From Anaerocolumna chitinilytica (GTDB lineage Bacteria > Bacillota > Clostridia > Lachnospirales > Lachnospiraceae): a DNA stretch of 64,000 nt. A program made the translations under genes and the position numbers. Shown piece by piece: positions 1 through 64,000 of the stretch (within the stretch, counting starts at the first letter, position 1; every line of letters starts with the position of its first letter). Location of the stretch: NCBI RefSeq assembly GCF_014218355.1, contig NZ_AP023368.1:2484001-2548000 (forward strand), written 5' to 3'. The notes beneath the pieces are model-generated. The model ran no database searches, was not told the DNA's origin, and saw only the letters and a program-made list of their open reading frames with translations.

Positions 1-863
1 CGGGATTTCATCGAGCTGTGGTACTGCTTTTAGATCAAATAGGGATAGATTTTGGAATGAGGCTGATACTTACCGACGACAGCGGATTTTTTGCAGATCG
101 TGATTTTGAAAAGCTTCAAGACCTCTATGTAGAAAAGTTAATGAAAGCGTTGAAGGAGCTTTCTGCTTCAGGCGAGCAAGGCTATCTGGACAAGGACAAA
201 CTTCTTCCAGCCATGCAGGGAATTGAGATCCGACCGATCCGAGAGGAAGAAATACTGACTCCTATGGGTGCTTTTTCATCAAATTATTCCAGAATGCTTT
301 AATCCGGGGAGGAACAACGGATTTTTGCAGGTGGGTATTTTCTTTGGTTTACGAGCGAACAGGGTGAGCAATATGATACGAACCTGAAAACCTATATCGT
401 ATGGAATCAGCAGGTGGATTATGAGTCTGGTACGAATTCTTCCGTTAATTCTCCTGTGATTGGATATAGAGATGGCTTTCTGCTCCACACCCTGCCCGGT
501 GGATGGGAGATACCTCTTCCCGGAACTTATGAAGCGGAATTTAATTATGATGAAGAGGAAAAGGAAATCTTTCCGATTTATTTTATACTAGAGAAGCAGC
601 AAATCCGATTCCTCTACACCTATGCTACTGATTCTGAGGAATGGAAGAATTCTAATGCTAATTTCGAAGAGGTTAGTAACGGTAAATACTGTCTTAGTGA
701 CGGTTTTCAGACGGAGAGTACCGAGTTCGACTATTGGTCTGGTGAAATAATGATGGAGGGACATGCTCTTGTCATCGAAGCAGAAGGTGATGCGGAGACT
801 TTGAAGAATCATATTAAGAAGATGATTCTTGGTATCCGGAGGACATATAATGAGTCATTATAG
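1..863 (+). pseudogene. Unrecognised gene broken by an in-frame TAA stop (5' end outside window)
   Basis: One reading frame runs from the window edge to the TAG at 861-863 and is interrupted only by TAA at 300-302. The sequence on both sides reads as ordinary protein: RML, then the stop, then SGEEQRIFAGG, continuing through an acidic C-terminal half ending RRTYNESL. No ribosome site or good start lies near the stop, so a CAA-to-TAA nonsense change in one gene is the simplest reading. The product is cytoplasmic (no signal or membrane segment) and I recognise no family. It heads the array of immunity-like genes. A natural two-gene arrangement, with the second half starting at the ATG at 414, is possible but less likely. 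Confidence 0.6.
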
Positions 864-1082
864 TTTTTGCATGGACAGCAAGACTGTGAAATACTCGGAC
901 AGTCTGCAATTTACGTTATATCGAATTTGGAACATCTGAACCATCTAAATCTTTATGGAATTTAATTTTCGGATTATCAAAACTGTAAGGAGAGTCTAAG
1001 TCGTCTAGGTCGATTTCGATTGGATTCCGAGGAAGATATGGATAGTCTTTGCACAGGGAGTGTGCGGCTGATCATATTTTGA
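864..1082 (+). pseudogene. Decayed coding remnant, LRR-like
   Basis: The same frame as the preceding broken gene remains protein-like after the TAG at 861-863, with a stop at 963-965 and another at 1080-1082. It includes ISNLEHLNHLNLYGI, which resembles a leucine-rich-repeat turn, and later RLGRFRLDSEEDMDS. There is no start codon with a ribosome site. It may be the tail of the upstream gene or a separate dead gene. This fills the otherwise empty 864-1160 stretch. Confidence 0.35.
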
Positions 1083-1160
1083 ACATTCGGACCTGAAGTC
1101 TACTAGTGGAATCATTATTGTACAAATATTCAAAAAACTAAAAATACTCATATTATGGGG

Positions 1161-1216
1161 CGACACCGAAGGGTGTCGTTCTTTTACAATACAATAGGAA
1201 CAGACATTGTGTATAG
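1161..1216 (+). repeat. Dispersed hairpin element, copy 1
   Basis: A CGACACC-GAAG-GGTGTCG hairpin is followed by TTCTTTTACAATAC and, 20 bases on, ATTGTGTATAG. The first half looks like an intrinsic terminator; TACAAT and ATTGTG/A arms form a second, weaker inverted repeat. The block recurs at 15598-15655 and in part at 33572-33610, always on the plus strand and 30-130 bases before a gene start. Confidence 0.6.
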
Positions 1217-1264
1217 TTGGAACAAGAACATTTACACGGAATTAATATAATAAGGAGAGATAGC

Positions 1265-2344
1265 ATGTATTCAGAACAGGTAGCAGAGGATATAAAAAAA
1301 ATATTAGATGAGTTTGGTTTTGAATTTAAATTTGATGAAGAAGATAGTTCATTTTTTGTTGATTTGAGACTGGATAAGTTTCGTTTGAATGGTCTGTTTT
1401 ACATTAAGTTGTCGGAACAACTTGTTAATGTCTTTATGAAAACAGATTTATCTGCCAATGAGAGCAACAAATTGAGAGTAGCGGAATATCTGCATTGGGT
1501 CAATTATTACAATGAAAGAGGAAATTTTGAATTCGATTTCGACGAAGGAGTAATCTACTATAAATGTACGTTGATGATGCCTGATATCCATCCAACCATT
1601 GAGATGTTGCAGGAAACAATTCTAATGGCATATGCAGGATACACTGAAAATATTGTTGGATTAAAAAAGGTTATGGCAGGAACCATATCACCGAAGGAAG
1701 CCGTTGGTTTGACAGAGCATGTGGAGGAAGAACAGCAGCAAGACGGAGCTTCTGTTACAACCTTTGTGTTTGCTGATGGAAGTGAAATGGATGCCTATTT
1801 CTTTGAAAACGGAAGATTTGGAGGGCTTTCTCGTAGAAGGACCGGTGATGAAGATGAGGGTAAGGAATACGAGGAGGATGACTCAGATGACGATGAGGAG
1901 GAAGAACTCTCCTGGCAATTGAACCTTATGGGGGAATGGATGCAGGGCAGAGAGTGCAAGGAATTTACCGGTGGAAGCTTTGCTTTTTTAAGATATAATC
2001 CCTACAGTGAATCCCTCTTCGAGTCATTAGCGGAGGAGGACAGTGTCGTTAAGCTGCTTCAGACTATGGGAATGGAATCCAGAGGACATGGGAATCAAAA
2101 TCCAAAATCCTGGGGAGGATACCGAGGTCTGCCGACGTTCATAAAGGAAGGTCTGGACAATAAAATAATTGGTTTTCTGCTTTATTTGCAGAGTCATTTT
2201 GACTTTTACACAGAAGAAGATGATTACGAAGAGGATTGCTATCTTGGGGATTTGGAAGAATTCATGCCGGAGGCTAGATTTATCGCCGGCTGGAGCGCCC
2301 TTCCGCCCTATCAGGATGAAGCATATGCAATTGTGGCACTTTGA
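1265..2344 (+). CDS. YbjN-like domain protein with acidic linker
   Basis: This 359-residue cytoplasmic protein starts at the ATG at 1265 because AAGGAGAG lies just upstream; the longer frame from 1217 lacks a ribosome site. Residues 1-150 resemble the YbjN/type III chaperone-like fold and align with the whole of the next gene's product (shared NFEF(D/N) and FKFNFEE-like stretches). A very acidic linker (about residues 195-220, D/E runs) leads to a C-terminal region of unknown family (about 225-359). YbjN-like proteins are thought to act as small binding or chaperone-like modules; the tandem pair in an immunity-rich array suggests a protective or binding role, which is inference. Confidence 0.7.
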   Translation: MYSEQVAEDIKKILDEFGFEFKFDEEDSSFFVDLRLDKFRLNGLFYIKLSEQLVNVFMKTDLSANESNKLRVAEYLHWVNYYNERGNFEFDFDEGVIYYKCTLMMPDIHPTIEMLQETILMAYAGYTENIVGLKKVMAGTISPKEAVGLTEHVEEEQQQDGASVTTFVFADGSEMDAYFFENGRFGGLSRRRTGDEDEGKEYEEDDSDDDEEEELSWQLNLMGEWMQGRECKEFTGGSFAFLRYNPYSESLFESLAEEDSVVKLLQTMGMESRGHGNQNPKSWGGYRGLPTFIKEGLDNKIIGFLLYLQSHFDFYTEEDDYEEDCYLGDLEEFMPEARFIAGWSALPPYQDEAYAIVAL

Positions 2345-2394
2345 TACGAAGAACACAGGTGAAGGAAGCCTTCAATGAATAAAGGAGACAGAGT

Positions 2395-2877
2395 ATGAGT
2401 ACATATTCAAAGGAAATTACAAGTGGAATTAAGCAGTACTTGGAGAATAAGAATTTCAAATTCAACTTTGAGGAAGAGGAAAATTACGCCGCTATTAATT
2501 TTAAGTCTAAGTTAAATCAAAGTAAAATTGATTATTACAGTTATAGAGCATTTATCAGAAGAAACTATGCAGATTTGATTGTTGAGATGCTTCCCGAGGT
2601 GGAGGAAGAAAAAAGAGCAGCCGTATCAGAATATATACATAGGGTTAATAAGGACATGAATTACGGAAATTTTGAATTTAATCCTTCCGATGGGCAAGTA
2701 CGTTTTAAAAATTCCATGTGCTGTATCGGAATGGAGCCGACAAAGGGTATGTTGGAGGATCTGTTTCAAATTGCAATTGAAACCATGTTCCGATATGAGG
2801 AGTCCCTGCTGAAACTTCTGGCAGGTGAGCTGAGTGTAGTAGAAGCAGTCAGGGAAGGTGAGAACCGAATTCTATAA
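2395..2877 (+). CDS. YbjN-like domain protein, stand-alone paralog
   Basis: A 160-residue protein starting at ATG 2395 after AAAGGAGACAGAGT. It is the single-domain paralog of the N-terminal half of the gene 50 bases upstream: both have an acidic, Phe-rich start (KFNFEEEE versus FKFDEEDS), a VAEYLH/VSEYIH helix and a conserved GNFEF(D/N) strand. It has no signal peptide or membrane segment and probably arose by local duplication. The function is not known, and the YbjN assignment is by pattern rather than by search. Confidence 0.7.
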   Translation: MSTYSKEITSGIKQYLENKNFKFNFEEEENYAAINFKSKLNQSKIDYYSYRAFIRRNYADLIVEMLPEVEEEKRAAVSEYIHRVNKDMNYGNFEFNPSDGQVRFKNSMCCIGMEPTKGMLEDLFQIAIETMFRYEESLLKLLAGELSVVEAVREGENRIL

Positions 2878-2988
2878 ATTGTAAATTGTGACAATGGATG
2901 CTTTGCTAAAAGTATAAAAACTTGCATGCATTTTGAGATGCTTCAAATAAAATACATAAAATACAATCAATATCAGGAGGAATATGAT

Positions 2989-3435
2989 ATGACTATGGAA
3001 GAAATGATCAATCATTTATTTATTGCTGTGGATTTACGGGACTGGTCAAGAGTGAAAGAGTGTTTTGCTGAAAAACTGGTTCTTGATTATTCATCTATGA
3101 ATGGACAGCCGGCTGCTGAATTAACAGCAGAAGACATCATAGCAGGTTGGAAATATGTATTGCCTGGATTCACATGTACCCATCATCAGCTTGGTAATAT
3201 GATTATTAAGGCTCAACCCACAGAGGCTGCAGTGTTCTGTTATGGGACAGCAAGTCATTATCTGGAACACGAAAAGGGAAATGTCTGGATAGTGGTCGGA
3301 AGCTATGATTTTAATCTGAAAATGGTTCAGGAGGAATGGAAAATTACCAAGATGAAATTCAATTATAAATATCAGGATGGAAATAAGGAGTTGCCTGCAT
3401 TGGCTTTAGAGAAAGCAACAAAAGCACAGCACTGA
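2989..3435 (+). CDS. SnoaL/NTF2-like protein
   Basis: This 148-residue protein starts at ATG 2989, placed by AGGAGG nine bases upstream. The pattern is that of an NTF2-like cone fold: an N-terminal helix (MEEMINHLFIAVDLRDW), FAEKLVLDY, a central HHQLGNM segment, then alternating strands with YGTASHY, VGSYDF and WKITKMKF. Members of this fold are either small enzymes (isomerases, dehydratases) or binding proteins. The His pair at CTHHQLGN is where catalytic or ligand residues often sit. It is a single cytoplasmic domain, probably unrelated to immunity and carried along in the island. Confidence 0.7.
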   Translation: MTMEEMINHLFIAVDLRDWSRVKECFAEKLVLDYSSMNGQPAAELTAEDIIAGWKYVLPGFTCTHHQLGNMIIKAQPTEAAVFCYGTASHYLEHEKGNVWIVVGSYDFNLKMVQEEWKITKMKFNYKYQDGNKELPALALEKATKAQH

Positions 3436-3484
3436 CAACATCTTTTATGAAATCAGAGCAACCTTAAGTTAAGGAGTAAGGTCC

Positions 3485-4402
3485 ATGGATGAATATTTCT
3501 TATATGAATTTACGAAAACAGAGTGGCATAAAAATGAACTCCTTCTTCGAGTCGCAAAGGAAGATTCTGATCCCAAAGATGATGATGCAGGCGAGCTTGC
3601 AGTAATTCAAATGAATAGAAAACGGGATGCGATGCTGAGACGGGTGTGGAAGGAAAATAACTATAAGCGATTCCGACTTCTGGGATGCTTTATGAACATT
3701 CCTTGGGGCAAAGAGCTTTTGGAAGCACATGGAGGTCGTGTGATTAATCTTTGGTTTACCCGTACCGCTTCGGGTCCAACCCGAATCGTATTATCGCAGG
3801 CAGAGACAGAGAAAGAATTCTATGATTGGTTAGAAGCTGACGGCGTGCTGTATGCTCTTGGTCCAATTTATCCGGCAGAACGGGTTCAAGCTCTTTTTCA
3901 TACAGAGAATGATTTTCTGCTCGAAGAGGAACAGATTCAGGAGAGAGCGACGAAGGAGCTTGAGGGATTATATAATGATTCTGAGGAGGCTTGTATGCGA
4001 TTATACAGGAAGAAACGCTTCCTTCAGGATTTTCTTGAAGATGGTTGGAGCTTTGATCAGGTATACGAGATACTCGATACAGAGAATCAGGAAGAACTGA
4101 AGGCATGGTATCATAACCGGGAAGACCAGCCTGAAATCACAGTTCGTTATGAGCCAATTTATCAATCACTGTCTATTTCAATGAAACCATATTTACCAAT
4201 GAGCAAACAAATAAATTTTGAGCTTCGCTTTGACTGTAGTCAGGACAGGCATTTTTTTCGAATACTGGAAAGCTTCCTGTATTATAGGGATTGTTTTGAA
4301 TATGACATGAATGGCAGGATGTATGGATATGAAAAAATGCTGCAAGTATTGTCAGAGCAAGGGATTGAAGCAGAAGTGAAGAGATTGAAACTGAACAAGT
4401 GA
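3485..4402 (+). CDS. Hypothetical protein sharing a domain with the 20693 gene
   Basis: A 305-residue cytoplasmic protein starting at ATG 3485 behind AAGGAGTAAGGTCC. I do not recognise the family. The second half (about residues 180-300) matches the middle of the 552-residue protein at 20693-22351: both have an FLEDGW(S/Q)F(D/E)Q(V/I)Y helix, a two-stranded stretch, then F(E/D)F...ILESFLYYR...YD(M/L)(N/T)G with a final QG/EGIEA segment. The shared module in two otherwise different proteins 17 kb apart points to a recurring family in this array, probably an immunity domain (inference). Confidence 0.65.
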   Translation: MDEYFLYEFTKTEWHKNELLLRVAKEDSDPKDDDAGELAVIQMNRKRDAMLRRVWKENNYKRFRLLGCFMNIPWGKELLEAHGGRVINLWFTRTASGPTRIVLSQAETEKEFYDWLEADGVLYALGPIYPAERVQALFHTENDFLLEEEQIQERATKELEGLYNDSEEACMRLYRKKRFLQDFLEDGWSFDQVYEILDTENQEELKAWYHNREDQPEITVRYEPIYQSLSISMKPYLPMSKQINFELRFDCSQDRHFFRILESFLYYRDCFEYDMNGRMYGYEKMLQVLSEQGIEAEVKRLKLNK

Positions 4403-4516
4403 TTGTAGCAAAAGTAACGATTTGAAGCAGAAATAATAAATCGTAGTGGCAGTTAGGGATAGAAGCAAAAATAAGAACTTGCAGCAGAAATTTGCAATTA
4501 AACGGAGGATGACAAC

Positions 4517-5143
4517 ATGAATGTAGAAATTGATACTTTGAGAAAAGAGTACTACAGGCTTGGCATGGAGTACCTGGAGAAGGGGAACAACAGAAGTGCT
4601 TACCGGTATTTCAGCATGGCGGCGGAGAAGGAGCCCTTATGGCCTGAAGCAATCTTTCGCCGGGCACAGACCGCTTATTATGAGGGCAGCATATGGATAG
4701 CGGCGGAGGAAGCCGTGCGCGCTTTACGTCTTAATCGGACATTGGAGAACCTTTTTGACAAGGAGGGCTTTTCGCTGGATTTTGTACTGTCCCAGCTCAA
4801 TTCCCTTGCCTGCCAGAATATTGGAGGCAGGAACTTTACCGCTGCGAGAGGATTTTTGGATTCCGCATTGTTTCTAAAGCCGGATTATGTCATGGGGCAG
4901 CTGACCATGGCGGAGCTTTTGACAGCGGCTGGAGAACCTTATGATGCACTGGAATGGCTGGAAAAAGCGGTGGAAAAGGAACCGGGAAGGGCCGGGAAGC
5001 TGGAGGGTTACGGCTGCTATGCGCCTTTAAAGCCCTATGTCCGGTATGGGAAAATCATCGGGGAGGAAAGGCTTGCGGCTGAGGCGGCGGAGAAGCTTTT
5101 CCGTGCAGGGGCAGAGAAATACCAAAGCGGCAGTCCCACGTGA
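4517..5143 (+). CDS. TPR-type protein, N-terminal half of a probable split gene
   Basis: A 208-residue reading frame starting at ATG 4517 behind CGGAGGATGACAAC. It consists of helical hairpins of the tetratricopeptide class: GMEYLEKGNNRSAYRYFSMA near residue 15-35, then AIFRRAQTAYYEG, and MAELLTAAGEPYDALEWLEKA near 137-157. It ends at TGA 5141-5143. The following frame is the same frame and continues with a second set of matching TPR units (MAEL.VAA...A..WLQKAV and CYAPL in both), so the TGA probably splits one gene. GC content is visibly higher than in the later half of the window. The role is unknown, likely protein-protein binding. Confidence 0.6.
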   Translation: MNVEIDTLRKEYYRLGMEYLEKGNNRSAYRYFSMAAEKEPLWPEAIFRRAQTAYYEGSIWIAAEEAVRALRLNRTLENLFDKEGFSLDFVLSQLNSLACQNIGGRNFTAARGFLDSALFLKPDYVMGQLTMAELLTAAGEPYDALEWLEKAVEKEPGRAGKLEGYGCYAPLKPYVRYGKIIGEERLAAEAAEKLFRAGAEKYQSGSPT

Positions 5144-6097
5144 TGGGTTTCGGACTTGCTCGTGTCCTCCGGTACGGCAGAGGATTTAGCCAGAGCGCTG
5201 GATTATGATCCGCGGGTAATCAGGCTTGCGCCCGAGGGGATTACCCCAGAGGCGGTGGTAGACGCTGTCAACCATCTTGTATGTGATACATACATCCCAA
5301 AGGAAAAGTTTCAGGAGGGAATCGATGGTCTCAAGCGATGCATACGCATTCAGCCGGAAAATACGCTCCCCTACCTGACCATGGCGGAGCTGTACGTTGC
5401 CGCCAAAAATGCGGAAGAAGCAGTTCGGTGGCTGCAAAAGGCCGTGAAAATTGCGCCGGAGCTAAAAAGTAAGCTGGATACATATCCGTGCTATGCGCCC
5501 CTGCGCAGTAATACAGACTATCAGGCACTCCTTGCACAGAAAGAGGGGCATGGCAAAAGCTTTTATTACCTGAAAATGCTTGCGGAGCCAGGGGGTATGC
5601 GCGAGGATTTCCGCATGATATCCTCTGATACGGAGAAGCTTCGGCAGATGCTGCTCACCAGAATCAAAGCAAGCCTTGGCTTCTATGCCTTGCTGTCCTA
5701 CGGGCAGACCATTCGGATAACGTGCTATACAGCCGGGGAACAGACGGACTTTGTGGATATTCACCCATTCCTTAACATAACAGTTCCGGGCAAGCTGACC
5801 GCTTCCTTTACAGAGGGGGGTACCCCTGTCATAAAGGGCGAGGACGGAAACACAGCGACGGACGGATACGTTTCGGATTTGCTTTTTGAGTACAGAGCCT
5901 ATGACGAAGAGACAGAGACCGTACAGTTGGGCGACTGGGAGGGACAGCTTGGCGCGCTGACCGGAGAGCCGCTTGTCTTGCAGGAGGAAGTGGAGATAGA
6001 CGGCGTCTTTCTGACAGCAGACAGAGTGTATGAGCTGGAATCGGGAGAGGACTATTCCTTGGAGGAATTTATCGCAATGACAAAAGAGGAAAACTGA
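5144..6097 (+). pseudogene. TPR-type protein, C-terminal half after in-frame TGA
   Basis: In frame with the preceding gene and separated from it only by TGA 5141-5143. The first possible start, TTG at 5156, has no ribosome site, so independent translation is doubtful. It carries TPR hairpins (about the first 130 residues; YLTMAELYVAAKNAEEAVRW, then CYAPLR as in the first half) and then a beta-rich C-terminal domain of about 170 residues of unknown family (DFVDIHPFLNITV, AYDEETETVQLGDWEGQ). Readthrough or stop reassignment cannot be excluded; a recent nonsense mutation or a sequencing error is simpler. Confidence 0.55.
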
Positions 6098-6112
6098 GAA
6101 AGGGAATTTTGT

Positions 6113-6551
6113 ATGGAAGAAAAACACTTTATAAGGGAAGGCCCAAAGCTGAAATACGCAGACATAAAAAAAGTAGAAGCTGAAATTGGGCGTGATATTC
6201 CAACGGATTATATTGACTTTCTTATGCTTCATAATGGCGGTCATCCTGAGCACTGCAACTTTCTAGATCCTGAGACGGATCGTTTGGATAGTGCCGAATT
6301 ATTTTACGGCCTTGGGGAGACTTTTGATTTGGGAGTGCAGAGAATACGCATCCCGTATGCCGAAAGAGCTTATGCCCATTGCATATTCAGGCGGACGTCA
6401 GATTTGCATTTGTACAGAGGGAGAAAATTTCGGAAGAATATTTTTATGGGACAGCGAGGAAGAAATGCCGGAGGTGGAACAGCCCTATTATCAAAATATC
6501 TATTTATTGGCAGATTCCCTGACAGCTTTTTCAAAAGAGCTAAAGGAATAA
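6113..6551 (+). pseudogene. SMI1/KNR4 (SUKH) gene broken by a frameshift
   Basis: The first 70 codons from ATG 6113 read as SUKH (KVEAEIGRDIPTDYIDFLML.NGGHPE, then DSAELFYGL). Around 6330-6340 the match jumps one frame to WECREY.SR(M/I)PKEL.PIA, GGRQICIC and IFLWDSEEE. The join is clear because an intact copy forms the C-terminus of the 24523-25983 protein, where the segment reads CDLIWVCREYRSRIPKEL without a break. A small indel therefore destroyed this copy. SUKH proteins are the best-known immunity fold of polymorphic-toxin systems; this one would be inactive unless frameshifting occurs. Confidence 0.8.
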
Positions 6552-6614
6552 ACGTATGAGTCCATTGTGACGGTCGAGTGTATGCACAGAAAATAAAAAG
6601 AAAAGAGGAAAAAA

Positions 6615-7193
6615 ATGGCAAAGAGAATCAAAGGAACAGCAGAAGAAGCAAAGAACTGGGTAATGGAGTCCACTCTGGTAGAGGAACAGAAGGCCGCCCT
6701 CGGGCAGTTTATTTCCAGCTTTCCCACCCAAACATTTTTCAAAAAAGAGAGACGTGAATCAGACCCGGCCTGGCTGCGGGAGCTGGGAAACATACTGCTG
6801 GGCGTTGATTCCGAAAATCTGCTGTGGTATCAGTTCAATCACTTTGATCATTCGGAATATGACGATTACCGGTTTCAGGACAGCTTTTATAATGACCAGT
6901 GCTTTGCAAAGGATTTAGGTGAGTATTCAGAAATCCTCGTGGAGGGTGAACCCCTGCTGATTGTTGCGGCGATTATGGAAAACCTGCGTTCTGTTCTTGC
7001 AGTGAAGAGCGGCGACAGCGGAGATTTGGCGGTATATGATTTTTCCTATGAGGATGTGAAGAGGCTGGACGGCGGCAAAGGAGAAATCCCTGCGTCTATG
7101 GTACAGCAGGCCTTCCCCTCTTATGCTGAAATGCTGGGACGTGTTTCGGCGGTTATGTTCAGCGAGGATGAGATTGTAGAAGCCACGGAATAA
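6615..7193 (+). CDS. Hypothetical protein, immunity-array member
   Basis: A 192-residue cytoplasmic protein starting at ATG 6615 behind AAAAGAGGAAAAA. I recognise no family. It begins basic and helical (AKRIKGTAEEAKNWV), has an aromatic, acidic middle (FDHSEYDDYRFQDSFYND) and ends FPSYAEMLGRVSAVMFSEDE. A second copy of its last 87 bases lies at 7822-7909 just past the next gene, so the gene or its 3' end was once duplicated here. That duplication and the setting suggest an immunity-type protein; the sequence itself does not prove it. Confidence 0.65.
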   Translation: MAKRIKGTAEEAKNWVMESTLVEEQKAALGQFISSFPTQTFFKKERRESDPAWLRELGNILLGVDSENLLWYQFNHFDHSEYDDYRFQDSFYNDQCFAKDLGEYSEILVEGEPLLIVAAIMENLRSVLAVKSGDSGDLAVYDFSYEDVKRLDGGKGEIPASMVQQAFPSYAEMLGRVSAVMFSEDEIVEATE

Positions 7194-7206
7194 AAGGTGG
7201 AGAGTG

Positions 7207-7821
7207 ATGAATCATAAGATTTTAAGTGTATTACCAGATGCTCAAAAAATGAAATCGTCCATGAGGATAATGGCAGTCATGGATGCCATATTATCGCCGG
7301 ATTGGGAGTATCGTTACTATTCTTACGATGCATACTGGGGCTCCGATGAAATTATGGCTTCCATGAGGGGTAGTGACGGAGAACATTATTTTGCACTGTT
7401 CCGTGGGAATAATGTAATCATCAAAGGACTGGAGAGAGGCTGTCCGTGGATACATAAAAGGATAAGCGGAGTCAAGGGAGAGTTTCCCTTTGAAACCCTG
7501 CTTCCCGGAGAGTTTTGTGATTTCTTTTCTCAACCGGCATTTCTTCCGGAAGAAACCAGCTTCTGTATCTGGCAGATTGAGAACGAGAATTGGAATTCTC
7601 TTTATGAACTGAAGGCTGGTGAGCTTTCGATTCTTGAGAGTATTATCCACGGTGCTGAGGCTTATGCCAGCTGGGCAAAGGATTATTATGAGGTGGAGCT
7701 CGATGTCGTGGAATTGGAACGCATATTTCAAGGGCAGCCTCTTAATAAGGAACAATATATGAAATGGAATCCCAAACTAAACTGGGAAGAATTCTTAAAA
7801 GAGTATGAAAGTATCCTTTAG
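7207..7821 (+). CDS. Hypothetical protein, immunity-array member
   Basis: A 204-residue protein. ATG 7207 is preferred over the adjacent GTG 7204 because AGGTGGAG is better placed for it. It is cytoplasmic, aromatic and acidic: YRYYSYDAYWGSDEIM, then HYFALFRGNNVIIKG and a helical C-terminus ending KLNWEEFLKEYESIL. I do not recognise the family. It sits between the 6615 gene and the duplicated remnant of that gene's 3' end, so it may have been inserted into, or duplicated together with, its neighbour. Confidence 0.65.
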   Translation: MNHKILSVLPDAQKMKSSMRIMAVMDAILSPDWEYRYYSYDAYWGSDEIMASMRGSDGEHYFALFRGNNVIIKGLERGCPWIHKRISGVKGEFPFETLLPGEFCDFFSQPAFLPEETSFCIWQIENENWNSLYELKAGELSILESIIHGAEAYASWAKDYYEVELDVVELERIFQGQPLNKEQYMKWNPKLNWEEFLKEYESIL

Positions 7822-7909
7822 GAAAGCATTCCCCTCTTACGCTGAAATGCTGGAACGTGTGTGCAGTTATGTTCCGTTCGGACGAGATTGTGGAAGCCGT
7901 GGAAAATAA
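7822..7909 (+). pseudogene. Duplicated 3' tail of the 6615-7193 gene
   Basis: The bases match 7107-7193 over their whole length with scattered substitutions (shared TTCCCCTCTTA, GCTGAAATGCTGG and GAGATTGT.GAAGCC) and one indel that shifts frame after AEMLERV. There is no start codon. It begins one base after the stop of the 7207 gene, so it marks the right edge of an old duplication or insertion. Confidence 0.8.
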
Positions 7910-7924
7910 ATCAAGGAGGCACCA

Positions 7925-9376
7925 ATGGAAAAGGATAAAATACCGGTTCTGACACTGAGCGAATATGAGGAAAAAAGAATCAGGGAGGCCTTGGATACGA
8001 TAACACCGGAATCAGGACCGTATCCTGAGGACGCGGAGGCCATGTTTGCCCTGGCACAGGACTACGAGAAGGGCGATAGTAAGGTGTCGCAAAGTGATAT
8101 TCTGGCCTTTTACTGGTATGGGAAAGCCACACTTTTGGGGTTGCCAGGGGCGATGGCCGAGCTTGGCAGATGCTTTAGCCTTGGAAGAGGTGTTCCGGAA
8201 AATGCACCGGCAGCAGTGGCCCTACTATCAAAGTCAGCACAGTGGGGAAGCCCCCGGACACAGAACAATCTGGGGTGGCATTATAGGTATGGAGAAGGCG
8301 TGCCTGAGGATATGGAGCAAGCGCTGGAGTGGTTCAGGAAATCTGCGGAAGGGGATTATCCCAATGCATTTCTGAACCTGGGGCTTTGTTATTATGAGGG
8401 CAAGGGTGTTTTACAGGATAAAAAGGAAGCTGTCCGGTGGTTTACAAAAGCTGCAGCCCACGAACATTCCAGGGCACAGTATTATCTGGGCAGCTGCTAT
8501 GAGCGGGGCGAAGGAGTGGAGAGCAATCTTTTGGAGGCGTTGTTCTACTATAGAAAAGCCGCTGAGCAGGAATATGCCGCCGCACAGTCAAAGCTGGGAG
8601 AGTTTTATCAGTTTGGGAATGGGCTTGCGGCTGATTACGGGCTTGCGGTTTTCTGGTATCAGAAAGCAGCATATCAAGAGGAGCCCTTAGCCCAGTTGAG
8701 ATTAGCCATGTGCTATGAGAAAGGGATAGGCTGCCAAAAGAATACAGAGGAAGCCTTTCGATGGTATTTAAAATCAGCTGAGAATGATAATGTGCTTGCC
8801 TGCTCAAAGGCCGGCGCCTGCTTTGAGCTTGGAGAAGGTACGGAGATTGATATGGTTCAGGCTGTAAAGTGGTATAAAAAGTCGGCGGAAAGGGGATACG
8901 CCCAGGCACAGTTAAATCTGGCGCTGTGTTATAAATACGGAAAAGGAACCGGCATAGATCCTACTCAGGCAGCCCATTGGTATCTTCTTGCGGCGGAGCA
9001 GGGAGATGCCTCGGCACAGGTCGGTCTTGGGCTGTGCTATGAGTGGGGCGAGGGTGTAGAGCAATCCTTTGAGAAGGCATTTTACTGGTATGGGAAGGCC
9101 GCTGTGCAGAAGGATGAACACGGACTTTTCGATTTGGCGCAATGCTACGAGAATGGAAAAGGAACGGAGAAAAACCCGCAGAAGGCAGCCGGGCTTTACG
9201 AGGCGGCTGCTGCGTTAGGACATACGGGAGCCATGAATAATTTAGGTCGGCTCTATTATCATGGGATTTTGCCGAAGGATGTCAGAAAAGCGAAGGCACT
9301 TTGGGAACAGGCAGCGGCCATGGGAGAACAAATGGCGCTTGAAAATCTGGAGGTATACCGCAGGGAACAAGAATGA
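7925..9376 (+). CDS. Sel1-repeat protein
   Basis: A 483-residue protein starting at ATG 7925 behind AAGGAGGCACC. From about residue 45 to the end it is an almost unbroken solenoid of roughly 36-residue Sel1-like repeats (about twelve), each with the pattern A...LG.CY..G.GV..D...A..WY.KAAE. Bacterial SEL1 solenoids are protein-binding scaffolds; many are secreted, but this one has no signal peptide and should be cytoplasmic. Sel1 genes are frequent in immunity arrays and in signalling islands. Its ATGA overlap with an upstream in-frame start of the next gene suggests cotranscription. Confidence 0.9.
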   Translation: MEKDKIPVLTLSEYEEKRIREALDTITPESGPYPEDAEAMFALAQDYEKGDSKVSQSDILAFYWYGKATLLGLPGAMAELGRCFSLGRGVPENAPAAVALLSKSAQWGSPRTQNNLGWHYRYGEGVPEDMEQALEWFRKSAEGDYPNAFLNLGLCYYEGKGVLQDKKEAVRWFTKAAAHEHSRAQYYLGSCYERGEGVESNLLEALFYYRKAAEQEYAAAQSKLGEFYQFGNGLAADYGLAVFWYQKAAYQEEPLAQLRLAMCYEKGIGCQKNTEEAFRWYLKSAENDNVLACSKAGACFELGEGTEIDMVQAVKWYKKSAERGYAQAQLNLALCYKYGKGTGIDPTQAAHWYLLAAEQGDASAQVGLGLCYEWGEGVEQSFEKAFYWYGKAAVQKDEHGLFDLAQCYENGKGTEKNPQKAAGLYEAAAALGHTGAMNNLGRLYYHGILPKDVRKAKALWEQAAAMGEQMALENLEVYRREQE

Positions 9377-9417
9377 TGCAGAGCAGATATCCTGCGACTA
9401 CAAGGGAGGAAAATCAA

Positions 9418-10140
9418 ATGGAAGTGTATTCGGAAGAAGAAATCCAGCTGCTGGAAGGGTCGGACGATGTGGAACAGGGGATGTTTCTGGCCATCACCCA
9501 AAATGAGCGGGAAGCGTTCCTGCAAGCGGTGAAGGAGCGCTATCGGCCAAGGATATTGCATCCGTTGGCTGAAAAGTATTTACTGGATACAGTGAGCATA
9601 AAAAATTTGGATGGCCCCATGGAGTTTAATGGGTTTGGAGCGGCCTGCCTGCAGCTTTATTCCTATGACGATATGTGGAAGGTTGGTCCGAAAGACCGTT
9701 TCATTCCGGGTGTTCCGATTGCCTATGTGTGGGGAATAAACTATGGGCGCAGATATTATAAGCTGGTGCTTTCCTTTGAAACGGGTGGAGTCATTTCCCT
9801 GCCCTTTGAGGAATATCCGGACAGAGGCAGAGAAATCGCCGAAAGGATTGGCTATCCGGACAACGCAAGTATTGAACAGTTTTGGAGCAGCCTGGAGGAC
9901 GCGTACAGTCTTTTTAAGGTTGACCAATTGCTGTCCTTTCAGGCAAGCCTAAGCGAGTTTGAGAACAGCGAGGGGTATGACAGTCTGGACAAGGTAGAGC
10001 CGGAACAGCTGATTCGAGCGGCGGCCGCCGCATTTGACCGTTCTTTTTCAGAGCTAAAGGAGCTGGCAGGGCACCCAAGCTTCTCATTTTTACCCATGGA
10101 TGAAGGCGTTTTGGCAAGACTGGCTGAGGAGGAAAAGTAA
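9418..10140 (+). CDS. Hypothetical protein, immunity-array member
   Basis: A 240-residue cytoplasmic protein. ATG 9418 is chosen because GGGAGGAAAATCAA precedes it; the ATG at 9373 overlapping the Sel1 stop has no ribosome site. It contains a helical start (YSEEEIQLLEGSDDVEQGMF), a beta-rich centre (GVPIAYVWGINYGRRYYKLVLSF) and a helical end. No family is recognised. It directly follows the Sel1 gene and lies in the higher-GC part of the array. Confidence 0.65.
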   Translation: MEVYSEEEIQLLEGSDDVEQGMFLAITQNEREAFLQAVKERYRPRILHPLAEKYLLDTVSIKNLDGPMEFNGFGAACLQLYSYDDMWKVGPKDRFIPGVPIAYVWGINYGRRYYKLVLSFETGGVISLPFEEYPDRGREIAERIGYPDNASIEQFWSSLEDAYSLFKVDQLLSFQASLSEFENSEGYDSLDKVEPEQLIRAAAAAFDRSFSELKELAGHPSFSFLPMDEGVLARLAEEEK

Positions 10141-10238
10141 TAAAGGGAAAGTTTTTGTTCTCCTATAGCATTTTACAGATGCCATGGGCGTAACGGCGGT
10201 AAGGAATGTGCGGTGAAGGAAAGGAAGGGAGCGGTCAG

Positions 10239-11027
10239 ATGAAGGAAAAGAGCAGGCAGGAAAGAATTCTGGCACTTCGGGATAAGCTGCAGAGATTAAA
10301 GGAAACGGACACAGAGCTTCGCATATTCGGCGCGGCTGGACAGCAGTCGGGGCACCGGTATACGTTCCATCCGGTTTTCGAGGAGGAATTGGCGCAATGG
10401 GAAACGGATTGCAGTCTGAAATTACCGGAGGAATACCGGGAATATTTAAAACTGGCAGGCTACGGAACCGGACCGGGTTATGGGCTTTTATCTCCTGCGG
10501 AGTCAAGAGAGCTGTATCAGCAAATCTACAGTTCCGTCAGTTATTATGCTGAGTGTGCAGACACCGGCGGCTGGTTTGAAGAAAGAGATTTTAATAAGGA
10601 TACCGGCTACGGAAGAATTACTTATTTTCATGAGCTGAAAGGCAAGCATGTAAAACGATACAAAAGATTGTTGGAGACTCCGCTGCAGGAGAATATGAGT
10701 GCAGGGGAGCGCGACCGGTATTTTATGAACATTGTTCCTCGTGTCCTTTCCATAGAAGGGGGTGTAGTTCTTACGAATCACGGACACAGGTATTGGGACG
10801 TGTTGGTAGTCGGGGGCGAGATGGCAGGAACTGTCTGGCAGGTAGATGGATGTGCCGGTCAGAGCATGAGAGCACAACCGGACGGATTTTATGAAAGAGG
10901 AAAACTAGTTTTGGGTGCAAAGCAAGCCTCCGGCTTTCTGGCCTATATGGAAAGGTGGGCGGATCAGGCTTTGGAGGAGTGCAAAAGCATATATCATAAC
11001 AAGACCCATGGGGAGATTAAACCGTAA
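10239..11027 (+). CDS. SMI1/KNR4 (SUKH) family protein
   Basis: A 262-residue protein starting at ATG 10239 behind AAGGAAGGGAGCGG. After a helical lead, the SUKH signature begins near residue 45: an acidic helix (FEEELAQWETDCSLKLPEEYREYL), then LAGYGTGPGYGLLSP with the conserved glycine turn. A GGVVLTNHGHRYWDVLVVGG strand pair near 175-195 and a WQVDGCAG strand follow, as in larger SUKH proteins. SUKH domains bind and neutralise toxin domains in bacterial competition systems. No partner toxin is visible nearby. Confidence 0.85.
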   Translation: MKEKSRQERILALRDKLQRLKETDTELRIFGAAGQQSGHRYTFHPVFEEELAQWETDCSLKLPEEYREYLKLAGYGTGPGYGLLSPAESRELYQQIYSSVSYYAECADTGGWFEERDFNKDTGYGRITYFHELKGKHVKRYKRLLETPLQENMSAGERDRYFMNIVPRVLSIEGGVVLTNHGHRYWDVLVVGGEMAGTVWQVDGCAGQSMRAQPDGFYERGKLVLGAKQASGFLAYMERWADQALEECKSIYHNKTHGEIKP

Positions 11028-11102
11028 TGGTCTTGCAGGTGGCAAGAAACACCTATATATGGAAGTTTAAAATATGATGCAGGAAGAAGGGAGGCAGATA
11101 GG

Positions 11103-12182
11103 ATGGATAACAAACAGGACGATAGTCAGCACCTCTGGTGGGAACGACTGGGGTTCGCCGATGGGCAGGACAAGCTGGATTGCCTCACTTACCCAATGTG
11201 GATGGAGCGGGTTCTGTTTCGCCGTAGAGAGCAGAACCGGAGCTATTGGCGGACTGTTTACGGGGAGCAACGCCAAACAGAGGAAGCACTTTCCGCAGAT
11301 CCTGTCAAAGTGTTGCAGGAGCGTGATTTCAGTCGCATTCTCATGCTTGCGGGGCATAACCGTTTTCCCATGGAGCAGACGATGCCGGAGGGTGGTACAC
11401 CCCTGCAATACGCGATACGCAACAAGGATGCCGAGCTGGTAAGCCTGCTGCTGTCTCTTGGCGCACAGGTGCTTGACGGCTACCGGCCGGGGGAATCCCC
11501 TCTGGAGCTGGCAGGTTTTCTGGAGGAGGAAGCACTGCTTCTTTTGCTTGAGGCAATCACCACCGATTTGGCGCTGGAGCAGGGAATGATCCCTACAGAG
11601 TTTGGTTGGGGTGAATGGGACTACATGGGTCAGGAGCCACTTTTTTACCAGTATGGCAGCTACTGGTATGAAAATGCTCCCCAGAAACTGTTTGTGAAAA
11701 CGGAAGAAAAGCCGGATGCAATCAAGCTTTTCCTGGCGATTGGCATAGAAGACCCAGAGGAGAATCGGAAACGTTTTTTTGAAGCACTCCGTAGCAGGCT
11801 GGCACCTTTCGGCTATCAGGTCTGGAAGAGCTTCCTAGCTTATGACGAGCAGAACGGCACCAACATAGAGATTACCCGTTATACTATTTTTAAGGCAGAG
11901 GATAAGTGGCTGGCTTATGCACATATGTTTTTCTATGATGATTGCATAGAGCTGCATATCAATACCCTGCGCGAATGGGACGTAAAGTACGGGGTGCTTT
12001 TGCAGGAGCTGGATTTTGAGTGCCTGCTGATGACCTTTGAACATATGCCGGAGGACAGAGAACGCTTTTGGGAGGAGGCCTTCCGTATCTTTCCGGAAAC
12101 GGACGAGCTGGACCTGAAGGATGCAGTGCGGCGTAAACAAAGATTTATCGAAAGTGGGCTGCTGGAGCTGTTAATTTTATAA
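11103..12182 (+). CDS. Ankyrin-repeat protein with C-terminal unknown domain
   Basis: A 359-residue protein starting at ATG 11103 behind GGGAGGCAGATAGG. Residues about 60-155 hold ankyrin-like units: a GGTPLQYAIRNKDAELVSLLLSLGA repeat (shown here as two parts, GGTPLQYAIRNKDAEL and VSLLLSLGA) and a second GESPLELAGFLEEEALLLLL unit. The C-terminal 200 residues are aromatic and unassigned. Ankyrin proteins of this type occur in immunity arrays, where the repeats bind a protein partner. It is cytoplasmic, with no signal peptide. Confidence 0.75.
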   Translation: MDNKQDDSQHLWWERLGFADGQDKLDCLTYPMWMERVLFRRREQNRSYWRTVYGEQRQTEEALSADPVKVLQERDFSRILMLAGHNRFPMEQTMPEGGTPLQYAIRNKDAELVSLLLSLGAQVLDGYRPGESPLELAGFLEEEALLLLLEAITTDLALEQGMIPTEFGWGEWDYMGQEPLFYQYGSYWYENAPQKLFVKTEEKPDAIKLFLAIGIEDPEENRKRFFEALRSRLAPFGYQVWKSFLAYDEQNGTNIEITRYTIFKAEDKWLAYAHMFFYDDCIELHINTLREWDVKYGVLLQELDFECLLMTFEHMPEDRERFWEEAFRIFPETDELDLKDAVRRKQRFIESGLLELLIL

Positions 12183-12214
12183 AGGAAGCCTTGTTTGAAG
12201 GAAAGGAGTTCGTT

Positions 12215-13450
12215 ATGAACGAAAGAGCGCTTTGGATTGACAAAATGATTTTAGATTGCTGCCTGAGGGAATGGAACACCCCAAGGGGCGGAAATAACTG
12301 GGACCGAATCCGCAGATTTGCAGAGTCTCAGCCGGATGTGAAATGGACGGAGGATATCCTGCCGTCCTTCAAGAGGCTGGGCTTGTGGGGGACTTTTTAT
12401 TATAATCTGAAGTCGAAGGTAAGCGAGGACGAGCTGGAGGAAGCTTTTAGGGAGGTAAGGCAAAGATATACAGAAAGACGCAAAAGCTACATAGAACCAT
12501 GGGAGGCCTCACAGGAGCGCCGCAAAAATCTGGATATCCGGAAGGATAACAATACGGAGGAAGTCTGGCAAGCTCTCACAGAATACAACAGCGTCAAATT
12601 TATTTTTCTTAAAAGTGTTGACATCCGGCAGCTTCTCGCCTATCCGCAGCTCGAAAGCCTGGATTTCAGCAGCGTCGGCGAGATAAAAAACCTGCATTTA
12701 CTTGAGCAGATGCCAAATTTAAGAGAGCTCTATTTCTTCGGCGTTCGTAAGTTTACCTCCGACAAAGAGCAGCTTTCCTTAAAGCTTGAGGTGTTCAATT
12801 GCGACCACACGGGAATCGCAAAAAGTGTGATCCATAACACAGGGATGTTAAGAATGTTTCTGGATCATCTGGATACCGTCCTTGACCTGGAAAGCATCGG
12901 CTCATTGGAAACCGTGCAGGTGCTCCTTCTGGACAGCATTACCAAGGTGCTTCATCCGGAGGCGTTGCTGCGGGCACAGAAGCTGCAGAATCTTCGGCTG
13001 TTTGTGGTTCGTCCCGGGGAGGATTGGTCTGTCCTCAAGCAGCTGCCTTTGCTGCAGGAGCTGGAAATAAACGTTGTGCCTGCACTGCAGGAGCAGCTTT
13101 GTGATATTCTGCTCACCCATCCGTGGGGAGCGTTGTATTTTAAGAACAACGAACTGACTACAACCTCTCTGCAATTTATGGAAATGGTTCAAGACATTTC
13201 GCTGTACGAGCACAAAACGGTAAAGGGCATTACCTTTTGCGTGTTTGGGGATTTTACAGACCAGCTGAACGGCAAGCATAATGTTGATTTAGAGCAGATG
13301 GTCAGGCAAAAGCTGAAGCAGCAAAAGGACAAAACAAAGTATTTGTTTGACTGTGAGGTGGGCATGTTTTCCGTGGATGCACCGACAGTGGAGGATGCGC
13401 GACGGATCATGGGGATATTAAGTGAATTGCTCCATAGTGAAAGTGTGTAA
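12215..13450 (+). CDS. Leucine-rich-repeat-like protein
   Basis: A 411-residue protein starting at ATG 12215 behind GAAAGGAGTTCGTT. A helical N-terminus of about 120 residues is followed by irregular leucine-rich repeats (about 125-310): LLAYPQLESLDFSSVGEI, then LHLLEQMPNLRELYFFGV, LESIGSLETVQVLLLDSI and LQNLRLF. A mixed C-terminal domain with MEMVQDISLYEHKTVKGITF ends the protein. There is no signal peptide, so it is an intracellular binding protein. LRR-like proteins of this kind recur next to SUKH genes; the partner is unknown. Confidence 0.75.
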   Translation: MNERALWIDKMILDCCLREWNTPRGGNNWDRIRRFAESQPDVKWTEDILPSFKRLGLWGTFYYNLKSKVSEDELEEAFREVRQRYTERRKSYIEPWEASQERRKNLDIRKDNNTEEVWQALTEYNSVKFIFLKSVDIRQLLAYPQLESLDFSSVGEIKNLHLLEQMPNLRELYFFGVRKFTSDKEQLSLKLEVFNCDHTGIAKSVIHNTGMLRMFLDHLDTVLDLESIGSLETVQVLLLDSITKVLHPEALLRAQKLQNLRLFVVRPGEDWSVLKQLPLLQELEINVVPALQEQLCDILLTHPWGALYFKNNELTTTSLQFMEMVQDISLYEHKTVKGITFCVFGDFTDQLNGKHNVDLEQMVRQKLKQQKDKTKYLFDCEVGMFSVDAPTVEDARRIMGILSELLHSESV

Positions 13451-13470
13451 TATTACCGCTTGGCATCTGA

Positions 13471-13778
13471 TTGGAACTTTTTTCAAAAAATAATCTTGAT
13501 GCTCCGGGAAGGTATTTTCTTCATTTCCTTCCAACCCTGACAGGACATGGGTATTATGAGTACCGTATCATGATTGATAATGAAACAAATGACCGGACTT
13601 GTTGGGGAAACTACCAGCTGGAGGGGGATGAAGGACGGGGATTAACACTTAACTGGGGAGATATTCTTCTGAAAAGAAAGGGTTAACGAGGCGGTCTCAT
13701 GATAAATTTGACGGATTTTTAGAGAGGCTTAAGCTAGCTGGAAAATCTGACAATGGATACCTGTCACAGGAGGCATAG
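13471..13778 (+). pseudogene. Fragment of an unrecognised gene, frameshifted
   Basis: A protein-like frame from about 13471 (APGRYFLHFLPTLTGHGYY, RTCWGNYQLEGDEG, NWGDILLKRK) ends at TAA 13684-13686, and the plausible continuation lies in another frame: SHDKFDGFLERLKLAGKS up to TAG 13776-13778. The only possible 5' start, a TTG, has no ribosome site. I read it as a 5'-truncated, frameshifted remnant of an array gene. Confidence 0.55.
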
Positions 13779-13868
13779 GTAAGTAAGGAAGATATGAATC
13801 GCCATTATTGGAGTGTGAGCTTAGAAGAAAACTGATTATATGGAAATAGATAAATGGGAGGCAATAGC

Positions 13869-14429
13869 ATGAGTTGGGATGGTTTATTTTATACCATCGA
13901 TTGGGAGAAGCGAGGAAATATGAGCTGCGACTTCTGGGAGAAGTATTTAGATGATAAAGGAATTGTGAAATCGGAATATCAGGAATGGATTTTGGAAATA
14001 GACGCTTTTGGGGATAGACTGGTGGAGCATTGGGATGTAGCGGAGGAAGCGAATGCGTTTTATGAGCGGCTACGTGAGGAGCTGTCACAGGGGTGCAAAG
14101 AAAGTCTTGATTTTATCATCAGCCGCCTGTTCAGCCACTCCTTTTGTCAGTATTGGAAAAATTTTGAAGCAGAACCGGAGCCGGAGGGGGATTGGCTTGC
14201 AGAAATTGATTTTTCCGCCTGCTTGAGCCAGCAGGAAATCCGCGTCGTTCTTGCAAAGTGGAGCATAGAGCGAAAGGAAGAAATACAGAAATCCTCCTTG
14301 AGGCTGGAGGCACCCCGTTTCATTTTCTCGGCGGAGGATTTTCTTTTTTATCTGGAAGCCTGGCTAAATCTCCTGCAAGAGGTTTTGGAAAGGCCGGGCT
14401 GGGGGCTTCTCTGGGCAGTGAGCGCATGA
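13869..14429 (+). CDS. Hypothetical protein, immunity-array member
   Basis: A 186-residue protein starting at ATG 13869, placed by GGGAGGCAATAGC. It is largely helical, acidic and Trp-rich (WEKRGNMSCDFWEKYL near the start, FYERLREELSQGCKESLDFI in the middle), with an FIFSAEDFLFYLEAWLNLL helix near the C-terminus. No family is recognised. Another frame is open over the last 60 codons to 14470 and could be the true tail after a small indel, so the last 20 residues are uncertain. Confidence 0.6.
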   Translation: MSWDGLFYTIDWEKRGNMSCDFWEKYLDDKGIVKSEYQEWILEIDAFGDRLVEHWDVAEEANAFYERLREELSQGCKESLDFIISRLFSHSFCQYWKNFEAEPEPEGDWLAEIDFSACLSQQEIRVVLAKWSIERKEEIQKSSLRLEAPRFIFSAEDFLFYLEAWLNLLQEVLERPGWGLLWAVSA

Positions 14430-14556
14430 AGCGTCTTCTGAGGAGCATGATGGCTAAGAACAAAATATAAGTGCTTTTCGGATATATGGATGAGAGAAAT
14501 GATAGGAGATTTTGAGCATTTGTGGAAGATTATAAAACATAGAGGAGGACATTACA

Positions 14557-15294
14557 ATGTCAGGAACAGAAATTACATTTTTACCGGCAATTCAAAAGGA
14601 ACTGGAGCGGCTTGGAATTCGTAAAAAGGAGGATTTTCCGAAATTTGAGGAAATGTTTTTAATCAATGATGAACAGAGTTTTGAAATACCGCTGCCCATC
14701 ACACAGTTTCTTTGGGGCTATGACTGGGAGGCATATGAGCTCCACCTGACCCCGGAGGGAAAGACTGAACTTGAATTTGGTGAGGAGGAAGATCCCGTCT
14801 TCATTTTCTCTACAAAGTGGACGGAATCGGGCAGCGTTTTTTGGAGTGACAACCCGTGCCTTTGTGTTGGACGGGTGCTCGGAATACCAAGCATGGATCA
14901 TCTGCTCGTTGAGGTGAATTTCCCGCACCCGGAGGATCCGGGTTTGAGTGTCAGAATGCCCCGAGAGCGTCATTGGATGGGGTATCTGGGGGATCTTAGC
15001 GATTTTCTTCCTTACACCGTGGCTGAGCCTGCAAAGGGCGCAAGCGAGGAGGTACAGAAGAAAATAAATGAGACATTCAGTGAGGTAATCAGCAGCTTTG
15101 TGAATGCTTTGCAGCTTGACGAGGGAGCAGAACAGGAGGAGAAAATCAAGCACTTTAACAGGCTGTGCAATCAATTCTTTGCAGACAACCCGACCGCCTC
15201 CATTGCTTCCATTGCCGACGGACTGGTACAGCTGGGCATTCCTTATGAAACCGCAATCAAGGATGTGATGTGGGCCAGAACCTTTGGTGAGTAA
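14557..15294 (+). CDS. Hypothetical protein, immunity-array member
   Basis: A 245-residue protein starting at ATG 14557 behind AGAGGAGGACATTAC. The N-terminal 130 residues are strand-rich with many Trp/Phe (PLPITQFLWGYDWEAYELHL, FIFSTKWTESGSVFW); the rest is helical, ending in a segment that could be a small helical bundle (IASIADGLVQLGIPYETAI). No signal peptide and no recognised family. It belongs to the higher-GC block of the array. Confidence 0.65.
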   Translation: MSGTEITFLPAIQKELERLGIRKKEDFPKFEEMFLINDEQSFEIPLPITQFLWGYDWEAYELHLTPEGKTELEFGEEEDPVFIFSTKWTESGSVFWSDNPCLCVGRVLGIPSMDHLLVEVNFPHPEDPGLSVRMPRERHWMGYLGDLSDFLPYTVAEPAKGASEEVQKKINETFSEVISSFVNALQLDEGAEQEEKIKHFNRLCNQFFADNPTASIASIADGLVQLGIPYETAIKDVMWARTFGE

Positions 15295-15379
15295 GCGGAA
15301 GTTTTAGGAAAGGACAGGCCAAGCCAGGAAGATAACGGAAAGTAAAGTTTACAGTACGAACTTTTGGGGAGGTTTGAGA

Positions 15380-15487
15380 ATGAAATACTTATTGCTAATC
15401 TATAGTAAAGAAAAGGAAAGTTCCATGATGACGGAGGAAGACCGGAAAAAGCTGAAGGAGTATGAGGTCTATAAAAGGAATGATTGA
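15380..15487 (+). pseudogene. 5' stub of a YciI/DGPF-type gene
   Basis: ATG 15380 behind GGGGAGGTTTGAGA opens a 35-codon frame, MKYLLLIYSKEKESS then MTEEDRKKLKEYEVY, ending at TGA 15485-15487. MKYLLLIY followed by an acidic helix is the characteristic start of YciI/DGPF-domain proteins (normally about 100-120 residues). The rest of the domain is missing and nothing matching follows, so this is a truncated gene that still has a good start. Confidence 0.6.
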
Positions 15488-15597
15488 GGTTCGCCAGTAT
15501 TTGAAATCAATAAACCTGCATAACATAAGGTATTGAACTTAGTATGGAATTCAAAGAAAAACCGCAAACCTTCAAGGCTGCAAAATTGTTAAAGGAA

Positions 15598-15655
15598 CGG
15601 CACCATAAGGTGTCGTTCTTTTACAATACAGCAAAGAAGACGGCATTGTATAGTA
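15598..15655 (+). repeat. Dispersed hairpin element, copy 2
   Basis: CGGCACC-ATAA-GGTGTCG hairpin followed by TTCTTTTACAATACAGCAAAG and GCATTGTATAG. It is nearly identical to copy 1 at 1161-1216 from GGTGTCGTTCTTTTACAATACA onward in two stretches. The left arm differs by compensating bases, so the hairpin is kept. It lies 34 bases before the TfoX-like gene. Confidence 0.6.
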
Positions 15656-15688
15656 AAAGAAGGAAAGCAAAAGAGGAGGTAAACTGAT

Positions 15689-16042
15689 ATGGCATCTTTT
15701 CATCCCGGGCACAAACAGATTCTCGATTCTTTTCTATTGGAAATCCCCGATGTAAGGGCAGGAAAAATGTTTGGTTATCCGGCTTATTATGTGAACAGAA
15801 AAATGTTTGCCTGTCTTTATGAGGGAGGACTGGGAATCAAGGTTCCCGAAGACGTGGCCAGACTGTGGCTGGGACGGGAGGGGATTGTACCCTTTCAGCC
15901 CATGGGCAAAAAGAATATGCGTGAGTGGATTCAAATCAATGTGGAGGCCGATGCTTCTGTCCGCTACCTGGAGTATCGTTCCTTGCTGCTGATATCCATT
16001 GAATTTGTGTCCGGTCTGATGGAAAACGGAAAAGGGCCGTGA
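15689..16042 (+). CDS. TfoX/Sxy N-terminal domain protein
   Basis: A 117-residue single-domain protein starting at ATG 15689 behind GAGGAGGTAAACTG. Its pattern, GKMFGYPAYYVNRKMFACLY, GLGIKVPE and VPFQPMGKKNMREWIQI, is that of the TfoX/Sxy N-terminal domain. In gammaproteobacteria Sxy is a competence co-activator, but stand-alone TfoX-N proteins in Firmicutes have no known role. It is probably a small cytoplasmic protein; no competence genes are nearby. The ribosome site is among the strongest in the array. Confidence 0.75.
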   Translation: MASFHPGHKQILDSFLLEIPDVRAGKMFGYPAYYVNRKMFACLYEGGLGIKVPEDVARLWLGREGIVPFQPMGKKNMREWIQINVEADASVRYLEYRSLLLISIEFVSGLMENGKGP

Positions 16043-16075
16043 GGATACCTTTATAACGTCTTAACTAAAAAATAA

Positions 16076-16165
16076 ATGGTATGGCGCTTGGAAGGGGTGA
16101 AAGGCATTATATACTACAAGGACTGGTTTGAATATGACGCTGATTTTTTTGGAAGGAGAGATTGA
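16076..16165 (+). other. Possible short ORF or gene fragment
   Basis: ATG 16076 opens a 29-codon frame (YYKDWFEYDADFFGRRD at the end) that stops directly before the next start codon. It reads protein-like but has no clear ribosome site, and its 3' end contains the ribosome site of the next gene. It may be a gene remnant. Confidence 0.2.
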
Positions 16166-17707
16166 ATGGAACTGCTTGATAATGAGCAAGATCCACAGCT
16201 GTATTTTACTGTTGGCGGTGGTTTTTCCTGCCGGATTATCCTCGGAACTTCAGAAGAAAAACTGGCAGATTTAATTGACAATCTGCACTATGAGAGCGCT
16301 TGGTGTCCGACCAGTACCATGGGAGAGGAATATTGGGCAGAGCTGGCACGTGAAGCAGAACGTGGCTTGGCAGACAGAGATTTCTTCTATGACGGCTCTG
16401 ATGTTACTGGGGAAATTTATGAAATGCTGCGTAAACAATATGGGAGTGGCAACCAGGAGGGCAACCCGGAGCAGGCTTATTCACAGGCAAATATGCTGCG
16501 TCTGCAACATGGCGCTGACAGATACGCTGCCTCCTGGCTCCTTGCAAGACTCTGGCAGCTAACTGCCGGAGGAATTCGTAATGCAATCGCAAGCTTAGGG
16601 CAGGATAATCAAGGATTTGGGGACGGCGGTGGCTATAATATTTATCTGCTGGTGGAAAAGGAGGGGCAGCCGGTGGCTGTCCTTTGGCTGGAGGGTACTG
16701 CGGATTATATTACGCTGGATATCCGGCAGCGGGCAGAAAGCCTTGGCGGTAAGGAGCAGGAGCGGATTTACCGCAGTTTTGCTCAAAGCCTATTGAACGC
16801 ACAGGAGAAAATAGCTGTTTGTAAAATTATAATCAAGGACCCAGAGCAGGAGGCCTTCCCTTTTCCATATGGCTGGGACGGAACGGAATTTTTGTGTTGC
16901 ACTCCCGAAGATGTGCTTTACTGGCTTGAAAAGAAGCGGAAAAAAGGAGAGTTAATTCGTAAAGCTATGGTCAAGGTGGAGGCACACCCTCTTCATCATC
17001 TGGAACGGGGGCTCAGAGAGGCTATCTGTCATGAACTTTCCCTGTATATTCGTCTTTATCAGACAGAGAATCTCTTAAACGCCGCTTTTCGATTAAAGCT
17101 GGAATTGGATATCATGACCCGTGCTGCACAGATTTGGCAGGATACATGGTGGGAGGAGAACAATCTTTCCCTGGCACTTACAAAATGCAGGGAGCTGGTA
17201 TATGAAGAGAACTCTGTAAAACGCCGTATAATCATGGAAGAGCTGGAGAATATCTGGAGCATTCTCCGGGATTTTATGGAACACACCACGATTCGTGATA
17301 TGAAGCATAGAACGCACAAGTTTCCCGCTTCACTGGCAGGATATTGCATCATGCAGGGAGCCTATTTTCTTCACTATGAAATGGAGCGCTACATGGAGGT
17401 TATAGAGAAATGGAAGACACTTGGCAGAGATGTGGAGGCTTCTTCACCGGAGGCATTACATAAAAGGCAGAAAGAAATAGAAGAGCTGGTAAACGAACAG
17501 GTTAACCGGGAATTTTCGGAAGATTCCTGGGGGAGGACAGGTGGTACGGATACCGCAGAGGATTTCTACAGGGAGGATATGTACTTTTATGCTGCCTGTA
17601 CTTTTGCCGATGGCCTGCCCTATGAAATGGAGGGCTTTGAAACCGGGAAGCCGGAAAAATTCCGGGAATTCTGGAATTGGTGGCTTTATGAAGCACTTAT
17701 TCTGTAA
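16166..17707 (+). CDS. Hypothetical large cytoplasmic protein
   Basis: A 513-residue protein starting at ATG 16166 behind GGAAGGAGAGATTGA. The first half is mixed alpha/beta, with a glycine-rich strand start (FTVGGGFSCRIILGTSEEKL) and GFGDGGGYNIYLLVEKEGQP near 150-170. The second half is helical (about 265-450) with IRLYQTENLLNAAFRLKLEL and EELENIWSILRDFMEHTT. A Trp-rich C-terminus ends FWNWWLYEALIL. No family is recognised and no membrane segment is seen. An orphan coding fragment follows directly (17708-17890). Confidence 0.65.
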   Translation: MELLDNEQDPQLYFTVGGGFSCRIILGTSEEKLADLIDNLHYESAWCPTSTMGEEYWAELAREAERGLADRDFFYDGSDVTGEIYEMLRKQYGSGNQEGNPEQAYSQANMLRLQHGADRYAASWLLARLWQLTAGGIRNAIASLGQDNQGFGDGGGYNIYLLVEKEGQPVAVLWLEGTADYITLDIRQRAESLGGKEQERIYRSFAQSLLNAQEKIAVCKIIIKDPEQEAFPFPYGWDGTEFLCCTPEDVLYWLEKKRKKGELIRKAMVKVEAHPLHHLERGLREAICHELSLYIRLYQTENLLNAAFRLKLELDIMTRAAQIWQDTWWEENNLSLALTKCRELVYEENSVKRRIIMEELENIWSILRDFMEHTTIRDMKHRTHKFPASLAGYCIMQGAYFLHYEMERYMEVIEKWKTLGRDVEASSPEALHKRQKEIEELVNEQVNREFSEDSWGRTGGTDTAEDFYREDMYFYAACTFADGLPYEMEGFETGKPEKFREFWNWWLYEALIL

Positions 17708-17890
17708 CCTGGAAAATGTTGTTATTATATTTATGCCGCTGATGAGATGGATATATGGGATGGCGTGACTGTTCTTCTGGATAAACAAGAATTAGATAAG
17801 GTCATAAAGAATAGAGGATGGAAAGTCTACCAGACAGAGGATTATGCGAAGGAAGAAGAAGCATTCAAGAGAAAATACAGGAGGGCTTAA
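17708..17890 (+). pseudogene. 3' fragment of an unrecognised gene
   Basis: An open, protein-like frame follows the preceding stop without any start codon or ribosome site: YYIYAADEMDIWDGVTVLLD, then ELDKVIKNRGWKVYQTEDY and a basic end before TAA 17888-17890. It reads like the C-terminal end of a lost gene whose 5' part was deleted. It overlaps the leader of the next gene. Confidence 0.45.
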
Positions 17891-17898
17891 GGGAACGT

Positions 17899-18456
17899 AT
17901 GAGTACATGCATTACAACTATATTATACAAAAAACAGGAATTAAATCAGGAGTTTCTCTTTCACTTTCTAAGGAATTTACCTGAGAAATTACAGGCACCC
18001 GAATTAATTCCGGAGGAGCATTTTGTTCATATTGATATTAATGACCAGGTGTCTGCGGTATTCTATCTTATTCATGGAATAGCCAGGAGAATGCAGTGCT
18101 TCAATCTGCAATGCGAGCTCTTTCGGGAAGAAGCCCTGCTCTTTCAGATTAAGGAGGAGCTCCTAAAGCAGCAGGAGCGGTGCTGTCTTTATTCCCATCT
18201 TTATTGTGACATGGATGACTTTGAAGAGAATTTAAAGCTGACGGAGAAAGGTTTTGAAGAAATAAGCTGTATGGACGGCGAACTCATAAGGTCTTATCGC
18301 GAGGGGGAGAATTCCACGGAGCAGACGATTCTTAAAACGAAGGAACAGCAAGAGCAATATCCCATTGATGGTATTTTGGAGGAACTGGGTATTACGGAGG
18401 CGGATATTATAAATGCCGCTTACCGTCTTGAGCAAGAAGGAATAATTATAAGGTAA
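17899..18456 (+). CDS. Hypothetical protein, immunity-array member
   Basis: A 185-residue protein. ATG 17899 is preferred (AAGGGAACGT upstream) over the longer frame from 17818, which overlaps the preceding fragment. It is helical with a Cys-rich centre (GIARRMQCFNLQCELFREE, then ERCCLYSHLYCDMDDFEEN). It ends with a small helical module, GILEELGITEADIINAAYRL, resembling a winged or UBA-like end. No family is recognised; it is cytoplasmic. Confidence 0.6.
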   Translation: MSTCITTILYKKQELNQEFLFHFLRNLPEKLQAPELIPEEHFVHIDINDQVSAVFYLIHGIARRMQCFNLQCELFREEALLFQIKEELLKQQERCCLYSHLYCDMDDFEENLKLTEKGFEEISCMDGELIRSYREGENSTEQTILKTKEQQEQYPIDGILEELGITEADIINAAYRLEQEGIIIR

Positions 18457-18543
18457 AGAATGCTGGCTTCGTCAATTAGATAATTCCAGGGATGGGCTGG
18501 GAACTGTTATAGATGGTCAGTTATTGATAGGGGAAGACAGGAG

Positions 18544-19032
18544 ATGGATTTCTTATATATAAAAACATTGAAAACACAGGAACTTCTTACTATTATCCAA
18601 AATATAGAAGGGTTTGAAGAAGCGGGAGAAGCTCTTCTGGAATTAAAGGGGCGTGATTCTCAACTTGCCTTGCAGCTTGGAGGTAAAATTATCACGGATA
18701 ATCTGGGGGATGATTATTTGCAAGGCTTTGCATTTATTCTCCTCTATGGAATTGACCCGGAAGCAGCCTTGAAAAGCTATTACGTAAGGAAAGAGAAACC
18801 ATCTGCAAAGCTATTTATAGATGTTTGCGAGGAACTTGAGAGTGATTTCTTTCTTGATAAACGGCCTTCCTTTCTGACAAACACACTGCTTGAATTTCTG
18901 ACACTGCAATATGAGAAGCTTGAACCAGCAGAACAAAGAAAGATCGAAGCTGACTGGGAGAACTTTAGAAAGAAGTTTATGGAGACTCAGAGAAAAGCAG
19001 AGAGAGAAGGAGGGTTTCAAAAGAAGCTATGA
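18544..19032 (+). CDS. Hypothetical helical protein, immunity-array member
   Basis: A 162-residue protein starting at ATG 18544 behind GACAGGAG (short spacing). It is helical and acidic: LLTIIQNIEGFEEAGEALLE near residue 15-35, then GIDPEAALKSYYVRKEKPSA, and a long charged C-terminal helix (KIEADWENFRKKFMETQRKA). No signal peptide or recognised domain. It is the last unassigned gene before the hydrolase gene. Confidence 0.6.
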   Translation: MDFLYIKTLKTQELLTIIQNIEGFEEAGEALLELKGRDSQLALQLGGKIITDNLGDDYLQGFAFILLYGIDPEAALKSYYVRKEKPSAKLFIDVCEELESDFFLDKRPSFLTNTLLEFLTLQYEKLEPAEQRKIEADWENFRKKFMETQRKAEREGGFQKKL

Positions 19033-19106
19033 ATAGTGAAAAAATTAAGAAGTGGAAGGTTGAATAAAAATGCCTATATGAATTTTCAACTACGAAAGGA
19101 GTTAAA

Positions 19107-19835
19107 ATGAAAAGAGGATTTATCTTAATACCGGGAGCCGGCATGTCCGACTGGATCTGGACAAAGCTGGCGTCATTGTTAAAGCAAAGAGCAGTTACCA
19201 TACCAAGGAGAATGGAAGTAAATACTTATGAGAACCGTCTGAACGGCGGTTTTGAGGAAATATTGGACTATGCAGACAAGGTGATCAAAGAGTCCGACCT
19301 GGAAGAGATTATTCTGGTGGGACATTCCGGAGCGGGGCTGATTGCTGGGGAGCTTGCCAAAAGAAACCCGAAAATAAAGCATGTGGTATTTCTTGCGGCC
19401 AATCTGCCGGCAAGCGGCGGGACAGCGCTGGATTCCTTCGCAGAGGAAATAAGGCAGAAGAACATCGAGGGAGTAGCTAAGCAGGCCGAGGCTGACCGGA
19501 TTCCGATGAAGCTGCTGGAGAGCACCTTCCGAACTTATTTCTGCAACCGGACTTCGGAAGAGGATATAGCGTATATCTTACAGCAGGAATTCCAGCCGGA
19601 GCCGGTCTGTGTACTGACCCACAGGGTGGACTGGCAGTCCTACCCACCCATTGGAAAGACCTATATTCTGTGTACGGAGGATAAGACCCTGACCAGACAG
19701 CAGCAGGAGGATTATGCTGCCAATCTGGCTATAACCGACCTGCGTTATCTGGAAAGTGACCACATGTGCATGATAAGCAACGCCAAAGAGCTGGCGAAGG
19801 AGCTGAATGGGATTGCAGAAGAATACAGCAGGTAG
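19107..19835 (+). CDS. Alpha/beta hydrolase
   Basis: A 242-residue protein starting at ATG 19107 behind GAAAGGAGTTAAA. It has the alpha/beta-hydrolase layout: an oxyanion-loop start (FILIPGAGMSDWIW), the nucleophile elbow VGHSGAG (Ser near residue 73) and a C-terminal catalytic His in ESDHMCMIS (near 217); the acid is probably within ILCTEDKTL near 190. The family includes methylesterase/salicylate-binding-protein-like esterases. It is cytoplasmic; the substrate is unknown. It is an ordinary enzyme, unlike its neighbours in the array. Confidence 0.85.
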   Translation: MKRGFILIPGAGMSDWIWTKLASLLKQRAVTIPRRMEVNTYENRLNGGFEEILDYADKVIKESDLEEIILVGHSGAGLIAGELAKRNPKIKHVVFLAANLPASGGTALDSFAEEIRQKNIEGVAKQAEADRIPMKLLESTFRTYFCNRTSEEDIAYILQQEFQPEPVCVLTHRVDWQSYPPIGKTYILCTEDKTLTRQQQEDYAANLAITDLRYLESDHMCMISNAKELAKELNGIAEEYSR

Positions 19836-19863
19836 TTATAACAGAAAGCGTGTCAAATCATAA

Positions 19864-20050
19864 TTATTGAATTACAATATTGCCAAGCTGGAGTAAATCC
19901 TTTTCGCTGCTTTCCTGAGCTCCGGTATCCACATTGGAAAAGCGGAATTTGATACTATCTATAACAGAGACAATCAGAAGCAGCTGTAAGACATCAATAA
20001 AAGAAAACGTAGGAGTAACGATAAAAACAGGAATTACTTCAGCTTTTATG
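19864..20050 (-). pseudogene. Possible minus-strand gene fragment
   Basis: On the minus strand this stretch reads FIVTPTFSFIDVLQLLLIVS, then SIKFRFSNVDTGAQESSEKD and a stop. It resembles the end of a membrane protein, but it has no start codon of its own and continues into the antisense of the lipoprotein gene. On the plus strand no gene fits. A chance open frame is quite possible. Confidence 0.2.
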
Positions 20051-20068
20051 AAAATTCGGAGAATGGAT

Positions 20069-20647
20069 ATGAGAAAAAAGATTGCAGGAATGTTGACCCT
20101 GGTATTGGTTATGATTGCTATGATTGGCTGTGGTATGAAAAATACAGCTGTCGGTTCCAACACCGAGGGAGAAAAAGCTTCCGTGACACCATCCTCTGCG
20201 GAGGGAGAAAAGCTCTCAGAGACCCCAACCCCATCGGAGGCGGCAGCGGAATTGGAAGAAGACCGCTTTTCTCTCTACTTAAGTCTCCTTATGAAGCATC
20301 AGGATGAGATTAATCCGATATTAGGAGAGGAGCCGGAAAAAACAGAGGATGAGGCCTTTGATTATAAAAAGGCAAATATCCGGGTATGGTTTGAGCGGGG
20401 AGATGCTTCTCAGATATGGACGATTGATAAGACCATTGATTTTAATGGCGCCCACGTAGGGGATGCTATTGAAAAATTCAAGGAGGTCTTCGGAGAACCG
20501 TCACAGGATGTAAATGGCGAAGCACATTTTGGCTACGAAGGTTATTTTTTGGTGGTGCAATATGATACCTCCACGAAAGAAACTATGAGTGTGCATATAC
20601 TTTCGGAGGATTACGGATATAATGAGGACGGCAGTGCTGCAAAGTAA
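20069..20647 (+). CDS. Lipoprotein with DUF-like C-terminal domain
   Basis: A 192-residue protein. ATG 20069 gives a classic type II signal peptide: MRKK, a hydrophobic stretch and a lipobox AMIGC with Cys near residue 21. The longer frame from 19934 has no ribosome site and no sense. A Thr/Ser/Pro/Glu-rich linker (about 25-65) leads to a compact domain of about 120 residues with EAFDYKKANIRVWFERGD and DYGYNEDGS. It is predicted to be anchored on the outer face of the membrane, the only exported protein in the array. The function is unknown. Confidence 0.75.
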   Translation: MRKKIAGMLTLVLVMIAMIGCGMKNTAVGSNTEGEKASVTPSSAEGEKLSETPTPSEAAAELEEDRFSLYLSLLMKHQDEINPILGEEPEKTEDEAFDYKKANIRVWFERGDASQIWTIDKTIDFNGAHVGDAIEKFKEVFGEPSQDVNGEAHFGYEGYFLVVQYDTSTKETMSVHILSEDYGYNEDGSAAK

Positions 20648-20692
20648 AATGACAGAACAAAAGGGCTATACCAGTGAAAGGAATTATTACGT

Positions 20693-22351
20693 ATGAGTGA
20701 AGAAACAATGATTGATAATTACGGCAGTTATAATTTTTATTGTCTCTATGAATTAAAAATCCCGGGTGCAATCTATCCCCGGCCTGTAATAATCAGACTT
20801 TTATATCCGCATATTTCTAATAATAATCTTAAAGGACAGGATCTTGCCGAAACCATAGTGGAGAACAAAAGGGATGAAATACTTTCACGTATCCTGCAGG
20901 AACAGAAGGCTTCCTGGTATCGACTGGTTGGTTACTGTGAATGTTCTCCAGAGGGAGATGACTTTTATGAGGAAACAGGAAAAGTGTGGATTGACTTCTG
21001 GACTTTTGAAACCAAAAATTACCGCCCATGGATGATATTTCTACAGGCAGCTGATCAGGAAGAAGCATATGGAATTATCCAAGAGGACTGCAATGAGGAT
21101 TGGAGAAACATGGAGCCCATTTGTTCTCCAGTTAAATGGCATACATGGTATGTAACAGAAGCAGACTACCAAATATCAAGCGAATCTGTAAAAAAACAAT
21201 GTGTGAAATGGCTTACTATGGCGGCAAATTCAACCGTATTTACGATGAATTATCAGTTTTATAATGCTTTTTTAGAAGATGGCTGGCAATTTGAACAGAT
21301 CTACCAATATCATGATTTGCTTTTGGATAATCCAATGAAAGCCTTCTATGAGGAGAAGAGTTCTTCCTGGCAAGGTAAGCTACAAGTTACGTTTCATCCG
21401 AAAAAAAGACATATATCGTTTACCAGTATCACAAATAATCTCACCTATGAAAATGTGGTGGAGGTTGGTTTTGACTTTTCAAATATAGAAGAGTTGGAAA
21501 CGATTTTTGTAAATATAACTTACTTTAGGAAAGTACTTAATTATGATCTTACCGGATTACTTCTTCGTATGTTAGATGAGGGTATTGCTGCTTATTGGGA
21601 AGTCGATGGTAAATCAGAAGAGAAAATCGTAATGGAAAAGCTTCCCGACCATCGTTATGAAAGGATAGTTCCTTTCGAACCCACATCGGGTAATACAATT
21701 CGAAAAGTCTCTTTGGGAATCCCTTCCGGATATAAAGTTGTATGGAATACTTTTTGCGATATACAGCCAGAGTTTGCGAGAAAGCATCCGGGTAACTATG
21801 AAAAATACTTTACAGAAGACACTCTTTTCATTCAGAAAATGGATGGAAGTAAAAGTTTGGATTTGGGCTGGAGCATTGATTTGGATTTGTCCGGTAAATA
21901 CCAGGTATGTCTCAAAAACAATGCTGATGAGGGAGAAGCATACCACGAATATCAAAGTGATGATATATTAAATATAGTGGAAGAAATTCAGATGACCCTA
22001 TCCTTATGGAAAGAGAAGGACGAACCGGAAGCGAATTCCCTGGTTCCGCTTCGAATTGCAACGGGCTGGGAGATTCACTATAACCAATGGTATAAGACAG
22101 GAAGACAGTTTGGCGGCAGTTCGGGGGAAGAGGCTCCGTCACAGCTGCTGTTTCAGGCAGAGAAACATAAGGTAGGATGCATCACTGTTTATTATAAGGA
22201 CCGGCAGGTTCCATTCTATGAATTGAAATTTCAGGAAGATGATATGGAAAACAGAATTATAGGGCTGGAATTTCATGAGGAAGAGGAATTGATTTCTGTC
22301 TTAGAGGATTGGATGGAACATGCTCCCAATCGACTTTCTTTTCCGGGATAA
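20693..22351 (+). CDS. Hypothetical 552-residue protein sharing a domain with the 3485 gene
   Basis: ATG 20693 follows GAAAGGAATTATTAC. The N-terminal 190 residues are Trp/Tyr-rich (YNFYCLYELKIPGAIYPRPV, WIDFWTFETKNYRPW). Residues about 200-320 carry the module also found in the 3485-4402 protein (FLEDGWQFEQIYQYHD and VEVGFDFSNIEELETIF). The C-terminal 200 residues are a further strand-rich region (GYKVVWNTFCDIQPEFARKH). It has no signal peptide. Family unknown; the shared module makes a binding or immunity role plausible, which is inference. Confidence 0.65.
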   Translation: MSEETMIDNYGSYNFYCLYELKIPGAIYPRPVIIRLLYPHISNNNLKGQDLAETIVENKRDEILSRILQEQKASWYRLVGYCECSPEGDDFYEETGKVWIDFWTFETKNYRPWMIFLQAADQEEAYGIIQEDCNEDWRNMEPICSPVKWHTWYVTEADYQISSESVKKQCVKWLTMAANSTVFTMNYQFYNAFLEDGWQFEQIYQYHDLLLDNPMKAFYEEKSSSWQGKLQVTFHPKKRHISFTSITNNLTYENVVEVGFDFSNIEELETIFVNITYFRKVLNYDLTGLLLRMLDEGIAAYWEVDGKSEEKIVMEKLPDHRYERIVPFEPTSGNTIRKVSLGIPSGYKVVWNTFCDIQPEFARKHPGNYEKYFTEDTLFIQKMDGSKSLDLGWSIDLDLSGKYQVCLKNNADEGEAYHEYQSDDILNIVEEIQMTLSLWKEKDEPEANSLVPLRIATGWEIHYNQWYKTGRQFGGSSGEEAPSQLLFQAEKHKVGCITVYYKDRQVPFYELKFQEDDMENRIIGLEFHEEEELISVLEDWMEHAPNRLSFPG

Positions 22352-22352
22352 C

Positions 22353-22494
22353 TGCTTTTTAAGCACCTTCTATTGGGAAGACGAAGAAACATCGGATAAG
22401 GAACTAATCCGTCGGGCACTTAGGGCTGCTCAACTTCTGTCGGAGCTATTTATCAGCACTATATGGACAGTAGAGGAATGGAGGAATTTAACCA
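22353..22494 (+). pseudogene. Coding fragment between hypothetical genes
   Basis: A frame different from that of the preceding gene reads NCFLSTFYWEDEETSDKELI followed by RRALRAAQLLSELFISTIW and TVEEW up to the next start. It has helical, acidic, protein-like composition but no ribosome site. It is probably the residue of a deleted gene. Confidence 0.3.
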
Positions 22495-23784
22495 ATGAAA
22501 GAAGCAATAGAATTTATACAGGATTTTATTCGTAAGGAGTATGCAGCTTATCAAGCCTGCTATCTGGAACGGGAAAGAAAAGTTTTTAAGGAGGCTCAGA
22601 GGGCGGTGGGCCTAATGTATGCAGGTGACTTAAGAACCCAGGTACAACGAGGGATTGAACCGGAGGAAGAATGGTTTACAGAAGGGGAGAAAAAGATTCA
22701 AGAAATCAAGGAAAGGCTGTTGTTTCAAATAAGGGAATATGAACATCAGGAATATGGCTCCCTATGGGGCTGTTATGTCAGTGACCCTCATGGATGGACA
22801 TCTATCCGGGATGGAATAGAATCACCACCCTATTGGTCTGATTCCTATTCCTGTATTTTATACGTAGCGTACATAACAAGTCCGGTAACCAGTGAGAAAA
22901 ATCTTTACATTATTGCAGAATACAATTTTACCAGTAAAAAATATATCTATGGAAGTCTGCTGCTGGAGCCTTTGGGTAATACGGTGGCAATCCTTCAATT
23001 CCAGCCCCCGAAGGACGAGGAGAGCAGGGTAGAATATGAAAAAGACAGCAGGCTGGCAGTGCAGCTATCAGCTTCTGTCAAGAAGCTGCAGGAATCGAAA
23101 AAAGGACCGGAAGAAGTAGAAAAAAAACCGGAAAAAGTAGCGGAAAGCCACACTCCGTCTGCACAGTTATCTTTCAAAGCCTCCAGTCCCGGGCAGGAGG
23201 AATTTATCCGTATCTTTGGTGCTTTGGAAGAAAAGATTCTATGGGAGGCAGAGGACTATAGAATCTGTTTGAAGCTCCTTGGCGGACGTTTTTATACCCA
23301 TGGCTTTTTCCCTGATGGAAGTGATCCATATCGGGCTAATCTCCCTTGGGAGGATATCATAGCAGCGACGAAGTTTTTGAATGAGGTCACAGACATCTTA
23401 AAAGAAGGCGGCTGCACCTCTCTGGGCTCTGCAGGGGATCGAAGATATTATCCTTTTCTCTGCAGGGATGAGAAGCTGGCTTATCTCCCCAGCTTTGTTA
23501 ACAAGATCAGTACGAATCTGCCCGGTACGGATTTTAAATCCTATATGCGGACAGAACGCAGCTGTATCTTCTGGGGAAAGGGAGAAGAAGCCATGTTAAA
23601 GGAATACCTGGATGCCAAAACCATTAAGGCTTTCAAACAGGCCGGAAAAATGTTGAAGGAGAAGTTAAAGGGCAGGGGGGAGCTGGACATTGTACAAGCG
23701 CCTTATTCCATTGAATATCCGCTCATTCTGGGCGGAACCTTTGCCACAGGCCTTTTTGCGGGAGTATTTACTACGAGAATTTAA
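22495..23784 (+). CDS. Hypothetical two-domain protein, first of a tandem pair
   Basis: A 429-residue protein starting at ATG 22495 behind TGGAGGAATTTAACC. The N-terminal domain (about 1-180) is helical then strand-rich (EAIEFIQDFIRKEYAAYQAC, GSLWGCYVSDPHGW, YGSLLLEPLGNTVAILQFQ). A charged linker with KK.PEEVEKKPEKV follows, then a C-terminal domain (about 235-429) with GGRFYTHGFFPDGSDPYRAN and a hydrophobic glycine-rich end (PLILGGTFATGLFAGVF). No family is recognised. The neighbouring gene duplicates only the first domain. Confidence 0.65.
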   Translation: MKEAIEFIQDFIRKEYAAYQACYLERERKVFKEAQRAVGLMYAGDLRTQVQRGIEPEEEWFTEGEKKIQEIKERLLFQIREYEHQEYGSLWGCYVSDPHGWTSIRDGIESPPYWSDSYSCILYVAYITSPVTSEKNLYIIAEYNFTSKKYIYGSLLLEPLGNTVAILQFQPPKDEESRVEYEKDSRLAVQLSASVKKLQESKKGPEEVEKKPEKVAESHTPSAQLSFKASSPGQEEFIRIFGALEEKILWEAEDYRICLKLLGGRFYTHGFFPDGSDPYRANLPWEDIIAATKFLNEVTDILKEGGCTSLGSAGDRRYYPFLCRDEKLAYLPSFVNKISTNLPGTDFKSYMRTERSCIFWGKGEEAMLKEYLDAKTIKAFKQAGKMLKEKLKGRGELDIVQAPYSIEYPLILGGTFATGLFAGVFTTRI

Positions 23785-23799
23785 CTAGGAGGAAAACTA

Positions 23800-24408
23800 A
23801 TGAGAGAAGCAATAGAATTTATACAGGAATTTATCCGTAAGGAGTATGCAGCTTATCAAGCTTGCTATCTGGAACGGGAGGAAGAAGTTTTTGAGGAAGC
23901 ACAAGAGGCGGTTGATCGTATGTATGCGGGGAGTTTAAGAACCCGTGTACAACGAGGGATTGAACCCGGAGAAGAATGGTTTGCACAAGGGGAGAGACAG
24001 CTTCGAACAATCAAGGAAAGACTGCTGTTTCAGATAAAGGAGTATGAACATCCGGAACATGGCTCTCTTTGGGGCTGCTATGTCAGTGACCCACAGGGTT
24101 GGATTGTTACCAGCAAGGATGGAATCGAAGCACCGCCCTACTGGCCTGATTCGATGGACTGCATTTTATATATTGCACATAGGATGAGCAGGGTAACAGG
24201 TGAGAAAAAGCTTCGTATTATTGCGGAATACAATTGTACAAGTAAAAAATATCTGTATGGAAGTCTGATATTGGAGCCCCTGGGGAATCCGGTGGCAATC
24301 CTCCAATTCCAAACCCCGAAGGACGAGGAGAGCAAAGAAGAATATGAAGAGGATAACAAAAGGGGGCAGAGCAGCTGGCAACCTTCCATAAGAATCAGCC
24401 GGAACTAG
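23800..24408 (+). CDS. Truncated tandem paralog of the 22495 gene
   Basis: A 202-residue product starting at ATG 23800 behind TAGGAGGAAAACTA. It is about 75-80% identical by eye to the first domain of the preceding protein, including EAIEFIQ(E/D)FIRKEYAAYQAC. The homology runs to EEDNK; the frame then shifts and stops. After the stop, 24409-24507 still contains traces of the linker and start of the second domain (TTTCAAAGCTTCCAGTTCCG as in the first copy), then stops. The second domain has been deleted. Whether the one-domain product is functional is open. Confidence 0.65.
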   Translation: MREAIEFIQEFIRKEYAAYQACYLEREEEVFEEAQEAVDRMYAGSLRTRVQRGIEPGEEWFAQGERQLRTIKERLLFQIKEYEHPEHGSLWGCYVSDPQGWIVTSKDGIEAPPYWPDSMDCILYIAHRMSRVTGEKKLRIIAEYNCTSKKYLYGSLILEPLGNPVAILQFQTPKDEESKEEYEEDNKRGQSSWQPSIRISRN

Positions 24409-24522
24409 AAATGGAAAAGCAATAGTTCATCTCCGGAAACTTTCAAAGCTTCCAGTTCCGGGCAGGAGAAATTTAACGTGTCTTTGATACCTCGGAAAAA
24501 GAGATGACGAAAGGAGCAGCAG

Positions 24523-25983
24523 ATGGCAGAGTATCAAAAGGTCTCTGATTACAATACGCTACTAAAAGAAGCAGCCAAAGATATAGTACAGTTTTCAGAG
24601 AATAAAATCAACGCAATCAGGGGTGTACAAAGAATGCTTGTTTGCCAGGATAACAAGATATACCCTTGGCAAAAGCGAGTGGGCAATCATCGCGGCGAAA
24701 TGAAATTCCATTTGACAAATTATACGGTATATTTGGGAGTGAACCAAACTCATGAATCCATGTTTATTGATATAGAAGACACACCCGGCAACTGGATCAA
24801 TGAATATCACATATGTGGAATCAGGCCCATACGGATGATGAAGGAACCTGAGAAGGTTTATTCTGTTTGGAAATATGACTGGGATTCAGGCAATTTTATT
24901 GAAGGAAGTGAATACTTAGCGGAGATATATTTTAGTACCGATGATGTGGAAGAAGTAGGGGAGGAACAGTTTTTTAGAGAGGTCAGGCAGCTGCGGGCAG
25001 AGAAAGGGCTATTAGAACTATGGAATAGCAGAGAGGAAACCTTACCTTCGCCGAGAATCATGGAAGCAGTGAACCGAATTGCACAGATTGACTGGAAGAA
25101 AACCTACTCGAAAAAATTCTCTCAGATAAAACTATTTCATGAGTTTGGGGTAAGAATAAGCCATTATATGAAAGAGTATAATGGGCATAAGCCGGAAGAG
25201 CTGATTGCAATGCTGGAGGGAAGAACAGGAGGTTCCAATGCTCTTTTGGGGTATACCCATAGGGTGTTATCCGCAATAACCAATCCATCCAACCAAATGG
25301 TTTGCCGCTGGTATCTGGAGTGGATTGTATTCTGTGAACTGGAAAATCGGGAAGAAAAACTTTCTGAAAATCCATTTGAACCTCTTATCTATCTATTTGA
25401 AAGGGGAGCTAATTTTGAGCAGCAGGATGCTTTGCTGCTGCATTTTTATGAGAGGCGGATGCTTCATATTGATATCCCCATACATTGGAAGCAGCAATCT
25501 GTACGGTCACTTAATTATGACCTGTTAGAACAATGGGATAACAACCCGAACCAAATCACAATGGAAGGGTCAGAACTAGAATATACGGATATAAAACATG
25601 CAGAGGAGAGAATAGGGCGAAGTATCCCAACTGATTACGTTGAATTTCTGATGCTATATAATGGTGGACATCCTGAACGCTGTGATTTTTATAATCCCTA
25701 CAGAGATCGCTTTGACAGTGTAGAATTATTTTATGGAATGAAGGATGATGGTATGTGTGATTTGATTTGGGTATGCAGAGAATACCGTTCCCGTATACCA
25801 AAAGAGCTTTTGCCCATTGCTAACGTAGGTGGATGTCAGATTTGCATTTGTACTGTGGGAGAGAATTCAGGAAAGATATTTTTATGGGATAGTGAGGAGG
25901 AAGTACCGGAGGAGGAGCCCGGCTATGAGAACATATATTTTCTTGCAGCTTCCCTGATAACTTTTCTGGATGAGTTAAAATAG
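24523..25983 (+). CDS. Hypothetical protein fused to a C-terminal SUKH (SMI1/KNR4) domain
   Basis: A 486-residue protein starting at ATG 24523 behind AAAGGAGCAGCAG. Residues 1-345 form an unrecognised region (FHLTNYTVYLGVNQTHESM, a helical middle). Residues about 346-486 are a full SUKH domain: DIKHAEERIGRSIPTDYVEF, NGGHPE, FDSVELFYGM, SRIPKELLPIA and KIFLWDSEEE. This domain is the intact counterpart of the frameshifted gene at 6113-6551. SUKH is a known immunity fold; fusion to a larger unknown region suggests a two-module immunity protein. The last codon overlaps nothing; the next gene follows 47 bases later. Confidence 0.8.
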   Translation: MAEYQKVSDYNTLLKEAAKDIVQFSENKINAIRGVQRMLVCQDNKIYPWQKRVGNHRGEMKFHLTNYTVYLGVNQTHESMFIDIEDTPGNWINEYHICGIRPIRMMKEPEKVYSVWKYDWDSGNFIEGSEYLAEIYFSTDDVEEVGEEQFFREVRQLRAEKGLLELWNSREETLPSPRIMEAVNRIAQIDWKKTYSKKFSQIKLFHEFGVRISHYMKEYNGHKPEELIAMLEGRTGGSNALLGYTHRVLSAITNPSNQMVCRWYLEWIVFCELENREEKLSENPFEPLIYLFERGANFEQQDALLLHFYERRMLHIDIPIHWKQQSVRSLNYDLLEQWDNNPNQITMEGSELEYTDIKHAEERIGRSIPTDYVEFLMLYNGGHPERCDFYNPYRDRFDSVELFYGMKDDGMCDLIWVCREYRSRIPKELLPIANVGGCQICICTVGENSGKIFLWDSEEEVPEEEPGYENIYFLAASLITFLDELK

Positions 25984-26030
25984 TGAGTTCATTGAAATTA
26001 TTATTTATTCTTTACGAGGAGATTGTAAAA

Positions 26031-26672
26031 ATGGAAATAAAACACGATATATTTCCTTCTGAACGAATCATTGCCTATAGTGATGCCATCTTTGCGATTG
26101 CATTAACTCTGCTGATGTTGGAGATTAAGATTCCAGAGAGCGGGCCTACAGAGAAAAATGATTTGTTTCGCTCATTACTGCTAAACTGGCCGTCTTATAT
26201 CAGCTTTTTAATCAGCTTTTTAATTATTTCTGTTATCTGGTTTAATCATCATACAATGTTTCATTACATTCGGTACGTGAACCATCCATTGATGCTGATT
26301 AATACCTTATTAATGCTTAATGTTGTTGTAATTCCCTTCTGTGCTGCATTATTGGGAAGATATGCGGCAGAGGGTAATCGAAATTCAATGATTGCTTCAC
26401 TTGTTTATGGAAGCTGGATTACACTGGGTGGGATACCCTTTAACTGGCTATGGGGGTACGCCTTAAAGCATGATAATTTGTTGGCAGAGGGCATTATGAA
26501 AAAGGAGTTGTTCAATATAAAGCGCCATTTCATACGCGGTCCATTCTTGTATCTGCAGTGTACCCTGCTTGCACTTATAAATTCCTGGGCAAGCATCTGT
26601 GGTTTTACAGTACTGATTATTTTATATTTTTTGCCAGCTTCTCTATGGGCTAAAAAAGGATGCATTACATAG
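26031..26672 (+). CDS. TMEM175 (DUF1211) family membrane protein
   Basis: A 213-residue integral membrane protein starting at ATG 26031 behind ACGAGGAGATTG. The first helix contains RIIAYSDAIFAIALTLLMLE, a variant of the family's R..AFSDG.FAI signature, followed by five more hydrophobic segments (WPSYISFLISFLIISVIWF, MLINTLLMLNVVVIPF and others). Bacterial TMEM175 proteins are potassium-permeable channels; this one is the usual single six-helix repeat. It closes the plus-strand array and converges with the minus-strand kinase gene. Confidence 0.85.
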   Translation: MEIKHDIFPSERIIAYSDAIFAIALTLLMLEIKIPESGPTEKNDLFRSLLLNWPSYISFLISFLIISVIWFNHHTMFHYIRYVNHPLMLINTLLMLNVVVIPFCAALLGRYAAEGNRNSMIASLVYGSWITLGGIPFNWLWGYALKHDNLLAEGIMKKELFNIKRHFIRGPFLYLQCTLLALINSWASICGFTVLIILYFLPASLWAKKGCIT

Positions 26673-26798
26673 ATGAAGGTGTGGGGAACCGGTTGTGATA
26701 TAGGCCACCTTGTGGCAGAGGAAAAGTCCATGGAACTTGCAGCAGAAATCGCTGTCCTGCTTAAATCCGTGAAGGTATTGGCAGAAGAGGAAGGGTAA
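26673..26798 (+). other. Possible short gene remnant
   Basis: A 41-codon frame directly after the TMEM175 stop reads GTGCDIGHLVAEEKSMELAA and ends KVLAEEEG. It is protein-like but has no ribosome site and its end overlaps the convergent kinase gene. It may be the tail of a deleted gene. Low certainty. Confidence 0.2.
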
Positions 26799-28071
26799 AC
26801 CGGATCAACAGCCCGCCCTCAGGTAGATTTTCAGCTGAAATTGAGCCACCATTCCCTTCTACAATCTGTTTGCAGATGGAAAGCCCTAGGCCGGAGATTC
26901 GCCGGCTTTGATCAGAGGTGTAGAACGGCTCGAAGATATATGGCAGATCGGTTTCGGAGATACCGTTTCCGTTATCCGACATGGTAATGAAAAGCTTATC
27001 AGCCGAACTTATAAAACTTACCTGAATCTGCAAGCCTGTCACTCTGGCATGACGGATACTATTTCCGATGATATTGGCAAAAACCCTTCGCAGCTTTAAT
27101 AGGTCGGTATATATTTCCGTATTGTCACTGCATTGATTCCAAAGTGTAAACACGATTCCCTGCTCTTCAAGGCGGAGCCGGTATTCGTCCTCCAACATGG
27201 TGCAAATATAGGAAACTTTATATTTTTGCAGCTGTTCTTTCCGGGGAGCCGACAGGCTCAGGTAATCGTCAAATTCCTCGACGATGGCCTCTATATCCCG
27301 TGCCTGCATATAGATAGTTTGGGTATATTGCTGTTGTTTTTGCGGGCTAAGTTCTTTTTTTAGAAGCCTTTCACTGTACCCGAGTACTGAGGTTAACGGT
27401 GTCTTGATATCATGAGAAATAGAGGATATAATACGGTTTTGTACCTGTTTTTCTGCTTCAAGGGATCTTGATAACGCTGCAAAGCTCGTTTGCAGTTTGC
27501 CGATTTCATCCTTGCGGTCTGTTTCCTGCAATACCTGCTTTTTATCTTTATACAAGTGCATAGCTCCATTCAGCTTCAATAGAGAAGATACATACCGGAA
27601 GTGAATGATTACACCTAACAACAAAAAAATAACAAGGAGGACGGCGAATTCAAAATAAAGCAGTTCCTGAAATACACCGTGTGTCCTAAAATTAAACAGT
27701 TCTACCTGCTTTTTTACCAGGAGCACGTAGGAATGGCCGGACAGAGTAAGTAAACTCGTCTGTGTGAAGCCGATGGATTCAGCTTTGCCCATATTCCAGT
27801 TAGTTTCTTCTCCCGTTTGCGTGTCGGTCAATACAAAGGCAAGCTTTTTGGGGTTCTTATAGAGGGACAGATATTCTGACGCAAGGTCTAAGCTCTCCCC
27901 ATCAATCGCAGCAGCAATTTCCTGGGCTACTTCCGATACAGTCTGCTGCATTTTCACTTGATAGGTATCCACTCGTACTGAGAGATAAAATACAAAATAA
28001 CATAGCAATATAACAATATTCAGAAGTAATGCTGCCAGCATGATTAGCGGTATCTTCAATTTAATACTCAT
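26761..28071 (-). CDS. Sensor histidine kinase
   Basis: A 436-residue membrane kinase. A transmembrane helix at about 8-30, a short extracytoplasmic sensor region (about 100 residues) and a second helix near 137-157 lead to a HAMP-like linker. The dimerisation helix has the phospho-acceptor His in SISHDIKTP (near 220), and the ATPase domain shows NIIGNSIRHA (N box), DNGNGIS (G1) and GLGLSICKQ (G2). It overlaps the response regulator gene by four bases, so the pair is cotranscribed. Last gene of the ABC transporter operon, whose expression it probably controls. Confidence 0.93.
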   Translation of the reverse strand: MSIKLKIPLIMLAALLLNIVILLCYFVFYLSVRVDTYQVKMQQTVSEVAQEIAAAIDGESLDLASEYLSLYKNPKKLAFVLTDTQTGEETNWNMGKAESIGFTQTSLLTLSGHSYVLLVKKQVELFNFRTHGVFQELLYFEFAVLLVIFLLLGVIIHFRYVSSLLKLNGAMHLYKDKKQVLQETDRKDEIGKLQTSFAALSRSLEAEKQVQNRIISSISHDIKTPLTSVLGYSERLLKKELSPQKQQQYTQTIYMQARDIEAIVEEFDDYLSLSAPRKEQLQKYKVSYICTMLEDEYRLRLEEQGIVFTLWNQCSDNTEIYTDLLKLRRVFANIIGNSIRHARVTGLQIQVSFISSADKLFITMSDNGNGISETDLPYIFEPFYTSDQSRRISGLGLSICKQIVEGNGGSISAENLPEGGLLIRFTLPLLPIPSRI

Positions 28072-28760
28072 GGAAACACCCCCGGGCGTACCAGTTTATA
28101 TCCGACACCCCACACTGTCTTAATCATGCGGTTGTCCGGATCAATCTTATCCCTTAAGTTTTTAATAGTGACAGTCACACTGCCGATATCTGAATAGTCC
28201 ATTCCCCAGATAGCATCAAAAAGCTGTTCTTTGGTCAATACCTTACCGGAATGTTCCGCCAGGTAGACAAGAAGCTGAAATTCCCTGGTGGTAAGCTGAA
28301 AAGGTACACCACCCTTTACTACCTCAAAGCTGTCCGGGTGAATCTGCAGGTCTCCGATGGAAATGGTATGCTCCCCGGAAGCTGCATGCCGCTGTTCTCT
28401 GCGCAGATGTGCCTTTACTTTTGCAACCAACTCCTCCACTACAAAGGGCTTGGTGATATAGTCATCTGCTCCGATCTCCAGACCCAGTACAGTGTCAAGG
28501 GTGCGTCCTTTGGCTGTAACAAAAAGAATGGGGCAGGAAACCTTATCACGTATTTTTCGGCAGACTTCTAGACCATCCATTCCGGGCATCATAATGTCCA
28601 GTAGAATCAGATCAAAATCAGTGGATTGGGCGGTCAGAAGGGCTGCATTACCGTCCGGAACTGTAATAGTCGTATAACCCTCATCTTGCAGACTGTCCGC
28701 AATCAGAGTCGAGATGCCCGCATCATCATCGGCAATTAGTATGTGAGCCATTTGCTTCAC
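28068..28760 (-). CDS. OmpR-family response regulator
   Basis: A 230-residue regulator. The receiver domain (1-120) has DDD near residue 11-13, the phospho-acceptor Asp in LILLDIMMPGMDG (near 55) and the conserved Lys in DDYITKPF. The winged-helix DNA-binding domain (about 130-228) has LTTREFQLLVYLAEH, GSVTVTIKNLRDKI and KTVWGVGYKLV. Overlaps its neighbours on both sides by four bases. It likely regulates the upstream ABC operon through the palindromic leader at 33266-33440, though that link is inference. Confidence 0.93.
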   Translation of the reverse strand: MKQMAHILIADDDAGISTLIADSLQDEGYTTITVPDGNAALLTAQSTDFDLILLDIMMPGMDGLEVCRKIRDKVSCPILFVTAKGRTLDTVLGLEIGADDYITKPFVVEELVAKVKAHLRREQRHAASGEHTISIGDLQIHPDSFEVVKGGVPFQLTTREFQLLVYLAEHSGKVLTKEQLFDAIWGMDYSDIGSVTVTIKNLRDKIDPDNRMIKTVWGVGYKLVRPGVFP

Positions 28761-29569
28761 CCCACTTTCTTAAGAAATTGTTCCAATAGTTTATTATAGT
28801 CATTCAGCTCGGACAGAATACTGTTTAGAGAACTTTCAATTGCATCTATATCTTTGCTTTTCTTTGCTTCTTTCATTCTAGCATTTAGTGAGTTTAAATT
28901 CAATTGAACCGTTTTAAATTCTTCATTATATCCCGACAAATTCATAGAAGCTGTGGGATGGGCTAGAAGAGTCAGACATTCGTCGGTATTTTGGGAGGCT
29001 GTCTCGGCCTCGCCTTTCACTTCATCCATCAATTCTCCTAAACCAACCAGTGCGATCATACCGTTTCCGGAGGCTTTGATATATTTAGCGAGTAGCTGGT
29101 TATTTTCAATAAGTGTTTCAGAGCACTTTTTAGCCTCAGATAATACATCAGAGGGAATGGGAGTTGGGGTGCGGGGTGCTTTGGTTGGTTTTGAAGGTAA
29201 AGGAGGTGTAGTTAATGGGGTGGTGTGTCCTGTGGTTGGGGCAGCGGAAGTGGAGGTATCCGGAGCTATGGTCTGGTCAACCGGGGTTGTGGTTGGAGCA
29301 GGGGGTGTAGCCTTGTCAGAGGAAGGTTTGGAGGGAATTGAGGAACCAGAGGAACCAGAAGGTGAGGCAGCTGAGGGTGTGGCCTGGGCGGAGGAAGTTA
29401 CGGAGGGAGTAGCTAGAGCAGAGTCTGAGACAACTGGTGTTGTGGTCAGAGCAGCAGTAGGGATGGTGAAAGTTTCTTTCTGACCGGTTTTGTTGGTCAG
29501 AAAGAAAACAAGGCATATAAAGATTAAAAATATAATAGTTGTAAAAGCCAATATGATTTTTTGCATCAT
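28757..29569 (-). CDS. Membrane-anchored protein with Thr/Ser/Pro-rich stalk
   Basis: A 270-residue protein behind TAGGAGAATAAA. One N-terminal transmembrane helix (about 4-26), then some 110 residues composed mainly of Thr, Pro, Ser and Ala (TTTPVV, PSAASPSGSSGSSIPSKPSS and similar), and a C-terminal helical domain of about 125 residues (CSETLIENNQLLAKYIKASG, LNSILSELNDYNKLLEQFL). The C-terminal domain should sit outside the cell on a flexible stalk. Placed between transporter and two-component genes, it may be an accessory sensor or substrate-binding part. No named family is recognised. Confidence 0.75.
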   Translation of the reverse strand: MMQKIILAFTTIIFLIFICLVFFLTNKTGQKETFTIPTAALTTTPVVSDSALATPSVTSSAQATPSAASPSGSSGSSIPSKPSSDKATPPAPTTTPVDQTIAPDTSTSAAPTTGHTTPLTTPPLPSKPTKAPRTPTPIPSDVLSEAKKCSETLIENNQLLAKYIKASGNGMIALVGLGELMDEVKGEAETASQNTDECLTLLAHPTASMNLSGYNEEFKTVQLNLNSLNARMKEAKKSKDIDAIESSLNSILSELNDYNKLLEQFLKKVG

Positions 29570-29578
29570 TTTATTCTC

Positions 29579-32551
29579 CTATTCTACACTTTTCAGTGCT
29601 TCCACCAGTACGATTTTTTTAACCTTAGGCTGCAGCAGTAGGTTAGTAACCAAAGCAAACACAGCGGTGAGCAGCAGGGTGGCGGCAGCCATTTTAAGGT
29701 CAAAGCTGTTGGGAATACTCAAATTACTTTGGGAAATCACCTGTGTCAGGTAGACAAACAGGTAATAGCCTGAAGGGAGTCCGAAGAGGCTTCCAAAGAG
29801 GGTTAGAACCATATTTTCCCGGAGAATCAGCCTGTTTACTTCTCTTTTGTAATATCCTAGTACCATCAGAGTGGCATATTCCCTTGTCCGCTCAAAAATA
29901 TTGATGGAGGTGATATTATAAATGACTGTCATGCCAAGCATTGCTGCAGATACAAGAAGAATAAGTATCGTGGCGTTCAAGGTTTTGAGCATCTCCTGGC
30001 TTCGTGAGATGAAATCCTCTCTGGTACCGGCGCTTTTTACAGCTTCAAGATTTGACAGGGATTCTGCGGCCGCTACAGCACTTTCACCCTGAGGAAGAGT
30101 GAGAAGCAGGGTATGGGCGGAAGCATCCATACCGACGCCAGCAGCACTTTCAAAAGACATATAAAGTGTTTTGGAAGTATACTGTGTGCAAAATCCGGTG
30201 ATTGTTACCGTGTAGTTTTCATCCGCCACTGCAAGCTGAAGGGAATCTCCCACGGAAAGTCCATATTCCGTAGCCAACGAATCCGGCAGAATAACGCTGG
30301 AAGCATTAAATTGAATTAGATTTCCGTCCTTTCCGGAGGGATGTATCATAGTTGAGGAGCTTTCGACCAGCTGTAGAGTGATATCCACATCTTCTGAAAA
30401 TTTGAGGGTAGCTTTTTTTGTCTCACTAAGTTCACTTCGCTCCACGGGTAAATCAAATTGTAAATTGTTTTTGTCAGTAATAGGCTCCTTGTAATTGACG
30501 GATAGATCATAGCCAATGCTGTCCGTTGCAGTCCGAATAACTTGTGAAGCGGAATTTTGCAGGGAAAGCCCGGTAAAAATCAGCATGAAGCTTCCGATGA
30601 CACCGATAGAGCTAAGTACAATCCGACCTTTATTCAAAAAGATATTACGAAGAATTAGTTTACCGGAATAACCAAGTTTTTGCCATAGTACAGGGATGCG
30701 TTCCAGCAAAATAGTCTTTGTACCCTTCGGCGGCCTGGGACGCATGGCTTGTGCAGGGATTTCCCGAAGAACTTTCTGCACTGCAATTAATGCTGCACAA
30801 CCACTGAATAATAGAGCTAAAAGTAAAGGAATGGCAAAGTACATAAGGTAAACGGGAACCACCGGAGAGGGCAGAGCAAAGCGGCTCATAAACACCCGGA
30901 TTAAAAGCTTTGGAATCAGGAAGTTTCCAAGCAGGGCAAAGGGTATGGCTCCGCAAAGGGAAGCAAGGGCCGCATAGGTTAGAAAATAAAAACGGACGCG
31001 CATCTTTGAGATTCCAAGAGCCTGCATGACTGCAATTTGTGTCCTTTGGTTTTCTACAGTCTTAGACAAGGAAATAAAAGCAACAATTGCGGCTACCAGA
31101 AAGAAAATCATCGGAAAGATATAGGAAACCGAACGTATGGGGTCAAGTGAGCTGTTTACATTAACAAAGCTTGGTTGATTCTCCCGTTTGACATAAGTCT
31201 GATAGCTCTCTAGTTTTTTTGCCGCAGATAGAACGGTATCCGGCTGGCTGGTTCTGAATAGTATTTCCTGATAACTTTCAGCGGTTTTTATAAGCTCCTC
31301 TTTGGCTTCCTCCTTTTGAGAAAGAAATTCCTTTTCGTTTTCGTCCAGCTCCTTCCAGCTCTTATCCAGCTCACTACGGGTCTCGGAGAGCTTTGTGGAA
31401 CTTTCCTCTTTCGTTAGGTTTAGCTTTGAAATGCTATCCTCATACTGGGCATATCCTGAATTCAGTTGTGACTGCTTTTGAGAAAGCTGGTCTTGTACTT
31501 TTGCATTCTGGAGGTTCAATATATTTTGTTTGGAATCCAGTTCGTCCTGCTTATCCTTAAGCTCCTGATACTGCTTCGCAAAGGCTTTATCCTTCATTTT
31601 CTGCTGGTCTTCCGGCAACGTATCCCGTAGCTTTTCGTATTGTGCATAGCTCTGGTCGGTTTGAGCTTTTGCTGCTTCCAGCTGTTGTTGGTATCCGTCA
31701 AGCTCTGATTGTGCCTTCTTAGCCTTCTCATCAGAAAGTTTCTTCTGGTAGTTTAAGTCCGACTGTCCTTTATCCAGTGTTTCCTTGGTTGAAAGGAGCT
31801 TATTCTCAGCGTCAGCCACAGAGTGTTCGGATTCTGCTTTTTTAGTGTTATATTGCTGCTCTGCGTCGTTTAATTTGATACGAGCATCCTCCAGTTGAGC
31901 CTGTGCTTCGTCTAACTTATCTTGAGTCTGCTTATTGACCTCCTGATAGGAATCAGAAGCCTTAATCTGAGTAATCAGAGTGTCCTTTAAAGCATAACCG
32001 ATGCCAAAACTGCGGTTTGCATTGACGGAGGCACCGCTATCCTTTTGTTTATAGGCATATTCCGGGTCCATAAACAAGCCGGTAATCGTAAGTGTGATAT
32101 TGTTTACCTGCAATACACTTCCGACGGTAAGATTGTTTGCCTGTGCGAATTTATAATCTAAAATAATCTCCCCCTCTTTTTGGGGTAATGCTCCCGCTGT
32201 CAGAAGAGGACTGTTGATATTTGTCAGACTATGGAGACGGAGTGTAGCATCTGAGCCATTTACAGAGAACTGTTCACTCAGAGTATAACGAGGCTCAGCC
32301 TCCTCAGTACCGGTGTCCTCTATCAGCTTTTGTGCGTCTTCCGTATTGATGCCCTTAAAATATATCCAAAGATCCGCCAACTTCTGCTTCTCATAATATT
32401 GCTTGGTTGAATTGTCCATAGCTGTAATTGCTGAAAACATACCGGACATCAGCATAGCTCCGATAGCAATAATCATTGTAATGGACAAGAATTGGCCAAA
32501 ATTAATGCGGATCTCCCGTATCATACGTTTATTTAGTTTTCCCATTACCAT
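29579..32551 (-). CDS. FtsX/MacB-type ABC transporter permease with long coiled coil
   Basis: A 990-residue permease. Helix 1 (about 17-38) is followed by a large extracytoplasmic region including a roughly 250-residue coiled coil (about 205-455; EAQAQLEDARIKLNDAEQQY and many KQ/EL heptads). Three helices (FPMIFFLVAAIVAFISLSKT near 490 and two after it) are followed by a second half with its own helix near 665, an extracytoplasmic domain and three C-terminal helices. This is the duplicated FtsX-domain layout. It overlaps the ATPase gene by seven bases. Such permeases act in mechanotransmission or drug/lipid export rather than uptake; the substrate here is unknown. Confidence 0.9.
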   Translation of the reverse strand: MVMGKLNKRMIREIRINFGQFLSITMIIAIGAMLMSGMFSAITAMDNSTKQYYEKQKLADLWIYFKGINTEDAQKLIEDTGTEEAEPRYTLSEQFSVNGSDATLRLHSLTNINSPLLTAGALPQKEGEIILDYKFAQANNLTVGSVLQVNNITLTITGLFMDPEYAYKQKDSGASVNANRSFGIGYALKDTLITQIKASDSYQEVNKQTQDKLDEAQAQLEDARIKLNDAEQQYNTKKAESEHSVADAENKLLSTKETLDKGQSDLNYQKKLSDEKAKKAQSELDGYQQQLEAAKAQTDQSYAQYEKLRDTLPEDQQKMKDKAFAKQYQELKDKQDELDSKQNILNLQNAKVQDQLSQKQSQLNSGYAQYEDSISKLNLTKEESSTKLSETRSELDKSWKELDENEKEFLSQKEEAKEELIKTAESYQEILFRTSQPDTVLSAAKKLESYQTYVKRENQPSFVNVNSSLDPIRSVSYIFPMIFFLVAAIVAFISLSKTVENQRTQIAVMQALGISKMRVRFYFLTYAALASLCGAIPFALLGNFLIPKLLIRVFMSRFALPSPVVPVYLMYFAIPLLLALLFSGCAALIAVQKVLREIPAQAMRPRPPKGTKTILLERIPVLWQKLGYSGKLILRNIFLNKGRIVLSSIGVIGSFMLIFTGLSLQNSASQVIRTATDSIGYDLSVNYKEPITDKNNLQFDLPVERSELSETKKATLKFSEDVDITLQLVESSSTMIHPSGKDGNLIQFNASSVILPDSLATEYGLSVGDSLQLAVADENYTVTITGFCTQYTSKTLYMSFESAAGVGMDASAHTLLLTLPQGESAVAAAESLSNLEAVKSAGTREDFISRSQEMLKTLNATILILLVSAAMLGMTVIYNITSINIFERTREYATLMVLGYYKREVNRLILRENMVLTLFGSLFGLPSGYYLFVYLTQVISQSNLSIPNSFDLKMAAATLLLTAVFALVTNLLLQPKVKKIVLVEALKSVE

Positions 32552-33249
32552 TCCAGCTCCTTTACATCCATTCTGTGAGGGTTGATCTCTATACTTTCAA
32601 TTTGCCCGCTTTTCACCCGGATTACTTTATCAGCAATGGGAGAAAGCAAAGAGTTGTGAGTAATAAGCACTATTGTCTTATGATAAGTCATATTCACCTC
32701 TGCCAGAAGAGAAAGCACCTTTTTACCCGTCTGATAATCCAAAGCACCTGTGGGTTCATCGCAAAGGAGCAACAGCGGATTCTTGGCGACAGCGCGTGCA
32801 ATTGCCACACGCTGCTGCTCACCACCGGACAATTGAGGGGGGAAGTTCTGGGCACGTTCCGCCAATCCCACACGAGCCAGGACTTCACGGGGATCAAGAT
32901 GATTCTTGCAAACTTCTGCTGCAAACTCTACGTTTTCAAAAGCATTCAGGTTAGAGATAAGATTATAAAATTGAAAGACAAAACCGACTTTATCACGCCG
33001 GTATCTGGTAAGTTGATTGTCGTTATACAGACGGATATTTTCACCGCCTACCATCACGTTTCCGCTGGTGGCGCTGTCCATTCCTCCCAGAATATTTAAG
33101 AGAGTTGTTTTACCTGCACCTGAAGCTCCCAGAATAATAACAAACTCACCTTCGTCAATGGTAAAGCTTACATCCTTTAAAGCGTCGATGGTAATTTCAC
33201 CGATAATATACTGCTTCCCTACATTTTTCATAGAAATAATCTGATTCAT
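32545..33249 (-). CDS. ABC transporter ATP-binding protein, MacB/LolD type
   Basis: A 234-residue ATPase. The start at 33249 is preferred over the ATG four codons upstream (33261); neither has a strong ribosome site, GGGTG being the best. It has Walker [10 protein letters not shown] (near 42), a Q loop in FVFQFYNL, the signature [14 protein letters not shown] and Walker [13 protein letters not shown], followed by the H loop (LITHN). It matches the LolD/MacB subfamily that partners FtsX-type permeases. First gene of the five-gene minus-strand operon. Confidence 0.93.
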
Positions 33250-33265
33250 TTTTACACCCATTGCA

Positions 33266-33440
33266 AATCACAGGCTAGCCTGCGATACTGCCACAAATAA
33301 AAGGAGTGAAAGAATCTGTTTGTGGCATCCTTTCAAATAATATTTTCTTTCACTCTTTACCTCCTGCATATCACAAGCTTGCTTGTGATATTGTCTTAAA
33401 AAGTAGTTTGAAAGGTACTTTCAAACTTACCTTCTGTTTC
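33266..33440 (-). promoter_or_regulatory. Palindrome-rich leader of the ABC/two-component operon
   Basis: Four inverted repeats are packed here: ATCACAGGCTAGCCTGCGAT (33267-33286), GAGTGAAAGAA/TTCTTTCACTC arms enclosing about 35 bases, ATATCACAAGC-TT-GCTTGTGATAT (33368-33391), and a TTTGAAAGGTACTTTCAAA palindrome just upstream. The first and third are diverged copies of one unit (TGCA.ATCACA.GCT.GC). On the minus strand a strong AGGAGGT follows the third palindrome. The rest of 33262-33740 holds the third hairpin element and the leader of the next plus-strand gene. Confidence 0.5.
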
Positions 33441-33571
33441 TTGTTATGAGAATAGTATGAAGGAAAAAAATTAATAGGTCAGTGGGAAAAAATTATGAAA
33501 AATTATGAGCCCATATTTTACCAGAATACAAGTCTATTCAAAGATTGTAATCAGAGATTATTGAACAAAAC

Positions 33572-33610
33572 TTTAAGATGTCGTTCTTTTACAATACAGT
33601 AATAGAGCTT
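33572..33610 (+). repeat. Dispersed hairpin element, partial copy 3
   Basis: ATGTCGTTCTTTTACAATAC followed by AGTAATAGAG matches the core of copies 1 and 2, but the left hairpin arm (CTTTAA) is degenerate and the downstream arm is not clear. It lies about 130 bases before the start of the secreted-protein gene. Confidence 0.5.
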
Positions 33611-33740
33611 TCATATATACTGGCAGAAACAGATTACTTTGAGTAACTGTTGAGATTCAAAAGAAAGGGGAGTGTGTGAATTATTGAAAAGTATAATTCA
33701 TACAAAATCAAAGATTGAATATTCACGAAAGGAGATTATG

Positions 33741-34910
33741 ATGGTAAAAAAATTAACGAAAAAGCTCACTGGAGGAAAAGGAGTACTTCTTCTTGTACTG
33801 ATAACAGCAATGTTCCTGGTGAGCCAAGGGATTGTGAAAGCACAAACTGCTCAAATAGTGGATAAGACGACAGGTCAGACAGTGACAGAGATGAAGATTC
33901 ATACTTTGACCGCTGGTGATAAGGCGGATGTGGCAAAGGGGGAGAAATATGAGTTGAATTTATCTTCCGATGCCAAGGAGTTGGTTGTTCCGTTGAAAGC
34001 GGAGGATGCTGGTGTATTTCAGGTGCTTTTTAAAGATGAAACAGAGAACATTGATGTTGAGTTTTATAGTGATGCCGCTTGCACCACACCACTTGATTAT
34101 AATGAGTACAATGCCTATGGAATAATACCGAAAGCAGGAACCTACTATGTGAAATTCGTGAATTCTTATGGCGATTATGGTGCAGAGGATGTGGTAAACT
34201 TAAAGGCAGATTTTAGCTGCCAGCTCTATCCCGGTGCTGCAGAATTAAAGGCAGGTAAATGGCAGGCTGCCGGGGTGACGGATTATACAAAGCCCGTTTA
34301 TTTTAAAGTGTCCGTGAAGAAAGCAGTTCTGCTGTCGGTGGATTTTCAGGCTGAAAATACCAATTCGTATATTACCCTTTGTAACAGCAGTAAAAAAGCA
34401 CTTACAGAGGATATGACGGTTTCCGGTATAGAAGGTAAAAAAGCAATTGTAGTTAAGGCCGGAACATATTACCTGAAGGTAACCACCAATGCCTGGTGGG
34501 TACGGTTAAAGACGTCAGTTCAGAGTGTTTCGGACAGCAGTGGAAGTTCTAAGAGCAAAGCAACTGCTTTAAGTCTGGGGGCAGCCAAAGGCGGAGTTTT
34601 CTATCTTGACGATAAAACCAGTAAAAATGAATGGTTCAAATTCACCTTAACGAAACCTACAAAAGTAGATTTAGTGGTTAGCGGCAATGTTTCTGCCGGT
34701 TATATCAACTATGAACTTACCAGTTCCGCAATCGGCGGTAAGCTGACCGGATATTTAAGTGATGTGGGAGGTTCAGATAGGAAACAGCTGGTTTATTATG
34801 AAGATAAGAAATTGAAGGAATCACTGCCGGCCGGTACGTATTACATACGCCTATATAAGAATTCTGCAAAGTCTTGCGGGAATTATTATGTAAAAGCTGT
34901 TAAACGGTAA
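33741..34910 (+). CDS. Secreted protein with PPC-like repeats
   Basis: A 389-residue exported protein starting at ATG 33741 (or the ATG three bases earlier) behind GAAAGGAG. A Lys-rich start and a hydrophobic helix (GVLLLVLITAMFLVSQGI) form a signal peptide with likely cleavage after KAQ near residue 35. The mature part has three beta-sandwich units of the bacterial pre-peptidase C-terminal type, each ending in an AGTYY(V/L/I)(K/R) strand (KAGTYYVKFVNSYGDYG, KAGTYYLKV, PAGTYYIRLYKNSAKSCGN). There is no sortase motif or membrane anchor. It probably binds the wall or polysaccharide; no enzyme domain is seen. Confidence 0.75.
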   Translation: MVKKLTKKLTGGKGVLLLVLITAMFLVSQGIVKAQTAQIVDKTTGQTVTEMKIHTLTAGDKADVAKGEKYELNLSSDAKELVVPLKAEDAGVFQVLFKDETENIDVEFYSDAACTTPLDYNEYNAYGIIPKAGTYYVKFVNSYGDYGAEDVVNLKADFSCQLYPGAAELKAGKWQAAGVTDYTKPVYFKVSVKKAVLLSVDFQAENTNSYITLCNSSKKALTEDMTVSGIEGKKAIVVKAGTYYLKVTTNAWWVRLKTSVQSVSDSSGSSKSKATALSLGAAKGGVFYLDDKTSKNEWFKFTLTKPTKVDLVVSGNVSAGYINYELTSSAIGGKLTGYLSDVGGSDRKQLVYYEDKKLKESLPAGTYYIRLYKNSAKSCGNYYVKAVKR

Positions 34911-34952
34911 GTAAAATAATAAACTGACATAAGCCATAACATATTATTTTTC

Positions 34953-35015
34953 AAAGGAGCAGTTTGTTTCGCTGTAATGCGTTTGATACATTACAGCGAA
35001 GCAAACTGCTCCTTT
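34953..35015 (+). terminator. Very long hairpin after the secreted-protein gene
   Basis: Arms of 27 bases (34953-34979 and 34989-35015) pair completely with one G-U pair, around a nine-base loop. The stem contains AGCAGTTTG and its complement. There is no T run after it, so it is longer than, and different from, a standard intrinsic terminator; it may act as terminator and mRNA 3' end, or be a small inverted-repeat element. Confidence 0.65.
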
Positions 35016-35127
35016 AACGTTGTAATCCTTTTTAGGAATTTTAGATTTAATTAAGAAAGAGTGGCATACTAAAAAACAACAATAGGATACATATAATTAC
35101 ATAATAATCTAAAATATGATATTTTAA

Positions 35128-35156
35128 TTGACATTATTATACTTAAATGTTAATAT
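35128..35156 (+). promoter_or_regulatory. Sigma-A promoter of the LRR surface protein gene
   Basis: TTGACA (35128-35133), a 17-base spacer and TAATAT (35151-35156). It leaves a leader of about 85 bases ending in AGGAGG before the ATG at 35248. The match to consensus is very good, suggesting strong constitutive expression. Confidence 0.7.
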
Positions 35157-35247
35157 TTTCTATACTGTTTGCACAAATTGGAAGAGAGGAGGTATATTTA
35201 TATTAAGAAATTTCGTGCAAATTTAAAAAGAAAACCAGGAGGTATAA

Positions 35248-38200
35248 ATGCATAAGATTATTAAGAAAAGCTTAAGTTATTTATTGGTATTGATAATGGT
35301 AATAACAATTACTCCATTTACATCCCGTACAAATGTATTAGCGGAGGACCTGACTTATACAGATAATGATGGTAATGTATGGCAATATATGATTGACAAC
35401 AGTATGGGGATTGCTGTTAGCGGTGATACATATGCTGTAAAACCATACAAATCAGATACCGTTAAAGGGGATGTGACTATTCCAAGTACGATAAACGGAA
35501 AGAATGTAACATCCTTTTCTGGATTAAGTAGTTGTACACTAGTTACCAGTGTCACGATACCAAATACTATTGTTAATATTTCTTCCATGGCCTTTTGGGG
35601 ATGGTCCAGCCTTCATACAGTTAATTTTGAAAGCGGAAGCCAGGTAAAAGTAATTCAAAGGTATGCATTTGGTAACTGTGATAAATTAACTGACATTACA
35701 ATTCCAGCTTCTGTTCAGGAAATAGGTGTTTTATATACAAATCCTGAAAAGCTAACTGGATTTTATATCTTTGGTGGTTGTAAAAGCCTGGTGAATATTC
35801 AGGTTGAAGCTGGCAGTACGAATTTTAAATCAGTGGATGGGGTTTTATATAGTCTTGATGGGACAACCCTCTATACCTATCCGCCAGCTAAGCTTGGAAC
35901 ATCCTATGTAATTCCAGCTGATGTAACAACAGTCAACGAGGAAGCTTTTGATACTTGTTTAAATCTGACCGAGATATCATTTGAACCTGAATCGAAATTA
36001 ACAACTCTTGGTAATTATGCATTCGGCCATTCAAGATTTATTACTTCTATATCAGGCATTCCTGATACGGCAGTTAATTTTGGAAATTGGGTTTTTGGTG
36101 ATACCGGATGGCTGAAAACCAAAATAACTGATGATCATCCTTATTTGGTTATTAACGGTGTGCTTTTAAATGCATATTATGGTTTAACTGTACCGGCTAA
36201 TATAACTCTACCAAGTGATACAACTATAATAAATGATCAAATATTCTCTAATGCTAATTTTAGTGAAAATGTATATGTAAACGTAGCTATTCCAAATTCA
36301 GTTACAACGATAGGCAAAAATGCTTTTTATGGCTGTACTAACATATCTACTTTAAAGATTCCTGAAAGTGTTACGACAATCAAGGATACAGCCTTCGCTT
36401 ATATGAGTGCATTAAAATCCATTGCTATTCCAAATTCTGTTACTTCAATTGGTGAAAGTATTATTTCTAATGATACTTCTTTGGATTATATTTATACTGA
36501 TAATGATTTAATTAAAACTTCGCCACTTCATAATACATGGACTACCTTTCATTATACCTTTGAGCCTTTTGACAATTATGGCAAGGAGGCTTTAAATGGT
36601 GAAGTTTCTATAACTGGGAATGCAAAATTTGGCCAAACTATGTCAGCAGTAGTTAATAATATTACTAATTCTAATCCTGGTACAATTGCCTATAAATGGT
36701 ACAGAGTTAGTGGTGGTAATGAAACTGAAGTAAGCAATACAGGCAGTACTTACACTGTTACAGCAGATGATATTAACTGCCAGTTGAAGTTGAAAGTAAG
36801 TTCAGCAAATTACAGCGGGGCTTTAGAAGCAATAACAGATATTGTACAAAAAGCAGATTGCCCGCAGGTAAATGTACCGGTTTCAGGTACAGTTAATAAT
36901 AATGGAGCTAATAAGACCTTTACCTTTACTGGGGTTTCTGGAGTTACTTATGAGTATTCTTTAGACAATGGTTCTTCCTGGAGCGATGTGCCTGAGCTTA
37001 CAGGTACAACAGGTACAATAACTGTAGGAAACAATGCAGTTGAAATAGGGAAATTACAGGTCAGAGCAAAGGCAACTTCACTTTATAATGAAAGTCTATC
37101 TATATCAAATAACTCCCCTTTTACAGCTTCTTTAGAAGGCAGTGTAGAGATTTCAGGGACACCAAAATATAACCAGGTATTAATAGCCCATGTCACTGAT
37201 TATCAAAGCAATGCTGAACTAGTCTACGATTGGTATAGAAGTGGAAGCAGTACACCAATAAAAACCGGAAGCAGTAATGAATATACAATAACAGCTGCTG
37301 ATATAGGTAAAACAATATCCGTAAAGGTTAGCGCTGGTGGTTATACGGGAAAACTTGAAGATACTGTTGATTCTGCTGTAAGCAAGGCAGATGCAATAAT
37401 ATCGATTGCAACCGATAAAGAGACCTATCATAAAACCTATGGCGATGCGGATTTTTATTTAGAAGGTATAACCAATAATGTAGATGGAACGATTACGTAT
37501 AAATGCTCAGATTCAGGTCTTGTTATAGCGGCAGATGGAAAGGTTCATATTAATTCAGCAATAACCGGAAAGTATGTTGTAGAGATAGGGCTTGCAGAGA
37601 CAGATTACTATCATGCAGCGGAGAGTAAATATATCAGTATAACAGTTGGAAAAGCTTCAGCGGTTACTCTTAGCTTAAGTAATTTAAATCAGACTTCCAA
37701 TGCTATCCAGGCACCGAAAGTTACGATGGTTCCCTATAGCAAAACTTCTTATGATAAGATTAAAACAGAGTACGGTGCAATATCTGGCAGTGCTATTGTA
37801 TGGAGCAAGGAACTTCCGTCAACAGAAGGAACGTATAAGATTAGAGCTACTTTATTGAAGGATGAAGCAAACTTAGATCAAAATCTAGAACTTTCCATCG
37901 ATACTACTACAGGAGTGCAAGATTTTATAATTACGAAATATATAGCACCAGGCGGTGGTTCTAATGGTAATCCTTCTGATGGTAGTTCTTCCGGAAATCC
38001 CAGTAATGGAAGCGGCACAGGAAGTACAACCGTAAAAAATAATGATGGTTCAACTACACAAACAGATATCGTTAAAAATGCTGATGGTTCCGTATCAACA
38101 ACGGTAAGCACAATAAAACCCGATGGAAGTAAAACAGTAAAAGAAAATACAAGTGCAACCACAAAGAATGCAGATGGTTCCAGCAAAACAACAGAGAACA

Positions 38201-39402
38201 TAAAAGAGACCATAACAGCAGCAGATGGTACAACCTCTGTAATAACAACAACAGCAATTACAACTAAAAAAGCTGATGGCAGTTCTACCCAGCAATCAAT
38301 AATTGCGCTTGATTCTAGTACAGCAACGGCAGAAAAATCTATAAAAACAGATAAGGATGGCAATATTACATCATCCATAGCCACAATTACTCCAGGTACC
38401 TCTGAAGTTTCTAAAACAAATGGTAAGACTGTTGTAACTGTAGATATGCCACTTAGTATTTTGAATGCAGTTGCTGATATGGAGAACCCTACAAATGTTT
38501 CTATAAAGATAACATCAGATATTACGAAAACAGCATTAGCGGATAAAGGTACGAAAGCAGTCACCTTAACAATTAAAGTTCCATCCATTGAAAATGTAAA
38601 TGTAGATGGTGCCTATTTATCAAAGGATGTTGCAAGTTTGGCTGCGGGAAATAAGAAAGATCTGGAGCTTAACTTTGTAAACGGAAATGCTGCTGATTAC
38701 ACAGTAAAGATTTCGGCTGATTCTTTAGGGAAGTTAAGCAAAGATATGAATCTTGCACTCAATGTCTCAAGTTATAATGAGGTAGCGAAAGTGGATTCAA
38801 AATTTGCTGAAACACTTAAAGGAGCTTTAAGAACTGACACCGAAGTTCAGATTGTGAGTTTTTCAGATAATAAAGCACTTGGGGCAGCTATGACACTTTC
38901 CTATGATTTACCCCATGTTGAAAATATTAGTGCTGGAGATAAGGTATACATTTATAGATATAACAGCAAAACCAATAAATTAGAGGAAGTTGCTAATAAT
39001 GCCGTAATAGTAGGTAAAGATGGGACAGTTACAACATCTACAGTTAACGGTGGTGATTTTGTCGTTAGTACCGATAAACTTACAGGCAGCAAGATTACAA
39101 CTCTGGTTGATAAGGTATCTGTTAATACGACTGTGACAACAATGAAAACTGGCAATACTACAAATATGAAGGTATCTCTTCCTGCAGATATACAAAAAGT
39201 TACATCTTTCAACAAAAAGACTAATCCTGCAGGACAGGAAGAGGCACAGGTAATATACAAAGTAAGCGATGATAGTATCGCTCAGATTGACGCAAAAGGT
39301 AATGTGACAGCCATGAAACCGGGAAAAGTAGATATTACTGTGACAGTACAACTTGAAAGCGGAAAGAAAAAGATAATAAAAAAGACAATAGAAATTAAAT
39401 AA
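35248..39402 (+). CDS. BspA-type leucine-rich-repeat surface protein with Ig-like domains
   Basis: A 1384-residue exported protein starting at ATG 35248 behind CCAGGAGGTATAA. Signal peptide at about 1-32. LRR_5/BspA-type repeats from about 60 to 400 (SVTIPNTIVNISSMAFWGWS, VTTVNEEAFDTC, IPNSVTTIGKNAFYGC, IPESVTTIKDTAFAYM). Two Ig-like units follow near 445-545 and 625-705 (YKWYRVSGG...TVTADDI and YDWYRSGSS...TITAADIG), then a Gly/Ser-rich linker with NADGS(V/S).TT repeats (about 905-1030), and a bacterial Ig-like 2 domain at the end (AQIDAKGNVTAMKPGKVDI). There is no LPXTG or other anchor. Likely an adhesin or host/polymer-binding protein. Confidence 0.85.
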   Translation: MHKIIKKSLSYLLVLIMVITITPFTSRTNVLAEDLTYTDNDGNVWQYMIDNSMGIAVSGDTYAVKPYKSDTVKGDVTIPSTINGKNVTSFSGLSSCTLVTSVTIPNTIVNISSMAFWGWSSLHTVNFESGSQVKVIQRYAFGNCDKLTDITIPASVQEIGVLYTNPEKLTGFYIFGGCKSLVNIQVEAGSTNFKSVDGVLYSLDGTTLYTYPPAKLGTSYVIPADVTTVNEEAFDTCLNLTEISFEPESKLTTLGNYAFGHSRFITSISGIPDTAVNFGNWVFGDTGWLKTKITDDHPYLVINGVLLNAYYGLTVPANITLPSDTTIINDQIFSNANFSENVYVNVAIPNSVTTIGKNAFYGCTNISTLKIPESVTTIKDTAFAYMSALKSIAIPNSVTSIGESIISNDTSLDYIYTDNDLIKTSPLHNTWTTFHYTFEPFDNYGKEALNGEVSITGNAKFGQTMSAVVNNITNSNPGTIAYKWYRVSGGNETEVSNTGSTYTVTADDINCQLKLKVSSANYSGALEAITDIVQKADCPQVNVPVSGTVNNNGANKTFTFTGVSGVTYEYSLDNGSSWSDVPELTGTTGTITVGNNAVEIGKLQVRAKATSLYNESLSISNNSPFTASLEGSVEISGTPKYNQVLIAHVTDYQSNAELVYDWYRSGSSTPIKTGSSNEYTITAADIGKTISVKVSAGGYTGKLEDTVDSAVSKADAIISIATDKETYHKTYGDADFYLEGITNNVDGTITYKCSDSGLVIAADGKVHINSAITGKYVVEIGLAETDYYHAAESKYISITVGKASAVTLSLSNLNQTSNAIQAPKVTMVPYSKTSYDKIKTEYGAISGSAIVWSKELPSTEGTYKIRATLLKDEANLDQNLELSIDTTTGVQDFIITKYIAPGGGSNGNPSDGSSSGNPSNGSGTGSTTVKNNDGSTTQTDIVKNADGSVSTTVSTIKPDGSKTVKENTSATTKNADGSSKTTENIKETITAADGTTSVITTTAITTKKADGSSTQQSIIALDSSTATAEKSIKTDKDGNITSSIATITPGTSEVSKTNGKTVVTVDMPLSILNAVADMENPTNVSIKITSDITKTALADKGTKAVTLTIKVPSIENVNVDGAYLSKDVASLAAGNKKDLELNFVNGNAADYTVKISADSLGKLSKDMNLALNVSSYNEVAKVDSKFAETLKGALRTDTEVQIVSFSDNKALGAAMTLSYDLPHVENISAGDKVYIYRYNSKTNKLEEVANNAVIVGKDGTVTTSTVNGGDFVVSTDKLTGSKITTLVDKVSVNTTVTTMKTGNTTNMKVSLPADIQKVTSFNKKTNPAGQEEAQVIYKVSDDSIAQIDAKGNVTAMKPGKVDITVTVQLESGKKKIIKKTIEIK

Positions 39403-39417
39403 AGTTTATTTCAATTC

Positions 39418-39442
39418 CCAGCCGGTAAAAAGCCGGCTGGGG
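39418..39442 (+). terminator. Intrinsic terminator of the LRR surface protein gene
   Basis: CCCAGCCGG-TAAAAAG-CCGGCTGGG hairpin followed by GATTTATTCT, 15 bases after the stop. The nine-base GC-rich stem is strong; the T run is weak. Confidence 0.8.
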
Positions 39443-39661
39443 ATTTATTCTATACAAGATGCAAGGACCATAATCCTGTCGTTATGTGTATATGCGATAC
39501 TTTTGAAGAGTAACATATTAATTTTCTTGAGATTTTCCTCTGTTTCTGGTAAATTATGTTTAGGAGCAAGTAACAGTCCGGTTATATAGGCTAGTTAATT
39601 TCTAAACTATTAATATATATTACTGGAAAAATATTACTAAAATTAAAACGGAGGAAGCAGG

Positions 39662-40804
39662 ATGAAGTACAGACAATTGGGGAAAACAGAGCTATATGTC
39701 AGTGAAATCGGACTTGGAGCTGAGTGGCTGGAGCGTTACAGTGCAGAGGATGTAAAAGAAGTGGTTGAACACAGCAGAGCTCAGGGGATTAATATCATTG
39801 ACTGCTGGATGTCAGAGCCTAATGTACGTTCCAATATCGGAGCAGCTATTGCCGGACAAAGAGATTATTGGATTATACAAGGGCATATTGGTTCCACCTG
39901 GCAGGATGGACAATATGTACGTACACGTGAACTGGATAAGGTGAAGGAAGCATTTCAGGATTTACTGCACCGCCTGGGAACAGATTATATAGATCTTGGT
40001 ATGATTCACTTTGTGGATGAGATTGCTGAATTTAATACTATTATGGAAGGAGAATTTCTACAATATGTTAAGGATTTAAAGGAAGCAGGCACAATCCTTC
40101 ATATTGGTTTAAGTACACACAATCCGGATGTTGCGAAAGCGGCGGCCTTAAGCGGTATAATTGAGATGATCTTATTTAGCTTGAATCCGGCTTTTGATAT
40201 GCTTCCGGCAAGCGAGAATATTAATGATCTTTTTGCAGAACATTATAACGAGAGCTTGAAAGGTATTGCACCTGAAAGAGAAGAGCTTTACCGAATTTGT
40301 GAAAGTGAAAATGTTGGTATCACTGTTATGAAAGGTTATGCTGGCGGAAGATTATTCAGTGCACAAAATTCACCTTTTGGAGTTGCATTAACACCTGTCC
40401 AATGCCTCCATTATGCACTTACACGTCCGGCAGTAGCAAGTGTCCTTGTGGGATGCAGGACAACGGAAGAAGTTGATGCTGCCGTCGCGTATGAGGTGGC
40501 CACGGAGAATGAGAAGGATTACGCTTCTGTCTTGGCAAATGCACCTGCTCATGCATACTCAGGACAATGTACATATTGTGGTCACTGTGCACCATGTCCC
40601 TCTTACATCGATATTGCGATGGTAAATAAACTTTATGATTTAGCACTTATGCAGGAAGAAATTCCGTCTACTGTAAAAGCACATTATACCGGTTTATCAG
40701 CCAATGCATCGGATTGTATCAGCTGCAGGTCCTGTGAAGAGCGCTGTCCTTTTGGAGTTCCAATAGCAGAACGAATGTTGAAAGCCGCAGAATTGTTCAT
40801 GTAA
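39662..40804 (+). CDS. Aldo/keto reductase-like protein with ferredoxin domain, catalytic Tyr and Lys missing
   Basis: A 380-residue protein starting at ATG 39662 behind GGAGGAAGCAGG. Residues 1-280 have the aldo/keto reductase barrel pattern (RQLGKTELYVSEIGLGAEW, then DYIDLGMIHFVD). The C-terminus has two [4Fe-4S] motifs, CTYCGHCAPCP (near 303) and CISCRSCEERCP (near 353), as in the ferredoxin-fused family of anaerobes. In the usual tetrad, Asp (IIDCW) and His (MIHF) remain, but the Tyr is absent (DCWMSEPNV) and the Lys position reads QGHIG. It may act as an electron-transfer or altered redox enzyme; that is inference. Single gene with its own terminator. Confidence 0.85.
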   Translation: MKYRQLGKTELYVSEIGLGAEWLERYSAEDVKEVVEHSRAQGINIIDCWMSEPNVRSNIGAAIAGQRDYWIIQGHIGSTWQDGQYVRTRELDKVKEAFQDLLHRLGTDYIDLGMIHFVDEIAEFNTIMEGEFLQYVKDLKEAGTILHIGLSTHNPDVAKAAALSGIIEMILFSLNPAFDMLPASENINDLFAEHYNESLKGIAPEREELYRICESENVGITVMKGYAGGRLFSAQNSPFGVALTPVQCLHYALTRPAVASVLVGCRTTEEVDAAVAYEVATENEKDYASVLANAPAHAYSGQCTYCGHCAPCPSYIDIAMVNKLYDLALMQEEIPSTVKAHYTGLSANASDCISCRSCEERCPFGVPIAERMLKAAELFM

Positions 40805-40845
40805 ATTACAAAACTCCATCAATTAAATAACAAAACTCCATCAAA

Positions 40846-40898
40846 TAAAGTGCATCTTAAATTAGGTAAATAAATCCTTATTTAAGATGCACTTTTTA
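40846..40898 (+). terminator. Intrinsic terminator of the reductase gene
   Basis: AAAGTGCATCTTAAAT pairs with ATTTAAGATGCACTTT across a loop of about 20 bases and ends in a run of five T. Just before it, an 18-base motif (ACAAAACTCCATCAA.TAAA) is repeated twice in tandem. Confidence 0.8.
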
Positions 40899-40975
40899 TA
40901 TAAACCACTATTCAAAAAGTTGGAAAATGTGTTAAAATAGATTTATATAGGTAGTTTGAACTAATAGGAGACAAG

Positions 40976-42139
40976 ATGCGCAAGGAACAGCAGGATAATT
41001 CACAAGAAAATGATATACAAAGGGAATATTCAAAGATTGATAAAGATTGGCTTACTTTACATTATATGATATCAATAGCAACGGTTATTTTTGCTCTAAT
41101 CGTTGAATGTGTCATGAGTATCTTTATTGTAAATTCAGATTTACTTAATACAACGTTTCTAAAATACGTTATAAAGTTTATTGCTATACCAAGCGGTGTT
41201 AATTTTATTTGCATTGGAGCAGAAACTATTATAATGAAATCTAAAAAGATCTCACAATTAACTAAGATTTATATTGTCTCAATCGTATATGTTATTATCT
41301 GTTTCGTTTTATTTACAGTTCATGGTGCTTTTACCTCAAGCTATTACATAATCTCAGGAGCTATCATTTTGACGACGGTTTATGCCAGCTTTTATGTGAC
41401 CTTGGCAACAGCTATCTGCAGTATAGCCTTAATGAGCATTTCGGAATTATTTATTACATGGGATGTTGATAAGATTAGTATATTTCACAGCATCCTAAGG
41501 CTGAGTAATTTTCTTGTTACGCTCTTTATTCTTCTTGCCCTTTCAATCATATGTATGATTGTAATTCGTTATGAGAGAAAGAAGAATCTGGTGAGTATAC
41601 AACTTGAAAAGGAAAGAATCTTATTGCAGGAGCGTATCATAACCGACGAACTTACCGGAATATATAACCGGAAGGCATTACATGATGCCTTAAGCGACAT
41701 GGAAGACTATAACCAGCATGATGCCTTTATCTTAGCTATTATTGACATTGATAAATTCAAGATGATTAATGACAGATACGGTCATCAGATTGGCGACAAA
41801 TGTCTGGTGGAATTCGCCAAAGTCCTAAAGGAAAACAGCGGAAAAGCAATTCCGTTCCGGTATGGCGGGGATGAGTTCTGCCTGTTATTCCAAAATGCAG
41901 ATAGAAAAGAAGCATTACAGACCTGCGAACTAATTCAAAGTAAATTAAAATATCTGGATGCAGATGAAGACCTAAGAATTGAAATGACGGCTAGCTTTGG
42001 GCTGGCGGAATATAACGAGGATATTAATACTTCCGAATTATTTGTCCGTGCAGACCAGGCGTTATATCAGGGAAAGGTCCTGCGGGGCAGTATAAAGCTA
42101 TTCCAGGAGGAAGGAAGTAAAAATAATATCAATATTTAA
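40976..42139 (+). CDS. Membrane diguanylate cyclase (GGDEF)
   Basis: A 387-residue protein starting at ATG 40976 behind TAGGAGACAAG. Residues about 25-195 hold six hydrophobic helices (ATVIFALIVECVMSIFIV, ILLALSIICMIVIRYERKK). The C-terminal GGDEF domain (about 215-375) has ELTGIYNRKAL, DIDKFKMINDRYGHQIGD and an intact YGGDEF active site near residue 298, so it should make cyclic di-GMP. No RxxD inhibitory site was identified with certainty. It is monocistronic; a TTGGAA-N17-TTATAT promoter lies at 40920-40948. Confidence 0.9.
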   Translation: MRKEQQDNSQENDIQREYSKIDKDWLTLHYMISIATVIFALIVECVMSIFIVNSDLLNTTFLKYVIKFIAIPSGVNFICIGAETIIMKSKKISQLTKIYIVSIVYVIICFVLFTVHGAFTSSYYIISGAIILTTVYASFYVTLATAICSIALMSISELFITWDVDKISIFHSILRLSNFLVTLFILLALSIICMIVIRYERKKNLVSIQLEKERILLQERIITDELTGIYNRKALHDALSDMEDYNQHDAFILAIIDIDKFKMINDRYGHQIGDKCLVEFAKVLKENSGKAIPFRYGGDEFCLLFQNADRKEALQTCELIQSKLKYLDADEDLRIEMTASFGLAEYNEDINTSELFVRADQALYQGKVLRGSIKLFQEEGSKNNINI

Positions 42140-42151
42140 TTATATATGTTT

Positions 42152-42198
42152 AGCGGCAGCAAGAAATTAATAATAAGAATTTCAACTGCCGCTTTTTT
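42152..42198 (+). terminator. Intrinsic terminator of the diguanylate cyclase gene
   Basis: AGCGGCAG (42152-42159) pairs with CTGCCGCT (42186-42193), with an inner GAAATT/AATTTC stem, followed by six T. It also separates this gene from the convergent GH172 gene. Confidence 0.85.
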
Positions 42199-42249
42199 GA
42201 TTATGACCTTAAACCTTTAGAATGAAGTTGTTCAGCTGTGATAAAAATT

Positions 42250-43335
42250 CTATATGATTTCCAGGCAATTATTATCCGGCAGTTTGTTAAACTCAACCGT
42301 TGGCAGGACCTGATACCAATAGGCTACGGAAGCAATATCATCCTGCAGCGGAAGATACCTTCTTCCTGAGCGCCAGCCTAATGCTTGTATAGTAACTTTA
42401 AGATTTTCATCAAATCGAATAGGGTCGGTAATATGCCAGCGGTACATTCCGAATCTAGTCTGTGACTGATAAACTCCGTCAGGTTTAATCACTTGGTGAA
42501 GACCGGAATAAGGTGTTGTAAAAGGCTGATATTCATGGGTAAATGGATTTTCGAAATTATAGGAACCACAGAAATAATCCTCGGTTCCGGTACCGCAGAT
42601 GGTAGGAAACTCTTTATCATCATCCAGGTAGAATTTTATTTCTCCTTCGCCCCACCAACCGGTATTGTTGACGCCCCATGCCAGATAAGTACCTACATAC
42701 TGTCCTTGTCCCTTCACATGATCGAGTATTGTATATACTTCCTTGTAGGGCAGCGGATTTACCCTTCTGAACTGAGCATGAAAATAAGCGCAATTGGTGG
42801 GTATATCTGTTAGTACATAATTTATTTGGTAATACAGCACCATAGGATTTTCAGGGTCTATATTTGTGAGGGTAATACGGCAATGCTTTTTAAAAGGCAT
42901 TTCCCAATAGCAATTTAAGCCGCTTCCTGGATTGATGCAGACCGCTAATGAACTTAACTGAGCATATTTACCCCATCCATTAGCAAAAAAATCACCTACC
43001 GGACATTCTACCGATGGATATTCCTGTCCATCCCAATAAATCCGGAGGATACTAAAGCGCATGTTACCAGTTGGTGTCATCCAAATATGCTGGATGGCTC
43101 CCGGACCTTCAATATCTGCAACTTCATATACCTCACCTTGTTTGATTGATACGCAGGGAGAAACTTTCCAGCCTTGTCCCAGTTCTCTCGCTTCATAGGA
43201 TGCGAAGCCCTCCGTTGCCATACCGCCCTTGCCTTTCTCTCCTTTAAAATTCTCAGGGCTGATGGAACGGGTCTTGGCTGTAGACAGCCGGGAGAGATTA
43301 CCAAGATTCAGACCTAATCCGTTAAATTCACTCAT
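42250..43335 (-). CDS. GH172 (DUF2961) family glycoside hydrolase
   Basis: A 361-residue protein starting at 43335 behind GAGGAGGTCAATTTT (minus strand). It matches the DUF2961 family, now GH172, which includes difructose-dianhydride and alpha-fructofuranosidase/arabinofuranosidase enzymes: GPGAIQHIWMT, PVGDFFANGWG, a GEGEIKFYLDDD strand and GTGTEDYFCGSYN. The Glu residues in GEGEIKF and GTEDYF sit where the family's catalytic pair lies. It has no signal peptide, so it acts on imported oligosaccharides. It is divergent from an AraC regulator 182 bases away, which probably controls it. Confidence 0.85.
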   Translation of the reverse strand: MSEFNGLGLNLGNLSRLSTAKTRSISPENFKGEKGKGGMATEGFASYEARELGQGWKVSPCVSIKQGEVYEVADIEGPGAIQHIWMTPTGNMRFSILRIYWDGQEYPSVECPVGDFFANGWGKYAQLSSLAVCINPGSGLNCYWEMPFKKHCRITLTNIDPENPMVLYYQINYVLTDIPTNCAYFHAQFRRVNPLPYKEVYTILDHVKGQGQYVGTYLAWGVNNTGWWGEGEIKFYLDDDKEFPTICGTGTEDYFCGSYNFENPFTHEYQPFTTPYSGLHQVIKPDGVYQSQTRFGMYRWHITDPIRFDENLKVTIQALGWRSGRRYLPLQDDIASVAYWYQVLPTVEFNKLPDNNCLEII

Positions 43336-43517
43336 AAAATTGACCTCCTCATATGATATACCTACACATTACCTTGTTTTAAACATTTTGTATCTATCCT
43401 AGATTGACTTTCATTAAACATATATTGCTTATTTTACTGTCAGCCCGTACAATAAAAAGTATGAGATATTTTTATTAATGAAAAGTACTTAATGTTTTGG
43501 CAGTATGGAGGTTTTAC

Positions 43518-44375
43518 ATGGATTACAGCTATTTATCACCTTATATCCGAGTTGCCATGGATAGCATCATATGTCCGCCATGGTACCTTGCTCCCAGGGA
43601 TATTTTTGATTATGAGCTTTTGTATATCAAAGAGGGACATGTAAAGATAACGATTGAGGAAGAGAACTATGAGGGAAGACCTGGGGATATTTTTTTATTT
43701 AAGCCAAGACAGAAGCATTCCATTAAAATAATTGGCGAGGTGCCGCTTCGACAGCCACACCTCCATTTTGACCTGGTTTATCAAGAAGATAGTCCGCAAG
43801 TAAAGGTTTCCTTTAAAGCATATGAACAGATGACAGGTGAGGAAAGGAGGTATTTCAGAGAAAATAAGCTTTTAGAACTTCCTAATAAGTTAAGTGTTAG
43901 AAACCTAAGTTATTTTGAAGAAATGCTCTTTGAAATTATTGAAGAATTCCAAGATAGAATGCCATTCTATGAGATCAGTATAAAAGGCTTATTTATTAAG
44001 CTCTGGACTTATATATTGCGTGAATATCACTATGGCAATGACAAAGTGATTAACTGCAGAATGGATGATTTAAAGCATATCCGGGAGTATATCCGTGTCC
44101 ATGCAGAGGAAGAGCTATCCTTAGTACAGCTGGCCGAGAACTTTCATATCAGTAAATACCATTTAATCAGACTTTTTAAAAAAACCTTTGGGGATACGCC
44201 AATGCATTATCACTGTTTGCTGCGTATAGAAAAGGCAAAAGAAAAAATTCAGTTTACAAATTTTAGCTTGATGGATATTGCCACCATGGTCGGTTTTGAG
44301 AATATCAACACCTTTAGCCGTGCCTTCCGAAAAATAGAGGGGGTACCGCCTTCCTTTTACAGGGGGCGTAAATAA
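43518..44375 (+). CDS. AraC-family transcriptional regulator
   Basis: A 285-residue regulator; ATG 43518 is placed by TGGAGGTTTTAC. An N-terminal cupin domain (about 15-95; YELLYIKEGHVKITIEEENY, GDIFLFKPRQKHSI) binds the effector. The C-terminal AraC DNA-binding domain (about 190-283) has two helix-turn-helix units: LVQLAENFHISKYHLIRLFK and IATMVGFENINTFSRAFRKI. It is divergent from GH172 and 40 bases ahead of an SDR gene with which it is probably cotranscribed. Likely a sugar-responsive activator of this small module. Confidence 0.9.
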   Translation: MDYSYLSPYIRVAMDSIICPPWYLAPRDIFDYELLYIKEGHVKITIEEENYEGRPGDIFLFKPRQKHSIKIIGEVPLRQPHLHFDLVYQEDSPQVKVSFKAYEQMTGEERRYFRENKLLELPNKLSVRNLSYFEEMLFEIIEEFQDRMPFYEISIKGLFIKLWTYILREYHYGNDKVINCRMDDLKHIREYIRVHAEEELSLVQLAENFHISKYHLIRLFKKTFGDTPMHYHCLLRIEKAKEKIQFTNFSLMDIATMVGFENINTFSRAFRKIEGVPPSFYRGRK

Positions 44376-44415
44376 AGTTAGAAATAAATACATTAGAAAG
44401 GACAGGTATAATTTA

Positions 44416-45177
44416 ATGGAAATTAATTTAAGCGGTAAAAAAGCGATTGTAACAGGAGGTTCCAGCCAGCTGGGACGTTGTATTGTAAGATCTTTGGCGC
44501 AGTGCGGCGCGGATGTTGCCATACATTATCACAGTAATTCAAATCAGGCAGTTGAACTGGCCGAAGAACTGAAGACAATGGGACGATTCTCCGGTATTTA
44601 TCAGGCAGACATTACGAAAAAAGAAAGTGTTTTTGCAATGAGAGATAAAGTATATAGTGAATTTGGAAAACCGGATATCATAGTTAATAATGCCGTAATC
44701 CAATATACCTGGAAGAATATACTTGAGCAGGAGGATGAAGATTTTATCGGTCAGTTTGAAAGCTGTGTAATGCACAATGTATATATGAACAAGGCATTTG
44801 TGCCACATATGATTGAACAGCAATATGGCAGGGTTGTCGTGATAAACACAGAATGTGCGGGCTTGGCGGATGCAGGCAGCGCGGCATATGTTGCTGGTAA
44901 ACGTGGCTTGGATGGTATTGTACGCTGCCTTGCAAAAGAAATCGGAAGATACAATATTACGGTAAACCAGGTAGCACCAGGCTGGACCATTAGTGAGAAG
45001 GACCGCAAAGAACACGGAGAAATTCAGCCGGATTATGATAAAACGGTACCCTTAGGACACCGGGGAACGGATCAGGATATTGCTAACATGGTTTGCTTTC
45101 TTGCATCTGATTTGGCTGCCTTTACGACAGGTGCTTATATACCGGTATGCGGCGGAAGGTTTATGCCAGCTATTTGA
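44416..45177 (+). CDS. Short-chain dehydrogenase/reductase
   Basis: A 253-residue classical SDR starting at ATG 44416. Cofactor motif TGGSSQLGR near residue 12-20, DI in QADITKK, NNA in IVNNAVI, and the active-site YVAGK (Tyr near 156). The usual catalytic Ser position reads NTECAG, so a Thr may replace it. NAD(P)-dependent oxidation of an alcohol or sugar is expected. It follows the AraC gene closely and, with GH172, suggests use of a ketose- or arabinose-containing oligosaccharide. Confidence 0.85.
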   Translation: MEINLSGKKAIVTGGSSQLGRCIVRSLAQCGADVAIHYHSNSNQAVELAEELKTMGRFSGIYQADITKKESVFAMRDKVYSEFGKPDIIVNNAVIQYTWKNILEQEDEDFIGQFESCVMHNVYMNKAFVPHMIEQQYGRVVVINTECAGLADAGSAAYVAGKRGLDGIVRCLAKEIGRYNITVNQVAPGWTISEKDRKEHGEIQPDYDKTVPLGHRGTDQDIANMVCFLASDLAAFTTGAYIPVCGGRFMPAI

Positions 45178-45401
45178 TGTAAGGTTTGGAGCGTTAAGGA
45201 TATCCATTCCATAGAAATTTTGATAAATATTCAAAGCCAAGATGCAGCTATCCTTATATCCTCTTCGTGTAGCAGAATTACTCAAGCATTGACATTTCTC
45301 GTATAAACATAACAAGAATTTACATTATATGGGCATTGTGGTATGATAAAGTGGTATTATACAGAGGAGAACCCTGCAGCAGGGCATAAGAGGAGCATGG
45401 A

Positions 45402-46112
45402 ATGGAACAGCTACTGACAGTTTTGATAGTGGAAGATAGTTTGGAAATTGTAGAATTAATTAAATTGTATCTGGAAAATGAAAGGTTCAATATTTTGATA
45501 GCCGGGGATGGAAGAAGGGCGTTACAATATGTAACGGAAGAAAAAGTAGATCTGATAATTCTGGATATTATGATCCCAATTATTAATGGCTATGAAGTTC
45601 TAAAGAAAGTGAGAGAAAAGCATAACCTACCCATTATCATATTATCATCAAAAAACATGGACAACGATATTATACTTGGACTAAATCTGGGAGCAGATGA
45701 TTATGTAACCAAGCCTTTTAATCCGCTGGAGCTTATGGCAAGAGTGAAAGCTCAGCTTCGCAGGTTTCATAAGCTGGGAGCAGGAGAGATAACAGAAGAA
45801 GAGCCGGATATAACGGTTAAGGAGCTAATGTTAAAGTGCAGGGAATGTCAGCTGTTAAAAAGAGGAAACTATATTGACCTTACCTATATGGAATATAGGC
45901 TCCTTAAGTTCCTGATGTCAGACCCAGGGCGGGTATACACAAAGAAACAGCTATTTACCCATGTATGGGAAGAAGATGTTTTATATTCCGAGAATACCAT
46001 TATGGTATATATAAGTAAGCTTCGAGATAAGGTGGAAGATAACCCGAAGGAACCAAAATACATAAAAACGGTAAGAGGGTTGGGGTATAAATTTGAAGAA
46101 AACCAAAATTAA
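45402..46112 (+). CDS. OmpR-family response regulator of the peptide locus
   Basis: A 236-residue regulator starting at ATG 45402. Receiver domain with ED near residue 11-12, phospho-acceptor Asp in LIILDIMIPIING (near 55), DDYVTKPF; winged helix from about 130 with LTYMEYRLLKFLMSDPGR, TIMVYISKLRDKVE and IKTVRGLGYKFEE. It overlaps the kinase gene by about 20 bases, so they are translationally coupled. A TTGACA lies 110 bases upstream but no good -10 follows. It probably drives the peptide operon 1.7 kb downstream, where half-sites lie in 11-base register. Confidence 0.93.
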   Translation: MEQLLTVLIVEDSLEIVELIKLYLENERFNILIAGDGRRALQYVTEEKVDLIILDIMIPIINGYEVLKKVREKHNLPIIILSSKNMDNDIILGLNLGADDYVTKPFNPLELMARVKAQLRRFHKLGAGEITEEEPDITVKELMLKCRECQLLKRGNYIDLTYMEYRLLKFLMSDPGRVYTKKQLFTHVWEEDVLYSENTIMVYISKLRDKVEDNPKEPKYIKTVRGLGYKFEENQN

Positions 46113-47502
46113 AAAAACCAATATCTTATTAATAAAGAATTTTATTATGTTTTCCATACTTATCATTATTCTCTTTCAGATTTCTTCAATGGTTGCCAAA
46201 AGTATCCTGGAGGATTATGTAATTCATAATGCAGGTCAATATTTTGCAGGAGGTATTGCAAAGACAGATTATAAGAAGATTGATATTACAAAGATCGAAA
46301 AAATCGGCGGTTTTCTCTACATATTGAATGATAAATTACAGGTAGTATATAGCAAAGGAACGAATGCACCTAAACGAGAAAGTTTAACCCCAGAAGACAT
46401 CTCTCTTCTGGTAAATGGTGAATATGAGGGAAAACAGGGAAAGTTGTATGCTTCCATGGCGAGTTTTCAGGGGGATGACGGCAGAACCTATGTCTGTCTT
46501 GCCTGTATACCCGCAGATAAGGTACAGATTACATCCACAATCTTAAATGTTTCCGATGTGGGTTCACAGTTTGTGGGTATTATGCTGTTTACAGTGGTAC
46601 TGTTTTTAGGAGGTTACTGGGCTACCGTTGTATTACTCGCACGGCAGATTAATGTAAAAGTCACAAAGCCTATCTATGTTATAACAGAGGCCTTAGGACG
46701 CGTCCGGGAAGGTGAATATAATACACGCCTTGAATTGGAGGCTGATAATGAATTTATCTATATCCGGGATGCTTTTAATTATATGATTCAGGAGCTTGAA
46801 TACTTAAAAGAAGAGAATCTCAAGGAAGCAGAAAACAGAACCAGGCTCTTATCAGATATCGGACATGATATAAAGACTCCGATCACTGTTATTCAGGGTT
46901 ATTTAACTGCCATCTTAAATGGAGATATTAAAGAAGGAGCGAAAAGAGAAGAGTATTTAAAAGCTTGTTTTAATAATACGATGCACTTAACAGAGTTAAT
47001 GCAGATGCTACTAGATTATACAAAATTTGACCGGGCTGATTATAAACTTGATATAAAAAGAGTTGAGATTACAGAACTTGTAAGAAAGATTATTATTGAT
47101 TATTATCAGATAATGGAAGAAAAAGCACTTTCCATCGAAATAAACATTCCGGAGGAAGATATCTTTGCGGAAGTGGATGAAAAAGAAATGAGAAGAGCAA
47201 TTGTGAACCTGTTAAATAATGCAATTACACATAATGAACCCGGAACAGAAATCAATGTGACCATCTTAAGGAATGAGTATCTTTCACTTGTAATTGCTGA
47301 TTCGGGGTATCCAATACCAGAGATCCTAAAGCAGCATATTTTCGAACCTTTTGTCTGCGGGGAGGCTTCCCGCAGTGACAGCAGCCATAATGGTCTGGGG
47401 TTATCTATAGTTAACCGTATTATCAGTATGCATCATGGAAACATAAGGATTGAAGATAACTGGAGAGATTATACCAAAGCCTTTATTATTGAATTGCTGT
47501 AA
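46093..47502 (+). CDS. Sensor histidine kinase of the peptide locus
   Basis: A 469-residue membrane kinase. The frame opens at TTG 46093 inside the regulator gene (GGGTTGGGG upstream); ATG 46147 is an alternative that would cut into the first helix. Helix 1 (about 15-38), an extracytoplasmic sensor of about 115 residues, helix 2 (about 155-182), HAMP region, then SDIGHDIKTPITV with the phospho-His (near 258), NLLNNAITH and GLGLSIVNR. There are only two membrane helices, so it is not a peptide-pheromone receptor of the polytopic AgrC type. It ends before a strong terminator. Confidence 0.92.
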   Translation: MKKTKIKKTNILLIKNFIMFSILIIILFQISSMVAKSILEDYVIHNAGQYFAGGIAKTDYKKIDITKIEKIGGFLYILNDKLQVVYSKGTNAPKRESLTPEDISLLVNGEYEGKQGKLYASMASFQGDDGRTYVCLACIPADKVQITSTILNVSDVGSQFVGIMLFTVVLFLGGYWATVVLLARQINVKVTKPIYVITEALGRVREGEYNTRLELEADNEFIYIRDAFNYMIQELEYLKEENLKEAENRTRLLSDIGHDIKTPITVIQGYLTAILNGDIKEGAKREEYLKACFNNTMHLTELMQMLLDYTKFDRADYKLDIKRVEITELVRKIIIDYYQIMEEKALSIEINIPEEDIFAEVDEKEMRRAIVNLLNNAITHNEPGTEINVTILRNEYLSLVIADSGYPIPEILKQHIFEPFVCGEASRSDSSHNGLGLSIVNRIISMHHGNIRIEDNWRDYTKAFIIELL

Positions 47503-47597
47503 GATAACCCGGGTTCTGCCAGTATGCTAAATTGCATTATAAATGAAAAGTTTACGATAAGTGGCATTAATGCTAAATTATATAAAATTCTTAACTG

Positions 47598-47638
47598 AAA
47601 AAACCGTCAAGGAGTATATAACTTCCTGGCGGTTTTTA
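47598..47638 (+). terminator. Intrinsic terminator of the two-component genes
   Basis: AAAACCGTCAAGGAG pairs with CTTCCTGGCGGTTTT around TATATAA and ends in five T. It separates the regulator pair from the peptide operon, which therefore needs its own promoter. Confidence 0.85.
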
Positions 47639-47702
47639 TTGTATAACCACTTATTGCGACAGATAATTCGAAAGATAAATGGCAAAAAAAGGTAAATATT
47701 AC

Positions 47703-47759
47703 AGATTAAGGTAATTTTAAGAAAGGAAATGTCTTAGATTAAGGTTTATCTGATAAACT
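47703..47759 (+). promoter_or_regulatory. Probable response-regulator-dependent promoter of the peptide operon
   Basis: TTAAG half-sites start at 47706, 47717 and 47739, that is 0, 11 and 33 bases, the helical register used by OmpR-type regulators. Two of them lie in a perfect AGATTAAGGT direct repeat (47703-47712 and 47736-47745). A possible -10 (TAAACT, 47754-47759) has no acceptable -35 at the right spacing (GTCTTA), and the last half-site sits near the -35 position, as expected for an activator-dependent promoter. Confidence 0.55.
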
Positions 47760-47794
47760 AAAAACATCTTAAAGCAGGAAAGGAGGTAAACATC

Positions 47795-47884
47795 ATGTTA
47801 TTTAGATCTAAAAAAGCAGTTGCAGCTCCTGGCTGTGTAAGTGTCGGTTATTACATTTGTATAAGCTATGGTAAGACCTACTAA
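47795..47884 (+). CDS. Two-cysteine RiPP precursor peptide, 29 residues
   Basis: ATG 47795 follows the strongest ribosome site of the region, GAAAGGAGGTAAACATC. The peptide has a short basic leader (R4, K6, K7), an AVAA stretch at residues 8-11 and a C-terminal half PGCVSVGYYICISYGKTY with Cys14 and Cys22 and five aromatic residues (four Tyr, no Trp). It is too short for ordinary gene cut-offs. It is followed by a hairpin and a radical SAM/SPASM gene, the standard layout of a ribosomally made, radical-SAM-modified peptide. The two Cys seven residues apart are the likely thioether donors, with SVGYYI or SYGKTY as acceptors. Product class is unknown; known sactipeptide or ranthipeptide families were not recognised. 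Confidence 0.75.
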   Translation: MLFRSKKAVAAPGCVSVGYYICISYGKTY

Positions 47885-47945
47885 AAATTAGTTTGGTTTA
47901 CATAGTTTTTGTGTTGTCCGAGTGTATTCACCTGCTTGTCTTAAT

Positions 47946-47983
47946 ATGACCATGAGAGCTGTACAGCAGATTCTCATGGTCAT
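47946..47983 (+). other. Hairpin between peptide and modifying-enzyme genes
   Basis: Twelve-base perfect arms ATGACCATGAGA (47946-47957) and TCTCATGGTCAT (47972-47983) with a loop containing GCTGTACAGC. No T run follows. In RiPP operons such hairpins commonly act as partial terminators or mRNA stabilisers that let the short peptide message exceed that of the enzyme genes. Confidence 0.7.
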
Positions 47984-48021
47984 GTTAGAGACGTAGGAAA
48001 GAATTTTAGAGGGGGTATACA

Positions 48022-49251
48022 ATGCATAATTATCTTAATAAAGATGTGGAATTATTTCAGATAGATGGAATCTCCATCCTTGGTAACTTTCAAAATGGGG
48101 CGGTTATCGGATTGGATGAGGAAGGAAAAGACTATATACTTAATAACCAAATGATTGATGAAACAGAAGTAATCAGCAGCAATATTGCAGAGCTGAGAGA
48201 GGCGCTGCTTGAATTAGATTTTTATCAGCACAAGACAGAAAAAGAGATAGATGCAGCATATCTGCATGTTACGGATAGATGCAATCTCCATTGCCTTGGC
48301 TGCTATTCATTTGTCGACAGCCGCAATGAAAAAAAAGACCTAAGTACCAATGACTTTTTTTACATACTGTTGTCCTTACGTGAAGCCGGCATAAAAAAAC
48401 TGGTTATTTCAGGAGGGGAGCCCTTTTTACGGAGAGACTTAGGAGAAATTCTAAGATACGGCAAGGAAGTATGCAATATCCAATATATAACGGTTATTAC
48501 CAATGGTACTTTGGATTTTAGTTTATACGAGAGTTCAATTCCCTATATGGATGAAATTAATGTATCAGTAGATGGGTTTAATAAGGATACCGAATTCATA
48601 CGGGATAAAGGTATTATGCCAAAGGTAATAGAGACGATTAAGAAATTAAAGGAACGATTAACAGTCAATCTGATAGTTACATTACATAAAAAGAATAAGG
48701 ATTATATGGAGGATTACAGAGCCTTTGCAGCATATCTGGGTGTGAATTATTCTTTTAGCATCTTTACGGCAGAGCCGGAAAATGAGATGTTTCGGGATTA
48801 TGTATTAACGGATGAAGACTTGTTTTCGATAGAAAAGAAGCTTATGGATTTGAATGGTGAGGTTTCTTTGCAGGACTTCCCTGTTGATGGCTTCAATCTG
48901 GTATGCAGAAAGAAATGTGAAGCGGGAAATAAGCTTATTAGTATAGCAGCAGATGGTACAGTTTACCCGTGTCATATGCTTCACAAAGAGCAGTTTGCTT
49001 TAGGAAATGTCTTACGGCAAAGTATAAGTGACATTGTTTTTAGAGAAGGCAATCCTTTTCAGCATTTATCTGTGGATAATATGAAAGGATGCAGAAACTG
49101 TAATTATAAGTATTTGTGCGGTGGTGGCTGCAGAGGCAGAAGTTATTTATATTATTCAGTACTGGATGAAAAAGATGCATATTGCACCATGATTAAAAAT
49201 TATTATTCAGATATCATGGAAAATATTGCTGCAGCAGCTGAGAACAAGTAA
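48022..49251 (+). CDS. Radical SAM/SPASM peptide-modifying enzyme
   Basis: A 409-residue enzyme starting at ATG 48022 behind GAGGGGGTATAC. Residues 1-75 form a small N-terminal domain that could bind the leader. The radical SAM core begins with CNLHCLGC (Cys 87, 91, 94), which holds the SAM-binding [4Fe-4S] cluster, and has VISGGEPFLRRD. The SPASM region (about 290-405) has SIAADGTVYPCHMLHKEQFA, then CRNCNYKYLCGGGCRGRS and a final DAYC, enough cysteines for two auxiliary clusters. Such enzymes install thioether or C-C crosslinks in peptides. It should modify the 29-residue peptide encoded 138 bases upstream. Confidence 0.92.
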   Translation: MHNYLNKDVELFQIDGISILGNFQNGAVIGLDEEGKDYILNNQMIDETEVISSNIAELREALLELDFYQHKTEKEIDAAYLHVTDRCNLHCLGCYSFVDSRNEKKDLSTNDFFYILLSLREAGIKKLVISGGEPFLRRDLGEILRYGKEVCNIQYITVITNGTLDFSLYESSIPYMDEINVSVDGFNKDTEFIRDKGIMPKVIETIKKLKERLTVNLIVTLHKKNKDYMEDYRAFAAYLGVNYSFSIFTAEPENEMFRDYVLTDEDLFSIEKKLMDLNGEVSLQDFPVDGFNLVCRKKCEAGNKLISIAADGTVYPCHMLHKEQFALGNVLRQSISDIVFREGNPFQHLSVDNMKGCRNCNYKYLCGGGCRGRSYLYYSVLDEKDAYCTMIKNYYSDIMENIAAAAENK

Positions 49252-49264
49252 AGGGAGTGTTAAA

Positions 49265-50140
49265 ATGGGATGCTTGGAAATTACAGAGGTTAGTAAGACT
49301 TATGGTGAAAAGGCAGCGTTGACTGACTTTTCTATGACTGTTACAGGTGGTGAAATTGTTGGGTTAATCGGTAAGAACGGTGCAGGCAAAACTACCTTAT
49401 TAAATTGTATTTCTGGTAATATCCATCCCATACAAGGTACTGTGCTTTATGATGGCTGTAATATCCTAAAACAGGGGGCAGTACGAGGAAAGTTCGGTAT
49501 ATCGATTGAAGCCTGTTTTGTTGATTATCTGAATACCTATGAAAATCTGGCTTTGTTAATGAAGGCGGGGGGGATTCATGATAAAACATATATTCAAAAG
49601 GCTATTCCGGAAGTACTTCAATTAGTGGGACTGGGGGACCAGATTAAAAAGCATGTCAGTTCTTTTTCTTATGGCATGAAACAAAGATTAGGATTTGCTC
49701 AGGCTCTTCTTAGCGGCACGGAAATGCTTATATTGGATGAACCTTTTGCAGGGCTGGATGTTGAAGGACGAGCTTTGGTAAAAGACCATATTCGAAGACT
49801 GGCGAAGGAAAATAACATAGGAGTTATTTTCTCCGATCATAATCTGGACGAAGTGAATGAGCTTTGCCACCGTGTGGTATGTATGAAGGAGGGCATCAAG
49901 GTATATGATGGAATCCCTGAGAATGAAACAAAGTATGAGGTCTATGTAGATGAACTAGGCGAAGATCTTATTCTTAAGATGAGAAAATTTTGTGGGATTA
50001 CGATGGATCTTGATAGAAGAGTGCTGTATTTTCCGGGCAAGTTAGAACTACATGAAATACTGAAAACTGCGGGAGCTTATTCCACCATATTAAAAATCCG
50101 TTCTATTGAAAATGAGCTGGAACAGATTTTGCTAAATTAG
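49265..50140 (+). CDS. ABC-2 type transporter ATP-binding protein
   Basis: A 291-residue ATPase; ATG 49265 is placed by AAAGGGAGTG, 13 bases after the radical SAM gene. Walker A GKNGAGKTT (near 39), signature FSYGMKQRLGFAQALL, Walker B LILDEPFAGLD and an H loop in SDHNLDE. The C-terminal 70 residues are extended. It resembles the CcmA/NatA/bacitracin-type ATPases that give self-resistance or export. It pairs with the permease that follows, giving a transporter separate from the exporter at the end of the operon. Confidence 0.92.
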   Translation: MGCLEITEVSKTYGEKAALTDFSMTVTGGEIVGLIGKNGAGKTTLLNCISGNIHPIQGTVLYDGCNILKQGAVRGKFGISIEACFVDYLNTYENLALLMKAGGIHDKTYIQKAIPEVLQLVGLGDQIKKHVSSFSYGMKQRLGFAQALLSGTEMLILDEPFAGLDVEGRALVKDHIRRLAKENNIGVIFSDHNLDEVNELCHRVVCMKEGIKVYDGIPENETKYEVYVDELGEDLILKMRKFCGITMDLDRRVLYFPGKLELHEILKTAGAYSTILKIRSIENELEQILLN

Positions 50141-50181
50141 TATTAAATCCGAAAGTATTTTTTACTATGCAGGAGGTTTAC

Positions 50182-50946
50182 ATGAGATATTTATTTGAAA
50201 TTGAATTATATAAAATTCTTAAAAGAAAAGACTTTTGGATTTTAAATACCATGATAATTATCCCGATATTTTATGCCATAGGAGTGGCAACTCATTCATC
50301 TATTGTTACATATGAGGGGACGGAAAAATCCTATGGGTTAAAATATTTTGTAGATATGTATTCTTTTATCTACATGATTTTCATTTACTTCTTTCTGCTG
50401 TCCATGAGCGTGATTCGATCTTTGCGAGGGGAGCTTGAAAATAAAAGTATAAGGTTATATTCACAGCGTATTAACAGCAGAAAGAAGATATACCTATCAA
50501 AAAATCTTGCTATGGTTGCAGCCTTTAGTTTGGTAACTTTGTTCGTTGCAATGGTATCAATTCTGGTATATTACACTTTGGTAATGCAAAGGACTGACAT
50601 TTCTGAGGCGAGTTTTATTCATGGTGATGAATTAGGGTATCTATTTGCAAACTTTTTTAGCGTCTATTTATTCTTTGTCTGGTCAATCTTCTATAGTTTT
50701 ATGCTGAGTGCTTATTTAAAATCAGGTACTGCACTTGGAATTTATGCATTGACTGTAGTAGCAGGCATGTACATAAAGGAATTTCCTTATGTAAAGTTTC
50801 TCTCACCGGCTTATTATACACAAAGAATAATGGATACTTCACAAGATGCTATTTGGATGCTGTTGGCTATGACAGCGGTTACAGTGTTCTATTGTCTGCT
50901 TTTTTATATCGCAGGCAAAAACAAACTGGAAAAGAGTGATATATGA
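50182..50946 (+). CDS. ABC-2 type permease
   Basis: A 254-residue membrane protein; ATG 50182 is placed by CAGGAGGTTTAC, while the ATG at 50167 lies before the ribosome site. About six helices: one near 22-42, MYSFIYMIFIYFFLLSMSVI, NLAMVAAFSLVTLFVAMVSI, ANFFSVYLFFVWSIFYSFML, then GIYALTVVAGMYI and a C-terminal helix. It has the layout of NatB/LanE-type ABC-2 permeases and pairs with the preceding ATPase, probably for producer self-protection. It overlaps the CPBP gene by four bases. Confidence 0.85.
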   Translation: MRYLFEIELYKILKRKDFWILNTMIIIPIFYAIGVATHSSIVTYEGTEKSYGLKYFVDMYSFIYMIFIYFFLLSMSVIRSLRGELENKSIRLYSQRINSRKKIYLSKNLAMVAAFSLVTLFVAMVSILVYYTLVMQRTDISEASFIHGDELGYLFANFFSVYLFFVWSIFYSFMLSAYLKSGTALGIYALTVVAGMYIKEFPYVKFLSPAYYTQRIMDTSQDAIWMLLAMTAVTVFYCLLFYIAGKNKLEKSDI

Positions 50947-51566
50947 TGAACAGGACTGTGCAAGTAAAAAGCTCCTCAATAGATGGAGTAATGTTTCTGG
51001 GATTGATAATTATCACACCGATGACAGCAGTTCTGCTAATTAGTTTTATTTTCTTTGCTGTATTTAAATCCGGTAATGATTGGATAGAATTATTTCAGAC
51101 CTGGGCAGTTATGGGATGTTCCTTTGTTTTACTTCCAATTCTAATACTTAATAAGAAATATAAGATAACGTGGGAGGATATTGGAGTTAGAAGACTTAAA
51201 ATAGCAGAAATCCTTGCAGGGATTTTTCTTCTCACATTGCTTTATTGCTATTTAACAGGTAAAACGGACAGTTACAGCCTCTTGTTATTATCTCTTCAGA
51301 CATTGGCCGTGGCTTTCTGCGAAGAGATATGGGCCAGAGGGATATTATTTTTTGTAATTCGTAAATTAACAACGAATCGAATAGCGATTATCCTGCTTTC
51401 CAGTATAATCTTTGCTTTTTTCATTCATATCAACAGAGGCTTTTACAATAATTTAGTATACCGTCTGCCTGGTGCGATCTTAATGGGAGTGGTATATGAC
51501 AGAAGCAAAAAGATTCATTATTCAATAATGGTACATTTTGCTTATAACATGTTAACTAGTATTTAA
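50943..51566 (+). CDS. CPBP-family intramembrane metalloprotease
   Basis: A 207-residue polytopic protein starting at ATG 50943 (or 50946), overlapping the permease stop. The CPBP/Abi active site is intact: CEEIWARG (EExxxR near 124-129), a His in FAFFIHINRG and HFAYNML near the end. In peptide-natural-product loci CPBP proteases are thought to cut leader peptides or to give immunity. The exporter here has no C39 peptidase domain, so this is the best candidate for removing the leader of the 29-residue peptide (inference). Confidence 0.88.
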   Translation: MMNRTVQVKSSSIDGVMFLGLIIITPMTAVLLISFIFFAVFKSGNDWIELFQTWAVMGCSFVLLPILILNKKYKITWEDIGVRRLKIAEILAGIFLLTLLYCYLTGKTDSYSLLLLSLQTLAVAFCEEIWARGILFFVIRKLTTNRIAIILLSSIIFAFFIHINRGFYNNLVYRLPGAILMGVVYDRSKKIHYSIMVHFAYNMLTSI

Positions 51567-51593
51567 AAGATGTTTATCGTGAAAGGAGTAAAA

Positions 51594-52028
51594 GTGAAAA
51601 AGAATATAGTTTATGTTATTTCATTTTTAGCACATGCAGTTCTGTTAGCAATATTTATGGCAGTTAAGAACAAACTGGATGTCTTTACCTTGATTTTATT
51701 CATGGGTTTACCAATTATAGTAAGCGGAATATTGGCTTTTGTAGGAACTAAAATGCAGAAAGAACATAACAGTATGAAGGAAATTCCTACTGTCATACCT
51801 TATGTGGGAATTAATGTTCTTTATTGGATATTTGTAAATGTTCAGTTAAATACAGGAAATACCTTGAATACAATCTACGAAACCAGCAGGCGGTATAATT
51901 CTGATATGATAGAGGTTTCCACGAATAATTCGCCTGTGAGCGGTATGATTCTATTAGTGCTTGTAAGCTTTGTCCTATGTTATTTTATGGTGAAGCATGC
52001 AGGGAAAAGAGATAAAATAGAACAGTAA
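51594..52028 (+). CDS. Small four-helix membrane protein
   Basis: A 144-residue protein; GTG 51594 is placed by GAAAGGAGTAAAA, and the ATG at 51570 lies before this ribosome site. Four hydrophobic segments: NIVYVISFLAHAVLLAIFMA, LILFMGLPIIVSGILAFV, VIPYVGINVLYWIFVNV and MILLVLVSFVLCYFMV. Between helices 3 and 4 a polar loop (TGNTLNTIYETSRRYNSDMI) should face outside. No family is recognised. In this operon it is a candidate immunity protein. Confidence 0.75.
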   Translation: MKKNIVYVISFLAHAVLLAIFMAVKNKLDVFTLILFMGLPIIVSGILAFVGTKMQKEHNSMKEIPTVIPYVGINVLYWIFVNVQLNTGNTLNTIYETSRRYNSDMIEVSTNNSPVSGMILLVLVSFVLCYFMVKHAGKRDKIEQ

Positions 52029-52083
52029 AAAAACCAGTTTTGAATTATGTACCTATATCAGAACATGAGGGGAATGATACCAG

Positions 52084-53928
52084 ATGAGCTTATTTCATCA
52101 AAAATATAAATTAATCATTGTTATGTTCTGGCAAACATTATATTGTTTTTCCAATGTAATGTTTGCCTTTATTTTAATGAGAATTACTGACGCTCTGACC
52201 CAGGGTAATATGGCAGCTTTTCGGTTAGGCTTGCTTTATGCGTTCATTGTGGTCTGCACTCAGGTTATTACTACGGTGATATCCATGACCTTAAAAGTGA
52301 AGTATGTAAGAAACTGTATGTATCATATTAAAGCCGAATCCTTTAAGGGACTCCTTCGTATGAATTATCACGATTTTAATAAAGAGAATCTCACCCACTA
52401 CCTGACTTATTTTACGAATGATTTAGGAATGTTAGAGAACAGTTATATTCAGGTAACCGTAGATATGCTGGGACAGATACTCTTGATACTTATTACATGT
52501 ATTGCTTATCTTACTATTAATCCCCTAGCCTTTGCTGTTGTTGCTATCAGTATTTTTTTGTCCATGGTAATACCTGTTTTCTTTACCGGTATTATGCAAA
52601 GGGCAAATGATGCTTTTGTAGCGGCAAATGAACTTCTTCTATCCAAAACCAAGGAATATCTCCAAGGGTTTGAAGTAATTAAAGGTTTTCAAATTCAAAA
52701 GGTTATTGAAAATAAATTTATGAAAACCATAAAGCAAAGAGAAGATAAATGTGCTGATTTTAGTAATAAAATGATTCTTGGGAACACTATTGTGGCATTT
52801 ATAAGTGTCATAATTATACTGTTGATTTTCTTAGCCGGTGGCGCTTCTGTCATAGCCGGAAAGATTACCATCGGTGCCCTGATTGCCCTGGTTCAGCTTT
52901 CCAACAATATGATTGCACCTATAACAGATGTACTTTATGGCATAAACGAAAGAAATTCTGTTAAGAATATCAAAGATAAATGTTTGGAATTAATGAATAC
53001 AGGTGAGCAGTCTGGTTTGGGAAAACAATTATCCTTAGATGAGCAGCTTAGTTTTCAAGAGTTGGTATGCTCAGAAGAACAGATATCAAAAGAATATGGA
53101 TCAAAAGAATATGGATCAAAAGAATATGGATCAGATGAACATGGATCAGGAGAACATAGTTTAGAAGAACTTAGTTCTTCTGAGATTAATATTTCACCTG
53201 TGATGACTGTAAAAGAAATTGACGAGAAAATTAATAGTATCAAGTTATCTAATATTAATTTTACTTATGACGGAAGTGAGGAACCAGCTTTATCGGATGT
53301 CACACTTTCTCTGGAGAAAGGTAAAAAGTATGCTCTTGTGGGGAAAAACGGATGCGGAAAAAGCACACTGGCACGAATAATTGCGGGAAGGCTTAAGGGA
53401 TTTTCGGGAGAACTAACATATAACAATATATCTGCAGAGAGAGCGGCAGATAAATGTATCGAAAATCTATCCTATATCGGTCAGGAGGTTTTCCTGTTTT
53501 TTGAGTCAGTTGCTGATAATCTATCTTTGTTTGGAAAATATAGTGCCAGATCCGTGGATGAGTTGGTAAATCGTATGAATATTGAAGACTTGCTTTTTAA
53601 AGATTCTGATCCGGATAGAGAGAGCTTGCCATTATCGGGAGGTGAAAAGCAAAAAATCGCCATAGCAAGAACCATTCTTGCGGATAAGGAAGTGATTATC
53701 TGTGATGAGATGGATTCCGCACTTGACAATATCAGTAAGAATAATCTTACAAAGATGATAATCTCACAAAAAGAAGCAACCTGTCTTGTCATTACGCATA
53801 ACGTCAATCAAAATCTTGACGAATTCGATGAAATAATTGTGATGGATAGAGGGAGAATTACAGAACAGGGAAGTTTTCTGGAACTCTACCAGAAGAAAGG
53901 GATTTTTTATGAACTTCTAGAAGAATAG
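52084..53928 (+). CDS. ABC exporter (permease-ATPase fusion) with expanded repeat linker
   Basis: A 614-residue protein starting at ATG 52084 behind GAGGGGAATGATACC. Residues 1-300 are a six-helix type IV exporter domain with no N-terminal C39 peptidase. Residues about 305-385 are an unusually long acidic linker with five SKEYG-like tandem units. The ATPase domain has Walker A GKNGCGKST (near 422), signature LSGGEKQKIAIART and Walker B VIICDEMDSALD. It is probably the exporter of the modified peptide, as a homodimer. It is the last gene of the peptide operon. Confidence 0.92.
   Translation: MSLFHQKYKLIIVMFWQTLYCFSNVMFAFILMRITDALTQGNMAAFRLGLLYAFIVVCTQVITTVISMTLKVKYVRNCMYHIKAESFKGLLRMNYHDFNKENLTHYLTYFTNDLGMLENSYIQVTVDMLGQILLILITCIAYLTINPLAFAVVAISIFLSMVIPVFFTGIMQRANDAFVAANELLLSKTKEYLQGFEVIKGFQIQKVIENKFMKTIKQREDKCADFSNKMILGNTIVAFISVIIILLIFLAGGASVIAGKITIGALIALVQLSNNMIAPITDVLYGINERNSVKNIKDKCLELMNTGEQSGLGKQLSLDEQLSFQELVCSEEQISKEYGSKEYGSKEYGSDEHGSGEHSLEELSSSEINISPVMTVKEIDEKINSIKLSNINFTYDGSEEPALSDVTLSLEKGKKYALVGKNGCGKSTLARIIAGRLKGFSGELTYNNISAERAADKCIENLSYIGQEVFLFFESVADNLSLFGKYSARSVDELVNRMNIEDLLFKDSDPDRESLPLSGGEKQKIAIARTILADKEVIICDEMDSALDNISKNNLTKMIISQKEATCLVITHNVNQNLDEFDEIIVMDRGRITEQGSFLELYQKKGIFYELLEE
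53086..53160 (+). repeat. Five-unit 15-base tandem repeat inside the exporter gene
   Basis: Units of TCAAAAGAATATGGA begin at 53086, 53101 and 53116 (identical), then two diverged units (TCAGATGAACATGGA and TCAGGAGAACATAGT). In frame they encode SKEYG, SKEYG, SKEYG, SDEHG and SGEHS, residues 335-359, in the linker between membrane and ATPase domains. Identical units suggest recent or unstable expansion. Confidence 0.95.
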
Positions 53929-53990
53929 CAGGACTGTATGCTAATTGAACTATGGAAGCTTTTATGATAAAATAGTTCAAGTATTCGTGA

Positions 53991-54154
53991 AAGAGGTTTG
54001 TAGAAAAAACAAAAGACTGTTTTTTCAACTTCAGATTCAGGAATATTCAAGCAAAGATTGAATATTCTCGTGGAGGTTAGGTTGAAAAAACAAATGACAG
54101 TTTTTTCAATTAGTTATTCAGGAGTATCAAATCGAAGATTTGTTACTTACGAAA
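53991..54154 (+). repeat. Tandem pair of about 80-base units, each with two hairpins
   Basis: Unit 1 (about 53991-54072) and unit 2 (about 54073-54154) share GAGGTT, then GAAAAAAC-(7-8 bases)-(C/G)TTTTTTC, then ATTCAGGA and a second arm pair. Hairpins in unit 1: GAAAAAAC/GTTTTTTC and GAATATTCAA/TTGAATATTC. The 16 bases CAAAGATTGAATATTC of unit 1 recur at 33709-33724 before the secreted-protein gene, also just upstream of a ribosome site. The repeat ends in the ribosome site of the rhomboid gene, so it may be a duplicated leader element. Confidence 0.65.
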
Positions 54155-54163
54155 GGGGTTAAT

Positions 54164-54730
54164 ATGAAAAGACTGCTTGGAAAATTTCAATATAATTCAC
54201 CGGTAACATTGACGTTTGCATTTATTTCTTTCGGAGCCTTAATACTTGGATATCTTACAAGAGGGCTGTCTACACATTTATTTTTTAGTGTTTATCGTTC
54301 ACCATTAACAGATCCATTGGCTTATTTCAGGGCTTTCGGACATGTACTGGGACATGCCAGCTGGAGCCATTACTCCGGTAATATGGTCCTTTTTCTGGTG
54401 CTAGGACCTATTTTGGAAGAGAAGTATAAGTCAAAGGATTTCTTTTTTATGATTGCTATAACCGCTCTTGTATCAGGGTTGTTTTATATGTTTTTTTATC
54501 CCGGAAATATATTGTTAGGAGCAAGCGGCATTGTATTTATGATGATTGTTTTATCCTCTGCTGCCGGTATGAGAGATGGAAAGATTCCACTTACCCTGTT
54601 ATTGGTTCTTGTAGTATACCTTGGAGGAGAAGTACTAAGTGTCGGAGCAAAGGATGGAGTAGCACACGCAGCTCACATCATAGGCGGAATCTGCGGGGCG
54701 GGTTTTGGACTGGTCAGAAAAAGAAACTAA
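54164..54730 (+). CDS. Rhomboid-family intramembrane serine protease
   Basis: A 188-residue six-helix protein; ATG 54164 follows CGAAAGGGGTTAAT. The motif HASWSHYSGNM matches the rhomboid H..W.H...N element, GASG contains the catalytic Ser (near 126) and HAAHIIGG near the C-terminus has the catalytic His (near 171). It cleaves membrane protein substrates within or next to the membrane; the substrate here is unknown. It is preceded by the hairpin repeat and lies just after the peptide operon but is not obviously part of it. Confidence 0.9.
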   Translation: MKRLLGKFQYNSPVTLTFAFISFGALILGYLTRGLSTHLFFSVYRSPLTDPLAYFRAFGHVLGHASWSHYSGNMVLFLVLGPILEEKYKSKDFFFMIAITALVSGLFYMFFYPGNILLGASGIVFMMIVLSSAAGMRDGKIPLTLLLVLVVYLGGEVLSVGAKDGVAHAAHIIGGICGAGFGLVRKRN

Positions 54731-54842
54731 AGATGTCTTAAGCAGAAACAATCCTTAAAAGCATATTTCCTGTCTCTATAAATGAATTGCTGATTGTGTG
54801 AGCGGAAATTTGAATAAAAAATAATAGAAAGAGGTGGCTCAT

Positions 54843-55244
54843 ATGTTAGGTCATTATTTGATGTTTAACAGAAATTGTGAAGAAGCGTTACATCTTTATG
54901 AGAAAGCATTTGATACAAAAGCAGGCGAAGTAATGAAATACAAAAACATGCCTCAAAATCCTGATTTCCCCATAGCTGAGAATGATAAGGAACTTGTTCT
55001 TCACGCAAAAATGGTTATTGATGGTACAGGAATTATGTGTGCGGACAGTTCACAGAAACCTACCTCCAGTAATAATATGTATATCACCCTGACTACAAGT
55101 AATGAGGAAATGGTAAGAAAAGCCTGGGACACTTTAAAAGAGGGTGGAAAGATATTTATGGAACTTAGTCCCACTTTCTTTGGAAAGCTTCATGGACAAG
55201 TTCAAGATAAGTTTGGTATCAATTGGATGTTTACGGTTGAGTAA
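54843..55244 (+). CDS. VOC-family (PhnB-like) protein
   Basis: A 133-residue protein; ATG 54843 follows GAGGTGGCTCAT. It has the PhnB/3-demethylubiquinone-like glyoxalase-fold pattern: a start HYLMFNRNCEEALHLYEKAF, a central HAKMVIDGTGIMCADS and an end PTFFGKLHGQVQDKFGINWM. Members act as small vicinal-oxygen-chelate enzymes or antibiotic-binding proteins; no substrate can be named. Cytoplasmic and monocistronic. Confidence 0.88.
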   Translation: MLGHYLMFNRNCEEALHLYEKAFDTKAGEVMKYKNMPQNPDFPIAENDKELVLHAKMVIDGTGIMCADSSQKPTSSNNMYITLTTSNEEMVRKAWDTLKEGGKIFMELSPTFFGKLHGQVQDKFGINWMFTVE

Positions 55245-55308
55245 ATAAATCAAGCTTAGTTCTAAGATAAAAGTAATAGTTCTGATTAATAGCAGTTTCA
55301 TAAATGAT

Positions 55309-55344
55309 GGGGGCTGTCGCACTAAATTTAACGGCGCCCTTTTT
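55309..55344 (+). terminator. Hairpin after the VOC gene
   Basis: GGGGGCTGTCGC and GGCGCCC arms with an inner TAAATTTA, ending in five T. It is a plausible terminator, although GGGGCTGTCGCA also resembles the end of some insertion sequences. The stretch 55345-55630 holds no gene I can support; it has an AAGTCCCAGTCCC run and short inverted arms only. Confidence 0.5.
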
Positions 55345-55634
55345 CACATGAGTGAATTTTATTATATTTAGGAATACAAATTGCAGAGAAGTTATTTTCT
55401 AACAGAGGCACGTTCAAACCTCTCTTTATAGATAATAATTTCCCTGCTTTTTTGTGCGAGGTGTGATAAATATTCTAATTTCCGAGGAAGTCCTTCACAT
55501 GTAACAAGCAAAATATATCCCAATTATTTTACAACTTGCTCATGCTGTCACTTCACGATTTTCAGGCACAAAAGTCCCAGTCCCTTACAAAATATTAAGT
55601 ATCTAAATTACAATGTACAATTACTCTAAATAGT

Positions 55635-55667
55635 AGTATTGTTGCAATACTAATTATAGAATATAAT
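55635..55667 (+). promoter_or_regulatory. GH43 promoter with overlapping palindromic operator
   Basis: TTGTTG (55639-55644), 17 bases, TATAAT (55662-55667). A perfect AGTATTG-TTG-CAATACT palindrome (55635-55651) covers the -35 box, a position suited to repression. The GH43 start is 70 bases downstream of the -10. Confidence 0.6.
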
Positions 55668-55736
55668 AAAGAAAGCGTGGACTACAATAGACATTAGTGA
55701 ACGGATTATGAACAGCGAAAAGAATGGAGAGACAAT

Positions 55737-57245
55737 ATGAAGTATAATAACCCCGTTATCAAAGGATTTAACCCGGATCCCAGTATATGCAGAGTAGGAC
55801 AAGACTATTATCTTGTAACTTCTACCTTTGAATTCTACCCTGGGGTTCCGGTTTATCACAGCAGGAATCTGGTGAATTGGGAGCTGGTGAACTACTGCCT
55901 TACTAGAAAAAATCAGGTGAATCTGGAGAATTGCAGAAATTCAGGTGGAATCTATGCACCGACAATTAGGTATTATGAAGATACCTTTTATATGACTACT
56001 ACCAATACAAGTGATCTCGGAAATTTTATAGTTTTCTCAAAGGATATTACCGGTGAATGGTCAGATGCCATAGCAATAGACCAGAGCGGAATAGACCCAT
56101 CAATTTTATTTGATGATGGAAAGGTATATTATTGCAGTGCATCCGCAGATGAGAAAGGAACTTCCTGTATTCTGCTTTGTGAAATTGATATTAAAACAGG
56201 AACTAAGCTGACTGATTCCAAAGTTATTTCCTATGGTTGCGGAGGAAGATACTGTGAAGCACCTCATATATATAAGATTGGCGAGTTTTACTACCTTTTG
56301 CTGGCTGAGGGCGGAACGGAATATGGACATATGACAACGATACAGCGGAGCAAGTCTCCATATGGCCCTTATGAACCCTGCCCTGATAATCCCATCCTTT
56401 CACATCGAGATGCTATGGGTACTTCTGTACAGGCTACAGGTCATTCTGATTTATTTGAAGATCACAATGGGAACTGGTGGCTGGTAAGCCTGGGAATCCG
56501 AACCTTACCTTGGGTCATGTTACATAATCTTGGAAGAGAGACTTTTTTAACACCGGTTACCTGGAGTGAAGAAGGCTGGCCGATTGTTGGGGCGAATGGA
56601 AGGACAGCCCTTGATATGGAAGGACAGCTGCCAGGAATGGTGGATTTAAAGTCAGAGGATTTTTTGGATGAATTTAAGTCAGACAAATTAGGGCTGGATT
56701 GGAATTATGTACGTAATCCTATCATGTCGAATTATGAACTGCATCCGGGAATTATGAGGTTAAAAGGTACAGAGGCAACCCTATCAGACTTTGCCCCTAC
56801 TTTTATTGGTATTCGCCAGAAGGAATTCAATATGAGTGCCAAAACCCTGCTATCTGTCGGAAATATTCAGATGGGGACTATTGCAGGAATAACAGCATTC
56901 TACAATAAGGAATATTATTATGGATTATGTCTCACCAGAGAAAAGGACGAGTATTATATAAAACTGATTAATACAGTCCATAACTATACCAGTGAGGCTG
57001 TATCCATAAGAATTGAGCCTTTAGATGAAATTGAATTAGAAATTGTAACAGGAGTCCAATACTATAAATTCTATTATATCGTCAATAAAGAGAGGTTCTA
57101 TGTAGGACAGGCAGCAACCGCTGGTTTAACCACAGAAGGAACTATGACTATGACTTTTACCGGAACATATCTTGGAATCTATGCAATAAATGGTAATGCA
57201 GAGTTTAGAAGATTTTCAGTTAATGAGATAAAAGGAGATGTTTAA
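55737..57245 (+). CDS. Glycoside hydrolase family 43 beta-xylosidase/arabinofuranosidase
   Basis: A 502-residue intracellular enzyme starting at ATG 55737 behind ATGGAGAGACAAT. The five-bladed propeller (about 1-300) shows all three catalytic positions: Asp in FNPDPSI (near 14), Asp in GIDPSIL (near 121) and Glu in CEAPHIY (near 174). A C-terminal beta-sandwich of about 190 residues follows, as in XynB-type GH43 enzymes (TFIGIRQKEFNMSAKT). No signal peptide, so it cleaves imported xylo- or arabino-oligosaccharides to sugars. Monocistronic, with its own operator and terminator. Confidence 0.92.
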   Translation: MKYNNPVIKGFNPDPSICRVGQDYYLVTSTFEFYPGVPVYHSRNLVNWELVNYCLTRKNQVNLENCRNSGGIYAPTIRYYEDTFYMTTTNTSDLGNFIVFSKDITGEWSDAIAIDQSGIDPSILFDDGKVYYCSASADEKGTSCILLCEIDIKTGTKLTDSKVISYGCGGRYCEAPHIYKIGEFYYLLLAEGGTEYGHMTTIQRSKSPYGPYEPCPDNPILSHRDAMGTSVQATGHSDLFEDHNGNWWLVSLGIRTLPWVMLHNLGRETFLTPVTWSEEGWPIVGANGRTALDMEGQLPGMVDLKSEDFLDEFKSDKLGLDWNYVRNPIMSNYELHPGIMRLKGTEATLSDFAPTFIGIRQKEFNMSAKTLLSVGNIQMGTIAGITAFYNKEYYYGLCLTREKDEYYIKLINTVHNYTSEAVSIRIEPLDEIELEIVTGVQYYKFYYIVNKERFYVGQAATAGLTTEGTMTMTFTGTYLGIYAINGNAEFRRFSVNEIKGDV

Positions 57246-57273
57246 AGAATATTTAAGAATAGGTATAAAAGAT

Positions 57274-57307
57274 ACTACCCTAGATATTATTTGGGGTAGT
57301 TTTTTTT
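57274..57307 (+). terminator. Intrinsic terminator of the GH43 gene
   Basis: ACTACCC (57274-57280) pairs with GGGTAGT (57294-57300) around TAGATATTATTTG, followed by seven or more T. Confidence 0.9.
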
Positions 57308-57437
57308 GTACCTTTTTAGAACAGATAATATGCGACATTAACTCTGAATATAATTGATTGAATTATATGAAAATCGTTTATTTAACAGGGAATATATGGT
57401 ATTATATGGATATTATAAGTCGAAAGAGGGAAGTTAT

Positions 57438-58670
57438 ATGGGATTATTTAATAAATTAAAAGAGCCGGTCTTTTTAAAGGAAAATAGCAACGCAGAGATA
57501 CAATTAACAGAATTACAAAAGTTAGAGCCCTTTTTAAATTCTGAAGGACAAACTAAAATCAGACAAGATATAAAGTTTCTTGAATATGGGATAGCAGGCG
57601 AAAAGAATATTATATTTGAACTTAAGAATAGCCATATCCCTATGTATATCCTACATGATATATATTTGGAACTAGGAGACTTAAGTGCACAAATTGACTT
57701 CCTTGTATTTACCAGAAAAATATGTTTTGTTATCGAATGTAAAAATCTTTATGGGGACATTGAAATCAATAATACAGGTGATTTCATACGTTCTGTTGAG
57801 GTAGGGGGTAAGCGTAAAAAAGAAGGAATTTATTCCCCGATAACACAAAATCAACGACATTTGGAGTTGATGAAGGAAATATGTTTAGATAGGAAAAATA
57901 ATAGATTTATAAAATACCTAGTTGAAAAAGGATTTTATGATTTTAATAAATCCATTGTTGTGTTGGCAAATCCTAAAACAGTTTTGAATGCTAAATATGC
58001 TAAAAAAGAGATCAAAGAAAAGGTAATCCGTGCAGATCAGTTGATAACTTATATAAAAGAGACTTGTAAACAGTCGAAAGCAGCGGAGGAGTCCGATGAA
58101 GGTCTACTTACCTGGGCAAATTCATATCTGAATTTGCATAAAGAAATTGTGAAAGATTATACCCATAAGTATGATTCCTACAGAGTTGATAAATACATTT
58201 CACAAATATTTGAAGAAGAGTCTGCTGTTAGTGATGTTTCTGAAATTATGAATTTAGAAAATAAAGCTAAACACAATAATTTGATAGAAGAGATAAAAGA
58301 TGAAACAATTGAAATAAATGAGATAATAACAAGTGGTATAGAGACTCAAAAAATCGATTTAAAAGATAGAGAAAAACAAGTAGTAAATATGCTTGGAACG
58401 AAAGCAACTGAAGGTGAAGCAGAAGAGTGTGTTTATACTGAAAATATAGAAGATTCAGTAATCTTTTTGGAGTTGAAAGCATACCGCTTGACAAAAAGCC
58501 GTGAGGAGAGAATAAAACCTTATTATATTTATAATGATAGTCAATTGAAAGATTTGATTATTAAGATGCCTAAAACAAAAGATGAACTTAATTCCATAGC
58601 AGGATTTGGAGAAGCGAAGGTAAAGAAGTACGGTAATGATATACTAAAGATTATAGAAAAGTATTTATAA
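57438..58670 (+). CDS. NERD-domain protein with C-terminal HRDC-like domain
   Basis: A 410-residue protein; ATG 57438 is placed by GAAAGAGGGAAGTTAT, and the longer frame from 57354 is not needed. The nuclease-related (NERD) domain (about 35-160) shows GIAGEKNIIFEL, an acidic DIYLELGDLSAQIDFLVF and the FVIECKN strand, keeping the D...ExK pattern of restriction-like nucleases. A charged middle region leads to a C-terminal HRDC-type helical domain (about 335-410) with FLELKAYRLTKSREE and LNSIAGFGEAKVKKYG. It probably acts on DNA; no partner gene nearby reveals its pathway. Confidence 0.85.
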   Translation: MGLFNKLKEPVFLKENSNAEIQLTELQKLEPFLNSEGQTKIRQDIKFLEYGIAGEKNIIFELKNSHIPMYILHDIYLELGDLSAQIDFLVFTRKICFVIECKNLYGDIEINNTGDFIRSVEVGGKRKKEGIYSPITQNQRHLELMKEICLDRKNNRFIKYLVEKGFYDFNKSIVVLANPKTVLNAKYAKKEIKEKVIRADQLITYIKETCKQSKAAEESDEGLLTWANSYLNLHKEIVKDYTHKYDSYRVDKYISQIFEEESAVSDVSEIMNLENKAKHNNLIEEIKDETIEINEIITSGIETQKIDLKDREKQVVNMLGTKATEGEAEECVYTENIEDSVIFLELKAYRLTKSREERIKPYYIYNDSQLKDLIIKMPKTKDELNSIAGFGEAKVKKYGNDILKIIEKYL

Positions 58671-58688
58671 CTGACTAAACACCTTTAA

Positions 58689-58741
58689 TTGACAGGGAGT
58701 ACTATCAGTATTATACTTATCAGTATGCAAATACTGATAAG
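58689..58741 (+). promoter_or_regulatory. Promoter and palindromic operator of the Rex-like gene
   Basis: TTGACA (58689-58694), 17 bases, TATACT (58712-58717). A perfect palindrome CTTATCAGTAT-GCAA-ATACTGATAAG (58716-58741) starts in the -10 box and covers the transcription start; CTATCAGTAT occurs once more in the spacer (58702-58711). This is a typical autorepression layout, but the sequence is not a standard Rex box (TTGTTAA....TTAACAA). Confidence 0.75.
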
Positions 58742-58752
58742 TGGGGTAGCTT

Positions 58753-59394
58753 ATGTATGAATGTAATCAACAAACGGTTACAATCCAGGCATTGCAGAGA
58801 ATGCCTTATTATGTTCAACAATTAAGAATAATGCAGGAAAATATGGTGCAGACCGTATCCGCACCAAGAATTGCGGAGCTGTTGAATTTAAATGAAGTTC
58901 AGGTACGCAAAGACTTTGCTGCTGTTTATACAACCAAGGGAAAACCTAAAACTGGTTTTTTAGTTGCAGAACTGCTTCATAATATGGAAGAACTTTTAGG
59001 ATATTACAATATAAATGAAGCGGTTATTATTGGGAGCGGCTATTTAGCGCAAGCTATTATATCCGACGAGAGGTTAAAAGGTCTTGGACTTAGGATTGTA
59101 GCCGCTTTTGATTTCAGTTTAGATGAAACAGAGAAAGAAATTCACGGAATTAAAGTATTATCACTTGATAAAATCAGCAATCTTTGCCGCCGGATGAATA
59201 TACATATCGGTATAATTGCGGACTCTGGTTTCCAGGCACAAGTGGTATGTGACCAATTGGTAGCAGGGGGTATAATTTCAATCTGGAATTTTACAGAAGC
59301 TCATTTATCTGTTCCGGAGTATGTCAAGGTTAAAGATGAGAATTTTACGGCATCCTATGCTGTATTAACCAATCATTTAAAGAAAAATTTGTGA
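58753..59394 (+). CDS. Divergent Rex-family redox-sensing repressor
   Basis: A 213-residue protein starting at ATG 58753. The winged-helix domain (1-75) has RIAELLNLNEVQVRKDFAAV; the Rossmann domain (from about 88) has the NADH-binding GSGYLAQAI (94-102), an acidic end in AAFDFS, then IHGIKVLSLDKI and a C-terminal helix. Length and layout are those of Rex, which releases DNA when NADH is high and controls fermentation genes. The canonical RRDFSYFG.LGKRG.GY region is changed to VRKDFAAVYTTKGKPKTGF, so DNA specificity probably differs, in keeping with its own unusual operator. A close functional Rex elsewhere in the genome is likely. Confidence 0.82.
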   Translation: MYECNQQTVTIQALQRMPYYVQQLRIMQENMVQTVSAPRIAELLNLNEVQVRKDFAAVYTTKGKPKTGFLVAELLHNMEELLGYYNINEAVIIGSGYLAQAIISDERLKGLGLRIVAAFDFSLDETEKEIHGIKVLSLDKISNLCRRMNIHIGIIADSGFQAQVVCDQLVAGGIISIWNFTEAHLSVPEYVKVKDENFTASYAVLTNHLKKNL

Positions 59395-59490
59395 TTAAGC
59401 CGTTCAGAGCAATCTTTGTAAGTAACAGAACCTTATATTTTACGATGATAAACAGGGCTTCTTCCGTTTTCGAGCCAGAAAGGTAAAAGT

Positions 59491-60429
59491 ATGAATACAC
59501 TACACTTGAAATATGCAATCGAAGTGGAGCGGACCAGCTCTATCTCACAGGCAGCGGAGAATTTGTTTATGGGACAGCCAAGCCTGAGCAAAGCGATAAG
59601 GGAATTGGAAGATTCTCTTGGGTTTACCGTATTTGAACGTACCTCTAAAGGGGTTATACCTACCAGAAAGGGAGTCAAATTCCTGACTTATGCCAGAAAT
59701 GTTCTTCACCAGATTGAAAAGATGGAAGCGTTATCGGATTCAGCCGACGCTGATATCCAGAACTTTAATATTTCCATTCCAAGAGGAAGCTATATTGCAG
59801 ATGCAGTTACCAGCCTAGTAGCGGAACTGGACCAGAATAAGGGGTTGAATGTGAATGTGCAGGAGACGAATTCTGTTCAGGTTGTTAATAATATCATTGA
59901 CGGACCGTTTAATTTAGGCGTTATCCGTTTTCAAGCGGAATATGAGAATTACTTTAAAGATTATCTGACGGAGAAGCAGTTAGGGTATGAAACTGTATGG
60001 GAATATGAATATCTGGCGCTGATGTCGGAAAGACATCCACTTGCTCAAGTGGAAAAGGTTGATTATCAGGAATTAAAACTTTATACGGAGATTTCTCATG
60101 GAGATACAGCAATTCCTTATATTATGCCAAATATTAATGGAGGAATCGAACTGCCGTCTAAAACTGCGAAATGTATCTATGTTTATGAACGATGCAGCCA
60201 GTATGATCTGCTTTCTGCCATTCCTACTACCTATATGTGGGTATCACCAATACCGGAAAAATGGTTAAAACGATATCAATTAGTTCAAAGAAAATGTAAA
60301 ACATCCGGTAATATATATAAGGATGTATTGATCTATCCGAAAGATTATAAATTTACAGAGCTTGACCATCGATTTGTAAATCGACTATTTGAAGCAAAAA
60401 ACGAAGTTACCTTTTGTAATTATAAATAA
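59491..60429 (+). CDS. LysR-family transcriptional regulator
   Basis: A 312-residue regulator starting at ATG 59491 behind GAAAGGTAAAAGT. The helix-turn-helix (about 1-60) has AIEVERTSSISQAAENLFMG, QPSLSKAIRELEDSLGF and ERTSKGV.PTRKG; a periplasmic-binding-protein-like effector domain covers about 90-300. It lies 500 bases upstream of the alcohol dehydrogenase gene, in the same direction, with inverted repeats between. LysR regulators usually act on a neighbouring promoter, so the dehydrogenase gene is a likely target (inference). Confidence 0.92.
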   Translation: MNTLHLKYAIEVERTSSISQAAENLFMGQPSLSKAIRELEDSLGFTVFERTSKGVIPTRKGVKFLTYARNVLHQIEKMEALSDSADADIQNFNISIPRGSYIADAVTSLVAELDQNKGLNVNVQETNSVQVVNNIIDGPFNLGVIRFQAEYENYFKDYLTEKQLGYETVWEYEYLALMSERHPLAQVEKVDYQELKLYTEISHGDTAIPYIMPNINGGIELPSKTAKCIYVYERCSQYDLLSAIPTTYMWVSPIPEKWLKRYQLVQRKCKTSGNIYKDVLIYPKDYKFTELDHRFVNRLFEAKNEVTFCNYK

Positions 60430-60436
60430 AATATAC

Positions 60437-60475
60437 AAAGAAGAGATTTCAGTAATCCTGGAATCTCTTCTTTTA
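60437..60475 (+). terminator. Intrinsic terminator of the LysR gene
   Basis: AAGAAGAGATTTCAG pairs with CTGGAATCTCTTCTT around TAATC, with one mismatch, followed by TTTA. Confidence 0.85.
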
Positions 60476-60504
60476 TTCGCGTAAAGTGTGCTATATCAGT
60501 ACTG

Positions 60505-60806
60505 GAATATCGATATTCAAATTTTGAAATATCAAATATACAATTCTTTCTATATTTGTATTGAAATTAATCATATATTATCCTCTGGAGGTTTCTTTTA
60601 ATAGGGAGACTAGAGATTCTGTATTCTATTTAGGAATATACTGGATAATTAGGAGCCGGAGCGGATATTCTGCGGTTTGTTAAAATTATATCAGAACAAT
60701 AAGAATTTCACTAGAACAGCGCTAAGAAATCTATTATCCTTTCAGAAATGTTATGAGACATTATCGGATTATAAGGAATTATATCGATAATGGAATATCG
60801 ATATAA
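60505..60806 (+). promoter_or_regulatory. Two ATATCGATAT-type palindromes upstream of the alcohol dehydrogenase gene
   Basis: A perfect 14-base palindrome GAATATCGATATTC (60505-60518) and a pair of 11-base arms TTATATCGATA/TATCGATATAA separated by six bases (60779-60789 and 60796-60806). Both share the core ATATCGAT. They flank a gene-free stretch between the LysR and dehydrogenase genes and are candidate sites for the LysR protein. I see no coding sequence in 60476-60929. Confidence 0.5.
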
Positions 60807-60836
60807 GATTTATGAATTTTACATATTCAAAAAAGA

Positions 60837-60854
60837 TTGTTAAAATATAAACAA
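60837..60854 (+). promoter_or_regulatory. Near-consensus Rex box upstream of the alcohol dehydrogenase gene
   Basis: TTGTTAA-AATA-TAAACAA matches the clostridial Rex consensus TTGTTAA....TTAACAA at 13 of 14 defined positions. It is 76 bases before the ATG, where binding would block transcription of a fermentation gene. Confidence 0.65.
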
Positions 60855-60929
60855 GTAATCGATAGCAAGTGATACATAAGTATAAATCGAATTCTTTCTA
60901 AAATATATTTTGAAAAGGAGATTAGTATT

Positions 60930-62105
60930 ATGGCTAGATTTACACTTCCAAGAGATCTCTATCATGGAAAGGGATGTCTTGATGCTCTTAAAACCTTAAC
61001 CGGAAAAAGAGCTTTTGTAGTTGTTGGCGGCGGAAGTATGAAACGTTTCGGTTTTCTGGATAAAGTAGAAGACTATTTAAAAGAAGCCGGTATGGAAGTT
61101 CATTTATTTGAAGGTGTAGAGCCGGATCCTTCCGTAGAGACAGTTATGAAAGGCGCAGAAGCAATGCGCAGTTTTCAGCCTGACTGGATTGTATCCATCG
61201 GCGGTGGATCTCCTATAGATGCTGCAAAGGCTATGTGGGCATTTTATGAGTATCCGGATACAACTTTTGAAGACCTCTGCATTCCTTTTAACTTTCCCAC
61301 TCTTCGTACAAAAGCTAAATTCTGTGCGATTCCCTCAACCTCCGGTACTGCTACCGAGGTAACTGCATTTTCTGTTATTACAGACTATGCAAAAGGTATT
61401 AAATATCCTTTAGCAGATTTTAATATAACACCGGATGTTGCAATTGTTGATCCTGATCTTGCAGAAACAATGCCTGAAAAGCTTACAGCTCACACCGGTA
61501 TGGATGCTATGACTCATGCGATTGAAGCTTATGTTTCCACATTAAACTGCGATTATACTGATCCTCTTGCCCTCCATGCAATTAAGATGGTAAGTGAGAA
61601 CTTGATTAAATCTTACAATGGAGATATGGACGCCCGTGCGAAAATGCACAATGCACAATGTCTTGCAGGTATGGCATTTTCCAATGCTTTGCTTGGGATT
61701 GTACATTCTATGGCACATAAGACAGGAGCTGCTTACAGCGGCGGACATATTGTTCATGGCTGTGCTAATGCTATGTATCTTCCTAAAGTTATTAAATACA
61801 ATGCAAAAGATGAAGCTGCTGCAGCAAGATATGCACAAATTGCTTCCTTCCTTGGATTAGAGCCAAGCGCAGATGCCCTTATTTCACATATAAAGGAAAT
61901 GAACAAATCATTAAATATTCCTTCATCTATCAAGGAATACGAAGGCGGCATCATTGATGAAAAGGAATTCTTAGAAAAACTTCCTAAGGTTGCTGAGCTT
62001 GCAGTAGGAGATGCCTGCACCGGTTCCAACCCCAGAGCGATAACTCCTGAGGTTATGGAAAAATTATTATATTGCTGCTACTATGATACCGAAGTTACAT
62101 TTTAA
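60930..62105 (+). CDS. Iron-containing alcohol dehydrogenase
   Basis: A 391-residue enzyme starting at ATG 60930 behind GAAAAGGAGATTAGT. It has the group III layout: GGGSMKRFG and the NAD(P)-binding GGGSPIDAAKAMW (near 91-103), then PSTSGTATE. The metal-binding positions are Asp in YPLADFNI, His in HAIEAYVST, His in HSMAHKTG and His in IVHGCANA. It interconverts aldehydes and alcohols (ethanol or butanol type) with NAD(P)H during fermentation. A Rex box and palindromes upstream suggest control by redox state and by the LysR regulator. Confidence 0.93.
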   Translation: MARFTLPRDLYHGKGCLDALKTLTGKRAFVVVGGGSMKRFGFLDKVEDYLKEAGMEVHLFEGVEPDPSVETVMKGAEAMRSFQPDWIVSIGGGSPIDAAKAMWAFYEYPDTTFEDLCIPFNFPTLRTKAKFCAIPSTSGTATEVTAFSVITDYAKGIKYPLADFNITPDVAIVDPDLAETMPEKLTAHTGMDAMTHAIEAYVSTLNCDYTDPLALHAIKMVSENLIKSYNGDMDARAKMHNAQCLAGMAFSNALLGIVHSMAHKTGAAYSGGHIVHGCANAMYLPKVIKYNAKDEAAAARYAQIASFLGLEPSADALISHIKEMNKSLNIPSSIKEYEGGIIDEKEFLEKLPKVAELAVGDACTGSNPRAITPEVMEKLLYCCYYDTEVTF

Positions 62106-62135
62106 TAATTATTCATCATATTGATATAAACTCAG

Positions 62136-62173
62136 TAAAAGCAGATTGCATTTACTTTGCAGTTACGCTTTTA
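62136..62173 (+). terminator. Hairpin after the alcohol dehydrogenase gene
   Basis: TAAAAGC and GCTTTTA arms with an inner TTGCA/TGCA(G) pairing, 31 bases after the stop and without a T run. Further on, GTGTCAAAAG/CTTTTGACAC arms (62301-62310 and 62328-62337) form a second hairpin. Apart from these and the terminator that follows, 62106-62483 holds nothing I can support. Confidence 0.5.
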
Positions 62174-62360
62174 GAAATATAAGAGATCTTCTATAGACGT
62201 ATAAATGGTTAAAAACCAAACAATGCTAAATGGACGAGAGAAATGGGGATTCCTCTCCTCCGAAAAAAATCAAGAGTTATTTATATAGATTATATACTGG
62301 GTGTCAAAAGTCCTAAACGGGATTGGGCTTTTGACACTCTAGTTATACTGTGTTGATTAG

Positions 62361-62389
62361 GCTGCAGCCATAAGGGCCGTAGCTTTTTT
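62361..62389 (+). terminator. Intrinsic terminator upstream of the NfnA gene
   Basis: GCTGCAGCC-ATAA(G)-GGCCGTAGC hairpin with one mismatch, followed by six T. It ends about 95 bases before the NfnA start and could be a terminator of upstream transcripts or a leader attenuator. Confidence 0.7.
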
Positions 62390-62483
62390 ATTATTAGTGA
62401 TTAATAGAAAGACCGGAAAGTCAGGCTACCGGTTATACACAGGTTTGGTGCTTTACGCAAGCGCCGGAAAGGACGGCTATTTA

Positions 62484-63326
62484 ATGTATAAAATTTTAAA
62501 GAAGAAAATACTGAACCCAACCGTTACTTTAATGGAGATTGATGCCCCTTTAGTTGCTAAAAAAGCACAACCCGGGCAGTTCATTATTCTTAGAACAGAT
62601 GAAAATGGGGAAAGAGTTCCTTTAACAATAGCAGATTATAATAGGGAAAAAGGGACAGTTACTATTATCTTTCAGATAGTTGGAGCTACAACAGAAGCTT
62701 TGAACCATATGGAAGCCGGTGATGACCTCCATGATTTTGTAGGGCCTTTAGGGCAGGCTACACATACAGAGGGAAAGAAAAAAGTTGCTGTTGTAGGCGG
62801 AGGTGTAGGCTGCGCAATTGCTTACCCGGTGGTTAAGAAATTTCATGAGCAGGGTACGGAAGTACATGCAATTGTCGGCTTTCGTAATAAAGATTTAGTG
62901 ATTTTGGAAGAAGAATTTAAGGATAATAGCAGTAAGTTGTTTTTGATGTCCGATGATGGCAGCTGTGGTGAAAAGGGATTGGTTACAGATGCGTTAAAGA
63001 GATTGATAGAATCCGGTGAAAAATATGATGAAGTAATCACGATAGGTCCTCTTATCATGATGAAATTCGTAAGCAAATTAACCAAAGAATATGGTATCAA
63101 AACGGTAGCAAGTATGAATCCGGTTATGATAGACGGAACCGGAATGTGCGGCGGATGCCGTCTGACGGTAGGTGGCAAGACAAAATTTGCTTGCGTGGAT
63201 GGCCCTGAATTCGATGCCCACGAGATTGATTTTGATGAAGCAATGGAAAGATCTACCATGTATCGTACCTTTGAGCGTAATGCACATGAGGAAACCTGCA
63301 ACTTATTGGTAAAGGAGGTAAGATAA
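62484..63326 (+). CDS. nfnA: NfnA / sulfide dehydrogenase alpha-type FAD-NAD subunit
   Basis: A 280-residue protein. ATG 62484 is chosen because it gives the family's usual length and start (MYKILKKKILNPTV) with GGAAAGGA upstream; the longer frame from 62397 begins in a non-conserved stretch. An FAD-binding barrel (RVPLTIADYN near 45) is followed by an NAD domain (VAVVGGGVGCAIAYP) and the C-terminal [2Fe-2S] site GTGMCGGCRLTVGGKTKFAC. With the next gene it would form NfnAB, which couples ferredoxin and NADH to NADP by flavin bifurcation; older annotations call it ferredoxin-NADP reductase or a glutamate synthase partner. Stop and next start are one base apart. Confidence 0.9.
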   Translation: MYKILKKKILNPTVTLMEIDAPLVAKKAQPGQFIILRTDENGERVPLTIADYNREKGTVTIIFQIVGATTEALNHMEAGDDLHDFVGPLGQATHTEGKKKVAVVGGGVGCAIAYPVVKKFHEQGTEVHAIVGFRNKDLVILEEEFKDNSSKLFLMSDDGSCGEKGLVTDALKRLIESGEKYDEVITIGPLIMMKFVSKLTKEYGIKTVASMNPVMIDGTGMCGGCRLTVGGKTKFACVDGPEFDAHEIDFDEAMERSTMYRTFERNAHEETCNLLVKEVR

Positions 63327-63327
63327 A

Positions 63328-64000
63328 ATGGCTGTAAATATGTCTTTAGTTAAGAATGAAATGCCTGCCCAAAGAGCAGATGTGAGAAATAAAAATTTTC
63401 AGGAAGTAACCTTTGGATATACGAAAGAACAGGCTATGGACGAAGCAAAACGCTGCCTGAACTGTAAGCACAGACCCTGTGTGTCAGGATGTCCTGTACG
63501 TATTGATATACCGGAATTTATTCATGAAGTTTCAGAAGGAAATTTTGAAGAGGCCTTCCAGATAATAAGCCGCTCCAGTTCTCTGCCTGCTGTATGCGGA
63601 AGAGTATGTCCCCAGGAATCACAATGCGAATCAAAATGTGTTCGAGGCATAAAAGGAGAACCGGTAGCAATCGGCAGATTGGAACGTTTTGTGGCAGATT
63701 TTCACAATGCAAACAGTAATACAAAAGTACAAAAACCGGTGTTAAATGGCCATAAAGTTGCTGTAATAGGTTCCGGTCCGTCCGGCCTTGCCTGTGCGGG
63801 AGATTTAGCACGCAAAGGTTATGAGGTCACGGTATTTGAAGCCTTGCATCTTGCGGGAGGAGTTCTGGTCTATGGAATACCGGAATTCAGACTGCCAAAA
63901 GCTATAGTTCAAAAAGAAATCAACTCTCTAAAAGAACTAGGTGTTACAATACAGACGAATGTAGTAATCGGAAAAACCATTTCCATTGATGAATTAATTG
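63328..64000 (+). CDS. nfnB: NfnB / glutamate synthase small-subunit-like protein, partial (runs off window)
   Basis: ATG 63328 follows GTAAAGGAGGTAAGATAAA; about 224 codons are visible and the 3' end is outside the window. The N-terminal double [4Fe-4S] domain has CLNCKHRPCVSGCPV (near 43-57) and CGRVCPQESQCESKCVRG (near 90-107), then the FAD-binding VAVIGSGPSGLACAGDLAR (near 144) and GGVLVYGIPEFRLPK. This is the NfnB/GltD-type NADPH subunit and fits its partner immediately upstream. NfnB or a stand-alone GltD-like protein cannot be told apart without the end, but the NfnA neighbour favours NfnB. Confidence 0.88.
   Translation, partial: MAVNMSLVKNEMPAQRADVRNKNFQEVTFGYTKEQAMDEAKRCLNCKHRPCVSGCPVRIDIPEFIHEVSEGNFEEAFQIISRSSSLPAVCGRVCPQESQCESKCVRGIKGEPVAIGRLERFVADFHNANSNTKVQKPVLNGHKVAVIGSGPSGLACAGDLARKGYEVTVFEALHLAGGVLVYGIPEFRLPKAIVQKEINSLKELGVTIQTNVVIGKTISIDELI

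Follow-up and report, generated by a model that had tools for sequence, protein, structure and literature searches.

Genes of the candidate cassette

The window analysed here, a 64,000-nt stretch of Anaerocolumna chitinilytica DNA, carries a 29-codon open reading frame (ORF) upstream of a radical SAM enzyme gene, and the surrounding gene order proposed by a sequence-only reading (two-component system, precursor, enzyme, ABC-2 pair, CPBP protein, membrane protein and exporter) was found as described:

45402..46112, + strand: OmpR-type response regulator (Pfam domains Response_reg and Trans_reg_C), with a presumed regulatory partnership
46093..47502, + strand: histidine kinase (Pfam domains HisKA and HATPase_c)
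47780..47786, + strand: ribosome-binding site AAGGAGG, 8 nt from the ATG
47795..47884, + strand: gene of the 29-aa precursor peptide, with MLF at the N-terminus and the units Cys14/Gly18 and Cys22/Gly26 (both Cys-x3-Gly)
47936..47992, + strand: long hairpin without a T-run in the precursor-enzyme gap (limits set by eye)
48022..49251, + strand: predicted radical SAM/SPASM peptide maturase, 409 aa
49265..50140 (or from 49226), + strand: ABC-2-type ATPase
50167..50946, + strand: ABC-2-type permease (ABC2_membrane_2, 5.5e-5, below the Pfam cut-off)
50943..51566, + strand: CPBP/Rce1-like membrane protein (PF02517, 8.5e-14)
51570..52028, + strand: 152-aa membrane protein, with relatives in the L011, L012, L013 and L030 cassettes
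52084..53928, + strand: ABC exporter, transmembrane plus ATPase (ABC_membrane, ABC_tran)

The small frame indeed opens with ATG behind a strong ribosome-binding site, as first noted. For the ABC-2-type ATPase, the ATG at 49265 reads as a likelier start than the TTG at 49226. The 137 nt between precursor and enzyme genes (47885-48021) fold with a minimum free energy of -49.9 (z -6.95, matched by 0 of 200 shuffles), and the hairpin in this gap may perhaps serve as an mRNA stabiliser or a partial attenuator.

A recurrent family of very small precursors

Relatives were taken from the best 80 matches of an enzyme-alignment scan of genome contigs; a scan of these contigs with a single enzyme query found no relative, and viral contigs gave one distant match. 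Of 8,000 candidates scored in a homologue search, 1,359 were found to be homologues of the enzyme. Left out before counting were L017 (its contig starts where the precursor of the relative L018 would sit), L053 (an enzyme fragment), L074 (the contig ends inside the gene) and L101 (an interrupted enzyme), together with duplicates (L008/L016, L009/L019, L010/L100, L094/L099) and repeats of the window itself (L002, L007, L092, L095). A small precursor gene is present at 34 of the 37 testable related enzyme loci, with L041, whose contig stops 86 nt past the enzyme ORF, counted as a miss, and at 28/29 fresh Coriobacteriia loci, so that the conserved small ORF on which the sequence-only reading had staked its case does accompany related radical SAM genes. 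The closest relative of the window peptide shares 75% identity with it; it comes from Anaerococcus porci (L011) and likewise lies upstream of the enzyme. In a leave-one-locus-out profile test the proposed peptide was the top-ranked ORF of 16-60 aa in 32 of 33 loci, while nothing convincing came from the 17,252 ORFs at 45 loci whose radical SAM enzymes are more distant (best E 0.27). Because of this identity, this ranking and the blank distant loci, the small ORF is beyond chance. In the source genome, a profile that included the window peptide marked a single strong site (E 3.3e-13; next E 1.04).

The family signature is an N-terminal Met-Leu-Phe followed by Cys-x3-Gly, a short spacer and a second Cys-x3-Gly, in peptides of 21-40 aa. 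Glycine stands at exactly +4 of both cysteines in all 55 two-Cys precursors collected and in 12/12 fresh ones, and beyond Met1 only these Cys and Gly positions are invariant; the Cys-to-Cys distance ranges from 8 to 13 among the 55, and no Asp or Glu is invariant. Cysteines within the first eight residues were ignored in the motif count and P0141 was left out; the L030 peptide was chosen by eye from its MLF start, ribosome site and position, and for one L014 peptide an inner TTG served as the start, an ATG that would give MIF lying just upstream. Cys14 and Cys22 are thus conserved, as anticipated, whereas the proposed crosslinks into a Tyr-rich core had to be given up for the family: 24 of the 67 precursors of all types (two-Cys and others) are Tyr-free. 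Coriobacteriia precursors have 21-28 residues and often a single cysteine, as in L039; in these single-Cys forms the last glycine (+9) is invariant (9/9, with L030 and P0151 excluded, and 8/8 fresh) and the nearer one varies between +4 and +5. The L026 precursor, with three core cysteines, falls outside both groups. Hosts include Coriobacteriia (enzyme in 44 of 246 sampled genomes), Lachnospiraceae, Enterococcus, Staphylococcus, Bacillus (with the culturable B. chungangensis), Paenibacillus (with the culturable P. amylolyticus) and thermophiles, among them Caldicellulosiruptor. Since MLF is also kept in soil and thermophilic species, signalling to a host by 'fMLF' was set aside as the driving force.

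The impression that the precursor class is unrecognised stood up: NCBIfam and Pfam gave no meaningful match to the precursors, and among the matches listed no named family fits. A PDB search with the precursor profile reached E 0.11 at best, and plasmid matches to the peptide (74 records; those listed are SopA/Soj, E ~7) were dismissed as chance because all score low. One 'bioinformatic atlas' covering radical SAM RiPPs may list this family as a group without a name. No paper recognisable as describing the peptide family turned up in searches of the open-licence PMC literature; the available portions of PMC3132745 and PMC4289311, older genome-mining studies which touch Anaerococcus, Thermoanaerobacter and Caldicellulosiruptor, deal with other radical SAM clusters, and the family peptide was not seen in them. 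Judged from sequence, the family is a widespread and so far unnamed group of very small, presumably modified peptides. That the whole window peptide is shorter than most leaders was overstated, as sactipeptide leaders span 8-29 residues in the part of PMC8326336 available. MLF plus two Cys-x3-Gly units makes a compact, testable rule for RiPP genes of 21-40 codons, which gene finders easily miss.

Enzyme, proposed product and its role

The enzyme scores above cut-off for PF04055 (7.4e-20) and PF13186 (3.7e-10). Its radical SAM cluster is C87/C91/C94 (CxxxCxxC), and seven SPASM cysteines lie at 299, 317, 357, 360, 366, 370 and 388; C87, C91, C94, C317, C357, C360, C366 and C388 are kept in 37/37 enzymes, C299 and C370 in 36/37. 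N-terminal residues 1-75 have a fold like that of an RRE (PqqD-like winged helix). With these cysteines, the RRE-like domain and a conserved precursor nearby, the assignment to a radical-SAM RiPP locus holds. On the possible clustering with sulfatase maturases the picture is mixed: by profile and fold the best full-length solved relative is the thioether maturase CteB, while sulfatase maturases are near in the core fold.

We favour, with a probability of roughly 60%, a sactipeptide-like RiPP locus whose product has two unnested Cys-x3-Gly rings and an export and immunity scheme. Family, motif, enzyme domains and gene set are evident from the sequence; from there we infer ring chemistry, topology, step order, leader removal, export, immunity and an antibacterial or signalling role. 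The RRE-like domain would bind the N-terminal MLF end of the precursor, and the SPASM radical SAM enzyme would abstract hydrogen from the alpha-carbons of Gly18 and Gly26, joining Gly18 to Cys14 and Gly26 to Cys22 in two small unnested rings, for a mass change of -4 Da overall. For Bacillota, the window included, a leader of ~12 residues would be removed before or during export and the product would leave through the ABC exporter; shielding of the producer may fall to the ABC-2 pair, to the CPBP and small membrane proteins, or to both, and the two-component system may control the operon.

Bacillota loci additionally carry the exporter, the ABC-2 pair and the CPBP protein. The 52084-53928 protein has no C39 match, in line with the earlier reading of the exporter. 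The CPBP/Rce1-like protein contains EEIWAR and HFAYN motifs and is a candidate protease or immunity protein; no CPBP gene was found in the 29 Coriobacteriia loci, ~1.5-kb flanks included. A search through the text of PMC10885120, a review on RiPP proteases, turned up none of the terms CAAX, Rce1, SkfC or Abi. A similarity of the 152-aa membrane protein to MsaC (24 bits, cut-off 45) was set aside as weak and recurring, among ten relatives, only in L030 (17 bits).

Regulators raise the possibility, which we hold to be rather unlikely, that the product is a modified signalling peptide and not a bacteriocin, sensed by a two-component system in Bacillota or by a DUF2975/HTH_26 pair in Coriobacteriia, with a self-inducing cassette. 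The OmpR-type regulator and kinase of the window, a related kinase directly upstream in L011, and LytTR and GHKL pairs adjoining L014, L018, L020, L021 and an S. salivarius plasmid cassette all fit such a role, as do the fresh Coriobacteriia loci, where HTH_26 occurs in 29/29, DUF2975-like genes in 26/29 and no exporter match within ~1.5 kb. However, regulators do not adjoin every cassette (no adjacent OmpR-type regulator in L012 or L013; none found for L013, and in L012 one on the opposite strand ~6 kb off), and two-component-type regulators are usual beside bacteriocins too. A signalling role is compatible with either ring topology.

Ring topology and related systems

The invariant glycine at +4 suggests that the cysteine sulfur would be bonded to Calpha. 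The same peptides could form nested rings, Cys14-Gly26 and Cys22-Gly18, with single-Cys forms keeping the outer ring only; this is the usual hairpin form of sactipeptides according to the accessible text of PMC8326336, and it would agree with the invariant +9 and shifting nearer glycine of single-Cys precursors. We nonetheless consider nesting improbable: the Cys-x3-Gly spacing is fixed in all 67 two-Cys precursors (55 plus 12 fresh) and the inter-Cys distance varies, so local rings fit better. Single- and double-Cys precursors offer natural variants to distinguish the two topologies, and small precursors with a single enzyme are suited to in vitro study of two questions: what makes a SPASM enzyme pick a given Gly alpha-carbon, and how some ten leader residues can suffice for an RRE.

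Less probable still is a change other than a thioether (C-C links, epimers or another), with Cys and Gly serving a disulfide or a turn. Neighbouring NCBIfam models (StsB, WgkB, ScmE, DynA and PapB) do span many chemistries, none being near its cut-off, but only Cys and Gly are invariant after Met1, and epimerisation is impossible at Gly. That the enzyme is sulfatase-maturase-like or a cofactor enzyme with another substrate, the small ORF being incidental, is very improbable, given that the precursor family recurs in two phyla and at fresh loci, that the enzyme has an RRE-like domain, and that a Pfam scan found no sulfatase among the cassette genes of the window.

Among known systems, streptosactin (GggA/GggB, GGG subfamily of streptococcal RaS-RiPPs) resembles the preferred unnested product in its two cysteines, SPASM radical SAM enzyme and, as proposed here, ring arrangement. 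Its two small S-Calpha rings use Ser and Gly acceptors, given in the available part of PMC8172795 as Cys31-Gly34 and Cys25-Ser28 (printed elsewhere there as Cys15), a Cys-x2-acceptor spacing one residue smaller than Cys-x3-Gly, and its control by Rgg/SHP (per the portion seen of PMC13361665) differs from the two-component genes of the window. The window enzyme, compared through the StsB-family model (NF045574), scores 99.4 bits against a cut-off of 625. CteB, the SCIFF maturase, likewise combines RRE, radical SAM and SPASM in a thioether maturase but is 22% identical over the fold alignment (TIGR03974, 65 bits against 425), and SCIFF precursors hold six cysteines in 45 residues (from an excerpt of PMC7738495) against two here. 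PapB ranthipeptides share repeated Cys-x3-acceptor motifs, with in-line rings possible (abstract of PMC9413430), yet their acceptor is Asp/Glu, whereas the glycine of the two units here has no side chain; NF047865 gave 72 bits against 340.

The sactisynthase SkfB was the second PDB profile match to the enzyme. Skf, the sporulation killing factor, is likewise encoded with an ABC pair and a protein of the CAAX type. The likeness concerns enzyme and gene set, and SkfB has a twitch domain (PMC8326336, in part) where the window enzyme has a full SPASM.

Taken further, the family may be a RiPP class that spans two phyla, has precursors close to the minimum in size (21-40 aa) and forms Cys-x3-Gly sactionine rings, in which the RRE reads N-formyl-Met-Leu-Phe as the whole leader signal and the Coriobacteriia DUF2975/HTH_26 pair is a receptor or immunity protein plus regulator, a proposal we hold to be rather unlikely. 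A comparable case is microcin C, where the MccB domain in 6om4 is presumably an RRE reading the peptide N-terminus of formylated MccA. That domain shares the fold of the enzyme N-terminus and, by the title of the entry, was solved with a tiny N-formylated peptide; the resemblance is one of recognition, as enzyme class and product differ.

A conserved small gene beside related enzymes

The sequence-only reading had proposed that the locus makes a radical-SAM RiPP from a precursor of no recognised class, and on comparative evidence the core of this proposal stands: the predicted radical-SAM RiPP family reaches far beyond the one locus in the window (host genome 5.62 Mb, single contig), which is laid out as follows.

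45402-53928, + strand: two-component system, 29-codon gene, radical SAM/SPASM gene, ABC-2 ATPase, ABC-2 permease, CPBP/Rce1-like membrane protein, small membrane protein and ABC exporter, in this order
47795-47884, + strand: the 29-codon precursor gene
48022-49251, + strand: the radical SAM/SPASM maturase, residues 1-75 with an RRE-like fold

An ATG, 8 nt downstream of AAGGAGG, opens the 29-codon gene, and the 137-nt gap between it and the enzyme gene holds a long hairpin that folds far better than shuffles (z -6.95), with no T-run on the + strand; this hairpin could shift the precursor:enzyme ratio towards the precursor.

A search for enzyme relatives found 1,359 proteins, the best 120 of which were listed, and near the enzyme genes (loci in other genomes carry L numbers) we sought small ORFs with a ribosome site, first by a motif from the initial matches and then by an MLF-like start or a Cys-Gly pattern. 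With the window counted, a family peptide is encoded on the enzyme strand in 34 of 37 loci with usable flanks, L015, L041 and L098 having none on that strand. Many precursor genes directly adjoin the enzyme gene, on either side; others lie 1.0-1.8 kb upstream (in L016, from Candidatus Galacturonibacter soehngenii, and in L018, L026 and L070), about 2 kb upstream (L100, where the enzyme reads in two frames) or 5 kb downstream (L021), and L014 has two, the first 6.2 kb ahead of the enzyme gene and the second just behind it. All 42 precursor gene copies examined start with ATG, and 38 have AAGGAGG, AGGAGG, GGAGG or AAGGAG at the usual spacing. Three or four copies stand in tandem in L019 (a Lachnospiraceae MAG, 9281-9750), L021 (12976-13380) and L094 (879-1430), identical in L021 and diverse in the other two. 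Of 146 candidates from public protein data, the precursor profile matched 33 at E <= 10, and source-named matches, for example from Thermoanaerobacter, Staphylococcus caeli, Bacillus chungangensis and Caldicellulosiruptor kronotskyensis, are labelled "hypothetical" or "uncharacterised".

Because peptides in this first set had been selected partly by eye, we ran controls. In leave-one-locus-out profiles the proposed peptide was the top ORF in 32 of 33 loci (L030 failed), six E-values being weak (0.03-0.16). Among the 17,252 ORFs of 45 loci whose radical SAM enzymes are more distant, the Actinomycetota profile got no better than E 0.27 and the Bacillota profile no better than 4.0; the first full profile reached 0.38 among distant loci, and gave an unrelated ORF in L012 an E-value of 0.09. 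The cross-phylum signal was weaker: the right peptide (E < 0.2) was recovered in 4 of 17 Actinomycetota loci by a profile built from Bacillota alone, and in 12 of 16 Bacillota loci by one built from Actinomycetota alone.

With the enzyme of L039, a coriobacterial locus, as query, 44 of 246 Coriobacteriia genomes (that of L039 among them) yielded matches at E <= 1e-50, and the 30 best, less L039 itself, supplied 29 fresh loci (L103-L131). An MLF peptide gene lies directly downstream of the enzyme gene in 28 of them, L121 being the sole miss. Four of these peptides had poor E-values (0.41-8.8) yet ranked top within their own locus, while that of L131 was missed by the profile and recognised by eye; 22 of the 28 are new and six identical to known ones. 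With the counts from both sets, the small gene is real, and a conserved small ORF was found beside related radical SAM genes when sought.

Sequence signature and proposed rings

In a 40-sequence alignment Met1, Cys14 and Gly26 are invariant and Leu2 and Phe3 occur in at least 90%; the MLF start is present in 59 of 67 distinct precursors. Counting as core cysteines those beyond residue eight, we found Gly at +4 of both in all 55 two-Cys precursors of the first set (Cys-Cys distance 8 to 13) and in 12 of 12 among the 22 new fresh peptides, counts that come from related sequences and so are not independent events. Two fresh peptides (L109, L111) carry three clustered cysteines and fall outside both the single- and two-Cys groups.

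Past the start, the 67 two-Cys precursors have in common both cysteines, each with a glycine four places on. Tyrosine, which marks the core where the sequence-only reading had placed the crosslinks, is absent from 24 of 67 distinct precursors, and in our proposal glycine is the acceptor; with Gly in that role, S-Calpha is the only possible bond. The enzyme would join each Cys to the Gly four places on, giving two unnested Cys-x3-Gly sactionine rings. We favour this chemistry, proposed from sequence, at a probability of roughly 0.6, because the Cys/Gly(+4) pairs are conserved, Gly permits S-Calpha only, and small in-line rings have precedents: unnested Cys25-Ser28 and Cys31-Gly34 links in streptosactin (PMC8172795) and closure of Cys-x3-Asp/Glu rings by PapB (PMC9413430). 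A nested topology may be an alternative, since single-Cys precursors retain the far Gly: in the 21-25-residue coriobacterial forms, Gly at +9 accompanies Gly at +4 or +5 in 9/9 (first set) and 8/8 (fresh).

Beyond the favoured unnested rings, the MLF start, roughly ten residues ahead of the first Cys, is a natural candidate for the signal to the RRE. In MccB, such a domain reads the N-terminus of MccA. The MccB structure solved with N-formylated MccA, as titled in its entry (6om4), shows that a tiny formylated peptide can be handled by an enzyme carrying an RRE-like fold. Formylated Met-Leu-Phe is also the classical neutrophil chemoattractant tripeptide, but because soil and thermophilic species keep this start too, host recognition probably does not explain it. 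The window precursor itself opens with Met-Leu-Phe (47795-47803).

Two cassettes

Bacillota loci usually combine the enzyme with ABC-2 genes plus a CPBP gene, to which an exporter and a small membrane protein are often added. The window gene order is repeated in L011 (Anaerococcus porci) and in L012 and L013, but in the latter two the precursor follows the enzyme; LytTR/GHKL pairs lie beside L014, L018, L020, L021 and a Streptococcus salivarius plasmid cassette. The CPBP protein could be a protease or an immunity factor; CAAX, Rce1, SkfC and Abi go unmentioned in the searched text of a RiPP-protease review (PMC10885120). The window exporter has no C39 match.

Downstream of enzyme and peptide, the fresh Coriobacteriia loci carry a DUF2975-like gene (26/29; the name rests on weak Pfam matches, the best, 1.6e-4, below cut-off) and an HTH_26 gene (29/29). 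Within flanks of about 1.5 kb, these 29 loci gave no CPBP or exporter match, and two had an ABC-2-like ATPase. L027, from Actinomycetota, has a Bacillota-like gene set instead of DUF2975/HTH_26. The DUF2975-like membrane protein and the HTH_26 regulator are paired with the enzyme in most loci of L103-L131 and L024-L043.

Within the window exporter gene, a 15-bp tandem repeat of about seven copies (53071-53177) encodes a repetitive insert, with many Glu, Gly, Ser and Tyr residues, that separates the transmembrane part from the ATPase part; compared with the window's exporter ORF, that of L012 is shorter by 60 residues and that of L013 by 45. The S. salivarius plasmid cassette (L101, NZ_CP018188.1, 3870-13148) includes CPBP, exporter, ABC pair and LytTR/GHKL genes, and its radical SAM gene, annotated only as a SPASM remnant, adjoins an ISSag10-like element and lnu(C). 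Downstream of its cassette, the A. porci locus has another radical SAM gene, more distantly related (L011, 9212-10306).
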